A DNA stretch of 64,000 nucleotides from Streptomyces sp. NBC_01445 (GTDB taxonomy: Bacteria > Actinomycetota > Actinomycetes > Streptomycetales > Streptomycetaceae): positions 9,889,001-9,953,000 of the forward strand of contig NZ_CP109485.1 in assembly GCF_035918235.1 (NCBI RefSeq), written 5' to 3'. A program made the position numbers and the translations under genes. A model generated the notes under the pieces. The model was not told the origin of the DNA, did not search any database, and saw only the letters and a list, made by a program, of their open reading frames with translations. This document shows, piece after piece, positions 1 to 64,000 of this stretch; within the stretch, counting starts at the first letter, position 1; every line of letters starts with the position of its first letter.

Positions 1-192
1 GGAGTTGCGCAGCCAGGTCTGGCGCGGGTTGAACATGCCCGGCACCGGGTCCGCCTGCGCGGTGGCGGTCGTGCCGGTGGCCGTGGCCGCGGGGGCGGAT
101 GCGGGGGTGAGCAGGAGGGGGCTGAACAGGGCGAGCAGGGCCGCCCACAGGGCCCACAGGCGCCGTGGCCGGCGCGCTGGTCTGCTGGACAT
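1..192 (-). CDS. Secreted protein, N-terminal part (runs off the left edge)
   Basis: Only the first 64 codons are present. They encode a twin-arginine-like basic start (MSSRPARRPRR), a hydrophobic core (LWALWAALLALFSPLLL) and an Ala-rich cleavage zone (TPASAPAATA), so the product is exported. The mature start reads ADPVPGMFNPRQTWLRNS. A strong AGGAGGA ribosome site sits about 8 bases before the ATG, which fixes the start. The gene lies immediately downstream of a decayed glycosidase and near a LacI regulator, so a role in polysaccharide or sugar breakdown is plausible. The catalytic part is outside the window and the family cannot be named. Confidence 0.75.
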   Translation of the reverse strand, partial: MSSRPARRPRRLWALWAALLALFSPLLLTPASAPAATATGTTATAQADPVPGMFNPRQTWLRNS

Positions 193-299
193 GAGGGGTT
201 GTTCCTCCTTCGGGTGCAGCACCGCGCGGGCGCCGGGACAAGGCACGTGCTGTGCAGGCGAGTTGGTGGACCTCCTGGGCGCCGCCGGCGTGCGCCCGG

Positions 300-1186
300 G
301 CGAGGGGGTACAGCTCGTCCGGACGACCCGGCTTCACCTCGCCGTCGAGCAGCACGGGGCACAGCCGCTGCCACTGCCGCAGCCAGAACGTCACGACCTC
401 GCGGCCGCTCTGGAGTCAACTCGCCTAGAGACCAGGACAGTTGTGGGACTGCGTGCAACGCGGACTGGATCTGCCGGGCCGACACCTCGGCCGATGCGTC
501 CGGGTCCCATATCAACGTGTCCGAATGGACGGCGCCGCCGGGCGTGCAGAGCGCCGCGTCGATCGTGCGGATCCGGTTCGCGGTGGAGTCGGCCGGGCAG
601 TCGGTGGCGCGCAGCAGATTCCCGTGCGCGCTCATGCCGGGGCCGAGATAGGGCTCTGGCGCAGTTCGACCAGCGGCCGCGTGGGCCCAGCGCGCTGAGG
701 TCCCCGAGCGGCAGGGCCATCGCGGGCCCGACCGGGTCGCCGCCGTCGTCCGCGTACACGGTGGCCTCGTCGAGGAAGTCCAGCTTCGGGCCGTCGAGGC
801 CGTGGTCGGCGACGAGCCGGGTGCACGCCTCCAGGATGTGTGTGCGCACCCGGGATTCCCTGGGGGCGAGGAGGTGTGCGCCCGGCGCGGTCGGTCTGGG
901 GATGTGAGCGTTCCGGGAGAGCCGTTGCCACTCGGGGGAGTCCGCGCCGCCGGCCGGCGTCCGGGTGCCAGTAGCCGACGGCGTCCCGCAGCGATGTCTC
1001 CAGGCGGATCTCCATGGCGTCGCCCTCGAAGGCTGACAGGTCCAATGCCCGTACAACGTCCTGGAGTTCGCGCACGACGGGCTCCATGGGGGCTCCGTCG
1101 ACGAGCACAGCGACGCGGACCCGGTCGATGAGCGCGTCGGTGGGCGCGGGTGGGCGTTCTGCCGTGGTGACCGCGATCGACGTCAC
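300..1186 (-). pseudogene. Decayed GH36-like (alpha-galactosidase type) glycosidase
   Basis: The gene starts well, with GGAGG six bases before a GTG at 1186, and reads about 78 residues (VTSIAVTTAERP to GYWHPDAG). Homology then jumps to other frames. One fragment (roughly 860-700) reads TRLVADHGLDGPKLDFLDEA. Another (roughly 635-430) reads NLLRATDCPADSTANRIR and GGAVHSDTLIWDPDASAEV. A last one (roughly 410-300) reads VTFWLRQWQRLCPVLLDGEV. The 'LKLDFLDE', 'DCPxDxxxNRxRTID' and 'VHSDxLxWD' blocks resemble GH36-type alpha-galactosidases. At least three frameshifts or small deletions mean no functional enzyme. The family name is from memory of the motifs, but the broken state is directly visible. 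Confidence 0.8.
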
Positions 1187-1240
1187 GTACGTCCTCCGGG
1201 AGGGCGACTGCAGAGACGGGCTGCCAATCCGTGAGCGTTC

Positions 1241-1256
1241 CCGTGAGCGCTCACGG
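1241..1256. promoter_or_regulatory. LacI-type operator 1
   Basis: A perfect 16-bp palindrome, CCGTGAGCGCTCACGG, with a degenerate extra half-site (GTGAGCG) at 1231-1237. It lies 55 bp upstream of the GTG start of the decayed glycosidase. Its core is the same as operator 2 before the lacI-family gene. The central CG with symmetric arms is typical of LacI-family operators. The site probably once controlled the leftward glycoside operon. Confidence 0.75.
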
Positions 1257-1352
1257 AGTACCTTGAAGCCGCTGCATGTACCCGTCAAGACCGGTGCAAG
1301 GGATTACTGGATTCCACCTTGATCGTTTCAATCGCCGTACGAATGAGGGCCG

Positions 1353-1398
1353 TTGACAGCAAGGAGTGAGCTGCTCATCATGTCCGTGAGCGCTCACG
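1353..1398 (+). promoter_or_regulatory. lacI promoter with LacI-type operator 2
   Basis: TTGACA at 1353-1358 is followed after 17 bp by CATCAT (1376-1381), a weak -10. The perfect palindrome CGTGAGCGCTCACG at 1385-1398 covers the expected transcription start. This layout predicts autorepression of the regulator that starts at 1461. The -10 match is poor, so the promoter call is weaker than the operator call. Confidence 0.6.
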
Positions 1399-1460
1399 TG
1401 AACCATCCCGCAGCGACGGCGGACGACACTTGGGCAGGCAGAGAGAGGAGCCTTCCCGAG

Positions 1461-2480
1461 ATGCCCACCCCCCGTACGTCCCGGCGCGGGCGTCACGGAG
1501 TCACCATCGACGACGTGGCCCGCTCCGCGGGTGTCTCCCGGCAGACCGTCTCCCGCGCCATCAACGACAAGCCGGAGATCGACCCGGACACCCGGGCGCG
1601 GATCCTGGAGGTCGCCCAGACACTCGGCTACCGGCCCAACCGGCATGCGCGCGGCATGGCCGGCCCGGCGACGACCATGCTCGGCCTCGTCGTCGCCGAT
1701 GTGCTCAACCCGTTCTTTCCCGAGGTCGTGGCCGGGGTGATGGAGGCGGCCGACGAGCGCGGCTGGCAGGTTGCCGTGTACAGCACCGGGTCGGCCCTCG
1801 AACGCGAGCAGACGGTGGCGGCCACGGTCGCCGACCATGTCGACGCGTGCGTCGGCTACTTCTTCGCCGAGAGTGCCATCGAACGGGTGCGGGGCACCGG
1901 AATCCCGCTCGTGCTCCTGGACCACGACACCCGGCCGCCGGCAGCCGGCGGTGTCCGTATCGACTTCGAGTCCGGGACGCGGCAGGCCCTCGGGCACCTC
2001 ATGGCGGCCGGACACCGGCGCGTGGTCATGCTCGATGACAAGGCCCGCGGAGACGGGGCGGACCCGCACTCCCGGCGCGCCCTGTTCCTCGCCCTGGCCG
2101 CCGAACACGGCCTCGACGCCGAGGGGACTCCGGTCGTGTCCGTGGCCAACTCCGTACAGGGCGGCGCCGACGGCATGGACCGTGTGCTCGCCCAGCACCC
2201 CGGCACCACCGCGGTGCTCGGCTACAACGACCTGATCGCGGTCGGCGCCATGCGCCGCGCGCTGCGCCGGGGCCTGGCCGTACCGGGCGACTGTGCCTTC
2301 GTCGGGTGCGACGGCCTGATGCTCGGCGAGCTCATGGACCCGCCGCTCACCACGCTGCACGTCGACAAGCGCCAGGTGGGCCGGGCGGCCGTCGAGCAGG
2401 TCGCGGCGCTCGTGCAGGGCCGCGGCCCGCTCGCCGAGCGGGTGATCGTGCCGCGTCTGGTGGTGCGCGAGTCGGCCTGA
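1461..2480 (+). CDS. LacI-family transcriptional regulator
   Basis: A 339-residue repressor of the usual LacI length. The N-terminal helix-turn-helix reads VTIDDVARSAGVSRQTVSRA, followed by a hinge helix (YRPNRHARGMA) and a periplasmic-binding-protein-like effector domain from about residue 65, ending LVVRESA. The ATG at 1461 places the HTH near the N-terminus as expected. Upstream in-frame ATGs would add tails that run through operator 2. The protein should bind the two GTGAGCGCTCAC sites at 1241 and 1385, repressing itself and the leftward glycosidase locus until a sugar binds. The effector is unknown, but the neighbouring GH36-like remnant suggests a galactoside-type sugar. Confidence 0.93.
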   Translation: MPTPRTSRRGRHGVTIDDVARSAGVSRQTVSRAINDKPEIDPDTRARILEVAQTLGYRPNRHARGMAGPATTMLGLVVADVLNPFFPEVVAGVMEAADERGWQVAVYSTGSALEREQTVAATVADHVDACVGYFFAESAIERVRGTGIPLVLLDHDTRPPAAGGVRIDFESGTRQALGHLMAAGHRRVVMLDDKARGDGADPHSRRALFLALAAEHGLDAEGTPVVSVANSVQGGADGMDRVLAQHPGTTAVLGYNDLIAVGAMRRALRRGLAVPGDCAFVGCDGLMLGELMDPPLTTLHVDKRQVGRAAVEQVAALVQGRGPLAERVIVPRLVVRESA

Positions 2481-2564
2481 GCGGCGGCCGTCGATCACGG
2501 TGATGGCATTGACGCGGGGACCGACGTGCCTCACTTCCGATCCCTCTAGGGCCTGTCCGGCGGG

Positions 2565-2780
2565 TCAGGGGCGGTCCAGGACCGAGAAGTTGTCGTCACT
2601 CGCCCCGGCACCCTCCCAGGTTGAGGCGAACGGACACTCGTCGCAGTCCAGCCCGGTGGTGCCGAGTTGCTGCGAGGACTCCACACTCTTGGGCACGATG
2701 CGGTGGCGGATGCCACAGCCGCGCAGCCAATGGTGCAGGTGATCGTGGTCGTAGCCCTTGTCGCTTGGCACTTACCCCCG
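2565..2780 (-). pseudogene. IS5-like transposase remnant
   Basis: A short fragment reads DKGYDHDHLHHWLRGCGIRH followed by RIVPKSVESSQQLG. This resembles the 'DKGYDxxxLRxxLRxRGIxPxI...ESSxRLGRHRW' block around the second catalytic Asp of IS5-family DDE transposases. The rest of the protein is missing on both sides and downstream sequence drifts into unrelated codons. It lies between the lacI gene and the end of the allophanate hydrolase gene. The family call is tentative. Confidence 0.55.
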
Positions 2781-2822
2781 GCGCCTGCGACGCGGGCCGG
2801 CGCGCGCGGGGTAGTGCGGGCC

Positions 2823-4490
2823 TCAGGGGCGGGGGAGAGCGGCCAGGTACGCGCGCCAGCTGCCGTATGAGGTGATCTCGTGGGCACCGTCGACGGCCTG
2901 TGGCTCGCAGAGGAAGCCGGTGACGAAGCTTCCGTCCGCGAGTTCCACGCTTCCGAGCGCCATCGGGCGGGGCAACGCGGCGAGGAGCGTACCCAGTCCC
3001 TCGGCGGGCAGTTGCCACACCTCGGCCTCGATCGTGCCTCCGCCTCCGCCTTCGCCGACCCGGACCAGTCCCGGCTTCGGCGGCATGGTGTTCAGTGCGT
3101 ACAGCCGGTAGGTGGGCGCGGTCGTGGTGGTGTGCACCAGTCGCCCGCCCACGGCGAGCAGTTGGCCGTTCAGGGGCTGCCCGGACAGGTGCGCGCCGAT
3201 CACCGCGAGCCGCAGGGGCGGGGAAGTGAGCAGCCCGGCGATGCGGACGAGCCGCTCGTCCGTGAAGGCCGGGCCGATCAGCATGACACCGAACGGCAGC
3301 CCGTTCACGTCGCCTGCGGGCACGGCGACCGCCGCCTGGTCGAAGAGGTTGGTGGAGTTGGTGAAGCGGCCGAGCCGGGCATTGACGCCCAGTGGGTCTG
3401 CCTCGACTTCGGCGATGGTCGGGTGGCCCGCTGCGGTCGGCAGGAGCAGTGCGTCCGCGTCGCCCAGGGAGGCCTGGGCCCGGACGCGGAGAGACGCAAG
3501 CTTTTGTTGGTCGGCGTAGAGCTGATGGGCCGGGATGTCCCCGGCCCGGGAGATGATTCCGGCCACGGTCGGGTCGAGGTCCGGCGAGTCCTTGTGCGCG
3601 TCGATGAAGGCGCCGACGGCTGTGTAGCGCTCGGCGACGAACGCACCCTCGTACAGCATCGCCGCCGCCTCCGTGAACGGTGAGAGGTCGACAGGCAGGA
3701 GCTCGGCGCCCGCGTCGGCGAGCCGCTGCGCCGCCGCTTCGAACGCCTCGGTCCAGCCGGTGTCCAGCCGGCCCAGTTGCCCGAGTTCCGGGACGGCGAT
3801 CCGCCGCGGTCCGGGGCGACGCGCGGCCGGAGCCGACAGTTCCCGCCCGGACGGCGCTGACATGAGGGACAGCGCCTGCTCGGCTTCCGGGAGCGTGCGG
3901 GCGAAGACCGTGACGCAGTCGAGCGAGGCACAGGCCGGGACGACGCCCTCGGTCGGGATCAGCCCGAAGGTCGGCTTGAGACCGACGATGCCGTTGAACG
4001 CCGCCGGGACACGGCCCGAGCCCGCGGTGTCCGTGCCGAGCGCGATGTCGGCGATGCCGAGCGCGACAGCGACCGCCGAGCCGGACGAGGAACCGCCGGA
4101 TACGTGTTCCGGGGCGAGGGCGTTGCGGACCGCGCCGTACGGGCTGCGGGTGCCGACCAGGCCGGTCGCGAACTGGTCGAGGTTCGTGGTGCCGAGGACC
4201 ACGGCGCCCGCAGCCTTCAGACGGGCCACGGCCGGCGCATCGGTGTCGGGCTCGTAGGCGTAGGCGGGACAGCCGGCGGTGGTCGGCAGTCCGGCCACGT
4301 CGATGTTGCCCTTGACCGCGAGCACCGTCCCGGCCAGCGGCAGCCGGTCACCAGCGGCGACCTTCGCGTCGACCGCGGCGGCGTCCGACTCCGTATCGGC
4401 TTGCGGACGCAGGCTGATCCACACCTCGGGCCGGTCCACCTGCGCGATGCGTGTGTAGGCGGCCCGTACCCGTTCCACTGCGGTGATCAC
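2823..4490 (-). CDS. atzF: Allophanate hydrolase
   Basis: A 555-residue amidase-signature enzyme that hydrolyses allophanate to ammonia and CO2, the last step of the carboxylase route for urea or guanidine. The catalytic triad is visible: Lys in VLAVKGNIDVAG, and the two serines in VSGGSSSGSAVA and LGTDTAGSGRVPAA. A C-terminal domain of about 120 residues (from VIGAHLSGQPLNGQL to AYLAALPRP) matches the extra domain of AtzF-type hydrolases. The GTG start at 4490 overlaps the carboxylase stop by 4 bp (GTGA), so the two are translationally coupled and expression depends on the operon promoter near 9.6 kb. It is the last gene of the operon. Confidence 0.95.
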   Translation of the reverse strand: MITAVERVRAAYTRIAQVDRPEVWISLRPQADTESDAAAVDAKVAAGDRLPLAGTVLAVKGNIDVAGLPTTAGCPAYAYEPDTDAPAVARLKAAGAVVLGTTNLDQFATGLVGTRSPYGAVRNALAPEHVSGGSSSGSAVAVALGIADIALGTDTAGSGRVPAAFNGIVGLKPTFGLIPTEGVVPACASLDCVTVFARTLPEAEQALSLMSAPSGRELSAPAARRPGPRRIAVPELGQLGRLDTGWTEAFEAAAQRLADAGAELLPVDLSPFTEAAAMLYEGAFVAERYTAVGAFIDAHKDSPDLDPTVAGIISRAGDIPAHQLYADQQKLASLRVRAQASLGDADALLLPTAAGHPTIAEVEADPLGVNARLGRFTNSTNLFDQAAVAVPAGDVNGLPFGVMLIGPAFTDERLVRIAGLLTSPPLRLAVIGAHLSGQPLNGQLLAVGGRLVHTTTTAPTYRLYALNTMPPKPGLVRVGEGGGGGTIEAEVWQLPAEGLGTLLAALPRPMALGSVELADGSFVTGFLCEPQAVDGAHEITSYGSWRAYLAALPRP

Positions 4491-7400
4491 GCGGCTGCCT
4501 CCACGGTTTCGACGGGAGCGAGGACGACGAGGGCGGTGCCCGCCTCGACCTGGCTGCCCGGCTTGGTCAGGATCTTCGTGACGATACCGGCGGCGGGGGC
4601 CGGCACCCGGGACTCCATCTTCATCGCTTCCAGCGCGAGGAGCGGCTGCCCGGCCGACACACGGTCGCCGACCTCGACGTTGACCTGCCAGACGGAGGCG
4701 GTGAACTCGGCTTCGACCAGGTGGCCGCCCTCGGGGACCCTGACGTCGGTGGCCTGTGGGGCGGCCTCGGTGGCCGCCTGCTCGCGGGTGAACTCGCCGG
4801 CCGCTTCCCAGGCGTCGCGCTCCGCGCGGAACGCCGCGCTCTGCCCGGCCCGGAACTCGGCGATCGACTCCGCGTTCTCGGCGAGGAACCGCTGGTACTC
4901 GGCGAGTGAGAAGGAACCCTCCTCGATTCTCGGTACGAACCGGCCGGACGTGATGTCCGCGCGCAGTTCCAGGAGTTCCTCCGCCTCGACCGGGTACCAC
5001 CTGATCCGGTCGAAGAAGCGCAGCAGCCAGGGCCTGCCCGGCTCGAAGGCGCCGCGCTGCTGCCAGCCCGACCACACCTGTGTGGTGCGGCCGACGAACT
5101 GGTAGCCGCCCGGGCCCTCCATGCCGTAGACGCACAGGTACGCGCCGCCGATGCCGACCGAGTTCTCCGCGGTCCAGGTGCGGGCCGGGTTGTACTTGGT
5201 GGTGACCAGCCGGTGCCGCGGGTCCAGGGGGGTGGCGACGGGTGCGCCCAGGTACACGTCTCCCAGCCCCATCACCAGGTACTCGGCATCGAAGACGGTG
5301 CGGTACACGTCCTCCACGGTCTCCAGGCCGTTGACGCGGCGGATGAACTCGATGTTCCAGGGACACCACGGGGCGTCGTCGCGCACGCCCGCCATGTAGC
5401 GGGCGATGGCCTCGCGGGTCGCCGGGTCGTCCCAGGACAGCGGCAGGTGGACGATTCGGCTGGGAACCACCAGCTCGTCGGGGGCGGGGAGTTCCTCCTC
5501 GACGCGCCGCGCGATCTCGAGGAGCTTCTCCTGAGGCAGGACGTCGGGATCTGTCCGGACCTGGAGGGAGCGGATGCCCGGAGTCAGGTCCTCGACGCCG
5601 TCGAGCCGCTGCCCGGCCAGCGCCTGCGCGAGTGCGTGGATCCGCATGCGCAGGGCCAGGTCGAGCTGCATCGGTCCGTACTCGATGAGGAGGTTGTCGT
5701 CGCCGCTGCGCCGGTAGGTGACCGACGGGCGCGTCTCGGTCCGTGGCAGGCGGGCGAGGATGCCGCCGTCGACGACGGCATCCCGATCGGCGCGTGGGGC
5801 CGCTGCCGGGTTCAGCCGCAGCCCGGCGGCGGCCTCGGTGGTCACCGGGACGAAGCGGACTGTATCGCCGGGACGGAGCTGGCCGAGCTTCCAGCGCTGT
5901 CCGGTCACGATCGTCGCCGGGCAGACGAAACCGCCCAGGGAGGGCCCGTCGGGGCCGAGCAGGACGGGCATGTCGCCGGTGTAGTCGACGGCGCCGACGG
6001 AGTACGGGGTGTCGTGGATGTTGGACGGGTGCAGGCCCGCCTCGCCGCCGTCCGTGCGCGCCCACCGCGGCCTGGGGCCGACGAGGCGCACACCGGTGCG
6101 CGCCGAGTTGAAGTGCACCTTCCAGTCCGCGGCGTAGAAGTCGCGGATGTCGTCGTCGGTGAAGAACTCGGGGGCGGCGTGCGGGCCTTCGACCGCGCCG
6201 ATGTACCACTCGCCGCCGAAGGCCGGGCGCCGGTCGAGGGGCACGACGGAGGTCTCCGAGCGCTGCTCGCCGCCGTGCAGGACGTCGCCCGCGCGCAGGG
6301 CGCGGCCGCCGTGTCCGCCGAACCGGCCGAGGGTGAAGGTGGCCGCGCTGCCCAGGAACTCCGGTATGTCCAGGCCGCCGGCGAACAACACGTAGGTGCG
6401 CAGGCCGTGCTCGTCGGGTGACCCGACGGCCAGGGTCTGCCCGGCTTCGACGGTGACCGGTTCCCACTGCGGTACGGCGATGCCGTCGACGGTCACCGGT
6501 GCGGGGGCGCCGGTGACGCACACCGTCGTCGGGTGGGTGAAGCGGAGGGACGGGCCCTGGAGGGTGCACTCGAGGCCGGGTGCGCCCTCGGTGTTGCCGA
6601 GCGCGGTGTTGCCGAGCCGGAAGGAGAGGTCGTCCATCGGTCCGCACGGGGGGACGCCGACCTGCCAGTGGCCGGTGCGCCCGGGCCAGTCCTGCACGGT
6701 GGTCAAAGTGCCGGGAGTGACGATCTCGATGCGCGGCGTCGGGTCGCTGATGGTGGCGAGCGAAGCGGTGGAGTGGGCCGCTCGGCGCACGTCGGCGTCC
6801 TGGAGCGCGGCGCGCACCAGGCCGAGGTTGGTCTCGATGCCGTCGAGGCGGGTCGCGGCGAGGGCCGTGTCCAGCCTGTCGAGTGCCTCGGCGCGGTCGC
6901 TGCCGTGCGCGACGACCTTGGCGAGCATCGGGTCGTAGGAGGTGGTGACCTCGGTGCCGGTCTCCACCCAGGTGTCGACGCGGACGCCCTCGGGGAAGGC
7001 GACGCGGGTCAGCAGGCCCGCGCTCGGCCGGTGGTCGCGGGAGGGGTCCTCGGCGTAGATGCGTGCCTCGACGGCGTGGCCCTGCGGTGTCAAAGGCACG
7101 CTGGCGACCGTGGTGTCGCCCTGCGCGAGGCGCAGCATCCACTCCACGAGGTCGACGCCGTAGATCTCCTCGGTGACCGGGTGTTCTACCTGGAGGCGGG
7201 TGTTGACCTCGAGGAAGTACGCCTCCTCGCGGGCGGCGTCGTACACGAACTCGACCGTGCCGGCGGAGCGGTAGTTCACGGACGCACACAAGTCCCGTGC
7301 TGCGGTTGCCAGTTGTTTGCGTACCGCGTCCGGGAGATCCGGGGCGGGGGCCTCCTCCAGGACCTTCTGGTTGCGGCGCTGCAGCGAGCAGTCGCGGTCG

Positions 7401-8074
7401 CCGAGGGTGACGACGCGGCCCTCGCCGTCGCCGAAGACCTGCACCTCGACGTGGCGGGCGCGCTCGACGAGCCGTTCCAGGAAGACGCCGGCGGAGGAGA
7501 AGGAGGCGGCGGCCACGCGCTGCACCCGCTCCCAGGCGTCTTCGAGGGCGCCCGCGTCGTGGCACGCCTGCATGCCGATACCGCCGCCCCCGCCGGTCGC
7601 CTTGAGCATGACCGGGTAGCCGATTCCCTCGGCTGCCGCGAGGGCGGCGTCCGTGTCAGGCAGCAGCCCGGTGCCCGGGGCGAGCGGCACACCCGCCGCA
7701 TGAGCGGCGGCGCGCGCGGTGTGCTTGGCGCCGAACAGCTCCAGCTGGTCGGGGGTGGGGCCGACGAAGACCAGACCCGCTTCGGCGCAGCTGCGGGCGA
7801 ACCCGGCGTCCTCGGACAGGAATCCGTAGCCGGGGTGGACGGCGCCGGCTCCGGTGTCCTTGGCGGCCTTCAGGATCAAGGCGGCGTCGAGGTAGGAGTC
7901 CTTGGCCGGGGCCGGGCCGAGCCGTACGGCCTCGTCGGCCAGCCGAACGTGCTCGGCGCCGCGGTCCGGGTCGGAGTAGACCGCGACGGTGCGCAGGCCG
8001 ATCCGGCGAGCCGTGCGGATGATGCGCGACGCGATCTCGCCACGGTTGGCGACCAGCAGGGTGTCGAACGTCAT
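4487..8074 (-). CDS. uca: Urea (or guanidine) carboxylase, biotin-dependent
   Basis: A 1195-residue multidomain carboxylase. It starts MTFDTLLVANRGEIASRI, a biotin-carboxylase N-domain, then an ATP-grasp region (LKATGGGGGIGMQ) to about residue 450. A KipA/AHS2-type carboxyltransferase part follows (VTPGTLTTVQDWPGRTG, about 470-770), then an AHS1-type part (about 790-1020), and a biotinyl domain with LALEAMKMESRVP (target Lys) near the C-terminus. It carboxylates urea to allophanate with ATP and bicarbonate. Some family members instead prefer guanidine when paired with DUF1989 proteins, as here. The ATG at 8074 lies 5 bp after the UAAP2 stop codon. Length and domain order are complete, with no sign of damage. 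Confidence 0.95.
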   Translation of the reverse strand: MTFDTLLVANRGEIASRIIRTARRIGLRTVAVYSDPDRGAEHVRLADEAVRLGPAPAKDSYLDAALILKAAKDTGAGAVHPGYGFLSEDAGFARSCAEAGLVFVGPTPDQLELFGAKHTARAAAHAAGVPLAPGTGLLPDTDAALAAAEGIGYPVMLKATGGGGGIGMQACHDAGALEDAWERVQRVAAASFSSAGVFLERLVERARHVEVQVFGDGEGRVVTLGDRDCSLQRRNQKVLEEAPAPDLPDAVRKQLATAARDLCASVNYRSAGTVEFVYDAAREEAYFLEVNTRLQVEHPVTEEIYGVDLVEWMLRLAQGDTTVASVPLTPQGHAVEARIYAEDPSRDHRPSAGLLTRVAFPEGVRVDTWVETGTEVTTSYDPMLAKVVAHGSDRAEALDRLDTALAATRLDGIETNLGLVRAALQDADVRRAAHSTASLATISDPTPRIEIVTPGTLTTVQDWPGRTGHWQVGVPPCGPMDDLSFRLGNTALGNTEGAPGLECTLQGPSLRFTHPTTVCVTGAPAPVTVDGIAVPQWEPVTVEAGQTLAVGSPDEHGLRTYVLFAGGLDIPEFLGSAATFTLGRFGGHGGRALRAGDVLHGGEQRSETSVVPLDRRPAFGGEWYIGAVEGPHAAPEFFTDDDIRDFYAADWKVHFNSARTGVRLVGPRPRWARTDGGEAGLHPSNIHDTPYSVGAVDYTGDMPVLLGPDGPSLGGFVCPATIVTGQRWKLGQLRPGDTVRFVPVTTEAAAGLRLNPAAAPRADRDAVVDGGILARLPRTETRPSVTYRRSGDDNLLIEYGPMQLDLALRMRIHALAQALAGQRLDGVEDLTPGIRSLQVRTDPDVLPQEKLLEIARRVEEELPAPDELVVPSRIVHLPLSWDDPATREAIARYMAGVRDDAPWCPWNIEFIRRVNGLETVEDVYRTVFDAEYLVMGLGDVYLGAPVATPLDPRHRLVTTKYNPARTWTAENSVGIGGAYLCVYGMEGPGGYQFVGRTTQVWSGWQQRGAFEPGRPWLLRFFDRIRWYPVEAEELLELRADITSGRFVPRIEEGSFSLAEYQRFLAENAESIAEFRAGQSAAFRAERDAWEAAGEFTREQAATEAAPQATDVRVPEGGHLVEAEFTASVWQVNVEVGDRVSAGQPLLALEAMKMESRVPAPAAGIVTKILTKPGSQVEAGTALVVLAPVETVEAAA

Positions 8075-8079
8075 GGGTT

Positions 8080-8718
8080 TCAGCTCTCGTCCGGCTCGGT
8101 GATCGTCGTCTGCAGGGCACTCGGGTCGAATCCGTTGCAGGGGTTGTTGATCTGCGGGCAGTTGGACAGCAGCGCGATGACGTCGGTCTCGGCGCGTAGT
8201 ACGACTTTCAGGCCCGGGGCCGAGATGCCGTCGACGATGCCGAGGGTGCCGTCCGTCTCGACCGGCACGTTCATGTACCAGTTGATGTTGGAGACCAGGT
8301 CGCGCTTGTCCAGTCCGTGCTTGCTGCCCTCGGCGAGGAAGTTCTCCACGCAGGCGTGCTGAGACCAGGTGTGGTGTCCGTAGCGGAGAGTGTTGGACTC
8401 CTTGGAGCAGGCGCCGCCCACGGTGTCGTGCCGACCGCAGGTGTCCTCGACGACGGTCATCAGCGGGGTGTGCTCGTTGGACAGCAGCACCGAGCCGGTG
8501 GTCAGGAAGATGTTGCCCTGGGCCTGGATGGTGTCGGGGGCGCTGTAGCGCACGGAGGTGTCGTGGGCGTCGTAGACGAGGAAGTCCGCGGCCTGGTTCC
8601 CGTACAGGTCGGTGATGGTGAGCAGCTGGCCCGTGCGTACGACGGCGGACCAGGCGGAGCGGGCGGGGACGGTCCGGTCGCAGACGACGCGGCCCGCAGG
8701 GGCGGTGGTGACGGTCAT
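8080..8718 (-). CDS. Urea amidolyase-associated protein 2 (DUF1989; CgdB-like)
   Basis: A 212-residue DUF1989 protein, starting MTVTTAPAGRVVCDRT. It keeps EDTCGRHDTVGGACSKESNT and the Cys-containing QHACVENFL block, both of which could hold a metal. Together with its partner (next gene upstream) it is a constant neighbour of biotin-dependent urea carboxylases. In characterised bacteria the pair forms carboxyguanidine deiminase, converting carboxyguanidine to allophanate. The ATG overlaps the UAAP1 stop (ATGA), and the carboxylase follows after 5 bp. Assigning guanidine rather than urea as substrate is inference from this partnership. Confidence 0.9.
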   Translation of the reverse strand: MTVTTAPAGRVVCDRTVPARSAWSAVVRTGQLLTITDLYGNQAADFLVYDAHDTSVRYSAPDTIQAQGNIFLTTGSVLLSNEHTPLMTVVEDTCGRHDTVGGACSKESNTLRYGHHTWSQHACVENFLAEGSKHGLDKRDLVSNINWYMNVPVETDGTLGIVDGISAPGLKVVLRAETDVIALLSNCPQINNPCNGFDPSALQTTITEPDES

Positions 8719-9557
8719 GCGATCCCCCTGGCGTTGAGGTGCGCGGCGGTGTTGAGGAAGGCGCGGCGGCCCTCGGGCGTGGCGTCCCACAGTGCGTCGC
8801 CGGGGGCGGTCGGTGCGGCCCGGTACGCGAGGACTTCAAGGGGGCCGCAGATGTACGCGGGCCGCGGGTCCAGTGGGTGGGGGACGTTGGCGATGAGCAC
8901 GGTCAGCGGTTGCTCGGCGCGCAGCGTGACGGACGTGCCGGCTCCCGCGGAGCCGGTGAAGCAGGCGGTGCCGTCCTCGCTGATCCGTACGCCCTGGAAG
9001 AAGGAGACGGACGGCGGGATGTCCCGCGGGCCGAGGCCGTTCTTGAGGGCGGCGAGTTTGAACAGCTCGCGTCCGGACGGGGTGGCCGATTGGGGAGTTC
9101 CGTCCCCGTACCGTTCGGTGTTGCGGACGAGGGTGGAGGTGCCGCTGAGGGCGTCGTGCCGGCCGGAGGTGTCCTCGGTGACGGAGGCGAGAACCCGGCC
9201 CTGGTCGGACAGGAGCAGATGTCCTTCGCCGAGGTAGGCGTTCCAGAACACCTTGACCGTGTCGGCCGCGTTCAGCCGCTCCCAAGGGCGGTCGGCGCTG
9301 TACAGCAGGACGTGTGCACACGCGTCGCCGGTGAGGTCGGTCAGGCGCAACTCGGTTCCACGGGCCAGGACCTTATGGGTGTAGTTGCCGCCTGCCACGG
9401 TCTCGGCCCACACGAGATCCTCGGCTGCGATGCCCTCGGGGGGCGTCGGCCAACTGCTCGCCGGGAGCACGGGCATGGTGTCGCACTGTGTGCCGTCCTG
9501 GGCGCGGGCGTGATCGCGGGCACCATAGGCCGACGCTGTCTCTGAAGCTGTCGCCAC
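8715..9557 (-). CDS. Urea amidolyase-associated protein 1 (DUF1989; CgdA-like)
   Basis: First gene of the operon, 280 residues. It shares the EDTSGRHDALSG block with its partner but lacks the Cys of EDTCGRHD and the ACSKES/QHACVE cysteines. This suggests one subunit of a heteromer has lost the metal site, or never had it. A GTG start at 9557 is supported by GGAGG eight bases upstream. An internal ATG (MPVLPASSW, 9476) is less likely because it lacks a ribosome site. The TetR-type operator 9581-9602 lies only about 24 bp upstream, so transcription should be repressed by the divergent TetR. Confidence 0.9.
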   Translation of the reverse strand: MATASETASAYGARDHARAQDGTQCDTMPVLPASSWPTPPEGIAAEDLVWAETVAGGNYTHKVLARGTELRLTDLTGDACAHVLLYSADRPWERLNAADTVKVFWNAYLGEGHLLLSDQGRVLASVTEDTSGRHDALSGTSTLVRNTERYGDGTPQSATPSGRELFKLAALKNGLGPRDIPPSVSFFQGVRISEDGTACFTGSAGAGTSVTLRAEQPLTVLIANVPHPLDPRPAYICGPLEVLAYRAAPTAPGDALWDATPEGRRAFLNTAAHLNARGIA

Positions 9558-9580
9558 GGTTGAACCTCCGGCTCGACGCT

Positions 9581-9602
9581 ATTTCTGTCGTGCGACAGAA
9601 AT
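9581..9602. promoter_or_regulatory. TetR-type operator, urea/guanidine operon promoter
   Basis: Two perfect 10-bp inverted arms (ATTTCTGTCG / CGACAGAAAT) around a TG centre. Read leftward it overlaps a possible -10 TAATTT. An almost identical site stands before the permease (12039-12060). Location between UAAP1 and the divergent tetR gene makes it the likely binding site of that repressor. Confidence 0.85.
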
Positions 9603-9714
9603 TAGGCTCAGGCCAAGTCGGGGCCATTGCCCGGGCATTTCGGCGCGGTAACCGGCATCTCACTTCGGCAGCTCGGCCCGCGGGGATCTCGCGGGCCTGT
9701 GCGAGGATCACGGA

Positions 9715-10398
9715 GTGAGCCCGTCCACCGCCAGAAAAGTCGGCCGCCCGCGCGCCCAGGAGCGTCCCGCCAGCGGCCTGGAGCCGCGCGAAGAGGTTCT
9801 GGCCGCCGCGGCCGAGCTGTTCACCACGCACGGCTACACCGCGACCTCCACCCGGGCGGTCGCCGAGCGGGCCGGCCTGCGACAGGCGTCGCTCTACCAC
9901 TACTTCGACGGCAAGGAAGAGATCCTCGCGGCACTGCTCGAAGGGACCGTCCGTCCCTCGCTGGAGATCGCCCGCGACCTGGTGGCCCGTACAGGAACAG
10001 CCGCCGAGGCGAGGCTGTGGGCCCTGTGCCACTCCGACGTCACGCTGCTGTGCCGTGGCCCCCACAACCTCGGGGCCCTGTACCTTCTGCCCGAGGTGCA
10101 GACGGAACGATTTGGCGTCTTCCATCAGGTACGAACCGAACTGAAGGCGTCCTACGGGGAGTTGCTGGCGGGCACGGAGCCCGGCGCGGCGCTCGGCGCC
10201 GAGGAGCTGGCGCTCCGAACGGAACTCCTCTTCGGCCTCACCGAAAGCGTGATCCTCATCCGACGTGCCGACCCCGCCCGCGACGCGTCGGCCCTCGCAG
10301 TGGCGACGGCCGACGCGGCACTGCGGATTGCGGGCGTACCGCAGCGCTCCCTGGCACGGCTGCGCCGCGAGGGGCAACAGCTCCTCGCGGCGCAGTGA
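9715..10398 (+). CDS. TetR-family repressor of the urea/guanidine genes
   Basis: A 227-residue TetR protein. The N-terminal HTH region reads EEVLAAAAELFTTHGYTATS then TRAVAERAGLRQASLYHYFD, with a longer ligand-binding C-terminal part. It starts at GTG 9715, divergent from UAAP1 and convergent with the permease gene. The shared palindrome at 9581 and 12039 brackets exactly the two units it would control. The ligand is unknown. By context it should be the pathway substrate or an intermediate (guanidine, carboxyguanidine, urea or allophanate). Confidence 0.92.
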   Translation: MSPSTARKVGRPRAQERPASGLEPREEVLAAAAELFTTHGYTATSTRAVAERAGLRQASLYHYFDGKEEILAALLEGTVRPSLEIARDLVARTGTAAEARLWALCHSDVTLLCRGPHNLGALYLLPEVQTERFGVFHQVRTELKASYGELLAGTEPGAALGAEELALRTELLFGLTESVILIRRADPARDASALAVATADAALRIAGVPQRSLARLRREGQQLLAAQ

Positions 10399-10425
10399 TG
10401 ACGACGCGGCCGGGCGTGTGACCGC

Positions 10426-12003
10426 TCAGATACGTACGGCCTCGGCCGGCTCCTTGCGTCCAGGGCCCTTGGCCGCTGGGGCAGCTCCTGCGCGGCTCCG
10501 GTACACCGCACCGGCGGCCACCGTGGCGCCGACGAACAGGACGGTGAACCACTGGAAGTACCAGTGGCCCCCTGCCGGGTCGTACACCTGCGCGCGAGGC
10601 CAGGACAGATTGACCGTCATGAACAGCCCGTAGACGACCGCGAGCGCGTTGACGGGCAGACCCCAGCGGCCGAGGGAGAACAGTGGCCTGCCCAGCTCGT
10701 CACGGTCTCCGGAATCCGTCGTGGGCCACTGGCCCTTGAGCCGGCGGAGCAGCATCGGCGCAGTCACCCCGAGGTACGCGAGATACAGCATCGCGATGCA
10801 CGTGGTGCCGATGGCCACGAACGCCTCCGGGGAGGCAAGGTTGAGCAGCGCGAGCGCCGCGGCCAGCCCGCCCACCACCAGCGCCGGGACGAAGGGCATG
10901 CCCGTGCGCGGCGACACCTTCGCCAGCCGTGCGGAGAAGGGAAGCATCCCGTCGCGCGCCATCGAGAACAGCATCCGGCTTCCGGCGGTCTGGATGGCGA
11001 GCGTGGCCACGGAGACGGCCACCGCCACGTCCGCGAGAAGGACCTTGCCCACTCCGTCGCCCAGACTGCTGGTGAGTACGTAGCTCAACCCCTCGGTGGC
11101 GAGGCGGCCGTCGGAGAGGCTGGGTGCTGCGAGGAGACCGCCGAGCAGCAGCAGGCCGCCCAGGGCACCCGCCGTGGCGAGGGCGCTGAGGATGGTGCGG
11201 GGAGCGGTGCGACGTGGGTTACGGGTCTCCTCGCTCATCTCGCCCGCACTGTCGAAGCCGATGAGGACGTATGCCGCGGTGAACGAGCCCACCAGCAGCG
11301 CCGCCACCGTGCCGTCCTGGCCGCCTGTCTTCAGAGCCACTCCGGCACCGCGCTCGACGTGGGTGAACAGCAGTACGACGATGAGGATCGCGCCGATGAT
11401 CTCGGCGGTGACGCCGATCCGGTTGATGGTCGACATGACGCGGTTGTCGAGCACGTTGACGGCGGTGGTCAGCGCCAGCAGGACGAGAGCCAGAAGGGCG
11501 GCGTTGGCCGCCCCGGTCGCCGTGGTGGGCGCCGGGTCGCCGCCGACGAGCTGGAATCCGGACCAGATCGGGGGCAGAACGACCTGCAGTGCGAGTGCGG
11601 CGGCGGCGACCACGACCACCTGACCGATCACCATGATCCAGCCTGTGAACCAGCCGAAGGCCGGGCGGCTCAGCCGGGTCGACCACTGGAAGATCGCCCC
11701 GGAGATGGGGTAACGAGCGGCGAGTTCGGCGAAGCACGCGGCGACCAGCAGTTGGCCGATGAGCACGGCGGGCCAGGTCCACAAGAACAGCGGCCCGCCG
11801 AAGGAGTAGCCCAGGGAGAAGAACTGGAAGACCGTGGTCAGGACAGAGATGAAGGAGAACCCGGCGGCGAAGGATGCGTACCGCCCCATCTGCCGCCGCA
11901 GTTCCTGGCGGTAGCCGAAGGTGGCCAGCGTGCCGTCGTCCGTGACGCCGGCCGACGGAGGGGGAGGGGGAGGTGGTGTGGTGGAGTCGGTGGTCACGGT
12001 CAT
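10426..12003 (-). CDS. APC-family amino acid/amine permease
   Basis: A 525-residue integral membrane protein with about 12 hydrophobic segments, beginning after a Pro-rich tail (TTPPPPPPPSAGVTDDG). The core starts FGYRQELRRQMGRYASFAAG, and SAGEMSEETRNPRR is the conserved loop of APC transporters of the GABA/choline permease type. Such permeases commonly accompany urea carboxylase operons. The ATG at 12003 follows a CAGGGGA site. The operator at 12039-12060 lies just upstream, so it is probably co-regulated with the operon by the TetR. The transported compound (guanidine-like cation or urea-related amine) is inferred, not shown. Confidence 0.9.
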   Translation of the reverse strand: MTVTTDSTTPPPPPPPSAGVTDDGTLATFGYRQELRRQMGRYASFAAGFSFISVLTTVFQFFSLGYSFGGPLFLWTWPAVLIGQLLVAACFAELAARYPISGAIFQWSTRLSRPAFGWFTGWIMVIGQVVVVAAAALALQVVLPPIWSGFQLVGGDPAPTTATGAANAALLALVLLALTTAVNVLDNRVMSTINRIGVTAEIIGAILIVVLLFTHVERGAGVALKTGGQDGTVAALLVGSFTAAYVLIGFDSAGEMSEETRNPRRTAPRTILSALATAGALGGLLLLGGLLAAPSLSDGRLATEGLSYVLTSSLGDGVGKVLLADVAVAVSVATLAIQTAGSRMLFSMARDGMLPFSARLAKVSPRTGMPFVPALVVGGLAAALALLNLASPEAFVAIGTTCIAMLYLAYLGVTAPMLLRRLKGQWPTTDSGDRDELGRPLFSLGRWGLPVNALAVVYGLFMTVNLSWPRAQVYDPAGGHWYFQWFTVLFVGATVAAGAVYRSRAGAAPAAKGPGRKEPAEAVRI

Positions 12004-12038
12004 GGCGGTCCCCTGTCCCGGAGGCGTGATCCTGCGGA

Positions 12039-12060
12039 GTTCCTGTCGTGCGACAGAAAT
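12039..12060. promoter_or_regulatory. TetR-type operator, permease promoter
   Basis: GTTCCTGTCG-TG-CGACAGAAAT is the same element as 9581-9602 with two changed bases in the left arm. On the leftward strand CCTAATTTCTGTCG is shared exactly between both promoters, so a TAATTT -10 candidate is conserved too. Confidence 0.82.
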
Positions 12061-12200
12061 TAGGGACCACCCGTTTCTGCCGGGTGTCACCGCCATGTCC
12101 GCTCCGTTAGTGACTCCTCTCCGTGGCGGGATGCCGCTCAGAGGCGGGAAGTCGCGCTCTGCCAGGTGCTGTAGGCCGGCATGACGATGGGGGATGTTCC

Positions 12201-12230
12201 GGGTCCGTCACGCACGTGCGTGACGGACCC
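12201..12230. terminator. 30-bp perfect palindrome, probable terminator
   Basis: GGGTCCGTCACGCAC is followed directly by its exact reverse complement, with no spacer. It lies about 200 bp downstream of the leftward DUF6528-like gene and about 200 bp upstream of the permease start. A strong hairpin in RNA would stop transcription from entering the permease promoter. The exact two-fold symmetry also fits a protein-binding site. No T-tract follows, which is common in high-GC genomes. Confidence 0.6.
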
Positions 12231-12427
12231 GTCTCATCACGCGGTCGAGGGCCGCCCAGGTAGGTGCCCACCTCCGGCGAGGACGCGTGCGCCGGCTCGG
12301 GCCGATCGAGCGCCCGGGGTATCCGTGTACGCGCACGTGAAAAGGAGCGAAAGGGCGAGCGCGGCGTCCTCTTGGCCGTCGAGTTCACCGATGCAGACGG
12401 TTCAAGAACCGATGCGGACGGTTCGGT

Positions 12428-13444
12428 TCAAGAGAGGACGTGGGACCAGAAGCGAGCCTTGTAGAACTTTGCACCGGATCGGAGCGAATCGGCCCGGCCG
12501 GAGAAGCCGACCGTGTCGTTCCACCAGGTCGCCGCGCTGGGGGCGTCGACCCAGAATTCCGTCCCGTCGGGGAGCCTGCTGAAGGACTTCGTGAAGTACC
12601 AGTCGTACAGCCTGGTCGGAGCGGCGAAGGACCACGTACCGGTGGCGTTGTTGTATATGAGGCGGGTCTTCCATATCCCGTGGTCCGGATTGCCGGCGTC
12701 GCCGCCCACGGTGTACAGGATGTCGGCGGAGGCGTAGTCCGGCTGCAGGTCGTGCCCCGTGCCGCTGAAGGCCAGCGTCGACACCTGTGAGAGGCCGGTG
12801 ATGATGCCGCCGCTGTTCGTCACCAGGCGGTAGGCGCGCAGCTCGTTGTCGCCGATTGCCAGGAGGCATTCGTTGGCGTCGTCCCACAGCACGCCGTGGG
12901 CACCGGGGAAACCGGTGCTGATGCTGTCGGCGAACGAGGTCGGCGGCAGGCCGCCGTGGCTGGTGGGCACGAACAGGTTGATGCCGCCGCCAGGCTCGTG
13001 GTTGTCGCCGGTGGTCCTCTGCTTGGCGGAGGCGGTGACGATCGCGCCGTGTCCGTCGATCCGCTCGACCGAGTGAGGATTGCCCGGTACGACCGCCGTC
13101 CAGACGACGGCCTTGTCGCTCTCGCGGACCATGGCGGCGCGTCCACCCGTACTCGCTGTGCCGTTCGCGCAGCACACCATCACGTCGTCCCAGTTGGCCG
13201 TGAGCCGGCGTTTGGCGTCGGCCAGATATTTCCAGGTATCCGTGCTCGGCGCGCTCCAGTTCCACTCGGGGGAGCCGTTCCAGTCGGTCGTACCGTTGCT
13301 GAAGCGCTGGATCTGGTTGGCGGCCTGTTCGACGACCACGATCAGGTAGTCCGTAGCGGCGGCCGCTGACCGCACTGTGGCCGCGCCGCTTGCCGCCGCC
13401 AGTCCAGTGGTCACCACTGCGCGCAACAGCGATCTCCGCTTCAA
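12428..13444 (-). CDS. Secreted DUF6528-like beta-propeller protein
   Basis: A protein of about 338 residues with a Tat-type signal (LKRRSLLRAVVTTGLAAASG then SAAAATDY). The mature part (DYLIVVVEQAANQIQRF...) has repeated short Trp/Gly blocks like a propeller: HGVLWDDANECLLAIGDNEL, DHGIWKTRLIYN, LPDGTEFWVDAP. I assign a TTG start at 13444 because AAGGG stands six bases upstream. An ATG at 13483 would add 13 residues but has no properly spaced ribosome site. The substrate is unknown. It is unlinked in expression to its neighbours, with the palindrome 12201-12230 downstream. The family name is from general resemblance. Confidence 0.8.
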   Translation of the reverse strand: MKRRSLLRAVVTTGLAAASGAATVRSAAAATDYLIVVVEQAANQIQRFSNGTTDWNGSPEWNWSAPSTDTWKYLADAKRRLTANWDDVMVCCANGTASTGGRAAMVRESDKAVVWTAVVPGNPHSVERIDGHGAIVTASAKQRTTGDNHEPGGGINLFVPTSHGGLPPTSFADSISTGFPGAHGVLWDDANECLLAIGDNELRAYRLVTNSGGIITGLSQVSTLAFSGTGHDLQPDYASADILYTVGGDAGNPDHGIWKTRLIYNNATGTWSFAAPTRLYDWYFTKSFSRLPDGTEFWVDAPSAATWWNDTVGFSGRADSLRSGAKFYKARFWSHVLS

Positions 13445-13639
13445 CTTCCACCCTTTCGGCCGCCCCGTGAAAGAAGCGATCATCCTCGCAGGGCAATCGG
13501 AGGCAACAGCCCGCGTTGGAACGGCATTTGGGTAGGAGGTCACCCGGGGACGCAGACCCTCGTAGACACAGGTGCGGGTGAGCCGGATGGGCGGCCCCCG
13601 GCCGGACCTGTCGAAAGGTGCCGGCTCCCACCGGCAACG

Positions 13640-13728
13640 GACCGCCAACCTCTGATATGCCACCGACACCATGGCCCGCTCTCCAGCCGCTGGTAGTCGG
13701 TGATCGAATCGCCGGTGAACATCAGGGC
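13640..13728 (-). pseudogene. Possible SGNH/GDSL hydrolase N-terminal scrap
   Basis: About 17 residues read LMFTGDSITDYQRLES. This matches the block I 'GDSITD' signature at the N-terminus of SGNH hydrolases. Sequence on both sides does not continue the family. Probably a small relic, and chance cannot be excluded. Confidence 0.35.
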
Positions 13729-13918
13729 CGGTCGGACACGGTCTCGGGTTCGGCTACCCGCTGCGCGTCGCGGGCGAGTTCCTCCTTGACCACATGCCAA
13801 GATCTCGTTCGATTGCTCCGAGAGAGCAGGACAGCCGTCCGAGTAGCAGGCGGCGCCCGCCGTCTCGTCGCACTGGGCAATCCGCGAACCTCCGAAGCCC
13901 TCGTCGAGACCGGGGGGC

Positions 13919-14740
13919 TCAGCGCCAGTCGACCCCGCCCGCGCCCGTGCCCTGAGCCAGTCTTGCCTCGATCTCCTCGCGCACCTTCTGCATCACGGTC
14001 ACAATCCGCCGCTCGCGCTGCTCGGTGAGCCGTGCCACCGGCACCGAGCAGCTGATCGCGTCCTGCGCCGGCGCTTCGCCGTTCACGCGCAGCGCGAAGC
14101 CGAATCCGACGATGCCGGTGACGCCCTCCTCGCGGTCGATCGAGTAGCCGCGGGCACGGACCTGTGCGAGGTCGGCGACGAGCGCGGCCAGGGTGGTGTG
14201 GGTGCGTGGCGTCAGCGCCTCGTACGGTGCGTCGGGCAGTGCCGCGTCCGAGTGTTCGGCCAGCAGCGCCTTGCCGAGTGCGCCCGCGTGGGCGGGCAGC
14301 CAGCGCCCCACTCGGCTGATGGTGCGCAGATACTCGTGCGACTCACGGGTCGCGAGGTAGGCGATGTCCATGCCGTCGAGGCGGGCCAGATGGATGGTCT
14401 CGCCGAGTTGCTCCGAGGCATCGTCCAGGTAGGGGCGCACCACGCGGACCACGGGGTCGGTGTCCAGATAGGTGGTGCCGGTGAGCAGTGTGCGCAGGCC
14501 GATTCCGTAGAGCGAGCCGGTGGCGTCGGTGCGCACCCAGCCGCGTGCGATCAGGGTCTGCAGCAGCGCGTACATGGAGCTGCGCGGGACGCCCAACTCG
14601 GCGGCGAGTTCCTGCAGCCGGGCGGGCCGGTCGCCGCGGTCGGCGAGGAGTTCGAGCAGTTCGACCGTGCGAGCGGCCGACTTCACCTCGCGCACGCCGG
14701 ACTCGGACGGCCGGACCACGGGCTCAACAGATTCGGACAT
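13919..14740 (-). CDS. IclR-family regulator of the glucarate operon
   Basis: A 273-residue protein. The N-terminal winged helix reads RLQELAAELGVPRSSMYALL and QTLIARGWVRTDATG. The C-terminal effector domain contains the DISCSVPV-like block (QDAISCSVPVARL) of IclR proteins. The ATG at 14740 is chosen because the upstream in-frame extension runs into the divergent promoter region. It is divergent from kdgD, with 143 bp between starts that must hold both promoters, so it most likely controls D-glucarate degradation. Its effector is probably glucarate or a pathway intermediate (inference). Confidence 0.9.
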   Translation of the reverse strand: MSESVEPVVRPSESGVREVKSAARTVELLELLADRGDRPARLQELAAELGVPRSSMYALLQTLIARGWVRTDATGSLYGIGLRTLLTGTTYLDTDPVVRVVRPYLDDASEQLGETIHLARLDGMDIAYLATRESHEYLRTISRVGRWLPAHAGALGKALLAEHSDAALPDAPYEALTPRTHTTLAALVADLAQVRARGYSIDREEGVTGIVGFGFALRVNGEAPAQDAISCSVPVARLTEQRERRIVTVMQKVREEIEARLAQGTGAGGVDWR

Positions 14741-14883
14741 GGGTCGATCGTACGTACCGTCCCGACCTGCGTGTTCCCGCCTGCACTTGATGCCGAATCC
14801 CTTGCTCGAACCCATTGACGGGGTGGTTTCCCGAGCCTACTGTCCATCCCCATGTGCGAACGTCATCTACATACGGAGACAGC

Positions 14884-15831
14884 ATGGTGACTCGGACCCC
14901 CCTCGCCGGCACTGCGGCGCGGCTGCGCGACGGCATGGCCCAGGGCGTGCTGTCGTTCCCGCTCACCAGCTTCCAGGCCGACGGATCGCTCGACCTCGAC
15001 GGCTTTCGCAGCTATCTCGCCGGGCAACTGGAGACGAACCCCGGCGCGCTCTTTCCGGCCTGCGGCACGGGGGAGTTCGGCGCGCTCGACGAGGACGAGT
15101 ACGGCCAGGTCGTCGCGACCGCCGTGGAGGTGACGGCGGGCCGCGTCCCGGTCGTGGCCGGTACCGGCTACGGCTACGCCCAGGCACTGCGCTTCGCCCG
15201 TATCGCCGAGGACGCCGGAGCCGACGCACTCCTCGTCCTGCCGCACTACCTCAACAAGGCCCCGCAGGACGGGCTGGTCGAGCAACTCCGCCGGATCGCC
15301 GACCGCACCCGGCTGCCACTCATCGCCTACCAGCGCGACCATGTGACGTACGACGCGGAGACCGTGCGCCGGATCGCCTCGATCCCCGGCGTCATCGGCC
15401 TCAAGGACGGCCACAGCGACCTCGACCGGCTCCAGCGCAGCACCCTCGCCGCCCCCGACGGCTTCCTCTTCTTCAACGGCGCCCCGACAGCCGAGCTCCA
15501 GGCCCGCGCCTATGCGACGGTCGGCATCCCCGCCTACTCCTCGGCCGTCCACGCCTTCGCCCCGGAGATCGCCAACGCCTTCTTCCAGGCCCTGTCGGCA
15601 GGCGACGACAGCCGTGTCGACAACCTGCTCGCCGACTTCTACGTGCCCTTCGTGGAGCTGCGCGACCGGCGGCCCGGGTATGCGGTGTCCCTGGTCAAGG
15701 CGGCGGCCCGGCTGCGCGGCCGCCCGGTCGGACCGGTCCGCGCGCCCCTCACCGACCCGACCCCCTCAGACCTCGCCGACCTCGAAACACTGCTCACCAC
15801 CGGCCTGAACCTCGTTGGAGCCGCCCGATGA
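14884..15831 (+). CDS. kdgD: 5-dehydro-4-deoxyglucarate dehydratase
   Basis: A 315-residue DHDPS/NAL-family aldolase-fold enzyme. It dehydrates and decarboxylates 5-keto-4-deoxyglucarate to 2-oxoglutarate semialdehyde. The Schiff-base Lys is in GVIGLKDGHSDLDRL, and the Gly-rich ACGTGEFGALDEDEY block near residue 60 is the family's carboxylate-binding loop. YQRDHVTYD carries the catalytic Tyr position. ATG 14884 follows GGAGAC. The stop overlaps gudD (ATGA). The dehydrogenase for the next step is not in the window. Confidence 0.94.
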   Translation: MVTRTPLAGTAARLRDGMAQGVLSFPLTSFQADGSLDLDGFRSYLAGQLETNPGALFPACGTGEFGALDEDEYGQVVATAVEVTAGRVPVVAGTGYGYAQALRFARIAEDAGADALLVLPHYLNKAPQDGLVEQLRRIADRTRLPLIAYQRDHVTYDAETVRRIASIPGVIGLKDGHSDLDRLQRSTLAAPDGFLFFNGAPTAELQARAYATVGIPAYSSAVHAFAPEIANAFFQALSAGDDSRVDNLLADFYVPFVELRDRRPGYAVSLVKAAARLRGRPVGPVRAPLTDPTPSDLADLETLLTTGLNLVGAAR

Positions 15832-17120
15832 ACGACCTGACGATCACCGACGTCCGGCTGACCCCGATCCTCGTCGCCGACCCGCCGCTGCTCAACGCCC
15901 AGGGGGTGCACCAGCCGTACACCCCCCGCCTGATCATCGAGGTCACCACCGCGGACGGGATCACCGGCCTCGGCGAGACCTACGGCGACACCAAGTACCT
16001 GGAACTGGCCCGCCCGTACGCCGAGAAGCTGGTCGGCCGGTCCGTCGCAGACCTCAACGGCCTGTTCACCCTCGCGGACGAGGTCGCGGTGGCCGAGGAG
16101 CGGGTGACGAACCAGGTGGACGTGGGAGGCCTGCGAGGCGTCCAGACCGCCGACAAGCTGCGGCTGTCCGTCGTCTGCGGCTTCGAGGTTGCCTGCCTGG
16201 ACGCACTCGGCAAGGCGCAGGGCCTGCCGGTTCACGCCCTGCTCGGCGGCAAGGTGCGCGACGCCGTCGAGTACAGCGGCTACCTCTTCTACAAGTGGGG
16301 CGAGCACCCGAAGGGCGTCGACTCCGAGGTGGACGACTGGGGCGAGGCCGTCGACCCGGCCGGCATCGTCGACCAGGCACGCAAGTTCACCGAGCGCTAC
16401 GGCTTCCGCTCCTTCAAGCTCAAGGGCGGCGTATTCGCGCCCGACCAGGAGATCGCGGCGATACGCGCCCTCGCCGAGGCGTTCCCCGGAAGCCCGCTGC
16501 GACTCGATCCCAACGGCGCCTGGTCCGTCGAGACCTCCATCAAGGTCATCGAGGCGCTGCAGGACGTCCTGGAGTACATGGAGGACCCCACTCTCGGTAC
16601 GCCCAACATGGCCGCCGTCGCCGCCCGTACCGACGTGCCGCTCGCCACCAACATGTGTGTGACGACCTTCGACGAGGTCAAGGAGGCGTTCACGTGCGAC
16701 GCCGTCCAGGTCGTCCTGTCCGACCACCACTACTGGGGCGGCCTGCGCAACACCCGCGAACTCGCCGCCATATGCCGCACCTTCGGCGTCGGAGTGTCGA
16801 TGCACTCCAACACCCACCTGGGCATCTCGCTCGCCGCGATGACACACGTGGCGTCCACCGTCCCGAACCTGCACCACGCCTGCGACTCGCACTACCCCTG
16901 GCAGTCCGAGGACGTGCTGAACGAACGGATCACTTTCACGGACGGCAAGGTGACCGTCTCCGACGCCCCGGGCCTCGGCGTCACCCTCGACCGCGACAGG
17001 CTCGCCGTCCTGCACCAGCGCTGGCTTGACGACGACGGCACGATGCGCGAACGCGACGACGCGGCAGCGATGCGCGTCGCCGCCCCGGCCTGGGAAACCC
17101 CGGCCTTCCCCCGCTGGTGA
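15828..17120 (+). CDS. gudD: Glucarate dehydratase
   Basis: A 430-residue enolase-superfamily enzyme that dehydrates D-glucarate to 5-keto-4-deoxyglucarate. Visible active-site pieces are the KxK of FRSFKLKGGVF, metal ligands in LRLDPNGAWS, EYMEDPTLG and ATNMCVTTFDE, the Asp of VVLSDHHYWGG and the His of SMHSNTHLGIS. The start overlaps the kdgD stop by 4 bp, so both are made together. Full length and undamaged. Confidence 0.95.
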   Translation: MNDLTITDVRLTPILVADPPLLNAQGVHQPYTPRLIIEVTTADGITGLGETYGDTKYLELARPYAEKLVGRSVADLNGLFTLADEVAVAEERVTNQVDVGGLRGVQTADKLRLSVVCGFEVACLDALGKAQGLPVHALLGGKVRDAVEYSGYLFYKWGEHPKGVDSEVDDWGEAVDPAGIVDQARKFTERYGFRSFKLKGGVFAPDQEIAAIRALAEAFPGSPLRLDPNGAWSVETSIKVIEALQDVLEYMEDPTLGTPNMAAVAARTDVPLATNMCVTTFDEVKEAFTCDAVQVVLSDHHYWGGLRNTRELAAICRTFGVGVSMHSNTHLGISLAAMTHVASTVPNLHHACDSHYPWQSEDVLNERITFTDGKVTVSDAPGLGVTLDRDRLAVLHQRWLDDDGTMRERDDAAAMRVAAPAWETPAFPRW

Positions 17121-17261
17121 CACCAATTGCCTGACGGGAGACGGGAGTTCGTACGTCACGGCTCCCGGCTCTGGTTGCGGGAGTTCTCCGCCGGGAGTCC
17201 TCTTCCCGGCCCCGGCGGCTCCCGCCCCTGCCGTACCCCGCATTCACGATCGGAGCCGCTC

Positions 17262-18656
17262 GTGTCCGCAGTACCCCAGAGCGCCGTCAACGGCGCCGTG
17301 CAGCACCCCCCGGCCGTCGAGTCCGCCATCAAGAAGATCTTCAAGCGCGTCATACCGCTGTTCTTCATCATGTTCGTCGTGAACTACATGGACCGGGTCA
17401 ACATCGGCTTCGCCAAGGACGAACTGAGCGCCGACACCGGTCTGTCGGCGGCCGCGTTCGGTGTCGGTGCGGGCATCTTCTTCATCGCTTACGCGATCTT
17501 CGAAGTGCCCTCCAACATCCTTATGGAGCGATTCGGCGCACGGATCTGGCTCACCCGGATCATGATCAGCTGGGGGGTCGTGGCCACCGCCATGGCCTTC
17601 GTGAACAGCGCCGAGATGTTCTACGTGCTGCGCTTTCTCCTCGGCGTCGCGGAAGCGGGCTTCTTCCCCGCAGTCATCTACTACTTCTCCCGCTGGCTCC
17701 CCGACTCCCACCGCGGCCGCGCCACCTCCATCTTCCTCATGGGCTCCGGCACGGCGACCGTCATCGTCGGCCCGATCTCCGGCGCGCTCATGGAGATGCA
17801 CGGCCTCCTCGGTCACGCCGGCTGGCAGTGGATGTTCTTCATCGAGGGCCTCTTCTCGGTCGCTCTCGGCTTCGTCGTCTACCGCTTCCTGGACAACAGC
17901 ATCGAGAGCGCCGACTGGCTCACCGACGAGGAGAAGCAGGGCCTCGTAGCCACGATCGACGCCGAACAGGCCGCCCGCGAAAGCAAGCGCGGCACCGCGA
18001 AGGTCTCCCGCTGGAAGCTGCTCGCCGACCCCCAGATGCTGCTCTTCCTCTGGATCTACTTCGCGATCAACGTCGCCCTGTACGCGGTGACGTTCTGGCT
18101 CCCCTCGATCGTCGACGACGTCGGCGACCTCTCCGAGTTCCAGGTCGGCCTCCTCACCTCCGTCCCCTGGCTGTTCGCGATCGCCGCCGTCTGGGTTTCC
18201 GGCCGGATCTCCGACCGCATGGGCAAGCGTCGTCCCCTGCTGATCACGCTGCTGCTCATCGGCAGCCTCGGCACACTCCTCGCCGTCTACGTCTCGCCGT
18301 GGCTCGGCCTCGGCGCCCTCTGCATCGCCGCGGTCGGCTTCAAGCCCGCTTCCCCCATCTTCTGGACCATTCCGCAGAACTACCTGGATGCCCGCGCCGC
18401 TGCCCCGGGCATCGCGCTCATCAACTCCATCGGCAACCTGGGCGGCTTCGTCGCCCCGACCGCCTTCGGCATCCTGGAGACCACGACGGGTTCCACCAAG
18501 GGGGGCCTGGTCGGCCTGACCGTGGTCGGAATCCTGGCCGCACTCAGCGTCCTTCTCGTACGAGGAGGTGGCAGGAACGACAGCGTAGGAGGCGGGGCGG
18601 TGGACTCGGCAGCCGACGCCGCGGCGGCGGCCGATCCCAAACCCGCTTCGGCCTGA
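17262..18656 (+). CDS. MFS transporter (ACS family, glucarate/aldarate type)
   Basis: A 464-residue major facilitator with 12 predicted membrane segments. The motif NYMDRVNIGFAKDEL in the first segment is typical of the anion:cation symporter family that takes up glucarate, galactarate or tartrate. A GRISDRMGKRRP loop-A motif occurs in the second half. The GTG at 17262 has CGGAG nearby. A further in-frame upstream extension is compositional noise. Third gene of the operon, 141 bp after gudD, so D-glucarate is the likely substrate (inference from context). Confidence 0.9.
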   Translation: MSAVPQSAVNGAVQHPPAVESAIKKIFKRVIPLFFIMFVVNYMDRVNIGFAKDELSADTGLSAAAFGVGAGIFFIAYAIFEVPSNILMERFGARIWLTRIMISWGVVATAMAFVNSAEMFYVLRFLLGVAEAGFFPAVIYYFSRWLPDSHRGRATSIFLMGSGTATVIVGPISGALMEMHGLLGHAGWQWMFFIEGLFSVALGFVVYRFLDNSIESADWLTDEEKQGLVATIDAEQAARESKRGTAKVSRWKLLADPQMLLFLWIYFAINVALYAVTFWLPSIVDDVGDLSEFQVGLLTSVPWLFAIAAVWVSGRISDRMGKRRPLLITLLLIGSLGTLLAVYVSPWLGLGALCIAAVGFKPASPIFWTIPQNYLDARAAAPGIALINSIGNLGGFVAPTAFGILETTTGSTKGGLVGLTVVGILAALSVLLVRGGGRNDSVGGGAVDSAADAAAAADPKPASA

Positions 18657-19622
18657 CAGCGAGCACTGGCCGCCGCATCGTTCCGAAGCCCGACTGTCCG
18701 CCTGACCGAGCAGCGCTGCGACGGGTCGGGCCAAGGGAACGCGGCTGCCGCGTCGTCTTCAGGGGCGATGACGGTGACGCGCCCAAGTGGGGTGATGGCG
18801 GCTGCCATCGCGGCGATGAGTGAACTGGAGCGCCGATGCACTGCCGCCATTTCTCGTGGACATCCACGAAACCAGGTCGAGGAACGTGCCCACTGCCTCG
18901 TTGTCCTCCCACAGCGCCGACGCGGCACTGGTGATCAAACTCTTCAGGTGCTCCGACGCGGTCACGGCCTCGGTTGCCACGGGGTGTCCCTCGTGGCCAT
19001 CGAAGTGGCGGAGGTGCGGGGGAGGGTCTCGAAGGTCGGCACGGTGGTCTCCTCCGGGCAGCACGACGGAGCCCCCGGCGGTCGCCGGTGGCTGATGCAG
19101 GGCGGTGCTCGTTGGTGGCTGCGGGTTGCTCGGAAGCTGTGTCACACCCTCGAAGCGCTGGTCAGCGCAGTGCGACAGCGGCGACACGCAGGTTCTTCCC
19201 GTGTCCCCCGCCGTTGACGGCGATGGCGGCCCGGCAGGCCGCAGACGCCCGCTGTACTCCCTGGGAGCAACAGTGCGACCCGGCTGACGAGGTCGGCGGG
19301 CGCGCCGGGGCGGCGACGGCGGCCGCGACGGTGAGCACGAACGACAGGACGCCGACGAGCGTGGCGGCAGCGGCAGTGCGATGATGGATCGTCCAGCAGA
19401 CCTCCTCGGTCGGCGCGATGGCCTGCCGTGTCTGACGACGTCACGCGGCCGTGCGTTCACGGTGGGCCCCGAAACCCACCGGCCGGAGCGCATGCCGGCG
19501 ATGCCGGGTGAGGTCGGGCACATGGCCGGTTTCGCCCCCGCGCTCACCGGCCCCCACCACGGGTCCGACAGACGTTGATCCGCGTAGCGCCAGCCTTTCC
19601 CCCACCGCGGGAGGTGTGCCGC
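18657..19622. other. Intergenic stretch without a confident gene
   Basis: Several overlapping frames are open but none has a convincing start and family. On the minus strand, 19200-19390 encodes a hydrophobic then Cys/Ala-rich stretch (LVGVLSFVLTVAAAVAAPA) that looks like a secreted-peptide relic without a start codon. At about 18830-18960 (minus) the text EHLKSLITSAASALWEDNEA looks protein-like but cannot be joined to a start. I treat this as decayed DNA. Confidence 0.4.
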
Positions 19623-20453
19623 ATGAGCTCAGCACGGCCGAGTATCACCACACACGGCAAGACCCGGTTCGACGACATCTACAATCAGCCGGATCCGCGC
19701 GCCTACTTCCACAGGCTCGGACCACTGGAGTACGAGATCCCGCAGCATGGCCAGGAAGTATTCCGTCGCGCCCGGGCCGACCGGGCAGCCGTCCACGGCA
19801 CGGACGACCCCGTCACGGTGCTTGACCTGTGCTGTTCCTACGGCATCAACGCCGCTTTGCTCAATCACGACCTCACGCTCGCCGAGCTGTACGAGCACTA
19901 CACCGGCCGCGAGGCAGAATCCCTCACCACCGCTGAACTTATCGAGGTGGACAAGGAGTTCTACGTCTCACGGCGCCGTCCGGACGCGACACCGGTCGTC
20001 GGACTCGACGCGGCGGACCAGGCCGTCCGATACGCCCTCGACGTCGGCCTGCTCGACGAGGGTTATGGCGAAAACCTGGAGCAGGCTCCGCCCGGACCAG
20101 GCCTGCAGCGCGCCGTCGGGCGTTGCGGGCTGATCACGGTCACCGGAGGCATCGGCTACATCACCAGGAGCACCTTCGAGGCGCTTCTGGAGTGTGCCGA
20201 GGTCCCGGTCTGGGTGTACGCCTTCGTCTTGCGGACCGTGCAGTATCACCCAGTGGCCGCCACTCTGAGCGCCTTCGGCCTGGCCACCGAGACGGACCCG
20301 GCGCAGACCTATCCGCAGCGCCTGTTCACCGGTCCGGCGGAACAGCGATACGCCATCGAGCAGGCGCGTCTCGCGGGTCACGACCCGAACGGGCTGGAGA
20401 CCGCGGGCCGGTACCACACCCAGCTGTACCGGTCCCGACCCCGCACGGTCTGA
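19623..20453 (+). CDS. Class I methyltransferase-like protein
   Basis: A 276-residue cytoplasmic protein. TVLDLCCSYGINAALLNHDL resembles motif I of SAM-dependent methyltransferases (acidic residue, then a Gly-containing loop), and RCGLITVTGGIGYITRSTFE may form the later strand and substrate lid. The usual GxGxG is reduced to CCSYG, so activity is uncertain. The ATG has GGAGGTG seven bases upstream. A palindromic hairpin follows the stop. No partner gene is obvious. It could be a stand-alone small-molecule methyltransferase or a divergent, catalytically altered member. Confidence 0.8.
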   Translation: MSSARPSITTHGKTRFDDIYNQPDPRAYFHRLGPLEYEIPQHGQEVFRRARADRAAVHGTDDPVTVLDLCCSYGINAALLNHDLTLAELYEHYTGREAESLTTAELIEVDKEFYVSRRRPDATPVVGLDAADQAVRYALDVGLLDEGYGENLEQAPPGPGLQRAVGRCGLITVTGGIGYITRSTFEALLECAEVPVWVYAFVLRTVQYHPVAATLSAFGLATETDPAQTYPQRLFTGPAEQRYAIEQARLAGHDPNGLETAGRYHTQLYRSRPRTV

Positions 20454-20456
20454 GGG

Positions 20457-20492
20457 CCTTCGGCGCCTCCGGCCGGCCGGAGGCGCCAAAGG
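20457..20492 (+). terminator. Terminator hairpin after the methyltransferase-like gene
   Basis: GGCGCCTCCGGCC (20462-20474) pairs exactly with GGCCGGAGGCGCC (20475-20487), and flanking CCTT/AAGG extends the stem. It begins 3-4 bases after the stop at 20453. Confidence 0.7.
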
Positions 20493-20619
20493 CGATCACT
20501 AGGCCTCCACGTCATGACCAGTGATCTCGGATCCACCTGCTCGTGCTGTGACGTCTACCGCCCTGAGCCGCTGATGAACCACACGGCCGAGCCCCCGGCC
20601 CTCGCCGGCGACGGGCGGC

Positions 20620-21228
20620 CGTGATGGACGACGCACGTGTGTCCAGCGCGAGCGCGCGCTTGGCCTCGTCCTCGGGGATGTCGACCGCCGGCGGGGCCAG
20701 CTCGGAGGAGCGGATCTCGTGGGGCCACCGCATCGAATGCAGCACAATCGCCGCGGTTCCCCTGATGCGGAGCAGGCCGAGGCGCTCCCGCCCGCGCCAC
20801 GCGAACCTGGCCACGGCCGCCTTACTGTTCCGCTCGAGCACCCACCGAAGGAGCGTGTACGGCTTGACGGCTACCTGGCCGCCGGGTTCGAGGTAGTGGC
20901 GCTCGCCGATCCGGATGGGGTCGATGTCGCTGTACGGCACGAAAGAAACGATCTCGATCGCCTTCGCCGTGGGCAGGGGCAGGTCGGCGAGGTCCTCGTC
21001 AGCGATCGCGATGATCGTGTCCCTCGAGATCTCATCCCCTTTACCGATCTCCTCGGCGCCGATCTCGCGCTCCTCGATCTCTCAGAACTTTTTGGTGCGC
21101 ACTCTGGCCATGTCGTCCAGGTGGTGCCGACGGAGACGCACGCTGTGATCCTCCGTGGCTGCGGTCACCTTGATAGGGATCGTGACCAGGCCAAAGCCGA
21201 TGGCGCCGGACCAGACAGCGTGCGGCAT
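20620..21228 (-). pseudogene. ku: Broken Ku (NHEJ DNA-end binding) gene, copy 1
   Basis: The start MPHAVWSGAIGFGLVTIPIK is a perfect Ku N-terminus (ATG 21228). Translation reaches DMARVRTKKF and then hits an in-frame TGA at 21084-21082, where Ku proteins carry a Cys (KxCEIE). The same frame then continues with good Ku sequence (EIEEREIGAEEIGKGDEISR to KRALALDT) until about 20620, where homology is lost and the C-terminal third is absent. So there are two independent lesions: a nonsense change (TGC to TGA is the simplest) and a C-terminal replacement. It cannot make functional Ku. Confidence 0.9.
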
Positions 21229-21564
21229 GAGGGACCTTCGATACGTGCCCCGGGACCTCCTGCGGGGTCTCAAATTTCGTGTCGGAATCTCACGGCTGGT
21301 GCCGGAGGGAAGTCGGATCCTGCGTGGGGCTGAGCCATGCAGGTCGGGCCTGTACCGTGTTCGCGTTCTCGCGCCGACGCTTGGGAAGGCCGAGCGGCCT
21401 CGCCGGGAACAGCCGGTCCGGGCGGCGCTGTTGCATCGACCGAGGGACCGGCGTCGCGCGGGTGGGAACAAGGTCATCCGCCCCGACAGGATCCGGGCCC
21501 TCGGGATCGCGGTACGCCCGCCGCGCGCTCGGACCAAGACGTATTTCTGCAGGAGGAATGTTTC

Positions 21565-22398
21565 ATGGCTGACCGGCCCTTGACGCTCATGGCAGTGCAC
21601 GCCCACCCCGACGACGAGGCCACCGGAACCGGAGGGGTCCTCGCGCGGTATGCGGCGGAGGGCATCCGCACGGTTCTCGTGACGTGTACTGACGGCGGTT
21701 GCGGTGACGGACCGGGGGGTGCCAAGCCGGGCGATCCCGGGCACGATCCGGCGGCCGTCGCCTTGATGCGCCGTCAAGAACTTGAGGCTAGCTGTGACGT
21801 CCTGAAGGTCAGTGATCTGGAGATGCTGGACTTTGCCGACTCCGGGATGATGGGCTGGCCGAGTAACGACGCCCCCGGATCCTTCTGGCAGACCCCCGTG
21901 GAGGAAGGCGCCGCCCGACTCGCGGAACTCATGCGGCACTACCGGCCCGATGTGGTCGTCACCTACGACGAGAACGGCTTCTACGGCCACCCCGACCACA
22001 TCCAGGCCCACCGCATCACGATGGCGGCGCTGGAGATGACCGCGCTGACACCGAAGGTGTACTGGACGACGATGCCCCGCTCGATGATGCAGCGGTTCGG
22101 GGAGACCGTGCGCGAGTTCCATGAGGACATGCCGGAGCCGGATCCTGCGGAGGCCGCCGCGATGGCCGAGATCGGCCTGCCCGACGATGAGATCACCACG
22201 TGGGTGGACACCACCGCATTCAGCGGACAGAAGTTCGATGCGCTGGCCGCGCACGCCAGTCAGGGCGAGAACATATTCTTTCTCAAGATGGGCAAGGAGA
22301 GGTTCGGCGAGTTGATGGGCATGGAGACCTTCGTACGTGTCCAGGACGCCACTGGGGCGGCCGTACCCGAGAACGATCTCTTCGCCGGACTGCGCTGA
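21565..22398 (+). CDS. PIG-L family deacetylase (Mca/MshB-like)
   Basis: A 277-residue LmbE/PIG-L zinc hydrolase. The metal motif AVHAHPDDEATGTGG is at residues 10-24 and the third ligand is in GFYGHPDHIQAHR. The family removes N-acetyl groups or cleaves amides of glucosaminyl compounds. In actinomycetes the nearest functional relatives are mycothiol deacetylase (MshB) and mycothiol S-conjugate amidase (Mca). MYCOTHIOL relevance here is inference. AGGAGG sits upstream of ATG 21565. It stands alone, in a neighbourhood with stress genes. Confidence 0.9.
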   Translation: MADRPLTLMAVHAHPDDEATGTGGVLARYAAEGIRTVLVTCTDGGCGDGPGGAKPGDPGHDPAAVALMRRQELEASCDVLKVSDLEMLDFADSGMMGWPSNDAPGSFWQTPVEEGAARLAELMRHYRPDVVVTYDENGFYGHPDHIQAHRITMAALEMTALTPKVYWTTMPRSMMQRFGETVREFHEDMPEPDPAEAAAMAEIGLPDDEITTWVDTTAFSGQKFDALAAHASQGENIFFLKMGKERFGELMGMETFVRVQDATGAAVPENDLFAGLR

Positions 22399-22502
22399 TC
22401 CGACCGTCCGACCGAGGCCTGGGAAAGATCATCGGCCGCACGGCGCTGTCGAGCGGGTCACATACCCCGAGGCTTGTCCACGCGGGTTCCGCTCCGGCAG
22501 CG

Positions 22503-22700
22503 ATGATGAGGCGCACGGCGATCAAGAGGCAGAACTTCGGTCTGACCTGGACCGACGCGGACGCCGTTCCCCGCGCTTCCGTGGTCAGCTACAACAAGGC
22601 CAGCGCCGAGCAGCGTCAGACCGAACTCGAGGCGGCCGGGTCCACGCAGGTCCGCATCGTCGAGACGAAGCCCGGGCAGGTCCTCGCCGCGCAGACCTGA
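22503..22700 (+). CDS. Small conserved-looking protein, unknown
   Basis: A 65-residue, charged and soluble protein (MMRRTAIKRQNFGLTWTDAD... ending VETKPGQVLAAQT). Codon third positions are GC-rich and the sequence is protein-like. A start at 22503 or 22506 is possible, and neither has a strong ribosome site. It ends before a strong hairpin at 22781. No family is recognised. Confidence 0.5.
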   Translation: MMRRTAIKRQNFGLTWTDADAVPRASVVSYNKASAEQRQTELEAAGSTQVRIVETKPGQVLAAQT

Positions 22701-22780
22701 CGCTCACCCCGCCGGGCCGGCCTGGGCAGTCGTGTGGCCCGGCGCCTTCACGGAAAAGGGTCGGGCCACAGACCGGCTGT

Positions 22781-22813
22781 GTATGCAGGCCACCGAGTTG
22801 GTGGCCTGCATAC
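22781..22813 (+). terminator. Terminator hairpin
   Basis: A perfect 14-bp stem (GTATGCAGGCCACC / GGTGGCCTGCATAC) with a 5-base GAGTT loop, 80 bp after the small 65-residue gene. Confidence 0.75.
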
Positions 22814-23402
22814 CCGCTTGGTCGATCTGGTCTCTGAGCCGCTGAGCTCTGGCCTTCAGCCGCGCCCACTGCTCCGTGTCGGTGGCTCGATCAGCTGCTT
22901 GACCAGGTCGTGGGCCTTGCGGCGCATGACCTGGATGCGGTCACCGGCGTCGCTCGAACCGCCCACAGTCGCTCCTCCTGGGGCGCCTGCACAACAATCC
23001 GTATCAGCAGAGCAACGCTCAGACGTTCCGGCAGCTTGAGGGCGACGGGCTCGCCTCATCAGCACCATCCCATCCCGGACGCCGAGCCTCTCACCGGAGC
23101 GGCCTTCCTCTGGGGGGCCTCGCCGCCCGCACCGGAGCGACCCTCGCCACGACCCACTGGGACACTGGCTCCGTCCTGGTTGCGCCCACCCCCCTTGCCG
23201 GCCGCGGCCTCCTCACCGATGGCTGTCCGAGCGCCCCTTTGGCTACGCGCTCCTGATCGCGGCGCTTGGAAACGTATGGGTGTCGCGGTGCCGCGCGGTG
23301 CTGTCGGATCGTGGACACGGGGTTGCGGGAGCAGCATGGAAGGGAAGGCCTCAACCAGCACGCGTCCTGAGTGGGCTTGCGCTGAGGAGGGAGCTCTCCA
23401 GG
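22814..23402. other. Intergenic, no confident gene
   Basis: About 590 bp between the hairpin and the phosphatase gene. All frames are short or lack a start with ribosome site. It must contain the phosphatase promoter, but I see no clear -35/-10 pair. Confidence 0.4.
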
Positions 23403-25493
23403 ATGGATGTCCATGAGCCGCGCCCGGAGCGGGAGGGGGACGGCGGGGCGGGGCCGGCGCCGCCGGGAGGGTTGCTCGATCTGCTCAGCGTGGCTGCGGT
23501 CGTTCTGGACGCCAGTGGGCGGATCGTGTTCTGGAGCCCGCAGGCCGATGAGGTGTTCGGGTACACGGCTGAGGAGGCTCTGGGCCGGTACGCGGCGAGG
23601 CTGCTGGTCCACGAGGAGCAGCGGGACCTGGTGGTCAGGCTGTTCGCCGAGGTGATGGGGACCGGCGAGAGCTGGGCGGGCGCGTTCCCGATCCGGTACA
23701 AGGACGGCAGCACGCGCCTGGTGGAGTTCCGCAACATGCGCCTGGTGGACGACCTCGGCGACATCTACGCCTTGGGCATCGCTGCAGATCAGAGCACCTT
23801 GCAGCGGATGGAGACTGACCTGGCCCTGTCACAGCGCCTGATCTCGCAGGCTCCCATCGGCATCGCCCTGCTGGACACGGACCTGCGCTATGTGCTGGTC
23901 AACCCGGAGCTGGAGCGCATCAATGGTCTGTCGGCGGCCGATCACTTCGGCCGGCGCCCGCATGACATCCTTACGTCCCTCGACGTCGACTCGATCGAGT
24001 CCGCGATGCGCCGGGCGCTGCTCACCGGCGCTCCCCTGATCGACCAGCACACCGTCGGCCGCACCCGCGCCGATCCGGACCATGATCACGCTTGGTCGGT
24101 GTCGCACTACCGGCTCGAAGACGCCAGCGGGCGGGTGATCGGTGTGGCGAACTCGGTCATCGACGTCAGCGAACGCCACCGGGCAGCTGCCGAGGCGGAC
24201 CGGGCCCGGCGCCGCCTGACCATGATCGCCGACGCGTCCGCCCGTGTAGGCACGACCCTGGAGAGTGAACACATCGCCCAGGAACTGGTGGGGGTAGCGG
24301 TGCCGGACCTGGCCGACGTGGCGTCGGTCGATGTCCTTGACGCCGCTCTGGACCTGCGCCGCTCCTCTCCCTCCGAGGGCCCGGAGCTGTTTCGCTCGCT
24401 TGCCGTGGCCTCGGCCTATGCCACTCCAGCCGCGGGTGCCATGCAGACCGTCGACCGCGCCCCGTACGGCGCCGACCGGCTGATCACCCAATGCGTTCAC
24501 ACCGGACGGCCCGTCGTCGTCACCCACGCCGGACAGAAGGATCTGGAGCGCATCGCCCTCGGCACCGACAACGCGGCAGTCCTCGCCCAAGCAGGCATGC
24601 ACTCCTACCTCGCGGTCCCGCTGATCGCCCGCAACGAGGTCCTCGGCGCATTTGCCTTGCTGCGGGCCCGTAACCAGCTCCCGTTCGACGAAGACGACGT
24701 ACTGCTTGCCGTAGAGCTGGCCGCCCGCGCCGGCGTCGCCATCGACAACGCCCGCTTGTACCAGAGCGTCCGCAACACCGCCGAAACCCTCCAGCGAAGC
24801 CTCCTGCCCGGCGAACTCCCGCAGCCCACCGGCCTGAATGTCGCCTCCCTCTACCAACCCGCACAGGCATACAGCGAGGTCGGAGGCGACTGGTACGACG
24901 TCATCCCCCTTGCGGGCGACAAGACCGCTCTGGTGATCGGTGACGTCATGGGCAACGGCATCGACGCTGCGGCCACCATGGGCCGCCTGCGCACCGCCAC
25001 ATCTGCGTTCGCCGACCTCGACCTGGCTCCCACCGAGGTCCTGCGGCACCTCGACAAGATCACCTGCGGGGTCGAGCACTACATCGCCACCTGCATCTAC
25101 GCCACCTACGACCCGCACACCCACCGGTGTCACATCGCGAACGCCGGACACCTCCCGCCCGTCCTCGCCTCACCCGGAAGGCACCCTCAACTCCTCGAGC
25201 TGCCCCCTGGGGCACCCCTCGGTGTCGGCGGTGTCCCCTTCCACACCACCGCGTTCGACCTGAACCTTGACGACCGACTCGTCCTCTACACCGACGGCCT
25301 CGTCGAAACCCGCCACCAACCCATCGACGAGCGCCTGAACGCTCTCCTGCAGACTCTGGACGAACCCCGCAGACCACTCGACGAAACCTGCCGGTGGCTC
25401 CTTGACGCCCTGCGCGACCCGGACGACCACGACGACGTTGCCCTCCTCATCGCGCAAGCCACATCCGTGGTCTCCCCACCCCACCCCACCTGA
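23403..25493 (+). CDS. PAS-PAS-GAF-SpoIIE (PP2C) phosphatase
   Basis: A 696-residue signalling phosphatase. PAS domain 1 spans about residues 27-135 (LLDLLSVAAVVLDASGRIVF), PAS 2 about 145-260 (ISQAPIGIALLDTDLRYVLV) and GAF about 290-450 (including SYLAVPLIARNEVLGAFALL). The PP2C/SpoIIE domain occupies about 480-690, with metal-binding Asp in SEVGGDWYDVI and IGDVMGNGIDAAATMG, YTDGLVE and DDVALLI. Such proteins dephosphorylate anti-sigma-factor antagonists in response to signals. There is no membrane segment, so it is a cytosolic sensor, perhaps of light, redox or a ligand. ATG 23403 follows GAGGGAGC. No anti-sigma partner is adjacent. Confidence 0.93.
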   Translation: MDVHEPRPEREGDGGAGPAPPGGLLDLLSVAAVVLDASGRIVFWSPQADEVFGYTAEEALGRYAARLLVHEEQRDLVVRLFAEVMGTGESWAGAFPIRYKDGSTRLVEFRNMRLVDDLGDIYALGIAADQSTLQRMETDLALSQRLISQAPIGIALLDTDLRYVLVNPELERINGLSAADHFGRRPHDILTSLDVDSIESAMRRALLTGAPLIDQHTVGRTRADPDHDHAWSVSHYRLEDASGRVIGVANSVIDVSERHRAAAEADRARRRLTMIADASARVGTTLESEHIAQELVGVAVPDLADVASVDVLDAALDLRRSSPSEGPELFRSLAVASAYATPAAGAMQTVDRAPYGADRLITQCVHTGRPVVVTHAGQKDLERIALGTDNAAVLAQAGMHSYLAVPLIARNEVLGAFALLRARNQLPFDEDDVLLAVELAARAGVAIDNARLYQSVRNTAETLQRSLLPGELPQPTGLNVASLYQPAQAYSEVGGDWYDVIPLAGDKTALVIGDVMGNGIDAAATMGRLRTATSAFADLDLAPTEVLRHLDKITCGVEHYIATCIYATYDPHTHRCHIANAGHLPPVLASPGRHPQLLELPPGAPLGVGGVPFHTTAFDLNLDDRLVLYTDGLVETRHQPIDERLNALLQTLDEPRRPLDETCRWLLDALRDPDDHDDVALLIAQATSVVSPPHPT

Positions 25494-25838
25494 CCCGAGG
25501 CCCCATCCGATGCGCACGGACCGATTCCGTGGCCGTTGACTTCACTGCCCGTGGCAGGCAGTGGGGGATGGCAGTTCCGTCAGTGCGCAGCTGGCGCTGT
25601 GACCGCGTAGGTCGCCGGGTTGTGTTCAGGCCGCCGCCTGTGACTCACAGCGATACCTGGCCACTCGCAGCCGTGGATGGCCACTCCCGAGTCGGCATCG
25701 AGCGATGAGTTCCGATACGAAGAGAGGTCTTCTTGGGCGGACGTGCTCGTGAGGTGCCCGTAGAGGCGCCGCCCAGTCCTCGGATCGTGGGCACGTACGG
25801 ACTCGACCAAGCTTGATGACCGGCAAGGAGACTCCAGC
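25494..25838. other. Intergenic, no gene seen
   Basis: About 345 bp. It contains an imperfect hairpin around CACTGCCCGTGGCAGGCAGTG at 25541-25561 that may end the phosphatase transcript. Nothing else is supported. Confidence 0.35.
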
Positions 25839-26375
25839 GTGAGCGACATTGTGGTCCAGAAGATCCTCCGGCCCGAGCGCGCAGTAGCGGGCCCGTGGCT
25901 GGAGGTGATCGCCTCGAATCTCGATCACCACCGAGCGACCTTCTTGTGGAAATGCGAGGGCCTCTCGGATGCACAACTGCGGCTACGTCCTGTGCGGTCG
26001 TCGGCGTTGACCCTGCTAGGGCTCATGCGCCATCTGCAAGGGGTTGAGCGTGCCTGGTTCCAGCGGACGTTGGCCGGCACGACCCCTCGCTTCTTTCCCT
26101 ATCGGACCTACGTCACCGCTGACGGTGGCGAGTGGTACGACGAGTCGGACGCTACGACGGCCAGGGACGTCTACGAGGACTACCTGAAGGCGTGCGAGGA
26201 GTCGCGGCAGGTATTCGCGAAGGTGACCGCCGACATCGCGCGCATCGTGCCGAACCCGGAATTCGGTGACACCGATGTGCGGTTCGTCCTTGAGCACGTG
26301 ATCGAGGAGTACGCCCGCCACGTCGGCCACGCGGATCTCCTCCGCGAGGCCATCGATGGCGTCACTGGCGAGTAG
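25839..26375 (+). CDS. DinB/DUF664 family protein
   Basis: A 178-residue four-helix-bundle protein of the DinB/DUF664 group. The putative metal histidines are in LMRHLQGVERAW and EEYARHVGHADLLRE. Many actinobacterial relatives are thiol-dependent transferases, some using mycothiol. GTG 25839 follows AAGGAG with good spacing. No operon partner is seen. Exact substrate unknown. Confidence 0.88.
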   Translation: MSDIVVQKILRPERAVAGPWLEVIASNLDHHRATFLWKCEGLSDAQLRLRPVRSSALTLLGLMRHLQGVERAWFQRTLAGTTPRFFPYRTYVTADGGEWYDESDATTARDVYEDYLKACEESRQVFAKVTADIARIVPNPEFGDTDVRFVLEHVIEEYARHVGHADLLREAIDGVTGE

Positions 26376-26569
26376 CAGACCGCTGCGCGCCACGAAGCAT
26401 GCCTCAGCCCAGCAGGCGACGAATCGTGGCGAGCCTGGGACGGGCACGGGAACTTCGCCGGTCGGGCAAGGAGCTCCGTGGACCGGCCGCCGCGTGCGGG
26501 TGGGCACGTTCGGTGGACGTGCCCGTCGGTCGGCTGCGTGGTGCCCAATGCCGTCACCCGCAGGGTCCG

Positions 26570-26830
26570 TCAGTCCGGCGGCTCCATCGGGTGAGGCCGG
26601 CCCGGCTTCGGCTCCGGAGGGTCGGGCTCATCCGGGCTGGGGGGCGCGGGCGGCTCAGGTGGCGGGACGGGTGAGCCGGGCGGCGTCGGGGGATCCGGTG
26701 GGCTTGGCGGCTCGACCGGTTTCGGCCCATCGGGTGGTTCGCCGGGGTCTGGGGGCTCTGGGCGTGGCCGGGGTTCGGGCGGCGGCACGGGGGCGACGTC
26801 GGGGTCCGTTGGTACAGGCACAGTTCCCAT
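26570..26830 (-). CDS. Short proline-rich protein
   Basis: About 86 residues, consisting almost entirely of Pro with Glu, Asp and Gly (PDVAPVPPPEPRPRPEPPDP and similar). The ATG at 26830 has GGAG eight bases upstream. An upstream ATG (26872) lacks a ribosome site. The acidic polyproline composition suggests an extended linker-like or surface-binding peptide. No signal peptide or domain is seen. The function is unknown. Confidence 0.6.
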   Translation of the reverse strand: MGTVPVPTDPDVAPVPPPEPRPRPEPPDPGEPPDGPKPVEPPSPPDPPTPPGSPVPPPEPPAPPSPDEPDPPEPKPGRPHPMEPPD

Positions 26831-27173
26831 GATCACGGCTCCTACCGGCCAAGGCTGTGTACGAGTTTCCATGAGGATCGCTTTCGCGGAGCCGGCTCGC
26901 GGCCTCGCGCACCGCTCCGTCCAGGCCAATCCGGCCGCGGGCGATCATCAGCGCGAGCCGGTCGCTACCGGCGGCGAACGCAGCAGCGCACGCCGCCCAG
27001 TGCCACTGCTGGTGCCGGTGGTCACCACCATGCGGCAAGCGCCCGCGTGATGTGTCATACGGTGCGGGTTTCCCTGATCAACGCCGACAAACGGCCGTGG
27101 GACCGTGCCGTCGGGGTGGGCTGATCGTAGGGTCGAGAACAGGCAGACGAGGCTCGAGCGAGGGAGGCAACTG

Positions 27174-27884
27174 ATGCCGGTCGTGACGCTGCTCCATGCC
27201 GATGGGCCTCCGCTCGTCATGAGCTACTGGCACCCGATCGCCTGCACCGAGGCGCTTGCCCATTTCGGCCACAGGCGGGCGATGGCGCGCAACCACGGAG
27301 TGAGCCGCAGGTGCGGTGACCAGTTGGTGAACAACGTGCCCGCCAATAGTGCGGACCGTGGCGGGGTCGGGGCCGGGGCGGTCAGAACGGCGAATCAGAC
27401 GTTGTTCTCCCCGCTCTGGCCCGACATGCGGCCCCTCGGCAGCGCGTCCGGGCTGCCGCGGACGCGGAAGAGGCGCGCCTGGACGATCGTCCTCGCCTTC
27501 TCTGCCTCGGCGAGGGACCTTGCGGTGATGTGCCGTGTCATGGATGCCGATGACGTGCTCGACGCCGATACCAGCGCGGAGGGTGAGGACACCGGCAAGC
27601 CCGCCCCCGAACGCAGGCCTGTTGCTCTGAAGAAGGCGGGCGTGGGGCCGGCCCGAGCGCTGTTCGCCGGCCACAGCCCCACAGGACGTGCAGCCTGCGG
27701 CCCGGGCCAAGGCGCCGTTTGCCGCCATGCCGTCCCGCGGACCCGAGAAGCGGGCCCTGCGCGCGGCCGGCGCCTGGAAGACCACGTCGGTGTTGCCGCA
27801 CCCCTCGCCTGTCTCAACGGCGGTGCGCTCGCGGCCCCTGCCCGCTACACGCCCGAATCCGTTTGGCCGCAGTGCCGTGAGTGA
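27174..27884 (+). CDS. Possible hypothetical protein (weak)
   Basis: The ATG at 27174 has an excellent GGGAGG site six bases upstream and the first 60 residues (MPVVTLLHADGPPLVMSYWH...) look protein-like. The second half is Arg/Ala-rich and resembles frame noise. On the opposite strand an equally open frame exists (RHITARSLAEAEKARTIVQA near 27480-27540). It may be a decayed gene. The 26831-27173 stretch before it shows nothing else. Confidence 0.3.
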   Translation: MPVVTLLHADGPPLVMSYWHPIACTEALAHFGHRRAMARNHGVSRRCGDQLVNNVPANSADRGGVGAGAVRTANQTLFSPLWPDMRPLGSASGLPRTRKRRAWTIVLAFSASARDLAVMCRVMDADDVLDADTSAEGEDTGKPAPERRPVALKKAGVGPARALFAGHSPTGRAACGPGQGAVCRHAVPRTREAGPARGRRLEDHVGVAAPLACLNGGALAAPARYTPESVWPQCRE

Positions 27885-27885
27885 G

Positions 27886-28611
27886 ATGTCCGGCGCCGAC
27901 TACACGGTCTCTGTCGAGTTCTACGATCTGCTCCAGGCCGAAACCGACCGCCGTTTGGCAATACGGCGCTTCGCCGAGGCGGCCCGCCACGCCCGGCACG
28001 GGATCCTCGATGTCGGTGCGGGTACCGGGATCGTCACCGAGACCCTGCTGACCGCCTCCGCCGCGCCGATCCACGCCGTCGAGCCGGCGGCCCCGATGCG
28101 CGCGGCCCTGCTGTCCCGACTGGCTGGTCTGGGCGCTGACCAGCGTGCCCGCGTCACCCTTCACCCCGAGCCCATCGAGAGAGCCGGACTCGAGGAGGTA
28201 GCAGACCTGGCCATCGCCTCCAACATCATCGCCTGCCTCGACCCCGCCACCCGACGCTCCACCTGGCAGGCCGTCAGCCGCGCGCTCCTGCCCGGCGGGC
28301 TACTGCTCTTCGACCCTCCGCCCACCGAACTGCCGACCGGGCGCGAGAAGGTGGGACGACTCGGGCCGGTCCGGGTGGGCCCGGACCTCTACGGCGCGGA
28401 CATCACCCGAGAACCCGATGCGGGGATCGTGCGGATGGTCTTCACCTATCACGTCGAACGAGACGGACGGGTATTGCGCCAGCAGCGGGAGACATTCGAA
28501 CTGTGGACGGCCAGCGCTTCTCAGATCGGCGCAGAACTCGAGGCACAGGGCCTGCAAGTCGTGCACGCCCCCAGCCCCGATCTTCTGGCCGCGCGCCGTC
28601 CCGCACGTTGA
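27886..28611 (+). CDS. SAM-dependent methyltransferase
   Basis: A 241-residue class I methyltransferase. Motif I is HGILDVGAGTGIVTETLL (Asp-x-Gly-x-Gly-x-Gly), the acidic motif II end is APIHAVEPAAPM, and the motif IV region is VADLAIASNIIACLDP. A C-terminal substrate part ends SPDLLAARRPAR. The start is ATG 27886. A GTG at 27877 is an alternative, and neither has a strong ribosome site. The substrate is unknown and no biosynthetic partner is adjacent. Confidence 0.87.
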   Translation: MSGADYTVSVEFYDLLQAETDRRLAIRRFAEAARHARHGILDVGAGTGIVTETLLTASAAPIHAVEPAAPMRAALLSRLAGLGADQRARVTLHPEPIERAGLEEVADLAIASNIIACLDPATRRSTWQAVSRALLPGGLLLFDPPPTELPTGREKVGRLGPVRVGPDLYGADITREPDAGIVRMVFTYHVERDGRVLRQQRETFELWTASASQIGAELEAQGLQVVHAPSPDLLAARRPAR

Positions 28612-28965
28612 GGAAGACATGTGGGCCCGGCGCTGGCGCACTCGGGCCTGTTGCGAAAGTTGATTCTCTTCACTGATGGTCATGTCCCGTGCGATGTGAT
28701 GCTGCGTCTGAATACAGGCGGGCGAGGCTCTTGCGGAAGCCGTGCGCCTTGTCGGCGCGCACGCGGTCCGGCCCTGCATCGCCGCCCCCGGGGACGCCTG
28801 GGCGTACCGGATTGCGTCTGGCACGGTCTCGGGGCTGCACTCGGCCGCGAGCGACTCCCCGGGCGGTCTCCGCCATCGGGCACCAAAGTGAATCGATGGG
28901 ATAGGGACGGGCACCGCCCCGATTCCCCCGCCACGGGGGGGGATCTACTGAGCCCGGTTGGCTGG
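28612..28965. other. Intergenic, no confident gene
   Basis: About 350 bp. Minus-strand text such as DMTISEENQLSQQARVRQRR is protein-like, but no coherent gene can be built. Ends in a G-rich run (CACGGGGGGGGATC) just downstream of the DUF6131 gene. Confidence 0.35.
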
Positions 28966-29121
28966 TCACCGACTGTGGCGTCGGCCGGTGACAGCGCGAT
29001 CCACGGACCCCATGACCCAAATTACTGGGCCGACCACGGCCAAGATGACGCCGATGGTCCACAGACCCGAAATGCGCATGAGGAGACCGATGACGAGCAG
29101 GATGATGCCGAGGGCGATCAC
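28966..29121 (-). CDS. DUF6131-type small membrane protein, copy 1
   Basis: A 51-residue protein with two hydrophobic segments (VIALGIILLVIGLLMRIS and WTIGVILAVVGPVIWVMG) and the basic tail RAVTGRRHSR. It matches the other two copies in the window (37599-37754, 59249-59404), all exactly 51 residues. GTG start 29121. It lies downstream of the CDF transporter on the same strand. Function unknown, and the tail pattern xGRRHxx is shared by all copies. Confidence 0.85.
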   Translation of the reverse strand: MIALGIILLVIGLLMRISGLWTIGVILAVVGPVIWVMGSVDRAVTGRRHSR

Positions 29122-29356
29122 GACGTGCGTCCCAACTCCGGTGTGCCCCGCTGTATCGACGTAACCTGTCGACAACCTTCGGCACTGGCCTCCAGCGAGC
29201 CGTCGCGCGACGCACGTCCCGTGTCCGCCATACCTACAGCCCGGCAGTCGGCGGGCCGTGCGACGCGACGCAGGCGGCGACCGAGTCGACGCCGGGTGGC
29301 CGCACCGTTTTCCAGAGCAGCTTCTCTGCCGCCATGGGTATTCGTGCTCCCGCAGT

Positions 29357-30415
29357 TCACTCCTGATGTCCCGTGTCTTCGCCCCCGCCTCGCTCCCGTG
29401 CCTCCTGCGCCTCGACTGTCGCATCCAGCTCACGCCGTTCACCGGCGGCACGGGCACGGTCCTTCGCAGTGGCCTCGGTGACGTCCAGGAAGACCTGGTC
29501 GGCGAGAGGCCACCGGTGCGTCATGTCCGACTTGATGCGGACGAGCACTTCTTCGACATCCTCGCTGTCCATACCGCCGACCAGGTCGACACGGACGGCG
29601 ACAAGTGTGGAGCGGGTACCCAGACGCATGGTCAGCAGGGTGCTGACGGTATCGATCTCCCGCTGCTCGTCGAGGAACTCATGGATCTCGCGGCGCAGTA
29701 CAGGGTCGGCAGCCTCCCCGATCAGCTGCTCGCGCGACTGGCTTGCCAGCTGGAACGCGACGAAGACGAGCAAGGCGCCGATGAGGATCGAGGCCCAGGC
29801 TTCGTAGGCGATGTTGTCGGTGAGCATGTGCAGGCCCACGCCGGCGATGGCGAACACGACACCCAGGCAGGCGGTGGAGTCCTCGGCGAGCACGGTCCGC
29901 AAGGCCGGGTCGTCGCCCGCGCGGATCTCGCGCACCATGCCGCGCGAGGCCTTTCGGGCATTGCCGCGGATCTGAACCAGAGCCCTCACCAACGAGGATC
30001 CCTCCGCGAGGAGCGCGACGCCGAGCACGGCGAGAACCACGACGTAGCCGGTGCGTGTCTCGGAGCCGCCTGAACGCAATGCCTCGATCCCCTGGAAGAA
30101 GGAGAAGCAGCCGCCCATCACAAAGATGCCGACGGCAGCGAGCAAGGACCAGAAATAGCGTTCCTTGCCATATCCGAAGGGATGTTTGGCGTCCGCGGGG
30201 CGGGTGCTGCGCTTGAGCGAGGCCAGCAGGAAGACCTCGTTGAGGCTGTCGGCCACCGAGTGCGCCGCCTCGGACAGCAGGGCGGGCGAGTGCGAGAAGA
30301 GCCCACCGAGCAGTTTGGCCAGCGCGATGACGAGATTGGCGCCGAGGGCGACATAGACGGTGACAGCCGTCCTGCTGTCCTCGTCCGGATCACTTCGCTG
30401 CTGGGCGTCAGACAT
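29357..30415 (-). CDS. Cation diffusion facilitator (CDF) transporter
   Basis: A 352-residue membrane antiporter of the CDF family, which exports divalent metals such as Zn or Fe. About six membrane helices are seen. Metal-site motifs are SEAAHSVADSLNEVFL (helix II, HxxxD) and GVVFAIAGVGLHMLTDN (the later helix, HxxxD). The C-terminal cytoplasmic domain (TMRLGTRSTLVAVRVDLVGG) binds regulatory metal. ATG 30415 follows AAGGTGG. Residues of HPFGYGKERYFWSLLAA are conserved in the broken copy at 36.7 kb. The substrate metal is not predictable here. Confidence 0.92.
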   Translation of the reverse strand: MSDAQQRSDPDEDSRTAVTVYVALGANLVIALAKLLGGLFSHSPALLSEAAHSVADSLNEVFLLASLKRSTRPADAKHPFGYGKERYFWSLLAAVGIFVMGGCFSFFQGIEALRSGGSETRTGYVVVLAVLGVALLAEGSSLVRALVQIRGNARKASRGMVREIRAGDDPALRTVLAEDSTACLGVVFAIAGVGLHMLTDNIAYEAWASILIGALLVFVAFQLASQSREQLIGEAADPVLRREIHEFLDEQREIDTVSTLLTMRLGTRSTLVAVRVDLVGGMDSEDVEEVLVRIKSDMTHRWPLADQVFLDVTEATAKDRARAAGERRELDATVEAQEARERGGGEDTGHQE

Positions 30416-30792
30416 CGTTCCACCTTGGTCGTGAGCAGGGGCGAGGCAATTCGAGAGCGGGGTCGGACCGGGCGCGCCTGAGCAGTCGGGGCGGCTAGCT
30501 GATGCCCGGAGCGGGGCGGGCTCCCCGCCCGACCACGGGCCGCACCCATCCTTGAGCCACGGACGCTGCGGGAGTCTACGACGGTCCTGCGGATCTCCCT
30601 GCCGGGCTGGACGCGAGCGTCCTCGCCCGGATGGAACGCGCGTCGTGCTGAAGCACGTGCAGACCTGCCGGAATTGTGTGCGGTACCCCTGCGACAGGGG
30701 GCTGGGCCAGTCGTGCCGTCAGGTCACCGAGCAGGGCGTAGATCTCGACCCCGTCCGCCGGTTGCGTGGTTGGCAGGGCCAAGCCCGTATCC
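30416..30792. other. Intergenic, no confident gene
   Basis: About 377 bp between the end of the antiporter operon and the CDF start. A 68-residue leftward frame (30576-30782; ALPTTQPADGVEIYALLGDL) has only a TTG start and no clear ribosome site, so I do not call it. Confidence 0.35.
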
Positions 30793-32604
30793 CTACCAGA
30801 GGAGCGCCGTCAGCAGCGCGATGCCCGCCAGTGTGAACGCGACGTAGTCGCCGACGTGGCCCGACTGGAGACGGTGGAGGGGCGCGGCCCAGCGCGCCGG
30901 TTCGTCCGTCGCGGGCCGGCGCACCGCCGTCCAGGCGAGGGCGAGCGCCAGGGCCGAGGAGAGAAGGCCCAGGGTGACCCGGACTCCCGTCCAGTGGGGT
31001 GCGGGTGTGGCCGGGGGCGGCGTCGTTTCTGCCGTCCCAAGTACAGCGGCCGTGTATGCGGCGTGATCGGTGAATGCGTCGGCCGCCTGGCCCACGGCCG
31101 GCCACAGTTCTGGCACCACCCCCACGGCCAGCGCACCTGCCATGAGCGCTACGGGTACGGCGAGCATCGTGTCCGGGATGCGCCTCAGCGGGCCGCGTGT
31201 CTCCGGCTCCTCGTCCTTGCCTGACGTGGTCTCCAGGTTGCCGGAGGGATGGGGGCCCCAGCCCAGGAAGATTCGCGCGGAGGCACGTAGGACGGCTCCT
31301 CCTGTGAGTGCCGAGGCGGCCACGAAGACGGTGGTCGGCCACCACCCCGCGGCCTCCTCGGACACGGCTTTGCCCAGGCCCGTACCGAAGGGCGGCAGCC
31401 CGGCGAGAGCTAGCCCGCCCGCCGCGAAAAGCACGCCGACCAGGGGGAGTTGGCGTGCCCGGCCGTGGAGTTCGTGTTCGTCGACGCTGCTGAATCGGTC
31501 GAGGAGGATGCCCGCGCAGGCGAAGAGCGCGGCCTTCGCTCCCGCGTGGGCGAGGACGTAGAGGATGGTGCCGCCGAGGCCTTCCGGGCTGAGGACCGAG
31601 ATGCCGATGAGGAAGAGGCCCGTGTGGGAGACGCTGGAGAACGCGAGCAGCCGCTTCAGGTGGCGTTGCTGCCAGCACATCACGGCACCCACGAGGGCGG
31701 TGAGCACGCCGAGGGTGAGCAGGGCGCGGTGCACGTCGGGCCCCGGGATGCCGCCGGGGCCGGCGAAGGCGGTCCAGTAGACACGTGCCGTGCCGTAGAC
31801 GCCGAGCTCGACCATGACTCCCGACAGCAGGATGCAGACGGGCGTCGGGGCCACGGCGTGCGCGTCGGGAAGCCAGAAGTGGAACGGGACGGCCGCCGCC
31901 TTGACGAGGAGACCGGTGAGGACCAGGACGAAGGCGGCCAGGACCAGCACGTCAGGGCGTCCGTCGTTCGGGTGCGTGTCGAGACGTCCGCCGATCTGCG
32001 CGAGGCCGAGCTCACCGGTGCGTGCGTAGAGCAGGCCGATGCCGAACAGTGTGGTGTAGCCGCCCAGTGAATTGATGAGGCCGAACGTCAACGCGCCCTG
32101 AACCGCCCGGGCTTCCTCCACCCGGTAGCCGGTGAGGGCGTAGGCGACGACGCCCATGAGTTCGAAGAAGACGAAGGCGTTGAAAAGGTCACCGGTAAGG
32201 ACGAAGCCGCACATGCCGGCCTGGAACAGCAGGATGAGGGCGGGGAACGAGCCCGCGTGCTGGTGCGGTGGTTCGTCGAAGTACCGCCAGGAGTAGGCGA
32301 GAGCGGCAACTACCAGGACGGAGGTGAGAGCGGCGAGTCCGACGCCGACCCGGTCGCCGACGAGCACGATCCCCACGCTCACGCCGTCGCGGGGCCGCCA
32401 TCCGCCCATCCACTCGACTGCACGTGAGCCCGCCGACGGCGACAGTACGAGGAGGGTGACGGCCCACACGGCAGCGCCCGTGGAGAAGACGAAGCCCAGA
32501 ACCTCGGCGGCGAACCTGGGCAGCCGTCGGCCCGCCGCGACCAGAAGTGCCGCGCCGAGGAGCGGGGTGGCCACGATCAGGGGCAGGAGTTGCGCGGCTG
32601 TCAC
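30793..32604 (-). CDS. mnhD: Mrp/Mnh antiporter subunit D-like (proton-translocating)
   Basis: A 603-residue polytopic protein of the NuoL/M/N-MrpD superfamily with about 14-16 membrane segments. Characteristic blocks are the Glu of LFNAFVFFELMGVVAYALTG, the Lys of GLLVKAAAVPFHFWLPDAHA, and the Lys/His of HAGAKAALFACAGILL. The GTG start overlaps the mnhC stop (GTGA). It is the last gene of the operon and should form the proton- or sodium-moving channel with subunit C. The C-terminal 120 residues after a charged insert (TTSGKDEEPETRGP) form extra helices. Confidence 0.92.
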   Translation of the reverse strand: MTAAQLLPLIVATPLLGAALLVAAGRRLPRFAAEVLGFVFSTGAAVWAVTLLVLSPSAGSRAVEWMGGWRPRDGVSVGIVLVGDRVGVGLAALTSVLVVAALAYSWRYFDEPPHQHAGSFPALILLFQAGMCGFVLTGDLFNAFVFFELMGVVAYALTGYRVEEARAVQGALTFGLINSLGGYTTLFGIGLLYARTGELGLAQIGGRLDTHPNDGRPDVLVLAAFVLVLTGLLVKAAAVPFHFWLPDAHAVAPTPVCILLSGVMVELGVYGTARVYWTAFAGPGGIPGPDVHRALLTLGVLTALVGAVMCWQQRHLKRLLAFSSVSHTGLFLIGISVLSPEGLGGTILYVLAHAGAKAALFACAGILLDRFSSVDEHELHGRARQLPLVGVLFAAGGLALAGLPPFGTGLGKAVSEEAAGWWPTTVFVAASALTGGAVLRASARIFLGWGPHPSGNLETTSGKDEEPETRGPLRRIPDTMLAVPVALMAGALAVGVVPELWPAVGQAADAFTDHAAYTAAVLGTAETTPPPATPAPHWTGVRVTLGLLSSALALALAWTAVRRPATDEPARWAAPLHRLQSGHVGDYVAFTLAGIALLTALLW

Positions 32605-32948
32605 CCTCGGAGCTCCGACAGTTCGTCCGGGTCGACGGTGCCGTGCCGTTTGGCGGTCTGGATGACGAGGGCGAGCAGCAGTGCGGTGACCGTGGCGCCC
32701 ACGACGACGTCGGTGAGGGCGAGAGCCTGGACGACCGGGTCGACGACGGGGCGGGAGCCAGGGGTGATGTCGGAGAAGACGGGGGCGGTTCCGTTTCGGC
32801 GGTAGCCCACGGCGAGCAGCAGCACGTACGTCGAGCTCTGGCACACGGACAGGCAGCCCACCGCGTGGATCAGATTGCGGCTCGTGGCCAGCCCGTAGCA
32901 GCCGACGAGGAAGATCCATCCGGCGGCCAGATACGGAAGCACGCTCAT
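32601..32948 (-). CDS. mnhC: Mrp/Mnh antiporter subunit C-like (NuoK fold)
   Basis: A 115-residue protein with three membrane helices, the size and fold of MnhC/NuoK. Typical are LVGCYGLATSRNLIHAVGCL and the conserved DPVVQALALTDVVVGATVTA. It overlaps mnhB by 4 bp upstream and mnhD downstream. Membrane partner of subunit D. Confidence 0.92.
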   Translation of the reverse strand: MSVLPYLAAGWIFLVGCYGLATSRNLIHAVGCLSVCQSSTYVLLLAVGYRRNGTAPVFSDITPGSRPVVDPVVQALALTDVVVGATVTALLLALVIQTAKRHGTVDPDELSELRG

Positions 32949-33718
32949 GACCGTTTCGCCTCCTCGTCCTGTGACCCCGTCTCGCCCGACCCGCCGCCCT
33001 CGATCTCCAGGGCCTGGTCAAGGAACCGGGCGAGAAGCACGACGATCGCGCTGGCCACCTCCACGCCGATCGCGGCGTTGAGGAGCGGGACGGTGCCGCC
33101 GGAGGAGAGGGTGTTGAACGTCCCGTACGGCAGGAAGTTGGCGAGGAACGCCGACCCGGCGAGGAGTCCTGCCGTGCCGAGGAGAACGTACGCGGCCTCG
33201 CCCGCGGCATCCGCGATGGCGTACGCGGCGGCCGGTCTGATGCGCTCGAGTGCCTTGTAGTCGATGGCGATGTACAGGAGGTGCAGCGCGGTCGCCACGA
33301 TGACGCCGCCCTGGAAGCCGCCGCCTGGGCTGAGCTGGCCGTGCGCGATGACGTAGAGGCCGATGAGCAGAGTGACGGGCAGGGCGATCAGCGCGTAGCG
33401 ACGTACGTGTGGATCGACCTGGACCGTCTCGGGCGGTTCGCTGTGCTCGTCGCGGGTTTCGCGGAGCAGGACGACGGTGCCAAGGACGGCGGCGAACAGG
33501 ATGGACTCCTCGCCGAGGGTGTCGAAGGCACGCTGGTCGAAGTTGACGGAGGAGATGACGTTGGCGGTGTGCCGGGCAAGGGCACTTCGGACCGCGCGCT
33601 CGCCGTACGGGTGCGAAGTGCCGCCGAAGCCGGGCAGGTCGAAAGCTGCGCAGGCGAGGAGGACGGCCACGCCGATGCTCCCCACCGCCAACAGCCACAG
33701 CCGTACCTTCCTGCTCAC
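32945..33718 (-). CDS. mnhB: MbhE-MnhB fusion subunit
   Basis: A 257-residue protein. An N-terminal MbhE-like part (RKVRLWLLAVGSIGVAVLLA ... SVNFDQRAFDTLGEESILFA) is fused to an MnhB domain with the motif LIGLYVIAHGQLSPGGGFQG. In standard Mrp the MbhE part is at the end of the large MnhA subunit. Here it is joined to B, as in Mbh/Mbx-type complexes. It overlaps its upstream neighbour by 4 bp. The charged C-terminal tail is EGGGSGETGSQDEEAKRS. Confidence 0.9.
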   Translation of the reverse strand: MSRKVRLWLLAVGSIGVAVLLACAAFDLPGFGGTSHPYGERAVRSALARHTANVISSVNFDQRAFDTLGEESILFAAVLGTVVLLRETRDEHSEPPETVQVDPHVRRYALIALPVTLLIGLYVIAHGQLSPGGGFQGGVIVATALHLLYIAIDYKALERIRPAAAYAIADAAGEAAYVLLGTAGLLAGSAFLANFLPYGTFNTLSSGGTVPLLNAAIGVEVASAIVVLLARFLDQALEIEGGGSGETGSQDEEAKRS

Positions 33719-33981
33719 GTGGGCTCCCTCTTCCGCCCGCCGCGACGGCCACGCACTTTGCGGACGGCGAGCAGGAGCATCAGCGGCGTCAGCGCGGAGC
33801 CGACCGCGAGCTGCGAGAGGGCCACATCCGGAGACTGCAGTACGGTGAACAGGACGGCGAGCGCGAGCCCGAGTAGAGCCAGCACGAGTGCCTGACGGGC
33901 CGGGTCCTGGGTGAGGACGGCGGCGGTCGCGGCGGCGACGACGAGCGCGAGGGTCAGGACGACCAGCAGATCAGCCATCAT
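33715..33981 (-). CDS. MbhD-like (DUF4040) subunit
   Basis: An 88-residue protein with three hydrophobic helices (LLVVLTLALVVAAATAAVLT ...) and the conserved FTVLQSPDVALSQLAVGSAL, which matches the DUF4040/MbhD domain otherwise found within MnhA. ATG at 33981 (or 33978) overlaps the end of the F-G gene by 11 bp. It supplies, as a separate polypeptide, part of what MnhA normally provides. Confidence 0.9.
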   Translation of the reverse strand: MMADLLVVLTLALVVAAATAAVLTQDPARQALVLALLGLALAVLFTVLQSPDVALSQLAVGSALTPLMLLLAVRKVRGRRGGRKREPT

Positions 33982-34441
33982 GTGCCTCCCGTGGGAGGGA
34001 CGACTTGCCCGACACTGCCCAGCCGGAGATCGTGTTTCCAGCAGTCAGCAGCGCCCCGATGACCAGCAGTTTCACGAGGGACCGTTCCGGGCCTGTCGCC
34101 ACGCAGAGCGGCAGGACGACGAGCGGCGGGGCCGCCGCCGACAGGACCGTCATGGCGCTTGTCACCCGGGCGGTGGGCGGATCGGCCGCCAGTTCGTCGG
34201 CGAGCAGACGAGCGTAGACGAGCGTGCCGGCCGGTCCCAGGACCGCCAGGACCAGGCCGAGGTCGATGTACGAGGGGCGGGCGTAGCCCTGGGCGAGCAG
34301 CAGCATGACCAGGCACACGAGGAGGGTCGCGAGGTTCTGTGCGACGACCCGGCGCCGGAGAGGGCCGGTGGTCGCGCCCCAGAGGGCCGGGGCAACGCCG
34401 ACTGCCAGCACTACTGCGGCCGCGAGGAGCCAGCCGTTCAC
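33971..34441 (-). CDS. MnhF-MnhG fusion-like subunit
   Basis: 156 residues. The first half (RRRVVAQNLATLLVCLVMLL ... YIDLGLVLAVLGPAGTLVYARLL) matches MnhF, including the conserved Asp in a helix. The second half (SAMTVLSAAAPPLVVLPLCV ... LVKLLVIGALLTAGNTISGWA) has the shape of MnhG. Separate MnhF and MnhG are about 90 and 120 residues, so 156 is short for a full fusion and the G part is trimmed. GTG 34441 starts 53 bp after the E-like gene's stop. Confidence 0.8.
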   Translation of the reverse strand: MNGWLLAAAVVLAVGVAPALWGATTGPLRRRVVAQNLATLLVCLVMLLLAQGYARPSYIDLGLVLAVLGPAGTLVYARLLADELAADPPTARVTSAMTVLSAAAPPLVVLPLCVATGPERSLVKLLVIGALLTAGNTISGWAVSGKSSLPREAHDG

Positions 34442-34493
34442 TGGGCCCGTCCCAGATCGTGACCGAGGGGCGAGGGAAGGACGACGCGCGGCG

Positions 34494-34700
34494 TCACGCG
34501 GATCCGCTCCGCCCCGTCGCGGCCACGCGCGCGGCGCGGGCGCCGAAGGCGGCGAGCAGCGATGCGCACGATCCGACTACCCACTCCAGCAGGTCGACGC
34601 GGGAGATCAGGACGAGCCAGAGACCCGTCAACACCGCCCACCAGCCCACCACTTCGGCGGTGACACGAACCGCCGCAGAGCCCGCGACCGTACGAGCCAT
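34494..34700 (-). CDS. Short MnhE-like membrane protein
   Basis: 68 residues with two helices (VVGWWAVLTGLWLVLISRVD and LLEWVVGSCASLLAAFGARA). MnhE is normally about 160 residues, so only its N-terminal half is represented. This compact form recurs in actinobacterial Mrp-like operons. GGAGGTGG precedes the ATG. It is the first gene of the six-gene leftward operon, so the operon promoter must be in 34701-34990, where none is obvious. Confidence 0.75.
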   Translation of the reverse strand: MARTVAGSAAVRVTAEVVGWWAVLTGLWLVLISRVDLLEWVVGSCASLLAAFGARAARVAATGRSGSA

Positions 34701-34991
34701 CAGCCCACCTCCCGAAAACCGGGTGCCCGGCTGTGAGGCTCTCATGCCGTCGCTTGACGTCGCGTCAACCTCGCCGGTGCCGGTTCGAGCGGTGTGCGCA
34801 GTGCGCTGCGGCCGTCCCGCCAGGTCTTCACGAGGTGTCTGCCCGCCGCGAAGGGCTGTGGGCTTCCTGCCGACCGGCCTTCGACAGTGAGGCTCACAAG
34901 GGGCGGAAGGTGATTGAGTGGTGTTCCAGTAGACATAGCGATGGCAAGCGGCGCGGTGGTCAACTGCTCGGCGGTGGCGGGTGACGCGGGC

Positions 34992-35221
34992 GCCGGCGGC
35001 TGCTCCGCGCGCTGGTGGACCGCGCGGCGCAGCGGCTCGACCATCGCGGTGTGTTCCAGGGCCGCACGCTCATAGGAGGTCCTAGAAGAGGCCGCCGCCC
35101 CCTGCCTTGCGGCCACGATTGTCGGGGGATGCCGCGGGAGTGTAGGCGTACGCGGTGCGGATGTGCCCGTCGCGGGCGTGGACGACGACCTGCGCGGGGG
35201 TGTGCTCCTTGGCCCGGTCCC
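34992..35221. repeat. 230-bp segmental duplication, copy 1
   Basis: This stretch is nearly identical to 54461-54696. I count only a handful of substitutions plus one 6-bp in-frame indel (CGCCGT present only in copy 2). Weaker similarity continues leftward (GACATAGCGATGGCAAG at both loci). It contains the 3' half of a DUF2188 gene, which is complete only in copy 2. Confidence 0.9.
35082..35220 (-). pseudogene. Truncated DUF2188 gene (3' part)
   Basis: Only the last 45 or so codons remain (RDRAKEHTPAQVVVHARDGH ... NRGRKAGGGGLF, stop at 35082). They equal the C-terminus of the intact DUF2188 protein at 54550-54843, minus two residues (GD). The N-terminal half has been replaced by unrelated sequence (GGCCGTGTTCGG...). 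No start codon with ribosome site. Non-functional. Confidence 0.85.
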
Positions 35222-35303
35222 GAGGCCGTGTTCGGACAGACGGTGGCAGGATGGGGAGAAGTGGACTCGCCGCTTGGGCTCTTTGGGATTGGCGGTGTTC
35301 TAG

Positions 35304-35810
35304 GTGATCTGTATCGGTGTGGTGCAGACGGCGCTGGCCGGTGGTTCCTCCGGCAGTCGCCCCGGCGACGAGACATCGAAGGAGTACACCGCGAGGGTGC
35401 TGGACTGGCCGGGCGGGCGGGTACTTGTCGGCGCGTTCGGAGGCGTCCTGGCCATCGTGGGCGTGGTGACACCGGTGCGCAGTCTGATGCGCAAGTTTGA
35501 GAAGAATCTCCGGGCGGGGGAGATGAGCCCGGCGGCGCGGCGGGTCGTCGCGGCGGTGACTGGCCTGTTCGTCCTGCTGGCCGCGGTGCGGTTCGACCCC
35601 AGCCAGGCCAAGGGCCCGGACGAGACGTTGCGTTCGTTCGCCACTACGCCTGCCGGGCCCGTACTGCTGATCGCCGCGGCGGTGGGCCTCGTACTGTTCG
35701 GCCTGTACTCGTTCTGCGAAGCCCACTGGCGCAAAGCCGCTGAGCACGGGACTCCGGCAGAACAGCCGACCGAGGCTGCGGGCTCGGGGACACGGGCCAG
35801 TGCGCCCTAG
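35304..35810 (+). CDS. N-terminally truncated DUF1206 membrane protein
   Basis: A 168-residue frame beginning GTG at 35304. From SRPGDETSKEYTARVLDWPG it aligns with the second half of the complete DUF1206 protein at 57365-58207 (RDMTAKVLDWPAGQWIVAIA). The first about 150 residues are missing. There is also a short internal deletion around VVAAVTGLFVLLAAV, where the intact protein has GVFGGTARGVVFAVAGG. It overlaps the BrkB gene by 11 bp. It may still be translated, but the fold is incomplete. Confidence 0.65.
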   Translation: MICIGVVQTALAGGSSGSRPGDETSKEYTARVLDWPGGRVLVGAFGGVLAIVGVVTPVRSLMRKFEKNLRAGEMSPAARRVVAAVTGLFVLLAAVRFDPSQAKGPDETLRSFATTPAGPVLLIAAAVGLVLFGLYSFCEAHWRKAAEHGTPAEQPTEAAGSGTRASAP

Positions 35811-36642
35811 CAAGGGGAACTCGTCCGGTGGCGTGGGCCGTTCGTCTCCTTTCGGGCGGCTACGGCGCGCGATGCGCCGTGTGCGGGCCGGGCGTCGGTG
35901 GGTTCACGTCGGCAACCTCGACCTGTGGCAGCGTTCGCTGGGCTTCGCGGCGCTCGGGTTCCTGACACTGGTGCCCCTGTTGATCGTCGTGTCCGCGGCG
36001 GATCCGGCGAGCGGGCGGGGGTTCGCGAAGTGGCTGGGGGACGGGCTCGGCGTAACAGAGGCAGCCAGGGGGGACATCGAGCGGTTGTTCGCTCTGCCGG
36101 GCCAGACATTGCGGACCACGACGGCGTTCGGCCTTGCCGTGCTCGCCGTGTTCGGTCTGTCGTTCGGGGCGGCGGTGCAGAGCGGCTACGAGAAGGTCTG
36201 GGATCTGCCCCCGGCCTGCTGGTGGGCCAGGTGGCGGCACGTGGTGTGGCTCGCTGTCCTCATCGGATTCCTCTTCCTGTCTGCGATCACACCGCTGTGG
36301 CAGGCGGCTCCGGCCCGCGGGGTGATCACGGTGCTGAGTGGCACTTTGTTCTTCTGGTGGTCCCAGCGGATGCTGCTCGGCGGCCGCGTCTCCTGGGTCG
36401 CCCTGTTGCCCGGGGCGGTGACCACCATGGCCGGGCAGCTCGGCCTCCGAGTCTTCTCCCGGCTCGTTTTCTCACCGCTGATCGCATCGAGCGCCGTCAC
36501 CTACGGCCCGATCGGAACCGTCCTGGTCGTCCAGTCCTGGCTGGTCGGCGTCGGAGTCGTCGTGCTCGGTGGTGCGCTGGCCGGTCGTCTTCTTCAAGAT
36601 GAGCTCCCCCGCGTGGCCCATGCACTGAAACGGCGAAGATGA
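35800..36642 (+). CDS. YihY/BrkB family inner-membrane protein
   Basis: 280 residues with six hydrophobic segments and the family block FGLSFGAAVQSGYEKVWDLP, where YihY proteins have 'LwsasgaxxaLxxAxNxxY'. SLGFAALGFLTLVPLLIVVS is the first helix. The C-terminal GTVLVVQSWLVGVGVVVLGG matches the last helix region. GTG 35800 overlaps the truncated DUF1206 frame. Family roles are unclear (envelope protein, formerly called RNase BN). Confidence 0.85.
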   Translation: MRPSKGNSSGGVGRSSPFGRLRRAMRRVRAGRRWVHVGNLDLWQRSLGFAALGFLTLVPLLIVVSAADPASGRGFAKWLGDGLGVTEAARGDIERLFALPGQTLRTTTAFGLAVLAVFGLSFGAAVQSGYEKVWDLPPACWWARWRHVVWLAVLIGFLFLSAITPLWQAAPARGVITVLSGTLFFWWSQRMLLGGRVSWVALLPGAVTTMAGQLGLRVFSRLVFSPLIASSAVTYGPIGTVLVVQSWLVGVGVVVLGGALAGRLLQDELPRVAHALKRRR

Positions 36643-36714
36643 GGTTCGACCCTTGTGAGGCCGATGCCTCCCAGACCACCTGTCCGGTGACCAGGTGCAG
36701 GATCATGGTGGCGG

Positions 36715-37240
36715 CGGCAAACAGAGCACGTAGGACCGCTGTGCCATCCCCGAGCGCGGACGATGTGGCCGAGGGCAGACCGGCCCCCAATCCCGTTAGG
36801 GGAGCCAAGGTGGTCGCCGGGTTCCTCTCCGGCTCGCCCGCGCTGCTGTCGGAGGCGGCCCATTCTGTGGCCGACAGCATGAACGAGGCCTTCGTGCTCG
36901 CCGCTCTGCACCGCAGCAGACGCCTGGCCGACCCGCAACACCTGTTCGGCTACGGCAAGGAACGCAATTTCTCGACGCTGCCGGCCGCGGTCGGCAGCGT
37001 CGTCATGGGCGGCCGCTTCTCCTTCGTCCAGGGCATTGAGGCACTGCCTTCGCACCATCAGGAGTCCATCAGTGGCTACGAAGCGGGACTCTCGGTGCTG
37101 GGGCGTAGCCCTACTGGCTGAAGGCGGCTCGCTCCTGCGGGCAGTTCACCAGGTACATCACGGGCGTGGCGGGGCCCGCAACGATCCGGCGCTACGCACC
37201 GTCGTCGCTGAGGCGGCCAGGACGAGCGCCAGCCACGGCG
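36715..37240 (+). pseudogene. Broken CDF transporter, copy 2
   Basis: A CDF copy similar to the intact 29357-30415 gene. GSPALLSEAAHSVADSMNEA and HLFGYGKERNFSTLPAAVGS remain in frame to about 37100. Homology then shifts by +1 to VALLAEGGSLLRAVHQVHHG and NDPALRTVVAEAA, and stops near 37240. The N-terminal helix I and the entire second half are missing. Sequences around it on the other strand (e.g. 37076-37450, MTSASVDPSHLCVTAWWEAC) are open, but I cannot support a gene there. Confidence 0.85.
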
Positions 37241-37598
37241 GGCGAGCTCCCTCCGCAGAACCCGGGATCCGGCAAGGCGGGGCAGCCGGTCGAAGTACGC
37301 GCCGTAGAGCGCGGTGTGGGCGGCACTGAGTATCTCGTCCTGGTCGCGGTCGCGCCTGTCGTGCATCGCGACGTGATGACCGGCTTGCCGGCACGCTTCC
37401 CACCAGGCGGTCACGCACAGGTGAGATGGGTCGACGCTCGCCGAGGTCATGCGTGAGGCGATCGGTGACCGTGATGTTCGCGTTCACGTTCCGCTCGATC
37501 ATGTGCAGAGCGGCGCCGGCCAGGTCCGCGTGGATGTGGGCGACCCGCCCGGCGCAGCAATCGAGCGATGCATCTCGGCAGAGCGAATCTTGCCTGGC

Positions 37599-37754
37599 CT
37601 ACCAGTAATGTCGCCGACCTCCGACCGCGTGTCCCAGGGCGCCGAGAAGGAAGAAGATGGCTCCGATCGCGACGAGGATGATGCCGATCGTCCACAAGAT
37701 CGCGATGTTCGCGACGAAGCCGATGATGAGCAAGATAACGCCTAGGATGATCAT
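37599..37754 (-). CDS. DUF6131-type small membrane protein, copy 2
   Basis: 51 residues, MIILGVILLIIGFVANIAIL followed by WTIGIILVAIGAIFFLLGAL and tail HAVGGRRHYW. Two hydrophobic segments. The closest match in the window is copy 3, in the tail HAVGGRRHYx/RAVGGRRHYF. ATG 37754. It is next to the broken CDF, as copy 1 is next to the intact CDF. Confidence 0.88.
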   Translation of the reverse strand: MIILGVILLIIGFVANIAILWTIGIILVAIGAIFFLLGALGHAVGGRRHYW

Positions 37755-37822
37755 GATCACGCCCCTTGGCCGCTTCCGATTCCTCTTCAGGCTGGTCCCG
37801 CCGAGTCGGGCTCCGCAACTGT

Positions 37823-38305
37823 TCAGGCGGTGAGCAGACGGTTGAAGAACGACCGATAGTGGCGCAGGGCCACGCGCAGGTCTTCGGTGTCCGCCCGCTC
37901 GCCCCGGCTCCACTGCTCTTCGAGCTCCTGTTTGCGATCGGCGAACGTCGTGGCCAGGGTCTGCATGACCTCCGCGACCAACGCGTCAGCGGAATGCACG
38001 GCGTCACGCGGATCGTCCACGAACTTGCTCTGGACCTCTTGCCAGTGTGAGCGGAAGCCTTCCTCGTCCTCCGGGCTGAGGAGCTGGGTGGGTTCCTCCT
38101 CGGGCGGTGCGTCCGTTTCCGTCTTCTCGCCCTCGGTCTCGGAGGGTTCGGCCGACGGAACGGGGGTGCTCTCGCCGGGGAAGGCAGGCGCCTCGCTCCG
38201 AGCTTCTACGGCTTCGTCCTGTGGTCGGTCGGCGCGGTCCGGGGTCTGGGCGAGGTCCTCCGTTGACAGTCCGCTCGATCGGTCAGATTTGCCGTCGCTC
38301 TGCAT
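37823..38305 (-). CDS. Soluble protein with conserved C-terminal helical domain (paralogue B)
   Basis: 160 residues. The first 75 are acidic and low-complexity (AEPSETEGEKTETDAPPEEE). The last 80 form a helical domain: EEGFRSHWQEVQSKFVDDPR, DAVHSADALVAEVMQTLA and DTEDLRVALRHYRSFFNRLL. The same domain occurs in the next gene upstream. GGAGGAGAC precedes the ATG. No membrane segment. The two genes are adjacent and co-directional (54 bp apart), likely one operon. Function unknown. Confidence 0.82.
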   Translation of the reverse strand: MQSDGKSDRSSGLSTEDLAQTPDRADRPQDEAVEARSEAPAFPGESTPVPSAEPSETEGEKTETDAPPEEEPTQLLSPEDEEGFRSHWQEVQSKFVDDPRDAVHSADALVAEVMQTLATTFADRKQELEEQWSRGERADTEDLRVALRHYRSFFNRLLTA

Positions 38306-38359
38306 GTCTCCTCCGTCCCTGGCCGCGTGCATGGCCGCATCTCACGAGGGTGAGGTCGT

Positions 38360-38920
38360 TCAGATACGGGCGTGGCGGGCTTGGCCGCCGCCGTTGGAGA
38401 GCAACTCGTCGAACAGGGCGCGGTAGTGCACCATGGCGCCCCGTAGCTGCTCGGTGGTCGCTCTGTGCTCAGTGCTTTGGGCGTCGACTTCGTGGGCTGC
38501 CCGGTAGTGCTCCAACGTGCGCCCGTGTTCGACCGAGAGATCCTTGAGCTGTTGGTCGAAGTTCTCGGTGGGATAGCCGCGCTCACGCATCAGGGATGTC
38601 ACCAGATGGTCCGCGTCGTGCACCGCGTCCTCGGGCCGGTCCACGAACTCTTGTTGGACATTGGTCCAGTCCCGGCTGTATCGGTCTCGGGCGCCGCTGT
38701 CCAAGGGCTTGATGTCCAGCGAGTCGTGGTGTTTCTCGCGTGCTCTGAGTTCGCTTTCGCCGGCCCTGCGACTGTCCGAGCCCTCGATCGTTCGCTCGTA
38801 CTCCGGACCGAAACGCTCGCGCAGACGGCGACGGCGCATCACGAGAACGCCCGCCACTGCGAGCAGCGCAATTATCACCACGACGGGGATGATGATCGCC
38901 AGAAGTGTCCCAGTCGACAT
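38360..38920 (-). CDS. Membrane-anchored protein with the same helical domain (paralogue A)
   Basis: 186 residues. An N-terminal single membrane helix (LLAIIIPVVVIIALLAVAGV, residues about 5-25) is followed by RRRRLRERFGPEYERTIE, an inside-positive and charged juxtamembrane zone. The C-terminal domain shows SRDWTNVQQEFVDRPEDAVH, DADHLVTSLM and TEQLRGAMVHYRALFDELLS, matching paralogue B. GGAGG precedes the ATG. The phrase ERFGPEYERTIEGSDSRR recurs in small actinobacterial membrane proteins. Function unknown. Confidence 0.82.
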   Translation of the reverse strand: MSTGTLLAIIIPVVVIIALLAVAGVLVMRRRRLRERFGPEYERTIEGSDSRRAGESELRAREKHHDSLDIKPLDSGARDRYSRDWTNVQQEFVDRPEDAVHDADHLVTSLMRERGYPTENFDQQLKDLSVEHGRTLEHYRAAHEVDAQSTEHRATTEQLRGAMVHYRALFDELLSNGGGQARHARI

Positions 38921-39181
38921 GAGGATGAACCTCCCTCTATGCGCCAATTATGACCATTTTAGCTTTGCCTCTTAATGTGAGCGATGCGGGCGGTGCCGTC
39001 CGCAACACCTCCCGCCAGACGTGTTGTGTCAGGCGGGGGCAGGCAGCGTCGCGAGGTCGCGAACAGGGCGAATGTTGTCTGATCCGGCACCAGGTGCGGG
39101 ATCAGAGCCGGCGCACGCGCGGCAGCGGTGACGTTCCGTGCCCGGTACAGCAGGCAGGGCGCCCCAGGCAGCGTGAAGGTG

Positions 39182-39238
39182 GTTCAGCGGATTCTTGCGA
39201 GGAGCCCCGGGCGTTCACGCCCGGGAGGAATCGCCTCC
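39182..39238. repeat. IS605-type structured end (hairpin) upstream of tnpB
   Basis: GTTCAGCGGATTCTTGCGAG is followed by a perfect 8-bp hairpin, CCCGGGCG-TTCA-CGCCCGGG (39206-39225), and AGGAATCGC. A diverged copy stands at 53471-53530. Imperfect palindromes of this kind are what the single-strand transposases of IS200/IS605 recognise. Whether it marks the left end of this element or a neighbouring one is unclear. Confidence 0.55.
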
Positions 39239-39427
39239 ACGGGGTGCGACGCGGAGCGTCGCCGTGACGTGCCGCAGGCCATGACGGCCGCGGAGCGGCC
39301 GGGAGTCGTTCCGGCGGAGCCGGGCTACGGCGTGTGCGCGGTCAGGGCCGGGGCAGGTATCGCTCGTTCGGGTGAGGTGGGGCGAACGTGTGGTGGGTCT
39401 TCGTCCAGGTGTATAGGTTCGGTGATC

Positions 39428-40600
39428 GTGAAGCTGGTGGTGCGGGTGAAGCTGCTGCCGACGCCCGTACAGGCGGCGGCACTTGAGGCGACCCTGCATG
39501 CTTGCAACGAGGCCGCCACGTGGGCCGCGTCCGTCGCGTTCGAGAAAGAGGCGCGACGTCCGCTTGAGCTCCGCAAGCACACCTATGCCGAGATCCGCTT
39601 CCGGTGGGGGCTTGGCGCGCAGGCCGCCCAGCACGCGATCAAGAAGACCTGCGACGCCTACACCACCTTGAAGGCGAACCTGCGTAACGGCCGGAACGGA
39701 CGGCCCGGGACCAGGCGGCATGTCCGGGCCTCGGGCAAGCCGGTCGCCTTCCGGCCCCAGGCGGCGCAGTCTTACGACGACCGGATGCTGTCCTGGCAGC
39801 ACCAGGCACGCACCGTGTCGATCTGGACCACCGCGGGCCGGCTCAAGGGCGTGGCGTACACGGGGCAGGCCGGGCAGCTGGAGGTCCTGGCCGCGCACCG
39901 CAAGGGTGAGTCCGACCTGGTGTGCCAGGACGGGAAGTGGTTCCTGATCGCGACGTGCGAGATCGCCGAGGGGGATCTGAACACTCATCCGGCCGGGTTC
40001 CTCGGGGTGGATCTGGGGATCGTGAACGTCGCCGCCACCTCCGATGGCGAGCGCCACTGCGGCAGGCAGGTCAACCGCAAGCGGGAAGAGGACCGCAACC
40101 TGCGGTCCAAGCTGCAGCAGAAGAACACCAAGTCCGCCAGAAGGCGGGCGAAGAGGCATGCGGGCAAGGAAGCCCGGCGCGCCAAGGACATCAACCACAA
40201 GATCAGCAAGCGGATCGTGGCGGAGGCTGAACGCACCGGTCGCGGGATCGCCCTGGAGGTACTCACGGGCATCCGCGAGCGGGCACGGCTGAGAAAGCCC
40301 CAACGCACCACGCTCCACTCCTGGCCCTTCGCGCAACTCGGCTCTTTCATCGCCTACAAAGCGAAGCGGGCCGGGGTGCCGGTCGTGTACGTCGATCCGG
40401 CCTACACCAGCCAGGAATGCTCGCAATGCCATCACACCGCACGCGGCAACCGGCCCGCCCAGGCCGTCTTCTCGTGCCGGGTCTGCGGATTCGTTGATCA
40501 CGCAGACCACAACGCGTCCCACAACATCGCCCACCGCGGCTGGATGGCGTGGGTCTGCGGGGCCCAGTCAATGGCCCCCGAACTCACCCTCATCGCGTGA
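39428..40600 (+). CDS. tnpB: TnpB, RNA-guided nuclease of an IS605/IS1341-type element
   Basis: 390 residues, full length for TnpB. It starts VKLVVRVKLLPTPVQAAALE. RuvC pieces are FLGVDLGIVNVAATSDG (first Asp), GIALEVLTGIRERARL (Glu) and FVDHADHNASHNIAHRG (last Asp). The zinc ribbon is CSQCHH...CRVCGF. All catalytic residues are present, so the nuclease is probably active. GTG at 39428, with another in-frame GTG at 39422. There is no tnpA nearby, making this a stand-alone IS1341-type unit that can home or persist only via TnpB or a TnpA in trans. It lies directly left of an ISAs1 scar. Confidence 0.93.
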   Translation: MKLVVRVKLLPTPVQAAALEATLHACNEAATWAASVAFEKEARRPLELRKHTYAEIRFRWGLGAQAAQHAIKKTCDAYTTLKANLRNGRNGRPGTRRHVRASGKPVAFRPQAAQSYDDRMLSWQHQARTVSIWTTAGRLKGVAYTGQAGQLEVLAAHRKGESDLVCQDGKWFLIATCEIAEGDLNTHPAGFLGVDLGIVNVAATSDGERHCGRQVNRKREEDRNLRSKLQQKNTKSARRRAKRHAGKEARRAKDINHKISKRIVAEAERTGRGIALEVLTGIRERARLRKPQRTTLHSWPFAQLGSFIAYKAKRAGVPVVYVDPAYTSQECSQCHHTARGNRPAQAVFSCRVCGFVDHADHNASHNIAHRGWMAWVCGAQSMAPELTLIA

Positions 40601-40680
40601 GAACTGGACGCAGCCGAACCCATCACAGCCAGTGATGACTCGAGCAGCAAGCCCGATCGTTTCACGACCGGGTAGTTGAC
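40601..40680 (+). ncRNA. Putative omega/reRNA 3' scaffold and right end
   Basis: Downstream of the tnpB stop lies CCCGATCG-TTTCA-CGACCGGG (40652-40672), an 8-bp hairpin with one mismatch, then TAGTTGAC ending at 40680. TTGAC is the right cleavage motif known for ISDra2-type elements. In TnpB systems the guide RNA scaffold overlaps the end of tnpB and this tail, and the guide is the next about 16-20 bases, here CGGGGTGTGTGCTTATCGCG (40681-40700). RNA boundaries are inferred, not seen. Confidence 0.55.
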
Positions 40681-40689
40681 CGGGGTGTG

Positions 40690-41079
40690 TGCTTATCGCG
40701 GGCCGGCAGCGTTGCACCCTTCGCACCGCTCGCCGCCAACTTCCCGCGTCGCCGAACCAGTCGCACGACGGACAAGACCACCATCAAGACGCTCTACGTG
40801 GTCACCAGCCTCGCTCCCCGGCAGGTCACCCCGCAACGGATCGCCGAACTGATGCGCGGAAACTGGCAGTTCGAGGCCCTGCACCACGTGACAGACGTGA
40901 CCTTCGCCGAGGACGCTTCCTGCGTCCGCACCAGCACTGCACCCCGCGCGATGGCCACCATCCGCAAGCTCGTCAGCGGCCTCATCCGCCAGGCCGGCTG
41001 GACGAACAGCGCCGCCGCGACCGGCCGCTACCGGTCACGAACAGACCACGCACTCCCACTACTCGATCTTGAAGCCTGA
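40690..41079 (+). pseudogene. ISAs1-family transposase remnant 1 (C-terminal)
   Basis: The frame reads [40 protein letters not shown] and [20 protein letters not shown]. This is the C-terminal part of the ISAs1 family (with 'RxHWxIENxLHWxxDVxFxEDxxRxRxG'). No N-terminal two-thirds exist. The stop codon is split by the target site of the IS5-type element (TGA at 41077-41079). The sequence after the element (42443 on) continues this remnant's tail, GAACACATCAACCCTG. Confidence 0.85.
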
Positions 41080-41086
41080 GTGGACG

Positions 41087-41485
41087 TTAAGTCCGTTTCT
41101 GGTAGCGGCCTCGTCCGGGTTGGGTGAGGAAGCCTTGGCGGACGAGGCGTCCGAGACGAGCACGGGTGACGTTGACCGATGCCTCGTCGGTGGGCATGCC
41201 GAGGAGTTCGTGCAGCTCACGGGCCCGGAACTCCTGGTCGGGGTGCTGGTTGAAGGCGTTCACGATGGCCTGGTAGGCGGTGTTCGTCGCGGGCGGTTCG
41301 GGTTCGTCTCCTGCCGGTGCGAGGTCGGCGATGACCTTCTGGGTAGTGGTCAGCTCCGCGAGCCGCGCTTCGGTCTCGGCCAGGGCAGCGGTCAAGTGCT
41401 CGATCTGGCCGCGTAGTTCACCGGCCCGGGCCGTGGTCTCGTCGTGCTGGACCTGGAGGTTGGCCAGGAGCTCGGTGATGTTCAT
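41087..41485 (-). CDS. IS-borne accessory protein (coiled coil plus winged helix)
   Basis: 132 residues. The N-terminal half is a predicted coiled coil (HDETTARAGELRGQIEHLTA ALAETEARLAEL). The C-terminal half reads AYQAIVNAFNQHPDQEFRAR, ELHELLGMPTDEASVNVTRA and RLGRLVRQGFLTQPGRGRYQ, a winged-helix pattern. The ATG overlaps the transposase stop (ATGA). The stop lies inside the inverted repeat. It may bind the IS ends and regulate transposition. No such function is proven for it here. Confidence 0.8.
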   Translation of the reverse strand: MNITELLANLQVQHDETTARAGELRGQIEHLTAALAETEARLAELTTTQKVIADLAPAGDEPEPPATNTAYQAIVNAFNQHPDQEFRARELHELLGMPTDEASVNVTRARLGRLVRQGFLTQPGRGRYQKRT

Positions 41486-42345
41486 GCGGCCAGCTCGAGG
41501 GTGTCGCGCCAGGCCGGACTCGGTGTGGTGAGGCGGCGGGTCATGTTCGCGATGGAGGCCCAGTAGACGCGCGAGGTGGAGGTGTCGGTGCGGTGGTCGT
41601 ACTCGCGGGCCAGGCGCCGGTGCAGCATCAACGTGCCGTTGACCTGCTCCACAATCCACCGCTTCGGCTGTGGAACGAAGCCTATGCCCTGGCCGTCGGG
41701 ATTGCGGCGGACGACCTCGACGTCGATGTCCAACAGGGCCCCGTGGATGATGACCTGGTCCTTGAAGCCCTGGTCCACCAGGGCCTTCTCCAACCGGTTC
41801 CCGCACCGCTCGGCGGCCTGGTCAAGCAGGGCGGTGCCGGCGGCGTTGTCGTGGGCGGACGCGGCCAGCACCACGACGCCGATGACCAGCCCCAGCACAT
41901 CCACGGCCAGCCCCCGCTTGCGCCCCGACACCTTCTTGTTCGCGTCCAGCCCCGTCGTGGTCTTCGGGACACCCGCGGCCGCGCGCACGGACTGGGTGTC
42001 GATGATCACGAGGGACGGGTCCTCTAACCGGCGGGCCTTCTCCCGTACCTGGCAGCGCAGGAGTTCCTGAATCCGCTGGTCGAGCCCGCCCTCGCGCCAC
42101 AGCGTGAAGTAGTACAACACCGCTGACCAGGCCGGGAAGTCATGCGGAAGGAGGCGCCACTGGCAGCCCGTCCGGTTCTGATAGAAGATCGCGTTCACGA
42201 CCTCCCTCAGGTCACAAGACCCGGGATCTCCGGTCGCCGACCGGGCCACCCGGTCCCGCTTCCAGGCCGTGATCATCGGTTCGATCAACGCCCACTGCTC
42301 GTCCGATAAGTCGCTGAGGTACGGCTCTCTCTTCACGCCTCGCAT
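41482..42345 (-). CDS. IS5-family transposase
   Basis: 287 residues, complete. N-terminal DUF4096-like part YLSDLSDEQWALIEPMITAW and the NAIFYQNRTGCQWRLLPHDF block. The catalytic residues are Asp in LVIIDTQSVRAAAGV, Asp in ALVDQGFKDQVIIHG and Glu in KRWIVEQVNGTLMLHRRL. Standard for the group that begins 'MxxxLSDxQWxxIEP'. No frameshift, and the element has intact ends, so it may be active. Confidence 0.93.
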   Translation of the reverse strand: MRGVKREPYLSDLSDEQWALIEPMITAWKRDRVARSATGDPGSCDLREVVNAIFYQNRTGCQWRLLPHDFPAWSAVLYYFTLWREGGLDQRIQELLRCQVREKARRLEDPSLVIIDTQSVRAAAGVPKTTTGLDANKKVSGRKRGLAVDVLGLVIGVVVLAASAHDNAAGTALLDQAAERCGNRLEKALVDQGFKDQVIIHGALLDIDVEVVRRNPDGQGIGFVPQPKRWIVEQVNGTLMLHRRLAREYDHRTDTSTSRVYWASIANMTRRLTTPSPAWRDTLELAA

Positions 42346-42528
42346 CTCAACATGGACATGCCCAGCAGGCGGCCTGCGCAGCGATCAGTACCACGATCGA
42401 GCGATCACGAACCGAGGAAGATCGGACTTAACGTCCACTGAGAACACATCAACCCTGCTGGTGTGACCTGTGCCGTCCGCCTATCGGTTCCAGTGGGCGT
42501 GGATGCAGAGCGGCCGTTCGCACAGTGG

Positions 42529-43104
42529 CTACTGCTGCTCCCACTGTTCCTTGGTGATCTCGTACCGCACGCCCCCGTGCTCGGAGCCCTCGACCATCTT
42601 CATGTCGGGGGGAGTGGGGATGGTGTCCGCGAGCGTCATTTCGAGCTTCTCCATGATGTTGCGCGAGGCGTGGTTCACGGCCATCGTCTCAGCCCAGACC
42701 ATGCGCACACCGAGCCCTGTGAACGCCTTGCCCAGCAAAGCCCGCGAGCCTTCGGTGGCATAACCCTTACCCCAAGCCGCCTGCCGCAGCCGGTAGCCGA
42801 GTTCGACCTCGTCCAGCGGGCCCTGCGGCTCGGGACGCAGGCAGAACCAGCCGATGAACGCGCCGCCGTCCTTCTCGTACGCGGCGAACAGTCCAAGATC
42901 GCCGCGCCATCTCTCGTAGCCGCCGATGATGTTTGGCAGGTGGCGCTCGCGGACAATCTCCGGGGCGGTCGGACTACCCCCGGTCAGATAGCGCATCACC
43001 GCGGCGTCGCTGTCCAACTCGATCAGCAAGTCCGCGTCGTCGGTGGTGAAGCGACGCAGGGTCAGGCGCTCAGTCTCCAGGTAGGTGTCCACAGAGTTGA
43101 TCAT
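42529..43104 (-). CDS. GNAT N-acetyltransferase (RimJ/RimL-like)
   Basis: 191 residues. LETERLTLRRFTTDDADLLI and the acetyl-CoA loop ELGYRLRQAAWGKGYATEGS (Q/RxxGxG/A) are typical of GNATs acting on protein N-termini or small amines. The C-terminal MVWAETMAVNHASRNIMEKL is the conserved 'xNxxSxxxxEKLG' strand-helix. ATG 43104. It lies between two ISAs1 scars oriented the same way, so it could have travelled as a passenger. The substrate is unknown. Confidence 0.9.
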   Translation of the reverse strand: MINSVDTYLETERLTLRRFTTDDADLLIELDSDAAVMRYLTGGSPTAPEIVRERHLPNIIGGYERWRGDLGLFAAYEKDGGAFIGWFCLRPEPQGPLDEVELGYRLRQAAWGKGYATEGSRALLGKAFTGLGVRMVWAETMAVNHASRNIMEKLEMTLADTIPTPPDMKMVEGSEHGGVRYEITKEQWEQQ

Positions 43105-43239
43105 GCCTGGAGCAGGGCGGGCCGTTCAACGGCTTTACTCGGATACTGCGGGCGAACCTCGAGATGCCGCCGCGGAATCCCCGCGGCGGCCGACACCGTG
43201 ATGGCGCGCTTGCGGACCTCAGCCGTGGTGGGCACTTGA

Positions 43240-43524
43240 CTGTCTTCTCAACCCTCGGGGCCCGGCCTTCGCCCCGCTCCTCGCCGAACCCGTGCGGAAC
43301 CACTGGTCGGTTGAGGGCCTGCACCACGTGCGAGACGTCACCTTCCGCGAAGACGCCTCCCGCGTTCGCATCGGCACCGCGCCGCGCGTCCCGCCGTGGT
43401 CACCCTGCGCAATCTGACCCTCGGGCTCATCCGCCAGTCCGGCTGGACCGACATCGCCGTCGCAACAGGCCACTACTGGTCACGCCCCGACCACGCCACC
43501 GCACTTCTCGATCTCGCAGCCTGA
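43240..43524 (+). pseudogene. ISAs1-family transposase remnant 2
   Basis: The pieces [37 protein letters not shown] and, after a frameshift near 43400, [20 protein letters not shown] match the C-terminus of remnant 1. It ends LLDLAA and TGA at 43522-43524. It has the uninterrupted downstream sequence CTGAGAACGCATCAGCCCTG that reveals the IS insertion site in remnant 1. Confidence 0.85.
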
Positions 43525-44428
43525 GAACGCATCAGCCCTGGGCTCAGCCCCTGTTGGCACCGCACCGCATCGGCGGCCAGACGAGGCCGGCCGAAAGACA
43601 CCAGGTATGCACCAGGGTGCTGGGGGCGGCGGAGATCAGCCGGGTCGGGGTGCGCACCCGGACCGCCCGCCAGTACCCGGTGGCACGCCTGCTGGGGCGT
43701 CGGAGACTGTGTCGTGGGCGTGGCCCTGGTCGAACACAGCCGTCCGCCACCGCCGATGCCGTACATCCATGGCCAGCACCCCACTGAGGGTCATTTTCAC
43801 GACAACTGTCACCTCACCGTCGCGATGCCCTCCGGCGGCTGACCACGACCAAGCCGCCGGACAGCTCCGGAGAACCCGGCCGCCCGCCTGGGCGCGGGAG
43901 CGCGGCGATATGCGGGCGGAGAGCCTCACGGTCCGCCTGACGGGCCGTCCGACAGCGGGAAGGGGAAGCAGTGGTCGTGCCTGGCTGCACGACGGGGGAG
44001 CGGCGGGGATCTTCCGGCTGCCCATGGCCCGGAGCCCGGATTGCACCTTTCCCAGCGCGTCTCCCGCTCCGAAGGAACGACGCGCCGACGCTATTCGTCG
44101 GCGGGCCAGGAGCCGCGGGGGTGACCGGCGGGAAACCGCTCCAGGACGGTGCGGGAGGGCGAGACGGCCGTCTGCTCCCCGAGTCGATCGGAAATTCGCG
44201 CAGTGGCACGCCTTCTACGACGGAAAGCCGGTCGAGCCAGTGCTGTGCGCACGGCGCTGCACGGTCATGGGAATGCGCACAGGGGCACGACGCAGGTTCC
44301 GAGCACCCGTTGCCTCCGACATCCACTCCAGGGCGCACTTCTGTCACCCGGTTGGAGTACTGGCCGAGCCTGCCGGTGCGGCAGCGTGAACACTCCGTGT
44401 CATAGGTCTCACGGAAAGCGAGAATGGA
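43525..44428. other. Gene-poor stretch
   Basis: About 900 bp. Frames are open on both strands because of high GC, but no family, start or coherent codon use can be supported. Text such as KMTLSGVLAMDVRHRRWRTA (minus, near 43790) and RRATGYWRAVRVRTPTRLIS (minus, near 43660) may be decayed genes. Confidence 0.35.
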
Positions 44429-45403
44429 ATGGCAGCATTTCCGGTCCCTGGTTCAAGGCGCCGAATACGTCGCGCACAGGTCATGATGGCCGGGTGCGCC
44501 GTGACCCTGTGCACGAGCGTGGCGGCCCCCGTTGCCGCGGACGGCGGCACGACCACGGCCAAACCCACCATCGTGCTGGTGCACGGGGCGTTCGCGGACG
44601 CTTCCAGCTGGAACGGGGTCGTCGAACGGCTCCAGCGCCGTGGCTACACCGTCATCGCTCCCGCCAACCCGCTGCGCGGGCTGTACAGCGACTCCGCCTA
44701 CATCGCCTCCGTGCTGGACAGCATCAAGGGCCCGATCGTGCTGGCGGGTCACTCATACGGCGGCGCGTTGATCAGCACGGCCGCCGAGGGCAACCCCCAG
44801 GTGAAGTCCCTCGTGTATGTATCGGCGCTGATGCCCGACGTGGGCGAGAGCGGAATGACCCTGGGGGCCAAGTTCCCCAGCGAACTCGGCACCGCCACGA
44901 AGTCCGTTCCGTACCGGGCCGGCGGCGTCAGCGGGACGGACCTGTACCTCAAGCCCGACAGAATCCATCCAGTCTTCGCCGCCGACCTGCCGGAAAGCAC
45001 CACGAAGGTCATGGCGGTCACCCAACGACCTGCGGCAACGACTGCGTTCTCGGAGACGGCCAAGGTGGCCGCCTGGAAGCACATCCCGTCGTGGTTCCTC
45101 GTCGCGAAGCAGGACAAGACCATCAATCCCGACCAGGAACGCTTCGAGGCGAAACGTGCCGGTTCACACATGGTGGAGATCGACTCCTCCCACGTGGCCA
45201 TGATCTCCCACCCCGACGCGGTCACCGACCTCGTCCTCCAAGCCGCCACGGCGGCCGATTCCGCCCGGCCTGCTCTGGCCGCCACCGGAACCACTCATGA
45301 CGCCCGGGCCAAGACCGCACTCACCGGCATCGCCGCCGCCTCGTTGATCGCCGGCACAGGAGCCGTTGTCCTGGGCCGCCGCCTGAGGCGCTCCCGGCCC
45401 TGA
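44429..45403 (+). CDS. Secreted/anchored alpha/beta hydrolase
   Basis: 324 residues. The N-terminal export signal (RRRIRRAQVMMAGCAVTLCT SVAAPVAADG) is followed by an alpha/beta-hydrolase domain: PTIVLVHGAFADASSWNGVV (oxyanion loop), LAGHSYGGALISTAAEG (nucleophile Ser in GHSYG) and HMVEIDSSHVAMISHPD (catalytic His). A final helix with a basic tail (ALTGIAAASLIAGTGAVVLG then RRLRRSRP) suggests a membrane anchor. The family includes esterases such as salicylate-ester-type hydrolases. Convergent with the kinase gene, 43 bp apart. Confidence 0.9.
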   Translation: MAAFPVPGSRRRIRRAQVMMAGCAVTLCTSVAAPVAADGGTTTAKPTIVLVHGAFADASSWNGVVERLQRRGYTVIAPANPLRGLYSDSAYIASVLDSIKGPIVLAGHSYGGALISTAAEGNPQVKSLVYVSALMPDVGESGMTLGAKFPSELGTATKSVPYRAGGVSGTDLYLKPDRIHPVFAADLPESTTKVMAVTQRPAATTAFSETAKVAAWKHIPSWFLVAKQDKTINPDQERFEAKRAGSHMVEIDSSHVAMISHPDAVTDLVLQAATAADSARPALAATGTTHDARAKTALTGIAAASLIAGTGAVVLGRRLRRSRP

Positions 45404-45446
45404 CATTGCTCCGGGACGGCGTCATCCCGCGGTGGCGTCAATACAC

Positions 45447-47135
45447 CTAGCCCGCCTGTCGCCACACCGTCATGTCCGCGGACACAAAGGCGATGTCCGG
45501 CATCGCGGTCGACTTCGTCTCGATCACGAGCAGCGCGATGTCCCCGTTGCGGTGCCTCACGCAGATCTCGGTGCCCGACGCCGCCCCGGCGAGCGGGAGA
45601 TGATGGTGCGTTTGACTCTTGGTGAGGCGGCGGCACTCGTCGAGATCCGCGCCCGGCTCGCCGAAGATCATGGTGAACACGCTGGTGTCGCTGTCCAGCG
45701 CGCAGCCGGCGTCCTTCGCGCAGGTGAAACGGATGTCCCCCGCGCGGTCCTTGCGCTGGAACGGTTCCTTGAAGCTCAGCGAGTTCTTCGCGTCAAGCCA
45801 CTGCCCCGAGTGGGGCTCGCCCCGCACCGGCCCGGCCGTGGTGGGGGTGTCGCCCGCCGTGGCTCCCGTCTTGTCCGATTCCTTGTCGGCCCCGTCGCCG
45901 TCTGCCCCCGACACCTTCCCCGCTGCCTGAGGTGACGCCGATGACGACGCGGACGCGCCCGCCGAGGCCCCCCGATCAGCCCCCGCCGACGTCCCCGCAC
46001 GACCCGAGCCCGTATTTCCCCGGTCGCGGAACACGCCCGCCGCGTCCATGACCGTCCACGCCAGAACCGAGAGGACCAGCACGGCCGCCGTCACGGCCAC
46101 GCCCACGACGAGTCTGGCCCCACGTCTTCGTGACGGCGCCGGGTCCGAGCCCGTCGGCGCCGCCCATGGGTCGAGCGCCTGCGACGGCTCCGCGGCGACC
46201 AGGGGCAGCGTGTGCGCCGGTGTGAGATCGGGTACCGGCGGCGGCACCGTCACCTCTGGCCCCATGACCTCGCGCCAGACGGTCGGCCCCGCGCCCGCGT
46301 CGGCGTCCTCGCCCAGCTGCTGCCGGCACCACTCCACGACCTCCGCGGGGGTGGCCCGTTCCGCCGGATCGGCGGCCAGGCAGCGGGCGATCAGCGGACG
46401 GAGCCGAGCGGGCAGCAGCGACAGATCGGGCTCGGAGTGCACGATGCGGTACAGCACGCTGACCCCGGGACCATCCCCGTACAGCGGCTCACCGAGCGCC
46501 GCGAATGCCGCGGTCTGGCCGAGGGCGAACACGTCGGTCGCCGCTGTGACCTCGCCCCCGGACGCCTGCTCGGGAGCCATGAACTGCGGAGTGCCGATGG
46601 TGGACCCCGTGGCTGTGTACGAACTGACGCCCGCGGCCAGCGAGATGCCGAAGTCGATCACGCGTGGCCCGTCGGACGCGAGCAGGACGTTCGACGGCTT
46701 CAGGTCGCGGTGCACGATCCCCGCGCCGTGGATGGCCTGGAGAGCCTCGGCGACTCCGGCCATCAGCCACAGCACCGCGGGCACCGGCAGCGCCCCGCCC
46801 CGGCCGACAGCTTCCGCCAGCGAGGGTCCGGGTACGTACAGCGTGGCCAGCCAGGGCGGTGCGCCGTCGGCGTCGCCGTCGATCAGCTCCGCGGTGTACG
46901 CGCCCCTGACCCGCCGGGCGGCCTCCATCTCCCGACGGAAACGCCGCCGGAAGGCGGGGTCGTCGGCCAGTTCGGGCCGGACGACCTTGATCGCCAACGG
47001 CCGGCCGCCCAGCGTGTGTGACAGATAGACCCGTCCCATGCCGCCTGCGCCGAGGCGCGCGGCCAGCCGGTAACCGGCCACCACGGACGGATCGTCCGCC
47101 TGCAGCGGCTCGAACACCTCATGCGCGTCGCACAT
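45447..47135 (-). CDS. Transmembrane Ser/Thr protein kinase (PASTA-less)
   Basis: About 562 residues. The kinase domain starts GYRLAARLGAGGMGRVYLS (P-loop), with Lys in LAIKVVRPEL, HRDLKPSNVLLA (catalytic loop), VIDFGISLA (DFG) and FMAPEQASG. A proline-rich linker is followed by one membrane helix (ARLVVGVAVTAAVLVLSVLA, about residue 350), then an extracellular Ser/Ala/Gly-rich stretch. A final domain of about 110 residues with four Cys (FTCAKDAGCALDSDTSVFTM ... ECRRLTKS ... EICVRHRNGD) has no PASTA repeat. ATG 47135. A GTG at 47141 gives two more residues and has a GGGGG site. Confidence 0.92.
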   Translation of the reverse strand: MCDAHEVFEPLQADDPSVVAGYRLAARLGAGGMGRVYLSHTLGGRPLAIKVVRPELADDPAFRRRFRREMEAARRVRGAYTAELIDGDADGAPPWLATLYVPGPSLAEAVGRGGALPVPAVLWLMAGVAEALQAIHGAGIVHRDLKPSNVLLASDGPRVIDFGISLAAGVSSYTATGSTIGTPQFMAPEQASGGEVTAATDVFALGQTAAFAALGEPLYGDGPGVSVLYRIVHSEPDLSLLPARLRPLIARCLAADPAERATPAEVVEWCRQQLGEDADAGAGPTVWREVMGPEVTVPPPVPDLTPAHTLPLVAAEPSQALDPWAAPTGSDPAPSRRRGARLVVGVAVTAAVLVLSVLAWTVMDAAGVFRDRGNTGSGRAGTSAGADRGASAGASASSSASPQAAGKVSGADGDGADKESDKTGATAGDTPTTAGPVRGEPHSGQWLDAKNSLSFKEPFQRKDRAGDIRFTCAKDAGCALDSDTSVFTMIFGEPGADLDECRRLTKSQTHHHLPLAGAASGTEICVRHRNGDIALLVIETKSTAMPDIAFVSADMTVWRQAG

Positions 47136-47326
47136 CGCCACGCGTCACCCCCTGCTCCCCGGGATCACCTGATCCCGGATCCCCTGACCCCCTGGTCAGC
47201 AAGCGAGTTGATGCCGACCGACGGCAGTAGCCTAAGCCGTCCCCGCTCCTGGGGGATCTACCTGCCGAAGTGGTTTTCGGCTCGCGTGGCCGAGGCTGCG
47301 GCCAGCTCGTCCACGTCGAGGTCGTC

Positions 47327-47600
47327 ATGTCGTCGACCTTCTCGAGGTACTCGGTCACGGAGTGCTCCGAGCGAGGAGCGGCCAGGGTGCTGTGCGACGG
47401 GGACGCCAGACTTGTGATCTGCGCAGGGGGCGGCGCCCACACCGTGATCGAGCTGGGTGCTGCCGAGCTTGGCCGGCTCGTGGCGGAAGCAGTGACAGCC
47501 GAGATCGGCGCTTTGGTCGACTTCGACCTGATCGACGAGGGCGTGAAGGTCGGCGACGTCGAGGCGTTCGCGACCTGCCGGGCCGTTGCCCGGACCGGGC
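47327..47600 (+). CDS. Possible hypothetical protein, cut by a transposase scar
   Basis: ATG 47327 opens MSSTFSRYSVTECSERGAAR ... HTVIELGAAELGRLVAEAV ... LVDFDLIDEGVKVGDVEAFA. The sequence is protein-like for about 90 residues. At about 47590 it runs into transposase-derived DNA in another frame, so its end is probably lost. There is no recognised family. Confidence 0.4.
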
Positions 47601-47870
47601 CTGCACGCCGGTGCCTGGGACCCGATCGTGAAACTGCCCGAGTGCAGCAACGCCGCCGTGTCGACGGCACTGCTCCCGGGCCTCGCGTCCGCCGAGAAGG
47701 AGGCCAACCGGGTCCTGGCCGCCGGACGCGTCCTCGTCGAACGCGGCTTTGCCCACCTGAAGAGCTGACGGGCCCTCACCAAGTTCCGTATTGATCCCGC
47801 CCGCGCCCCCACCTGTTTCGCGCGCTGCTCGTCCTGACGAACATCGAGGCCACTGCCGACAATTGATCTC
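47600..47870 (+). pseudogene. DDE transposase C-terminal scrap
   Basis: It reads LPGLASAEKEANRVLAAGRV and LVERGFAHLKS, then an in-frame TGA where relatives have Trp (HLKSWRxLTKxR). RALTKFRIDPARA follows in the same frame and HLFRALLVLTNIEATADN after a shift. This is the C-terminus of a DDE-superfamily (IS5-like, 'HLKNWRILTKLR') transposase with two lesions. The catalytic region is absent. Confidence 0.8.
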
Positions 47871-47912
47871 TACCGCAGGTAGCCCACGATCAGCACACGC
47901 TTTGGAACAGCG

Positions 47913-48281
47913 TCACCGGGCCGGGATCGGCTGAGTGAGGTTCACCGGGTTGCCGTCGGGGTCCTGGATGTGGGCGACGCGCTGTCCCCACGGCATGTCG
48001 TTGGGGCCGCTGCGGACCGAGCCGCCCAACGCCTCCACTCGACCGAGCGTCTCGTCGACGTCGTCGACACCGATGCTGAGCAGGATCCGCGACGCCGCCC
48101 CGGCCCCCGGGTCCGCCTTGGCCACCAGCCCGAGGTCGCTGTCGCCGATGCGCAAGCCGAGGTAGAAGGCCGGGCCTTCCGCCGGTACCCGGAAGGTCTC
48201 CTCAGCGCCGAACAATTTCGTATAGAAGCCGAGCAGAACGTCCTGGTCGGCAGTCACGATCACTGGCTGGATGGTGGACAT
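47913..48281 (-). CDS. VOC-family (glyoxalase-like) protein
   Basis: 122 residues, one vicinal-oxygen-chelate domain pair: TIQPVIVTADQDVLLGFYTK, FYLGLRIGDSDLGLV and MPWGQRVAHIQDPDGNPVNL. The final 'DPDGNxVxL' is the family signature. Metal ligands are incomplete, as in many small VOC proteins, so antibiotic-binding or isomerase roles cannot be told apart. ATG 48281 follows AGGAG. Confidence 0.9.
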   Translation of the reverse strand: MSTIQPVIVTADQDVLLGFYTKLFGAEETFRVPAEGPAFYLGLRIGDSDLGLVAKADPGAGAASRILLSIGVDDVDETLGRVEALGGSVRSGPNDMPWGQRVAHIQDPDGNPVNLTQPIPAR

Positions 48282-48511
48282 GGCACTCCTGTCGAGAACG
48301 GTCGTGTCGCTGGGTAGACCGATCGAGGACGGTGAACTCATCGGCAAAACCACCCCGCCGGACGATCTACAGCACAGACTGCCGCCCACGAACAGCACGA
48401 GCACCCCGACACGCGGTCACGCCACCCCGCTGACCAGCCACTTCCAGATGGCGGAGCTTCATTGATGCATGAGCGCGTTCTGAACCCACGCGATGAGCAC
48501 TCGGGGGAACA

Positions 48512-48904
48512 ATGAGCGGAATGAGCGATATCAGTGACAGCTACATATCTCCAGCCACGCTGGAACAGATCCGTGGTGTGGTGGTCGAGTGGAGTCGCAC
48601 GTGGGGAGAGGTATCTCCGTCGAATATCCGCGTCGTTTCCACGAATCGAGATGATGCGGCGGAACTCCTTCGCCCCGGCGTGCGCTCCGAGCCCGCCCCT
48701 TGCTATCTCGTGTTTCTTGAGGGCTGCTTTCGCATCGCGTGGACTCTCAAGCTTCCAGACACGACCAAGGCGTGGGCCGCACTGCATATAGACCCGCGAT
48801 TCATGTCCGCGACCTCCTACACAGTGCGGCCCCTGGATGACGTCCCTGTGCGTCAGATGAGTGACCTTGGAACGGTCTACGCGCTCGACTGCATGGCCGC
48901 GTGA
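48512..48904 (+). CDS. Hypothetical soluble protein
   Basis: 130 residues, acidic and with normal amino acid balance: DSYISPATLEQIRGVVVEWS ... CYLVFLEGCFRIAWTLKLPD ... GTVYALDCMAA. No signal or membrane helix. GGGGGAA precedes the ATG. I do not recognise the family. Codon use is slightly lower in GC than neighbours (e.g. GATATCAGTGACAGCTACAT), which may indicate transfer. Confidence 0.75.
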   Translation: MSGMSDISDSYISPATLEQIRGVVVEWSRTWGEVSPSNIRVVSTNRDDAAELLRPGVRSEPAPCYLVFLEGCFRIAWTLKLPDTTKAWAALHIDPRFMSATSYTVRPLDDVPVRQMSDLGTVYALDCMAA

Positions 48905-48959
48905 CTCACGGGCACGGTTTTTCCGAGGAACGCCCCAGTCGTGGGCGGTGTCGCAGGGG

Positions 48960-49518
48960 AGTAGTCCAGTACTTCGTACTTCCCCAGGAAGGATTTCCGC
49001 AGATAAGTGACCGCGTAGTTGGCCTCCGTGCCCGACGGCTTTGGTGGTGGCTCTTCCAGGGGTGGGCGTCATACAACGCGTTTGCGCGCTCGGCCTCCTC
49101 GAACTCGGCATCGGACACCGGCCGTTCGAGCCAGCGGTAGTAGGGCTGCCGGGGGAGCTGGAGGACCCGGCACGTGACCGTGACGGGAATACCGTCCCCG
49201 GCGAGCACTTTCACGAGCGGGTAGATCCTTTTCCCGGCACATTCGCCTGCGACAGGTAGGCCGCAGCCCGGCGCAGAACCTCGTTCTCCTGCTCCAGCAG
49301 TTTGATCCGCCGAAGCGCCTCCCGCAGGTTCGCGCTCTCCTGGCTGGTCGTTCCGGATTTCACCCCGTCGTCGATGTCCGCACGCCGCATCCACTTCGAC
49401 AGTGTCATCACATGGACACCGAAGTCTGCGGCCACCTGCTCCAGCGTCACGCCCGGTCCGCAGTCCGCGCGACCCGCAGAACATCGTCGCGGAACTTTTC
49501 GCGATAGGGCTTGGGCAC
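48960..49518 (-). pseudogene. IS3-family transposase remnant (orfA and start of orfB)
   Basis: orfA starts GTG 49518 with VPKPYREKFRDDVLRVART. One base is lost at about 49450, before GVTLEQVAADFGVHVMTLSK, WMRRADIDDGVKSG and the leucine zipper NLREALRRIKLLEQENEVLR. A second shift near 49235 joins to orfB text KRIYPLVKVLAGDGIPVTVT, CRVLQLPRQPYYRWLERPVS, after which homology fades by about 48960. The DDE core is missing. Confidence 0.85.
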
Positions 49519-49550
49519 AGCGACACCCTTCCCACCCGCCCCACAGGGCC

Positions 49551-49586
49551 GGCCAGTTCAGATGTCACCCGATCGTGCATCAGCCC
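49551..49586. repeat. IS3-type end sequence, copy A
   Basis: A 36-bp stretch (GGCCAGTTCAGATGTCACCC then GATCGTGCATCAGCCC) identical to 61059-61094. It lies upstream of the orfA start of the IS3 remnant, so it is the probable left terminal region of that IS. Confidence 0.8.
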
Positions 49587-49764
49587 GGAGGAAGAGGAGG
49601 GTATCGCCGCCGTCCCACCCGCATGAACCGGCCGCGCCCCGCATCCCGCTGCCGAGGCCGGGCCGGCCAGGAAGCATCCTTCACCCCCGCAGGCGGCAGC
49701 GGCGGCTCGGCAGGGCGGCGTTTCGCCCGCTTCCCGGCCCTTCCTGAATCTCTAAGCTCGGCCT

Positions 49765-50607
49765 GTGGGACAACCTGTGCAGCGCGCCGATGGCGCGGGA
49801 CCGTTCATCACCCGGCTCACCTGGCACCCTCCCGGCGGCGGCACCGCTGTGTGGGAGTCCCGGCTCGCGCGCCGGCGCGGAGTACTCGCCGTCCGTCCCC
49901 CGGGCACGGGGACCACTCGGCACAACCGTGCGGACGCCGTCGCCATCGCCCGGCTCCGCATACTCAACGCCATCGCAGCGACCGCCTTCGTCATCGGCGG
50001 GGCATTCTTCGCCGCTGGCGCGACCGTCGCCCAGTTCGGCTCCGGAGACGCCACCGAGTCCGCCTCGATCTACTTCGTGGGCGGCCTGTTCTTCAACACG
50101 GGCGGGTACGTCTCACTGCTCCAGGTGAGCAACGCGCCCCGCCACGTAGACGGCGGCGAAGGCCGACTGGTCACCCCCCACTGGCGTTGGTGGAGTTACG
50201 AACCGATGCGGGTGGACTGGCTGAGCACCTTCGTCCTGTTCGCGGGCACCCTTGTCTTCGCCGTCGACCTGCTGGACTCCTTCCTGCAGGGCCTGAACGT
50301 CCAGCAGGTCAACCGGCTGATCTGGGCGCCCGACGTGATCGGCTGCTCCCTCTTCCTGGTCTCCGGCCACCTGGGATTGGTCGAGGTCTGCCATGGCCGG
50401 CCCCGCGTCCGTCCGGACAGCCTCGGCTGGTGGATCGTCGCCGTGAACCAGCTCGGCTCCGCCCTCTTCATGGTCTCCGCGCTCGCTGCCTACACTCGCC
50501 CCGCCACCGAAAGCCTCGTCAACGCCGACATCGCCAACTGGGGCACCCTTACCGGCGCCCTGTGCTTCTCCCTCGCCGGCCTCCTCCAACTCGGCGAACA
50601 CCCATGA
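49765..50607 (+). CDS. Multi-helix membrane protein, YrhK-like
   Basis: 280 residues. Six hydrophobic segments in pairs: ILNAIAATAFVIGGAFFAAG, SIYFVGGLFFNTGGYVSLLQ, WLSTFVLFAGTLVFAVDLLD, APDVIGCSLFLVSGHLGLVE, GWWIVAVNQLGSALFMVSAL and WGTLTGALCFSLAGLLQLGE. The 'FxxGxxFFxxG' helix-hairpin pattern resembles YrhK-type domains, which suggests two or three repeats. GTG 49765. Function unknown. Confidence 0.8.
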   Translation: MGQPVQRADGAGPFITRLTWHPPGGGTAVWESRLARRRGVLAVRPPGTGTTRHNRADAVAIARLRILNAIAATAFVIGGAFFAAGATVAQFGSGDATESASIYFVGGLFFNTGGYVSLLQVSNAPRHVDGGEGRLVTPHWRWWSYEPMRVDWLSTFVLFAGTLVFAVDLLDSFLQGLNVQQVNRLIWAPDVIGCSLFLVSGHLGLVEVCHGRPRVRPDSLGWWIVAVNQLGSALFMVSALAAYTRPATESLVNADIANWGTLTGALCFSLAGLLQLGEHP

Positions 50608-50786
50608 GCTCGTGGCCGACGTGACGCCGAGCTCTGCCTCACCGTCGCCGGCGCAGGGTGCTTCGCGAAGTCGGTCAGCAGCCCGCTGTTCGAGCGCACC
50701 CACGGAAACCGAGGCATCTCCCTGGACATCCCCATGACGAACCCCGCCCGTGACCGACAGCAGTGTCACCGCCAAGGACTCCTCCC

Positions 50787-51472
50787 GTGACGACGCCTCT
50801 TGATCAGCTCAGGCAACTCTGCCCGCCCCCGGCGAATCCGCCTGCCGTTGACTGGCGCGTGGTCCAAGACACGCTCGGGTTCGCGCTGCCCGACGACTAC
50901 AAGCAGGTCGCCACTGCCTATGGGCCCGGCTCCTTCTGTGACTTCCTCAGCCTGCGCCACCCGCGCGGCGCCACCGACTGCATCGATCTCACCGGCCCGA
51001 TGACCGCCGTCGTCCGACAACAACTCAAACGCGACCGGCAGCGGAAGCGCATCGTCCCCTATCCGGCCCGGGACCTGTTCCCCATCGCGGTGAGCGACAA
51101 CGGCGAGTACGCCTTTTGGCACACAGACCCTGCGAACACGCCCGACGCGTGGACCCTGACCATCAAGGAAGCCCGCGGACCGCAGTGGTTCCCTTCGACG
51201 GCTCGCTCACGGTCTTCCTCGTCGCCGTGCTCAGCGGCCGGCTGCACGTCCCGCTCTTTCCGGACAGCGTGCTCTTGGAAGGCGCTACGTTCACCCCCTC
51301 ACCGCCAGTTGGACCGGGCCAGAGTCCCACCCGCATCACCACACGCGCCAGCAGGGCGATGGACTCCAACACCATCCGTGCCTGGGCTCGTGACCACGGT
51401 TACGACGTACCCGTACGCGGGCGCATTCCAGCCGCGATCATCACAGCATGGCGGGAAGCCGACAGCACCTGA
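50787..51472 (+). pseudogene. Frameshifted SMI1/KNR4 - Lsr2-tail fusion gene
   Basis: GTG 50787 opens a SMI1/KNR4-type protein: WRVVQDTLGFALPDDYKQVA and AYGPGSFCDFLSLRHPRGAT. After EARGPQW at 51188 the frame breaks. Moving by one base continues VPFDGSLTVFLVAVLSGRLH and ends with SNTIRAWARDHGYDVPVRGR then IPAAIITAWREA. The last 35 residues match the DNA-binding AT-hook-like C-domain of Lsr2 ('RxWAxxxGxxVxxRGRIPxxV'). A GGG to GG loss at 51187-51188 explains the shift exactly. The repaired product would be 228 residues. A sequencing error is the main alternative to a real mutation. Confidence 0.8.
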
Positions 51473-51519
51473 CCGACCTACCGGCCGGGGTACCGTTCAT
51501 TCCCGGCCCGGCTGAACCG

Positions 51520-52023
51520 TCACGGCAGCGTGCGTGTGAGCCATACAACTTCACCGCTGTCGTCCGTGGAAACGTGATCCCGCTCGAACCCGAGTTTCTC
51601 AAGGACGCGGAACGACGGTGCGTTCCACGCGCCGACGGTCGCCCAGAGCCGTTTCCGCCCGGTCGCAACAGCGGCATCGAGCACCGCGCCGGCCGCCTCG
51701 GTGGCGTAGCCACGCCCATGTGCGCGCTGGAACAACTCATACGCGATTTCAGGCTCTTCCAGGGTGGAGCGGCCGGTGATCAATCCGCAATAGCCGATGA
51801 AGTCGCCTTCGGCCCGGCGCTGGATGGGCAGCAGGGCGATCCCCGTTGTCGCCGTCGCGGTGAGCAGCTCCGCGATGGACGTCCGGGTGTGCTCAACCGT
51901 GGGCGCCCCCTTGCCGCGTTCGGAGATGAGGGCGCAGAGCTCAGCGGCGTCCGACTCGGCCCACGGCCGCAGTATCAGCCGCTCGGTCTCAAGGTGGAAC
52001 GACATCGTCTCGTACGTAGACAT
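51520..52023 (-). CDS. GNAT N-acetyltransferase
   Basis: 167 residues. FHLETERLILRPWAESDAAE is the RimJ/RimL-type start, ELFQRAHGRGYATEAAGAVL the acetyl-CoA loop, and SFRVLEKLGFERDHVSTDDS the C-terminal strand. ATG 52023 (MSTYETMSFH). A start 18 bases upstream is possible. Substrate unknown. Confidence 0.9.
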   Translation of the reverse strand: MSTYETMSFHLETERLILRPWAESDAAELCALISERGKGAPTVEHTRTSIAELLTATATTGIALLPIQRRAEGDFIGYCGLITGRSTLEEPEIAYELFQRAHGRGYATEAAGAVLDAAVATGRKRLWATVGAWNAPSFRVLEKLGFERDHVSTDDSGEVVWLTRTLP

Positions 52024-52233
52024 GCCCTTACTCTGCCCCACGGGTCACCATGAACTACGGCTGGAGCATGTCGCTGAGGTCGACGGCGGCGCGAATGTTG
52101 TCCCTGTCGGCGGCGCCCGGGGGGAATACCGCTCTGTCGCTCAGCCGTTGGGTGCGATGGCACGGTCGATGTGTAGCCATCCGGCGCGTGGCCGTCCAAG
52201 TCTTGTACGAACGAGGGGAGCGGTGATCACGCG

Positions 52234-53151
52234 ATGAAGGCGGTGCGGTTCCACGAGTACGGCGGGGTCGATGTGCTGCGGGTGGAGGAGGTGGAACGGC
52301 CGGTACCCGGGCCCGGGCAGGTGCTGGTCGAGGTCCGCGCGGCCGGGATCCAGCCGGGCGAGGCGCATATCCGCACGGGCGCGCTGCACGAACGCTGGCC
52401 GGCGACGTTCCCCTCTGGGCAGGGCAGCGATCTGGCCGGCGTCGTGGTGGAAGTCGGTCCGCACGTGCGCGGCTTCGCCGTGGGCGATGAGGTGTTGGGC
52501 TTCACCCATCGCAGGGCGAGCCATGCGGAGTTCGTCGTGGTCGACGACGTGAATGTGGTCTCCCGTCCCAATGGGCTGTCCTGGGACGTGGCAGGGTCGT
52601 TGTACGTGGCCGGCACGACTGCATACGCCACGGTGTTTGCGGTGGACCCCGAACCTGCCGACACGGTCGTCGTGTCCGGTGCGGCGGGCGGCGTCGGGTC
52701 TCTTGCCGTGCAACTCGCGTGGCGGAGTGGCGCCACGGTGATCGGCCTGGCGAGCGAGCGGAACCACGCCTGGCTGAGGGATCGTGGAGTTGTCCCGGTC
52801 GCGTACGGGGAGGGCGTGGCGGACCGGATCCGGCAGGCTTCCGGCGGGAACGTCGACGCGTTCATCGACACGTTCGGCGACGGCTACGTGGAACTGGCAG
52901 TGGAGTTGGGCGTGCGGCCCGAACGGATCAACACGATCAGCAATTGGCAGGCCGCGGCCAAGGTCGGAGCAGGGACCTACGGAGAAGGTGCGGCGGCGTG
53001 CGCGGTCGTGCTCGGTGAACTGGCCCGGCTTGCTGCGCGGGGGAAGCTGCAAGTTCCGATCGCCCACGCCTACCCGCTCGAGCGGGTGCGAGACGCGTTC
53101 CGCGAGCTGGAACGGCAGCACACCCACGGCAAGATCGTTCTCCGGCCGTAG
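52234..53151 (+). CDS. Zinc-independent MDR oxidoreductase (quinone oxidoreductase-like)
   Basis: 305 residues. MKAVRFHEYGGVDVLRVEEV is the standard start. The cofactor motif is VVVSGAAGGVGSLAVQLAWR (AxxGxVG, NADPH type). No catalytic zinc Cys/His set is present, so it belongs with quinone oxidoreductases of the medium-chain dehydrogenase superfamily. The C-terminal LAARGKLQVPIAHAYPLERV is typical. GGGGAGCGG precedes the ATG. Monocistronic, with a large hairpin 250 bp downstream. Confidence 0.93.
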   Translation: MKAVRFHEYGGVDVLRVEEVERPVPGPGQVLVEVRAAGIQPGEAHIRTGALHERWPATFPSGQGSDLAGVVVEVGPHVRGFAVGDEVLGFTHRRASHAEFVVVDDVNVVSRPNGLSWDVAGSLYVAGTTAYATVFAVDPEPADTVVVSGAAGGVGSLAVQLAWRSGATVIGLASERNHAWLRDRGVVPVAYGEGVADRIRQASGGNVDAFIDTFGDGYVELAVELGVRPERINTISNWQAAAKVGAGTYGEGAAACAVVLGELARLAARGKLQVPIAHAYPLERVRDAFRELERQHTHGKIVLRP

Positions 53152-53403
53152 CCTCGGCTGCCCGAGGCAGCCGTCGGGCAGGCGCCCCGCACCATCAACG
53201 CAGTGCGCCCGCTGGCGGCCGGACGACTCCCGTCAAGTGGCCGCCTGCGGGCAATCACGACTGCCAAAGGCCGCAGACCCACCCGCAACGCCACCCCGAA
53301 CTGGCGTGACTGGCACAACACTTGAACCACGAACCCAACAACCCAACCCGGATAGAACGTTCTTCTGGCGGCCGGAGTTCACGCCGGACTGCTGTTGCCG
53401 ATA

Positions 53404-53462
53404 CGGCATGGGAGGGCTCAAGCCCCCTGGTGGTCAGGGAGCCCGAGCCCTCCCACATGCCG
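53404..53462. terminator. Long inverted-repeat hairpin
   Basis: CGGCATGGGAGGGCTC (53404-53419) pairs with GAGCCCTCCCACATGCCG (53445-53462), with a 2-base bulge and a 25-base loop that itself contains CCCCCTGG/TCAGGG pairing. It may end the oxidoreductase transcript. As it stands right next to an IS605-like end, a role as a transposon-end structure is also possible. Confidence 0.55.
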
Positions 53463-53470
53463 CGTGCGCC

Positions 53471-53530
53471 GTTCAGCAGGATCTAGCGCGGAACCCCGGG
53501 CGTTCACCTCGGGAGGAAGCGCTTCTCTGG
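53471..53530. repeat. IS605-type end-like remnant, copy 2
   Basis: GTTCAGCAGGATCTAGCGCG then GAACCCCGGGCGTTCACCTC and GGGAGGAAGCGC align base-by-base with 39182-39238 (GTTCAGCGGATTCTTGCGAG ... CCCGGGAGGAATCGC), with the hairpin partly decayed. No tnpB or tnpA remains. It ends right where the histidine-kinase fragment begins. Confidence 0.65.
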
Positions 53531-53540
53531 ACTGCTCTGA

Positions 53541-54164
53541 CCCGCAGGTTCCCAGGTCGCCGGCGACGACACCACCGGCGAGGCGTTCGCCGAGCTCGCC
53601 CCGATGCTGCGGGAGACCAACGAACGCAACATCAGTGTCGTACGCGCGCTGCTCGATCTGGCAAGCGCTGACCACGCCCCCTTCGACCCGGATCCGGTAG
53701 ACCTCGCCGAACTCGCGGAACGGGCCGCCGCCGAACGCTCCGCGCAGGCGTCGGCACGCGGCATCCGTCTCGACGTGGACACAGAATCTGGCTGCGAGAC
53801 CTGCGAGGTGGCCGGAAACGCCACCCTGCTACGGCAGTTGGTCCTCAACCTCCTCGACAACGCCCTCGTCCACAACGATTCCTGGACCGGCGACGTCCGC
53901 CTTTCCGTCTTCCGGGACCGGGACGCAGGGGTGGTCATGGAGGTCGAGAACACCGGCCCGCACGTGGACAAAGCCGTTGTGGACGAACCCTTCTACCGGG
54001 CCCGGTCCCGAGTCAGCAGCGACCGTTCGGGGCATGGCCTCGGCCTGGCCATCGTCCGCTCGATCGCTTCGGCCCACCACGGCACGGCCACCGCGAGCGC
54101 GAACCCCGAGGGCGGCCTCACGGTACGTATCGAACTTCCAGCGCCCTCACTCCCAGGGCGATGA
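53541..54164 (+). pseudogene. Decapitated sensor histidine kinase (ATPase domain only)
   Basis: The open frame (after a TGA at about 53538) reads DTTGEAFAELAPMLRETNER and then a complete HATPase_c domain: N-box LVLNLLDNALVHNDSWTGD, G1 box VVMEVENTGPHVDKAVVDEP and G2 box SGHGLGLAIVRSIASAHHG. Signal sequence, membrane helices, HAMP and the phospho-acceptor His box are all missing. The first possible ATG is 53604 (187 codons). Without the His box it cannot autophosphorylate. The junction coincides with the IS605-like scar at 53471-53530. No response regulator is adjacent. Confidence 0.85.
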
Positions 54165-54460
54165 CCCGGGCCAACAAGTGGGTCCGCACCCAGGCGATCG
54201 CTTTGCTACGAGCTGCCAGCTGGTGATCGGTCGTAGCCCGGGAAGGCGTGTGTGCGCGACGACCACGACGATCAGCCTTGGCCTTCATCGGCTTACTGCC
54301 CACGGACATGACCTGACCCGGGTCGTTGTTAAGTACGTCCTTCGAAGACATAGCGATGGCAAGTGGCACGGTAGCCAGCTGCTCGTCGGTGGCGAGGGGC
54401 GCGGGCACGGCTGCGGCCCGTCCGTCACAGGATGTGGATGCGGTCCTGGCGTTCCGCGTA

Positions 54461-54696
54461 CCGGCGGCTGCTCCACGCGCTGGTGGACCGCGCGGCGCAG
54501 CGGCTCGGCCATCGCGGTGTGTTCCAGGACCGCACGCTCATAGGAGGTCCTAGAAGAGGCCCCCGCCCCCTGCCTTGCGGCCACGATTGTCGGGGGATGC
54601 CGCGGGAGTGTCGCCGTAGGCGTACGCGGTGCGGATGTGCCCGTCGCGGGCGTGGACGACGACCTGCGCGGGGGTGTGCTCCTTGGCCCGGTCACG
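54461..54696. repeat. 230-bp segmental duplication, copy 2
   Basis: Nearly identical to 34992-35221 (see there), with a 6-bp in-frame insertion CGCCGT. This copy keeps the whole DUF2188 gene. The neighbouring 54337-54460 shows weaker similarity to 34925-34991. Confidence 0.9.
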
Positions 54697-54843
54697 TGCG
54701 GAGTCGATCGCGTCCTTCTGCGTGCGGTGCGGCTCGTGCAGCAGCCGGCGGCCCTCCCTGCCCTCGACCTGCCACTTCACCCCCGCGTCCGCAGCCCGTT
54801 CGCCGGACGGTGTGACGTGGTAGACGGTCTGCTTCGCTGCCAT
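54550..54843 (-). CDS. DUF2188 protein
   Basis: 97 residues: YHVTPSGERAADAGVKWQVE then GREGRRLLHEPHRTQKDAID, SARDRAKEHTPAQVVVHARD and GHIRTAYAYGDTP. This is the DUF2188 fold (W-x-V ... A ... A ... G.I), a small soluble protein common in actinobacteria and often next to DNA-repair Ku genes, as here. GAGGAGAAG precedes the ATG. A truncated second copy is at 35082-35220. Confidence 0.9.
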   Translation of the reverse strand: MAAKQTVYHVTPSGERAADAGVKWQVEGREGRRLLHEPHRTQKDAIDSARDRAKEHTPAQVVVHARDGHIRTAYAYGDTPAASPDNRGRKAGGGGLF

Positions 54844-54861
54844 GGTGCTTCTCCTCGCCGT

Positions 54862-55313
54862 TCAGGCGGACTTCCGGCGCCGAAGGTCTCCTTCTTCGGA
54901 GCCGTCTTCTTGGGCGATGCTGCCTTCCTCGCAGGTGCGCTCTTCTTGGCCGCGGTTTTTCTGCTGGGCCATCGGCGGATATGGGGCAGGCGGACTCGCC
55001 GATGTGGCGCAGGTCGATGCCGTCCCAGGGCACGAACGCCGCTGTCCCGTTGGCTTCACTGTCGGTAGCGGCATCTCGGCCAAGTCCTGGTCGGTGATCG
55101 GGATGATCTCGTCCTTGGAGACCTCATAGCCCTTGCCGATCTCAGCCTCGGTCAGCTGCTGGCGCAGACTTTGCGGTAGCGGATCCGGCCGCCATCCCCG
55201 AGGTGGGTCCGGCGGAAGCTGACGCTGCGGCTTTCGGTGGCTGCCTCGAGCTTGCAGGGCACCGTGACCAGGCCAAAAGTGATCGCTCCGCTCCGGATCG
55301 TACGACCGGGCAT
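54862..55313 (-). pseudogene. ku: Broken Ku gene, copy 2
   Basis: ATG 55313 with GGAGG upstream starts MPGRTIRSGAITFGLVTVPC and reaches GGRIRYRKVCASS and a stop. In another frame LTEAEIGKGYEVSKDEIIPI and TDQDLAEMPLPTVK continue, in a third VPWDGIDLRHIGES. After that about 150 residues are missing, and the Lys/Ala-rich Ku tail (KTAAKKSAPARKAASPKKTA) reappears in yet another frame just before DUF2188. At least three lesions. Copy 1 (20.6-21.2 kb) has different lesions. Confidence 0.9.
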
Positions 55314-55383
55314 CAGTACCTCCAGGTGCCCCCTGAGGTCTGGCCTCAGGTGTGATCGCACACCACCCGCGGGCGGAGCACCA

Positions 55384-55560
55384 GACGCAGAAGTTCGACA
55401 CCCTGACCCGATTGCCGCAGTCCTCGACATCCTCTCCGGACTCATCCAGTTTATCGCTGCCGACCGGGCCGACACCACGTTCGAGGCCCTGCATGCGGAT
55501 GTCTGGAAGGGCGGGACGTGAAGGCGGCGGAGCAGGTCACGGTCGCGTATGAGGCGCCCG
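55384..55560 (+). pseudogene. DUF4097 protein N-terminal relic
   Basis: QKFDT, then in a second frame PIAAVLDILSGLIQFIAADR and ADTTFEALHADVWK, then in a third KAAEQVTVAYEAPG. Put together these give the N-terminus of the DUF4097 family ('MQKFDTxxPIxAVLDIPAGRIQFIAADRADTTVEVxPAD'). Homology stops at about 55560. The C-terminal part of such a gene survives elsewhere (60400-60800, minus). Confidence 0.75.
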
Positions 55561-55767
55561 GACCCCGACCGCCGAGAGATCACCCAGCAGGTGGAGGGCC
55601 GATCAGGAAAAAGCGCCGATTGAGCGGAAAGGCCGCAGGCTGGATGTGACTCAGCACGCCCACGTATCTGCCGATCAGCCGCGAAGCTGCCCCGCCGCCA
55701 GCCTCCGTAGCGGCGGGCCCGACCTTGCGGCGCGACGAACACACCGATCGAAAGGCGCACGCAGCTC

Positions 55768-57288
55768 ATGAACGACGTCACAGGTAAGGCGACCACCTCG
55801 GATGCCGGGATTCCGGTCGAGAGCGACGAGCACTCGCTCACCGTCGGCGCCGGTGGCCCGGTCCTCCTGCAGGACTCCTATCTGATCGAGCAGATGGCGC
55901 AGTTCAACCGGGAGCGCATTCCTGAGCGGCAGCCGCACGCCAAGGGCAGCGGCGCCTTCGGCCACTTCGAAGTCACCGCAGACGTCAGCGCCTACACGAA
56001 GGCCGCGGTCTTCCAGCCCGGCACGCGCACCGATCTGGTGACCCGGTTCTCGACCGTCGCCGGCGAGCGCGGGAGCCCGGACACCTGGCGTGACCCGCGC
56101 GGATTCGCGGTGAAGTTCTACACCACCGATGGCAACTACGACATGGTGGGGAACAACACCCCGGTCTTCTTCGTGAAGGACCCGATGAAGTTCCAGCACT
56201 TCATCCGCTCCCAGAAACGTCGTGCGGACAACAACCTCCGCGACCACGACATGCAGTGGGACTTCTGGACCCTCTCACCCGAGTCCGCGCACCAGGTCAC
56301 GTGGCTCATGGGCGACCGGGGCATCCCGCGGAGCTGGCGCCACATGAACGGCTACACCTCGCACACGTACATGTGGATCAACGCGCAGGGCGAGCGGTTC
56401 TGGGTGAAGTACCACTTCAAGACCGACCAGGGCATCGAGTTCTTCACCCAGGACGAGGGTGACCAGATGTGCGCGGTCGACACCGACTACCACACCCGGG
56501 ACCTTTTCGAGCACATCCGGGACGGCGAATACCCGAGCTGGACGTTGCACGTGCAGGTCATGCCGTACGACGAGGCGGCTACCTACCGCTTCAACCCGTT
56601 CGACCTGACCAAGGTGTGGCCGCACAGCGACTACCCGCTGATCGAGGTCGGCAGGATGACCCTCGACCGCAACCCCACGGACAATCACGCCGAGATCGAA
56701 CAGGCCGCGTTCCAGCCCAACAACCTCGTCCCCGGCATCGGCCCAAGCCCCGACCGCATGCTGCTGGCGCGACTCTTCTCCTACGCCGACGCGCACCGTC
56801 ACCGCATTGGCGGCAACTACCAGCAGCTTCCGGTCAACGCTCCCATTGCGCCGCTGAACACATACTCCAAAGACGGAGCCATGGCGTACCGCAAGACCGA
56901 GGACCCGGTCTACGCCCCCAACTCCAAGGGCGGCCCGGCAGCCGACACGGGCCGCTACGCGCCGCCGAGCTGGCACGCGGACGGCGACATCACGCGCGCT
57001 GCGTACGTCGACCATGCCGATGACGACGACTGGGGTCAGCCGGGCACGTTGGTGCGCGAGGTCCTCGACGACGCCGCGCGCGACCGTCTCGTGGACAACG
57101 TCGTCGGGCACCTGCTCAACGGGGTGAGTGAACCCGTCCTCGCCAGGGCCTTCGAGTACTGGTCCAACATCGACAAGTCCCTCGGTGAGCGCATCCAACA
57201 GGGCGTGCGGGCCAAGGCGGACGAGAAGGACCCCAAGGCGGCGGAGCAGGCAAACCCTGCCCGGAGCGGCATGCAGAGGAAGGCCTGA
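55768..57288 (+). CDS. katA: Monofunctional catalase
   Basis: 506 residues, small-subunit clade size. Distal His in [18 protein letters not shown] (relatives usually have ERVVHAKG), Asn in [16 protein letters not shown] and the proximal haem Tyr in [20 protein letters not shown]. Converts H2O2 to water and oxygen in the cytosol. ATG 55768 with AAAGG upstream, and a hairpin at about 55690-55717. Intact amid pseudogenes, so likely under selection. No Fur/PerR gene is adjacent. Confidence 0.96.
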
Positions 57289-57364
57289 GCTCTCGAACTC
57301 GTGGCCCGCTCTGAGACCAATTCTCGGTCTCGCTCCATGGACCGCACGTAGCCAGCGCTACGCA

Positions 57365-58207
57365 TCAGAGCTTTCGCCAGCGGGCGCTGGCCCAGGAGAA
57401 CATCCCGTAAGCCATGAGGCCGACCGCGATGAGCATCAGAAGCCAGGGACCGACAGGTGTATCGGCGAAGGAACGCAGAGTGTCGTCCATACCCTTGGCC
57501 TTGCCGGGCTTGTGCTGGACGGCCGCCGTGAGGGCGAAGCCGCCCGCGACAGCGAAGACGACGCCCCGAGCCGTGCCGCCGAACACCCCAAGCACAGTGA
57601 CCATCTGACGGGTCTTCGGTGACGCCCCGGACATCTTCAGGTGCTCTTGGAACTTGCGACGGATGGCCCTCACTGCGATCCATACACCGGCCGCGGCCAC
57701 CGCGGCGCCGGCGATGGCGACGATCCACTGGCCTGCCGGCCAATCCAGGACCTTCGCCGTCATGTCGCGGGAGTTCTCGTCCGTGGATCCGCTTCCGCTG
57801 CTCTTGTCGCCAGCCGCGTAGGACAGCACGGAGTACGAGACGAATCCGTAGAAGACAGCACGGCCTGCGGCCATGGCCCGCTTGTTCGCCCTCCTGCCAT
57901 CGGGCCCTGCCTGGCCGAACGCAGCCCCGGACAGCCTCCACAGGGCCATACCCGCCAGGGCTGTGCCGAGCAGCCAGAGCAGAGCGGCACCGAAGGGCTT
58001 GCCCGCGATCTCCGCGATGGCACCGCCCCGGTCCGCCTGCTTGCCATCGCCGCCGGAGAAGGCGATCCGCAGCGAGAGAACGCCGATCAGGACGTAGATG
58101 ATCCCGCGAGCGACGAACCCTGCACGGGCTCCCGCCGCAACTGCCGTGCTGTTCGCGGCGCGTCGCGCCTGACCGCGTCCGCGTGCCGCTGCCGATCCAG
58201 GAGTCAT
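57365..58207 (-). CDS. DUF1206 membrane protein (complete)
   Basis: 280 residues with six helices in three repeated pairs, the DUF1206 pattern: ARAGFVARGIIYVLIGVLSL, KRAMAAGRAVFYGFVSYSVL and VFGGTARGVVFAVAGGFALT are the three 'G.aRGvvf/y.v.G' repeats. ATG 58207 (a GTG at 58213 adds two residues). Convergent with catalase. A truncated relative is at 35304-35810. Confidence 0.92.
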   Translation of the reverse strand: MTPGSAAARGRGQARRAANSTAVAAGARAGFVARGIIYVLIGVLSLRIAFSGGDGKQADRGGAIAEIAGKPFGAALLWLLGTALAGMALWRLSGAAFGQAGPDGRRANKRAMAAGRAVFYGFVSYSVLSYAAGDKSSGSGSTDENSRDMTAKVLDWPAGQWIVAIAGAAVAAAGVWIAVRAIRRKFQEHLKMSGASPKTRQMVTVLGVFGGTARGVVFAVAGGFALTAAVQHKPGKAKGMDDTLRSFADTPVGPWLLMLIAVGLMAYGMFSWASARWRKL

Positions 58208-58288
58208 ACCCACCGTCTGCCCCCAATGGAGGAGTCGACCCCTGGCACATTCCCGAGTCGTGTCTGAGTAGTTGTCAAGATCGGTGGA

Positions 58289-58762
58289 TCAATTGCTGCT
58301 CTCGATGAACGCGCTTCGATTGATGGTGATCGTGGCGAGTAGATCGTCGATGAGGCAGTTCACTGTTGCGCCGGCCTCTGGTGCGAAGTCGCTGACGCGG
58401 TGGGCCATGTCGGTGATGTCCGAGGGGTTGAAGCTCCAGCCCTGGATGAGACTCCATCCAGCTTCCACCCGGGCAATTCTGCCGTCCTGGGATGTCACCC
58501 GCAGCCAGCCGGTGCATTCGTCGGAGAAGTCGAAGGGCAGAAACACGGTGCCGCCCGTCGGCGTCAGCTCGCGGACCAGCTCAACCCATTGTTCCAGGAG
58601 ACCGGCGAGCTGCTGCGGCACGTTCTTGGTGGCCGTCGTGGTGGGATCGTTGGCGAAGTAGAACGAGTCGGACACGTGCTGCCATGTGCCGAGACTCAGC
58701 ACGAGGTCGTCGTGGATGTCTCGATCAGTGGTGCGCTCAAGACGCACTGCGACATCGTTCAC
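58289..58762 (-). CDS. Hypothetical protein
   Basis: 157 residues with a balanced composition: VNDVAVRLERTTDRDIHDDL ... WQHVSDSFYFANDPTTTATK ... LLEQWVELVRELTPTGGTVF ... ATITINRSAFIESSN. GTG 58762 is the best start by composition, since the frame upstream turns Arg/Pro-rich. No ribosome site is strong. No family recognised. Codon use is less GC-biased at its end. Confidence 0.7.
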   Translation of the reverse strand: MNDVAVRLERTTDRDIHDDLVLSLGTWQHVSDSFYFANDPTTTATKNVPQQLAGLLEQWVELVRELTPTGGTVFLPFDFSDECTGWLRVTSQDGRIARVEAGWSLIQGWSFNPSDITDMAHRVSDFAPEAGATVNCLIDDLLATITINRSAFIESSN

Positions 58763-59248
58763 GACGACGAGTCTAGTTTCCGACGGAGGCTGCTCATGCT
58801 GCGATCCCTGCTTACGCAGGGCCCTCCCCTCGGAAGATGAGTTGGAGGGAGTGTCCGTCTGATCAGCGGTACTGGGTCGCGCAGAGGAGGAGGTCGGCGT
58901 CGTCCCTGAGGCGTGGGCTTGCGGGCGGTAAGGCTCCGATCCGAGAGACGGCAGGAAGAGCAACGTGGTGACGCTGCTGGGCGTCGGAGTCGAGATGTTC
59001 TCCACCAGTCTTTTCCGCCTGTCATGTAGGCGGAGCAACCTCGGTGAAGGCAAGGGTGTGGATTGTCGGTGCATGGGCCGCAGAGAGACGGGCACACGGA
59101 CAAAGCACGGCAGAGACCAAGCGCCCGCAAGATTCGCTGGTGGCGGGGTTTTTGACCCGTTCCCGGCTATGCAGACGGCGGGAAGCGGATGCCGTCGGGC
59201 GGACAGAAGGCCGACGCATACCGACGAGACTTGATGAGAGGAACACCC
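58763..59248. other. Intergenic, no gene seen
   Basis: About 490 bp. It holds the presumed divergent promoters of the hypothetical gene and DUF6131 copy 3. I see no convincing ORF or consensus promoter. Confidence 0.35.
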
Positions 59249-59404
59249 ATGATTGTGCTCGGAGCCATTCTGCTCGTAATAGGCCTGTTGGTCGGTATCT
59301 CGTTGCTGACGACGGTCGGCGGCGTCCTCGTCGTGGTCGGTGCAGTCCTGTGGATCCTCGGCGCCAGCGGACGCGCAGTGGGGGGACGTAGGCACTACTT
59401 CTAG
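59249..59404 (+). CDS. DUF6131-type small membrane protein, copy 3
   Basis: 51 residues: MIVLGAILLVIGLLVGISLL, TTVGGVLVVVGAVLWILGA and the tail SGRAVGGRRHYF. Two hydrophobic helices. GAGAGG lies upstream of the ATG at 59249. A strong terminator follows at 59455. Confidence 0.9.
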   Translation: MIVLGAILLVIGLLVGISLLTTVGGVLVVVGAVLWILGASGRAVGGRRHYF

Positions 59405-59454
59405 GGAAGCGTCGATCGGTGTCCACACGGACCGCGACACCACGCACCCTCAGG

Positions 59455-59503
59455 GCAGGCCGGGACCCTGCGGACGTTCGCGTTCCGCAGGGTCCCGGCC
59501 TGC
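59455..59503 (+). terminator. Strong terminator hairpin
   Basis: A perfect 20-bp stem (GCAGGCCGGGACCCTGCGGA and its complement) with a 9-base loop, followed by TTTCCC. It lies 50 bp after DUF6131 copy 3. Confidence 0.85.
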
Positions 59504-59985
59504 GTTTCCCGCGCGTCCTCGCCTGCTCACTCTCGCCGGCGATTCGGCGTGCATCAGGGCTCTACGCCAGGGTGTCGTGCTCCTGCACGGGCCATCGCGG
59601 ACGCCGATGAACCGAAGAGGCTCGGCTATTTACCCGTAGAGCCGGTCACAGGACATGTGTGGGACGTTCTGGTACGGCGTGACTGTTGTGACGACTTGGC
59701 CGTTCGAGCGGATGCGAGACTCGGCCGGAATCGTGGACGACGAGTTGTTGACACTGATCGAACCGTTGCGGTCTTTCTGGCCGCAGGGGGCAGCGCCCGT
59801 CTGCGTGCCCACCAGGCGTGAACCACACATCCTGTCCCGCTGGTGGCTGAGCTACCCGGCGCCTCTCCACGGGGTCCGCCTGCGGAGTTTGAGGGGCCAT
59901 CGTCAGGACACCCGTTCTGTGTTCGCTCCAGCCCGTGCAGCAGGTCCTGGAACGGAGCCGAGCGTTCCCGAAGAGAGGTTTCATC
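59504..59985. other. Intergenic, no gene seen
   Basis: About 480 bp between the terminator and the LPFR gene. No coherent frame, family or clear promoter is seen. Confidence 0.35.
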
Positions 59986-60114
59986 ATGCTCACGGCCATC
60001 GCCGACGTTCTGCGCGCCCTCGGCGGCGCGATCGCCACCGTCGTCACCCTGCCCTTCCGAGCCGTGGCGCGCCTCTTCGGCGGAGCCTCCGACAGCGCAC
60101 ACGGCCGGCACTGA
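59986..60114 (+). CDS. LPFR-motif small protein
   Basis: A 42-residue protein: MLTAIADVLRALGGAIATVV TLPFRAVARLFGGASDSAHGRH. The central amphipathic/hydrophobic helix ends in LPFR, a motif seen in a widespread family of tiny Streptomyces proteins. GAGAGG precedes the ATG by seven bases. Probably membrane-associated. Function unknown. Confidence 0.85.
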   Translation: MLTAIADVLRALGGAIATVVTLPFRAVARLFGGASDSAHGRH

Positions 60115-60135
60115 AGGCTCCGACGGCGCGTGTGG

Positions 60136-60800
60136 CTATGCGGCAGCGCCCGGGGCTTGGCCGCGGTCGGCGGAGCATTGTCCGGTGACGCCGATGGTGG
60201 CGCGTACGCCGCCGGGCGCAGTGGTGAGGTCGTGGCCCGCGATCTGCGCTCGGCCGCTGTCGGGTGTGATGAGGGTGGAGAGGATTTGTACGGTGGTGGT
60301 TTTGCCGGCGCTGTTGGGGCCGAGGAGGGCGAAGACGGTGCGGGTCGGGCATGCGCAGGCTGGTGCCGTTGAGGACAAACTCGGTGCGCAGTACGACGGT
60401 GCCGCTGGTGGCCTCGGCGAAGTCGAGGTCGCCCCTTTGCGTGCTGATCTGTGCGGGGCCGTTCAGGCGGCCGATGAAGATGTCACCGTCGAGGAGGGTG
60501 AGGCGGGCACTTGCGCCTTCGTCGATCTTGACGGTGCCCTGTGCGCTGTCGAAGGTGTCATCGCCGAGCCGTCCGACGCCCCGGAGTTCGACGGAGGCGG
60601 CCTTGGCCTCGACGCGGGAGCCGGCGGGGAGCTGGATGGTGACCTCGACGGATCCGGTGTTGCCGAGGATCCGGTTCTTGGGTGCTGCAGCCTCGATGCG
60701 CAGTACCGCCGCCGGCGTAGGCGACGGCGTACTGCGCGGCGGTCTTCACATCGCGGTTCTTGGAGGCGTCGGCGGGCAGCCTGAACGGCACCGCTACGCG
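60136..60800 (-). pseudogene. DUF4097 gene fused by deletion to an ABC ATPase relic
   Basis: From the right: RLPADASKNRDVKTAAQYAV, then in another frame KNRILGNTGSVEVTIQLPAG, GRLNGPAQISTQRGDLDFAE and ATSGTVVLRTEF (DUF4097). This runs directly into VLNGTSLRMPDP and, after a frameshift, TVFALLGPNSAGKTTTVQIL and STLITPDSGRAQIAGHDLTT (Walker A of a DrrA-type ATPase with GPNSAGKTT for GPNGAGKTT), ending about 60136. In intact relatives DUF4097 is followed by a DrrAB-type ABC exporter. Here the end of the first and start of the second gene were deleted. Confidence 0.82.
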
Positions 60801-61058
60801 CACGGCTGCGCGCAGCGAGGGACCAGCGCGAGCCGACCTCTGCCCGGACGCGACGACTGCACAGCAGGCCCTGAGCCGGAGCACCTCCCCGCTGCGCTAC
60901 TTCCCAGGCCTCCTTGCGGCCCGCGGGACAGACGTGGTCACCATCGACGCCAAGTCCTCGATACGAAGCGCAAGTTCCGGACGCTTCGCGCCATCTCCTG
61001 CAAATGCGCCGTGGCAGGACTCCGGTAGATGGGCCCCACGCACCCGCGCCACAGAGCA

Positions 61059-61094
61059 GGCCAGTTCAGATGTCACCCGATCGTGCATCAGCCC
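61059..61094. repeat. IS3-type end sequence, copy B (solo)
   Basis: Identical to 49551-49586 over 36 bp, and the flanking CCACAG-G-GC is similar. No transposase accompanies it here, so it is a solo IS3 end or part of a decayed copy. Confidence 0.8.
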
Positions 61095-61103
61095 CATTCC
61101 CGT

Positions 61104-61136
61104 CGTATAGAGATCGCTCGATCCGACCTCTATACG
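61104..61136. promoter_or_regulatory. Inverted repeat upstream of the VOC gene, possible operator
   Basis: CGTATAGAG (61104-61112) and CTCTATACG (61128-61136), exact 9-bp arms with a 15-bp spacer, 32 bp before the GTG start. AT-rich arms stand out in this GC-rich context. It could be an operator or the border of the IS3-end fragment. A regulator gene is not adjacent. Confidence 0.5.
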
Positions 61137-61167
61137 TGGCTCTCCCGCTCGTAGATCCTCTGTAGCT

Positions 61168-61569
61168 GTGACAGACCAGACGAGCACCCCCTCATGGCCC
61201 ACGGGCATCAGCGCGATCACCTTGTTCGTCGAGGACTTGGACGCCACAAAACGGTTCTACCGGGAGGTCTTCGGACTGCCGGTGGCCTTCGAGAATGACA
61301 ACTCGGCTGTCTTCGAATTCGGCAACACCATCATCAACCTGCTGAAGACCACGGCAGCGCCTGAGCTCATCGAACCCGCTCGAGTTGCTCAGGCCGATGC
61401 CGGCTCCCGCCTCCAACTCACCTTGCCCGTGGACGATGTGGACGCGATGTGTAAGGAACTGGCCGCGCGCGGCGTGACACTGCTCAATGGCCCCATGGAC
61501 CGGCCCTGGGGAATACGGACCGCCAGCTTCCGCGATCCCGGCGGCCACATCTGGGAAATCGCCAAGTGA
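61168..61569 (+). CDS. VOC-family (glyoxalase/dioxygenase-fold) protein
   Basis: 133 residues: SAITLFVEDLDATKRFYREV, FGLPVAFENDNSAVFEFGN, LPVDDVDAMCKELAARGV and RDPGGHIWEIAK. Typical VOC length and final 'DPxGHxWEI'. Metal ligands are partly replaced, so the activity is unclear. GTG 61168. Confidence 0.92.
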   Translation: MTDQTSTPSWPTGISAITLFVEDLDATKRFYREVFGLPVAFENDNSAVFEFGNTIINLLKTTAAPELIEPARVAQADAGSRLQLTLPVDDVDAMCKELAARGVTLLNGPMDRPWGIRTASFRDPGGHIWEIAK

Positions 61570-61626
61570 CTGCGGCGCCGGACCCCGAGGTGTCCTGGGC
61601 ATGGGCATGTCGTGCAGACTGCGGGC

Positions 61627-63159
61627 ATGTTTTCCTGGCGGAGCTACGCGTTGGCCGCGGTCCTGGCCATAATCATGGCGTTGACCGGAGCGTGGCGGGC
61701 CACGGCCGGCACGGGGCCGCACGACATCAGCAGACCGGTCTTCTATCTGAGCCTGCACCCTGAGACAGCCCCGCCCAGCAGCAATGTGCTGGCCGTCGAG
61801 GTCGATTACGACGGGCCCCTGCGCACCGGCCGGATCACCGTCGACGCCGGCGGTATCAAGGGCGTGGCGCAGATCAGCGAGGCGGGCGACGGCTGCTCCC
61901 CGCGGGAGGGCATCTTCCGCTGCGACATGAACCTGAACCCCAAGTCGCAGGGCTGGTCGCACAAGGAACTGGTCATGCGTCCGGCGACGGGAGCCAAGGC
62001 CGGTGATTCCGGAGTGCTGCGGTACACGGTGACCGCCGCGGGTGTGTCCCCTGTCCGAGGCAGCATCACCGTGATCGCCGGACGGCCGGAGCTCCACGTC
62101 AACGAGGGGGAGGACGTGCGGGGGCACGGCCCCGGGGACGCGTTCGACGTACCGGTTCTCATCCGCAACACCGGTGATGTGCCCGCGCGCGGTGTGGCGT
62201 TGGGCTTCGATGGGGCCGGGGACGTGCACCCCGCGGCGGGCCACCGCAACTGTGCACGGCTGTCCGACAACGGCGAGACCAGGTGTCTGTTCCCCGACGC
62301 CGTCATTGCGCCGGGCGAGACGTGGCGCGTGGCTCCCCTTCCACGGGTCAGGACGAGCGAGGATGCCGTGGACGCGCGGCTGAGCTATGCGGCCTCTGCG
62401 TACAACGCCGACCTGAAACCGGGCGACCTGGGACGTGATCCGCGGCGCGGCAAGGGTCCGGCGCTGCGCCTGGAACGGGATCCCGGCGAGGGCGGCGACT
62501 GGCTCTTCACCACCGATGCGGGCAGCCCGGCCACCATCGATGTCCCGGTGACCAACGACGCGGACTTCGAAGCGCGCGGCGATTCGCTGAGCGGGGCGGT
62601 CGGCACGGAGCACAAGGTCAGCATCGGCTACGTCAACCATGGCCCCGCCGATCCGAATGTGGCCAAGGTACGGGCGGTGTTCACCGTGCCGCCCGGGGCG
62701 AAGGTGGTGCAGGCGCCTTACGACCCTGAGCTCGAGGAGGAGGAATGGGAACAGCACTGTCTGACCCACGATGGCGGGCGTACGTATACCTGTGACGGGA
62801 ACACGAAGGTCGGCCGCGAAAACCTCTTCGAGTTCACGCTGCGGATCGTCAGGAAGGACAGCCGGCCGGGGTCCGTGGCCGTGTCGGCGGAAGTCATCCA
62901 TGACAATGCCCGCACGCGGCTGCCGGATCAACGGCCGGCCAACGACAAGGTTGAGGTCCGGCTGACGGCGTCCGGCCCCGCCCCGGCGGCGGACACCGAC
63001 ACGGACGCCGGCGGTCTGGAGGTATGGACGCTTACGGCTGGAGCGGCGGCTGTGGTGGGGGCGGGTGGTGCGCTGGTGGTGCGGCGGATGCGCAGGGAGT
63101 CATTGGCGGACCCGGCTGAAGAGGGCGAGCCCGGCAAGGGTGCGCCCGGGGCGGGGTAG
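61627..63159 (+). CDS. Cell-surface protein with C-terminal anchor
   Basis: 510 residues. The signal helix is YALAAVLAIIMALTGAWRAT. The mature region contains several repeated beta-sandwich units of the 'conserved repeat' type (GRPELHVNEGEDVRGHGPGD ... PVLIRNTGDVPARGVALGFD; HKVSIGYVNHGPADPNVAKV). The end has a membrane helix (WTLTAGAAAVVGAGGALVV) and RRMRR stop-transfer, then a charged tail. No LPxTG is seen. The start could also be GTG 61612. Likely a surface adhesin or sensor; function unknown. Confidence 0.85.
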   Translation: MFSWRSYALAAVLAIIMALTGAWRATAGTGPHDISRPVFYLSLHPETAPPSSNVLAVEVDYDGPLRTGRITVDAGGIKGVAQISEAGDGCSPREGIFRCDMNLNPKSQGWSHKELVMRPATGAKAGDSGVLRYTVTAAGVSPVRGSITVIAGRPELHVNEGEDVRGHGPGDAFDVPVLIRNTGDVPARGVALGFDGAGDVHPAAGHRNCARLSDNGETRCLFPDAVIAPGETWRVAPLPRVRTSEDAVDARLSYAASAYNADLKPGDLGRDPRRGKGPALRLERDPGEGGDWLFTTDAGSPATIDVPVTNDADFEARGDSLSGAVGTEHKVSIGYVNHGPADPNVAKVRAVFTVPPGAKVVQAPYDPELEEEEWEQHCLTHDGGRTYTCDGNTKVGRENLFEFTLRIVRKDSRPGSVAVSAEVIHDNARTRLPDQRPANDKVEVRLTASGPAPAADTDTDAGGLEVWTLTAGAAAVVGAGGALVVRRMRRESLADPAEEGEPGKGAPGAG

Positions 63160-63250
63160 AGCTTCCTCGGAGTCGTCCTTGCTGTCCTGGCCTTGATCGC
63201 CATCCACCAGAAGAGATCTTCTCTCGCCGGAGCGTAGATCGGAAACACTG

Positions 63251-63284
63251 AACGACCACGCTTGCGTTCGCAACCGGGGTCGTT
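63251..63284 (+). terminator. Possible terminator hairpin
   Basis: AACGACC (63251-63257) pairs with GGTCGTT (63278-63284), and inside it TTGCG/CGCAA pairs again. It lies about 90 bp after the surface-protein gene. Confidence 0.45.
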
Positions 63285-63390
63285 GTCAAGGTGGAGAGAA
63301 TATGGGCGAGCCTGCCGCGGAAAAATCGGCGGAACACGCCCTACAGAGCCTCGTAGTCAGGAACGGATCTCGACGGCGAGTCAGACCAGG

Positions 63391-63777
63391 TCAGACCAGG
63401 AGGCCGATGCTGGTCACCAGCATCACCACCGCCGATGCGCCGTGAATGCCGTAGGCGGCGGCCTTCGGCCCACCGCTGCGCAGCACAACCACAGCATCTC
63501 CGGCGGGTATCGCAGCGAGCGCTATCACGTACCAACCCAGCAGCATCGTCGTCGCAACGAGCATCAGAACGAAGACAAGGACGAAGACGAAGACCCTGCA
63601 CGCGATCTCGCGCAAACCCTTCACGCGTAGCCAGGGCCGGAAGGCGGGGTCGTCGGCCGGTGTATCGGGAATGCAGAAACTGACGGTGGCCTGCGGCGTC
63701 GTGAAGGCGCGTCCGCCCATGAAGATGAGGGCCGCGCCGAGCAGGTCGGAGAGAACAGTGGCACTGGTGGTAAGCAT
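63391..63777 (-). CDS. DUF4267-type membrane protein
   Basis: 128 residues with four helices: TVLSDLLGAALIFMGGRAFT, EIACRVFVFVLVFVLMLVAT, LLGWYVIALAAIPAGDAVVV and GASAVVMLVTSIGLLV. The block WLRVKGLREIACRV before helix 2 is typical of DUF4267. ATG 63777. Upstream, 63778-64000 (minus) is open with protein-like text (GSTIDVLAGAREESFTRIAD) that may belong to a gene leaving the window. Confidence 0.82.
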   Translation of the reverse strand: MLTTSATVLSDLLGAALIFMGGRAFTTPQATVSFCIPDTPADDPAFRPWLRVKGLREIACRVFVFVLVFVLMLVATTMLLGWYVIALAAIPAGDAVVVLRSGGPKAAAYGIHGASAVVMLVTSIGLLV

Positions 63778-64000
63778 CAGCTGTCCTGTCCGTTGAGGGG
63801 GTCTTCTTTGACAAGTGGTTGTCGTGGATCTCGTGCAGGTGCTCGGCGTCCCGCTCGTCCGCGTCGGCGATCCGGGTGAAGGACTCCTCTCGAGCGCCGG
63901 CGAGCACATCGATCGTCGATCCGCCGGACCCAAAGGACATCGATCGGGTTCCGGGGGCCCTTGCGGTCACGGCCCGAGTCGCGAGACGACGCCGCGCTGT

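What the first reader, a model, noticed from the sequence alone, without database searches (positions are those of the whole stretch)
2823..12060. Guanidine-type degradation regulon under a TetR with two matched operators, no ykkC riboswitch seen
UAAP1, UAAP2, biotin carboxylase, allophanate hydrolase, an APC permease and a TetR form one unit. Both promoters carry the same 22-bp palindrome. DUF1989 pairs elsewhere act as carboxyguanidine deiminase, so this may be a guanidine-assimilation system controlled by a protein rather than the riboswitch usual for guanidine genes. The inducer of this TetR is unstudied as far as I know.
Basis: partly seen in the sequence, partly recalled or inferred. Interest (0 to 1): 0.72.

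Follow-up and report, generated by a model that had tools for sequence, protein, structure and literature searches.

The report
AmtR-controlled guanidine-assimilation operon
A soil bacterium's genes for feeding on guanidine appear to be switched by a repressor protein, AmtR, that earlier work tied to urea, so AmtR is a good candidate for a protein that senses guanidine, a job so far known only for RNA switches.

Summary
One unit encodes allophanate hydrolase, biotin-dependent carboxylase, two DUF1989 proteins, a TetR and an APC permease; a 22-bp palindrome sits in both promoters and nowhere else in the 11.47-Mb genome. No guanidine riboswitch reaches its cut-off in the window.

The TetR is not unstudied: it is AmtR, whose operon and operator core have been published since 2013 as a "urea" system. 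In Streptomyces, AmtR was found in 40 of 40 genomes with UAAP2 and 5 of 40 without (35 and 5 at equal threshold). Guanidine-I riboswitches stand at 3 of 6 operons lacking AmtR and 0 of 25 with it.

Each promoter has a GlnR-like array, a -10-like box, then the AmtR operator: likely GlnR reports nitrogen hunger and AmtR reports substrate. Published effector tests used urea and amino acids, without effect. A 2025 review knows no guanidine-binding transcription factor. Whether AmtR binds guanidine, an intermediate or something else is untested; one gel-shift would decide.

The parts
2823..4490 (-). allophanate hydrolase (555 aa; amidase plus AH_C domain)
   Evidence: NF006043 740.6 bits (cut-off 487), TIGR02713 686.8 (cut-off 511.05); PF01425 and PF21986
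4487..8074 (-). predicted guanidine carboxylase (annotated family: urea carboxylase; 1195 aa; BC, CT and biotin carrier domains)
   Evidence: TIGR02712 1865.5 bits (cut-off 1303.85); Asp697 at K. lactis position 1330 and Asp939 at position 1584
8080..8718 (-). DUF1989 protein UAAP2, predicted carboxyguanidine deiminase subunit (called CgdB in my scripts; label arbitrary)
   Evidence: TIGR03424 323 bits (cut-off 284.7); PF09347
8715..9557 (-). DUF1989 protein UAAP1, predicted second deiminase subunit (called CgdA in my scripts; label arbitrary)
   Evidence: TIGR03425 310.1 bits (cut-off 205.95); GTG start with GGAGG upstream
9581..9602 (.). AmtR operator 1, 22-bp perfect palindrome, between UAAP1 and amtR
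   Evidence: shares the core of the AmtR consensus quoted in PMC8864220; core conserved in relatives
9599..9604 (-). -10-like element TAATTT running into operator 1 (UAAP1 promoter)
   Evidence: present at this place in 63 of the 68 relative loci that have a UAAP1 operator (listing; one search kept only those); assignment as -10 is inference
9615..9652 (-). GlnR-like array GTTAC-n6-GAAAT-n6-GCAAT-n6-GACTT upstream of the UAAP1 -10-like box
   Evidence: coordinates; degenerate pattern in 59 of 60 unique UAAP1 promoters against shuffle mean 0.5; GlnR boxes listed in PMC10704036
9715..10398 (+). AmtR, TetR-family repressor (227 aa), divergent from the operon
   Evidence: best solved relatives are AmtR: 5e57 E 6.7e-40, best non-AmtR 6.4e-12; fold: 14 best chains all AmtR
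10426..12003 (-). APC-superfamily permease, predicted guanidine importer
   Evidence: TIGR03428 permease of urea carboxylase system 645.7 bits, below its cut-off 740.45; PF13520
12039..12060 (.). AmtR operator 2, 20 of 22 bp identical to operator 1, upstream of the permease
12057..12062 (-). -10-like element TAATTT running into operator 2 (permease promoter)
   Evidence: inference
12073..12110 (-). GlnR-like array CTAAC-n6-GACAT-n6-GACAC-n6-GAAAC upstream of the permease -10-like box
   Evidence: coordinates; degenerate pattern in 23 of 23 unique permease promoters, shuffle mean 0.15

Best explanation
A guanidine-assimilation regulon under double transcriptional control. The permease imports guanidine (inferred); the carboxylase makes carboxyguanidine (predicted from signature residues); the two DUF1989 proteins deiminate it to allophanate (predicted from family); allophanate hydrolase finishes it, giving three ammonia per guanidine. 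AmtR dimers sit on the palindrome that begins inside the -10-like box of both promoters and block transcription (binding and repression shown by others for M. smegmatis AmtR; inferred here). GlnR activates from the array just upstream under nitrogen shortage (GlnR binding and nitrogen control shown by others in M. smegmatis; inferred here). The operon opens fully only when nitrogen is short and AmtR is released by a pathway signal. The most likely signal is guanidine itself (about 40 to 45 percent), then carboxyguanidine or allophanate (about 20 percent).
For: Carboxylase: Asp at K. lactis 1330 and 1584, the criteria used in PMC11410670 (passages). The genome also has urease (873.9 bits). AmtR identity. 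Operator found only at the two promoters. 90 of 100 loci with AmtR have an operator with at most 1 mismatch in 10 fixed positions within 300 nt upstream of UAAP1, permease or AmtR matches (up to three stretches each); random 300-mers 57 of 2000. Streptomyces: AmtR beside the operon in 40 of 40 genomes with UAAP2, AmtR in 5 of 40 without; at one equal threshold 35 of 40 and 5 of 40, Fisher p 8e-12, relatedness ignored. Guanidine-I riboswitch at 0 of 25 AmtR operons and 3 of 6 without AmtR (p 0.004). D108, Y123, F136, Y147, E177 are invariant in 102 of 102 in-locus AmtR sequences and E127 in 101; M. smegmatis AmtR keeps all six, C. glutamicum AmtR, which answers to GlnK, has Glu, Tyr, Tyr, Phe, Met and, for E127, Ile. 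Guanidine-III riboswitch before a SugE-like exporter in the same genome.
Against: No enzyme, growth or binding data on this organism. The Asp rule is not absolute: in the class sample 4 of 28 carboxylase matches have Met there, and 3 of these 4 lie under guanidine-I riboswitches. Six Streptomyces genomes carry an AmtR with the same six residues but no UAAP2 at the thresholds used and no recognisable operator in the fetched stretch, so AmtR may do something else there, or the residues may be structural. 10 of 100 AmtR loci lack a near-perfect operator. The permease is below the cut-off of its family. The strict GlnR box is absent from both window promoters (strings). The genomes are related and some contigs occur twice, so counts are not independent; one riboswitch genome is only 78 percent complete.
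Confidence: 0.7

Rival explanations
1. A urea amidolyase operon: the enzyme carboxylates urea, AmtR and GlnR regulate urea use, as published from 2013 on.
For: TIGR02712 and TIGR03424/03425 names; published wording (PMC4222082; PMC10704036, passages).
Against: Asp not Asn at position 1330 in the window and 80 of 80 fetched relatives; two DUF1989 deiminase-type genes would have no step to do on urea (inference); urease present; urea at 0.5 to 5 mM did not affect M. smegmatis AmtR binding.
Confidence: 0.1
2. AmtR here reports nitrogen status through GlnK (PII), as in C. glutamicum, and binds no small molecule.
For: Homology to C. glutamicum AmtR, for which no small effector has been identified (PMC8864220, passage).
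Against: In M. smegmatis the amtR mutant kept nitrogen control, which was lost in the glnR mutant; [quoted passage not shown] only two operator sites in the genome, not a global regulon; effector-domain residues differ from C. glutamicum; GlnR-like boxes already stand in the promoters.
Confidence: 0.15
3. The signal is a pathway intermediate (carboxyguanidine or allophanate) or another guanidino compound such as methylguanidine or guanylurea, not guanidine.
For: TetR repressors of catabolic operons often bind intermediates (general knowledge, recalled); the operon context fits equally.
Against: Guanidine riboswitches, which AmtR seems to stand in for, bind guanidine itself (PMC12186494, passages); carboxyguanidine is unstable (recalled).
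Confidence: 0.3

Closest known systems
AmtR regulon of Streptomyces avermitilis (Chen et al. 2013; paper not held; known here from PMC8864220 and PMC4222082)
   Same: Same gene set: sav6697 and sav6698 amidase and carboxylase, sav6701 AmtR transcribed in the opposite direction, sav6709 permease (table and legend in PMC4222082); the quoted consensus TAtCTGTCa-n2-cGACAGATAT shares the core CTGTC-N4-GACAG with both window sites.
   Different: There the substrate was called urea; operator flanks differ by some bases (window ...AAAT against ATAT); in the window the permease gene is next to amtR, there it lies elsewhere.
AmtR of Mycobacterium smegmatis (PDB 5e57; PMC4222082)
   Same: Fold and sequence, small regulon, combined with GlnR, same six effector-domain residues.
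   Different: amtR is not co-localised with the operon; its operator was not compared here.
Guanidine carboxylase pathway (Schneider 2020 and Sinn 2021, not held; described in passages of PMC12186494 and PMC11410670)
   Same: Carboxylase with Asp1330, two-subunit deiminase, allophanate hydrolase.
   Different: The model operons described are under guanidine-I or -II riboswitches and mostly use ABC importers; here AmtR operators and an APC permease.
AmtR of Corynebacterium glutamicum (PDB 5dxz, 5dy0, 5dy1, 5mqq)
   Same: TetR repressor of the same subfamily, 36-38 percent identity in the fold alignment.
   Different: Global nitrogen regulator released by GlnK (PMC8864220 and PMC4617892, passages); lacks the Asp/Glu set.

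Membership tests
AmtR subfamily of TetR repressors | closest sequence and fold relatives are AmtR proteins | tested here: met
AmtR subfamily of TetR repressors | operator with core CTGTC-N4-GACAG before operon and permease | tested here: met
   consensus from PMC8864220 (passage)
AmtR subfamily of TetR repressors | binds the operator and represses | not testable with these tools
   needs EMSA and a deletion strain
AmtR subfamily of TetR repressors | release by GlnK (C. glutamicum) | not testable with these tools
   residue differences only
guanidine carboxylase | Asp at K. lactis urea amidolyase position 1584 | tested here: met
   Asp939, by position in the printed alignment to 5i8i/3va7
guanidine carboxylase | Asp at position 1330 (Asn in K. 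lactis) | tested here: met
   Asp697
guanidine carboxylase | prefers guanidine over urea | not testable with these tools
   enzyme assay needed
carboxyguanidine deiminase | two DUF1989 subunits | tested here: met
   TIGR03424 and TIGR03425 each over cut-off; the tree criterion of PMC11410670 was not run
guanidine riboswitch regulon | guanidine aptamer upstream | tested here: not met
   no Rfam family at or over its gathering score in the window
urea carboxylase (urea-specific) | Asn at position 1330 | tested here: not met
   Asp697
GlnR-regulated promoter | 5-mers of type gTnAc / GaAAc spaced by 6 | tested here: inconclusive
   degenerate form GNNAY-n6-GNAAY in both window promoters, 59 of 60 and 23 of 23 unique promoters; the strict GTNAC-n6-GAAAC form in 9 of 60 and 9 of 23 and in neither window promoter

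The most novel reading that the evidence does not exclude
AmtR of GlnR-containing actinomycetes is a guanidine-binding transcription factor, the protein counterpart of the guanidine riboswitch, with an effector pocket built from D108, E127, E177 and aromatic residues Y123, F136, Y147; in C. glutamicum this pocket was lost when AmtR became a GlnK-driven global regulator.
Probability: 0.4. Interest if true: 0.8.

Novelty: new member of a known kind. Interest (0 to 1): 0.58.

Why it matters
The small-molecule effector of AmtR is, as far as the papers seen here tell, still unidentified (tests of 2013 negative; none identified for the C. [quoted passage not shown] Re-reading the AmtR regulon as guanidine assimilation names the compound that the 2013 tests left out and makes the question a single gel-shift. 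It would also show one metabolite handled by an RNA sensor (exporter) and a protein sensor (catabolism) in the same cell.

Tried and rejected
Phylum sample with TIGR02712: only 7 of 246 genomes over cut-off, too thin, replaced by a class sample with UAAP2. Sub-threshold guanidine-I-like hits in six AmtR genomes: stretches around five were fetched and lie on contigs of other lengths than the operon's; the two whose genes I looked at lie before TIGR03340-like membrane proteins; the other three fetched and the sixth (G425, another contig than its operon) were not examined. Apparent lack of AmtR in five Streptomyces genomes at E 1e-40 was a threshold effect: all five have AmtR and an operator in the operon. 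A guanidine-I match in L123 scores exactly at the limit (63 bits) and was not listed. First coordinates for the carboxylase were off by one.

Literature: AmtR with guanidine gave 2 papers, both on insects by title; so PMC4222082, which holds the word AmtR, does not hold the word guanidine. At least 4 of guanidine, TetR, riboswitch, transcription factor, urea carboxylase: 50 papers, 20 listed. A repressor/actinobacteria search: 13 papers. No listed title or abstract start joins AmtR to guanidine. Subscription papers and preprints are not held, so this is not proof of absence.

Changed on re-check: DUF1989 pairs are in 79, not 80, of 80 loci; the co-occurrence is now also given at one equal threshold; the GlnR row is set to inconclusive because the strict box is absent from the window; the quoted AmtR consensus is said to share the core only.
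Full report
What is there. Four are read leftward as one run: UAAP1 (9557-8715), UAAP2 (8718-8080), carboxylase (8074-4487), allophanate hydrolase (4490-2823). The TetR (9715-10398) is read rightward, and the permease (12003-10426) leftward from its own promoter. A 22-bp palindrome stands between UAAP1 and the TetR (9581-9602, perfect 10-bp arms) and in front of the permease (12039-12060, 20 of 22 identical). Shuffled windows gave none in 100. In the whole genome the pattern with up to 3 mismatches matched these two places only, the reversed control none. No Rfam family reaches its gathering score in the window.

Which substrate. PMC11410670 (passages) requires Asp at K. lactis position 1584 for guanidine carboxylase and Asp at 1330 to tell it from urea carboxylase. 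Each DUF1989 protein of the window passes the cut-off of its own TIGR family. The genome has a urease alpha subunit over cut-off, so urea has its own route. Guanidine is therefore the likely substrate; nothing was assayed.

Which regulator. The six best solved relatives of the TetR are AmtR chains (5e57 at E 6.7e-40; the best other TetR at 6.4e-12). The predicted model (mean pLDDT 93.2) has AmtR as its 14 best chains in the PDB, M. smegmatis AmtR first. PMC8864220 (passages) quotes an AmtR consensus TAtCTGTCa-n2-cGACAGATAT for GlnR-containing actinobacteria; the window sites share its core CTGTC-N4-GACAG, with some flank bases different. PMC4222082 (passages, section 10 whole) describes the same gene set with AmtR in ten actinobacteria, shows AmtR binding and repression in M. 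smegmatis, reports that urea and amino acids at 0.5 to 5 mM had no influence on binding, shows GlnR binding before msmeg_2184, and finds that nitrogen control depends on GlnR, not AmtR. So regulator, operator core and operon are known; what is new is reading them as a guanidine system.

Conservation. The 10 without are L051 and L054 (contig edge), L100 and L101 (AmtR elsewhere in the genome), L116, L117, L120, L122, L123 and L124. Of 120 exact cores in 2.37 Mb, 114 lie between 20 nt inside and 330 nt before the start of a UAAP1, permease or AmtR match. Of the 100 AmtR loci, 90 have an operator with at most one mismatch within 300 nt of one of these starts (up to three stretches per locus); 57 of 2000 random 300-mers of the same loci do. 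In Streptomyces, 40 of 150 sampled genomes have UAAP2. AmtR was then sought in those 40 and in the first 40 of the 110 others by handle number: 35 and 5 matched at E 1e-40 (Fisher p 8e-12). In the 35 it lies within about 2.5 kb of UAAP2 (positions). The five misses all carry a more distant AmtR at the other end of the operon, and an operator, so 40 of 40 have it; the negatives were not inspected below the threshold in the same way. In the smaller class sample, at E 1e-25, the counts are 9 of 9 and 1 of 19.

Riboswitch or AmtR. Of 296 class genomes, 31 have UAAP2 over cut-off. 25 are AmtR-type: 23 with AmtR in the locus, window included, and 2 with it elsewhere. None of the 25 has a guanidine-I match over cut-off. 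Six have no AmtR in the genome at E 1e-25: three have a guanidine-I riboswitch in front of the operon (L122, L123, L124; L123 exactly at the limit), two have no carboxylase (L116, L120), one is a 5-kb contig (L117). Over the 74 genomes (the 31 plus 43 of the 80) the counts are 3 of 6 and 0 of 68. That search used stricter filters that lose weak matches. Rfam scans at gathering score of 27 AmtR loci besides the window (26, L135) listed no guanidine riboswitch; the same scan listed those in L122 and L124. AmtR and riboswitch thus look like alternatives for the same job. The number of riboswitch operons is small.

Same cell, RNA sensor too. The genome has one guanidine-III riboswitch at 6,312,026-6,312,086, 46.4 bits, about 30 bases before a small exporter gene whose best family is SugE (118.8 bits, below the cut-off of 126). 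Of the 74 genomes, 45 have guanidine-III over cut-off.

Promoter anatomy. Promoters with the full TAATTT-CTGTC-N4-GACAG string were aligned (64 UAAP1 promoters, 60 unique; 24 permease promoters, 23 unique; window included). That string is in 63 of the 68 relative loci with a UAAP1 operator. Upstream stand 5-mers spaced by six: GTAAC-n6-GCAAC-n6-GCAA-n7-GAC for UAAP1 and GACAC-n6-GTCAC-n6-GAAAC for the permease. The pattern GNNAY-n6-GNAAY is in 59 of 60 and 23 of 23, against means of 0.5 and 0.15 in 200 single-base shuffles. PMC10704036 (passages) lists gTnAc-n6-GaAAc and t/gTAAC-n6-Gc/aAAC as GlnR boxes. The strict GTNAC-n6-GAAAC form is rarer (9 of 60, 9 of 23) and not in the window. The window has four such 5-mers, loosely read, in each promoter. 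The likely gate is GlnR for hunger and AmtR for substrate.

Which signal. Outside the DNA-binding part, D108, Y123, F136, Y147 and E177 are invariant in 102 of 102 in-locus AmtRs (unique sequences, window included, five) and E127 in 101. In the printed profile alignment M. smegmatis AmtR keeps all of these, while C. glutamicum AmtR has Glu, Tyr, Tyr, Phe, Met and Ile at D108, Y123, F136, Y147, E177 and E127. In a model of the lyase MgdL the guanidine moiety is held by Glu, Asp and a Trp (PMC12508155, passage). This suggests, and does not show, a guanidine pocket in AmtR. Against it: six AmtRs in genomes without UAAP2 at the thresholds used keep the same six residues, so these could serve something else. 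[quoted passage not shown] No listed title or abstract start (20 of 50 papers listed), 25 and 52 joins AmtR and guanidine.

Verdict. Ordinary in parts (a known regulon, a known pathway), interesting in the join: an already studied repressor is the best present candidate for a protein sensor of guanidine, and the test is cheap.

Noticed in passing
L122:6984-10482, L123:115-4109, L124:6945-13710; also L117:2473-5124: In three operons under guanidine-I riboswitches, and one contig fragment, the carboxyltransferase has Met, not Asp or Asn, at the position that is said to set substrate.
   Followed up: partly
L116:7744-17090 and L120:6928-11674: Two genomes have the DUF1989 pair and allophanate hydrolase in one run with no carboxylase match. 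In L116 there are neighbours resembling caprolactamase subunits, a phosphotriesterase-like protein and an FAD-oxidase-like protein; perhaps another substrate.
   Followed up: partly
L140-L145 (AmtR between about 4.8 and 9.4 kb): Six Streptomyces genomes without UAAP2 at the thresholds used keep an AmtR in a similar neighbourhood (a TatC-like and a large helicase-like gene by eye) with no operator in the fetched stretch; targets unknown.
   Followed up: partly
G000:C1:6312026-6312086 (L125:6027-6087): Guanidine-III riboswitch before a SugE-like exporter in the window's own genome.
   Followed up: yes
L126:7080-7215, L127:7077-7220: Sub-threshold guanidine-I-like matches (49.6 and 49.5 bits) lie before TIGR03340-like membrane protein genes in the genomes of loci L072 (Amycolatopsis) and L069 (Actinocrispum); maybe a relative of the ykkC class.
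   Followed up: no
L131 (G258:C366:7836-7942): A guanidine-I riboswitch (86.2 bits) lies near a creatininase-like and a type III glutamine-synthetase-like gene, both below family cut-offs.
   Followed up: no
L097, L100, L102, L104, L111, L112, L114, L115: In 8 of the 28 class-sample loci with a carboxylase match, the match covers only about residues 430-1105, without the biotin carboxylase half, still with the Asp; the Met-type loci L122 and L124 also lack that half.
   Followed up: no
L139:3553-5619: Allophanate hydrolase matches in two pieces, perhaps a broken gene or a sequencing fault.
   Followed up: no
window 13919-17120: IclR-like, dehydratase-like and enolase-type ORFs that look like sugar-acid catabolism; by eye only, not searched.
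   Followed up: no
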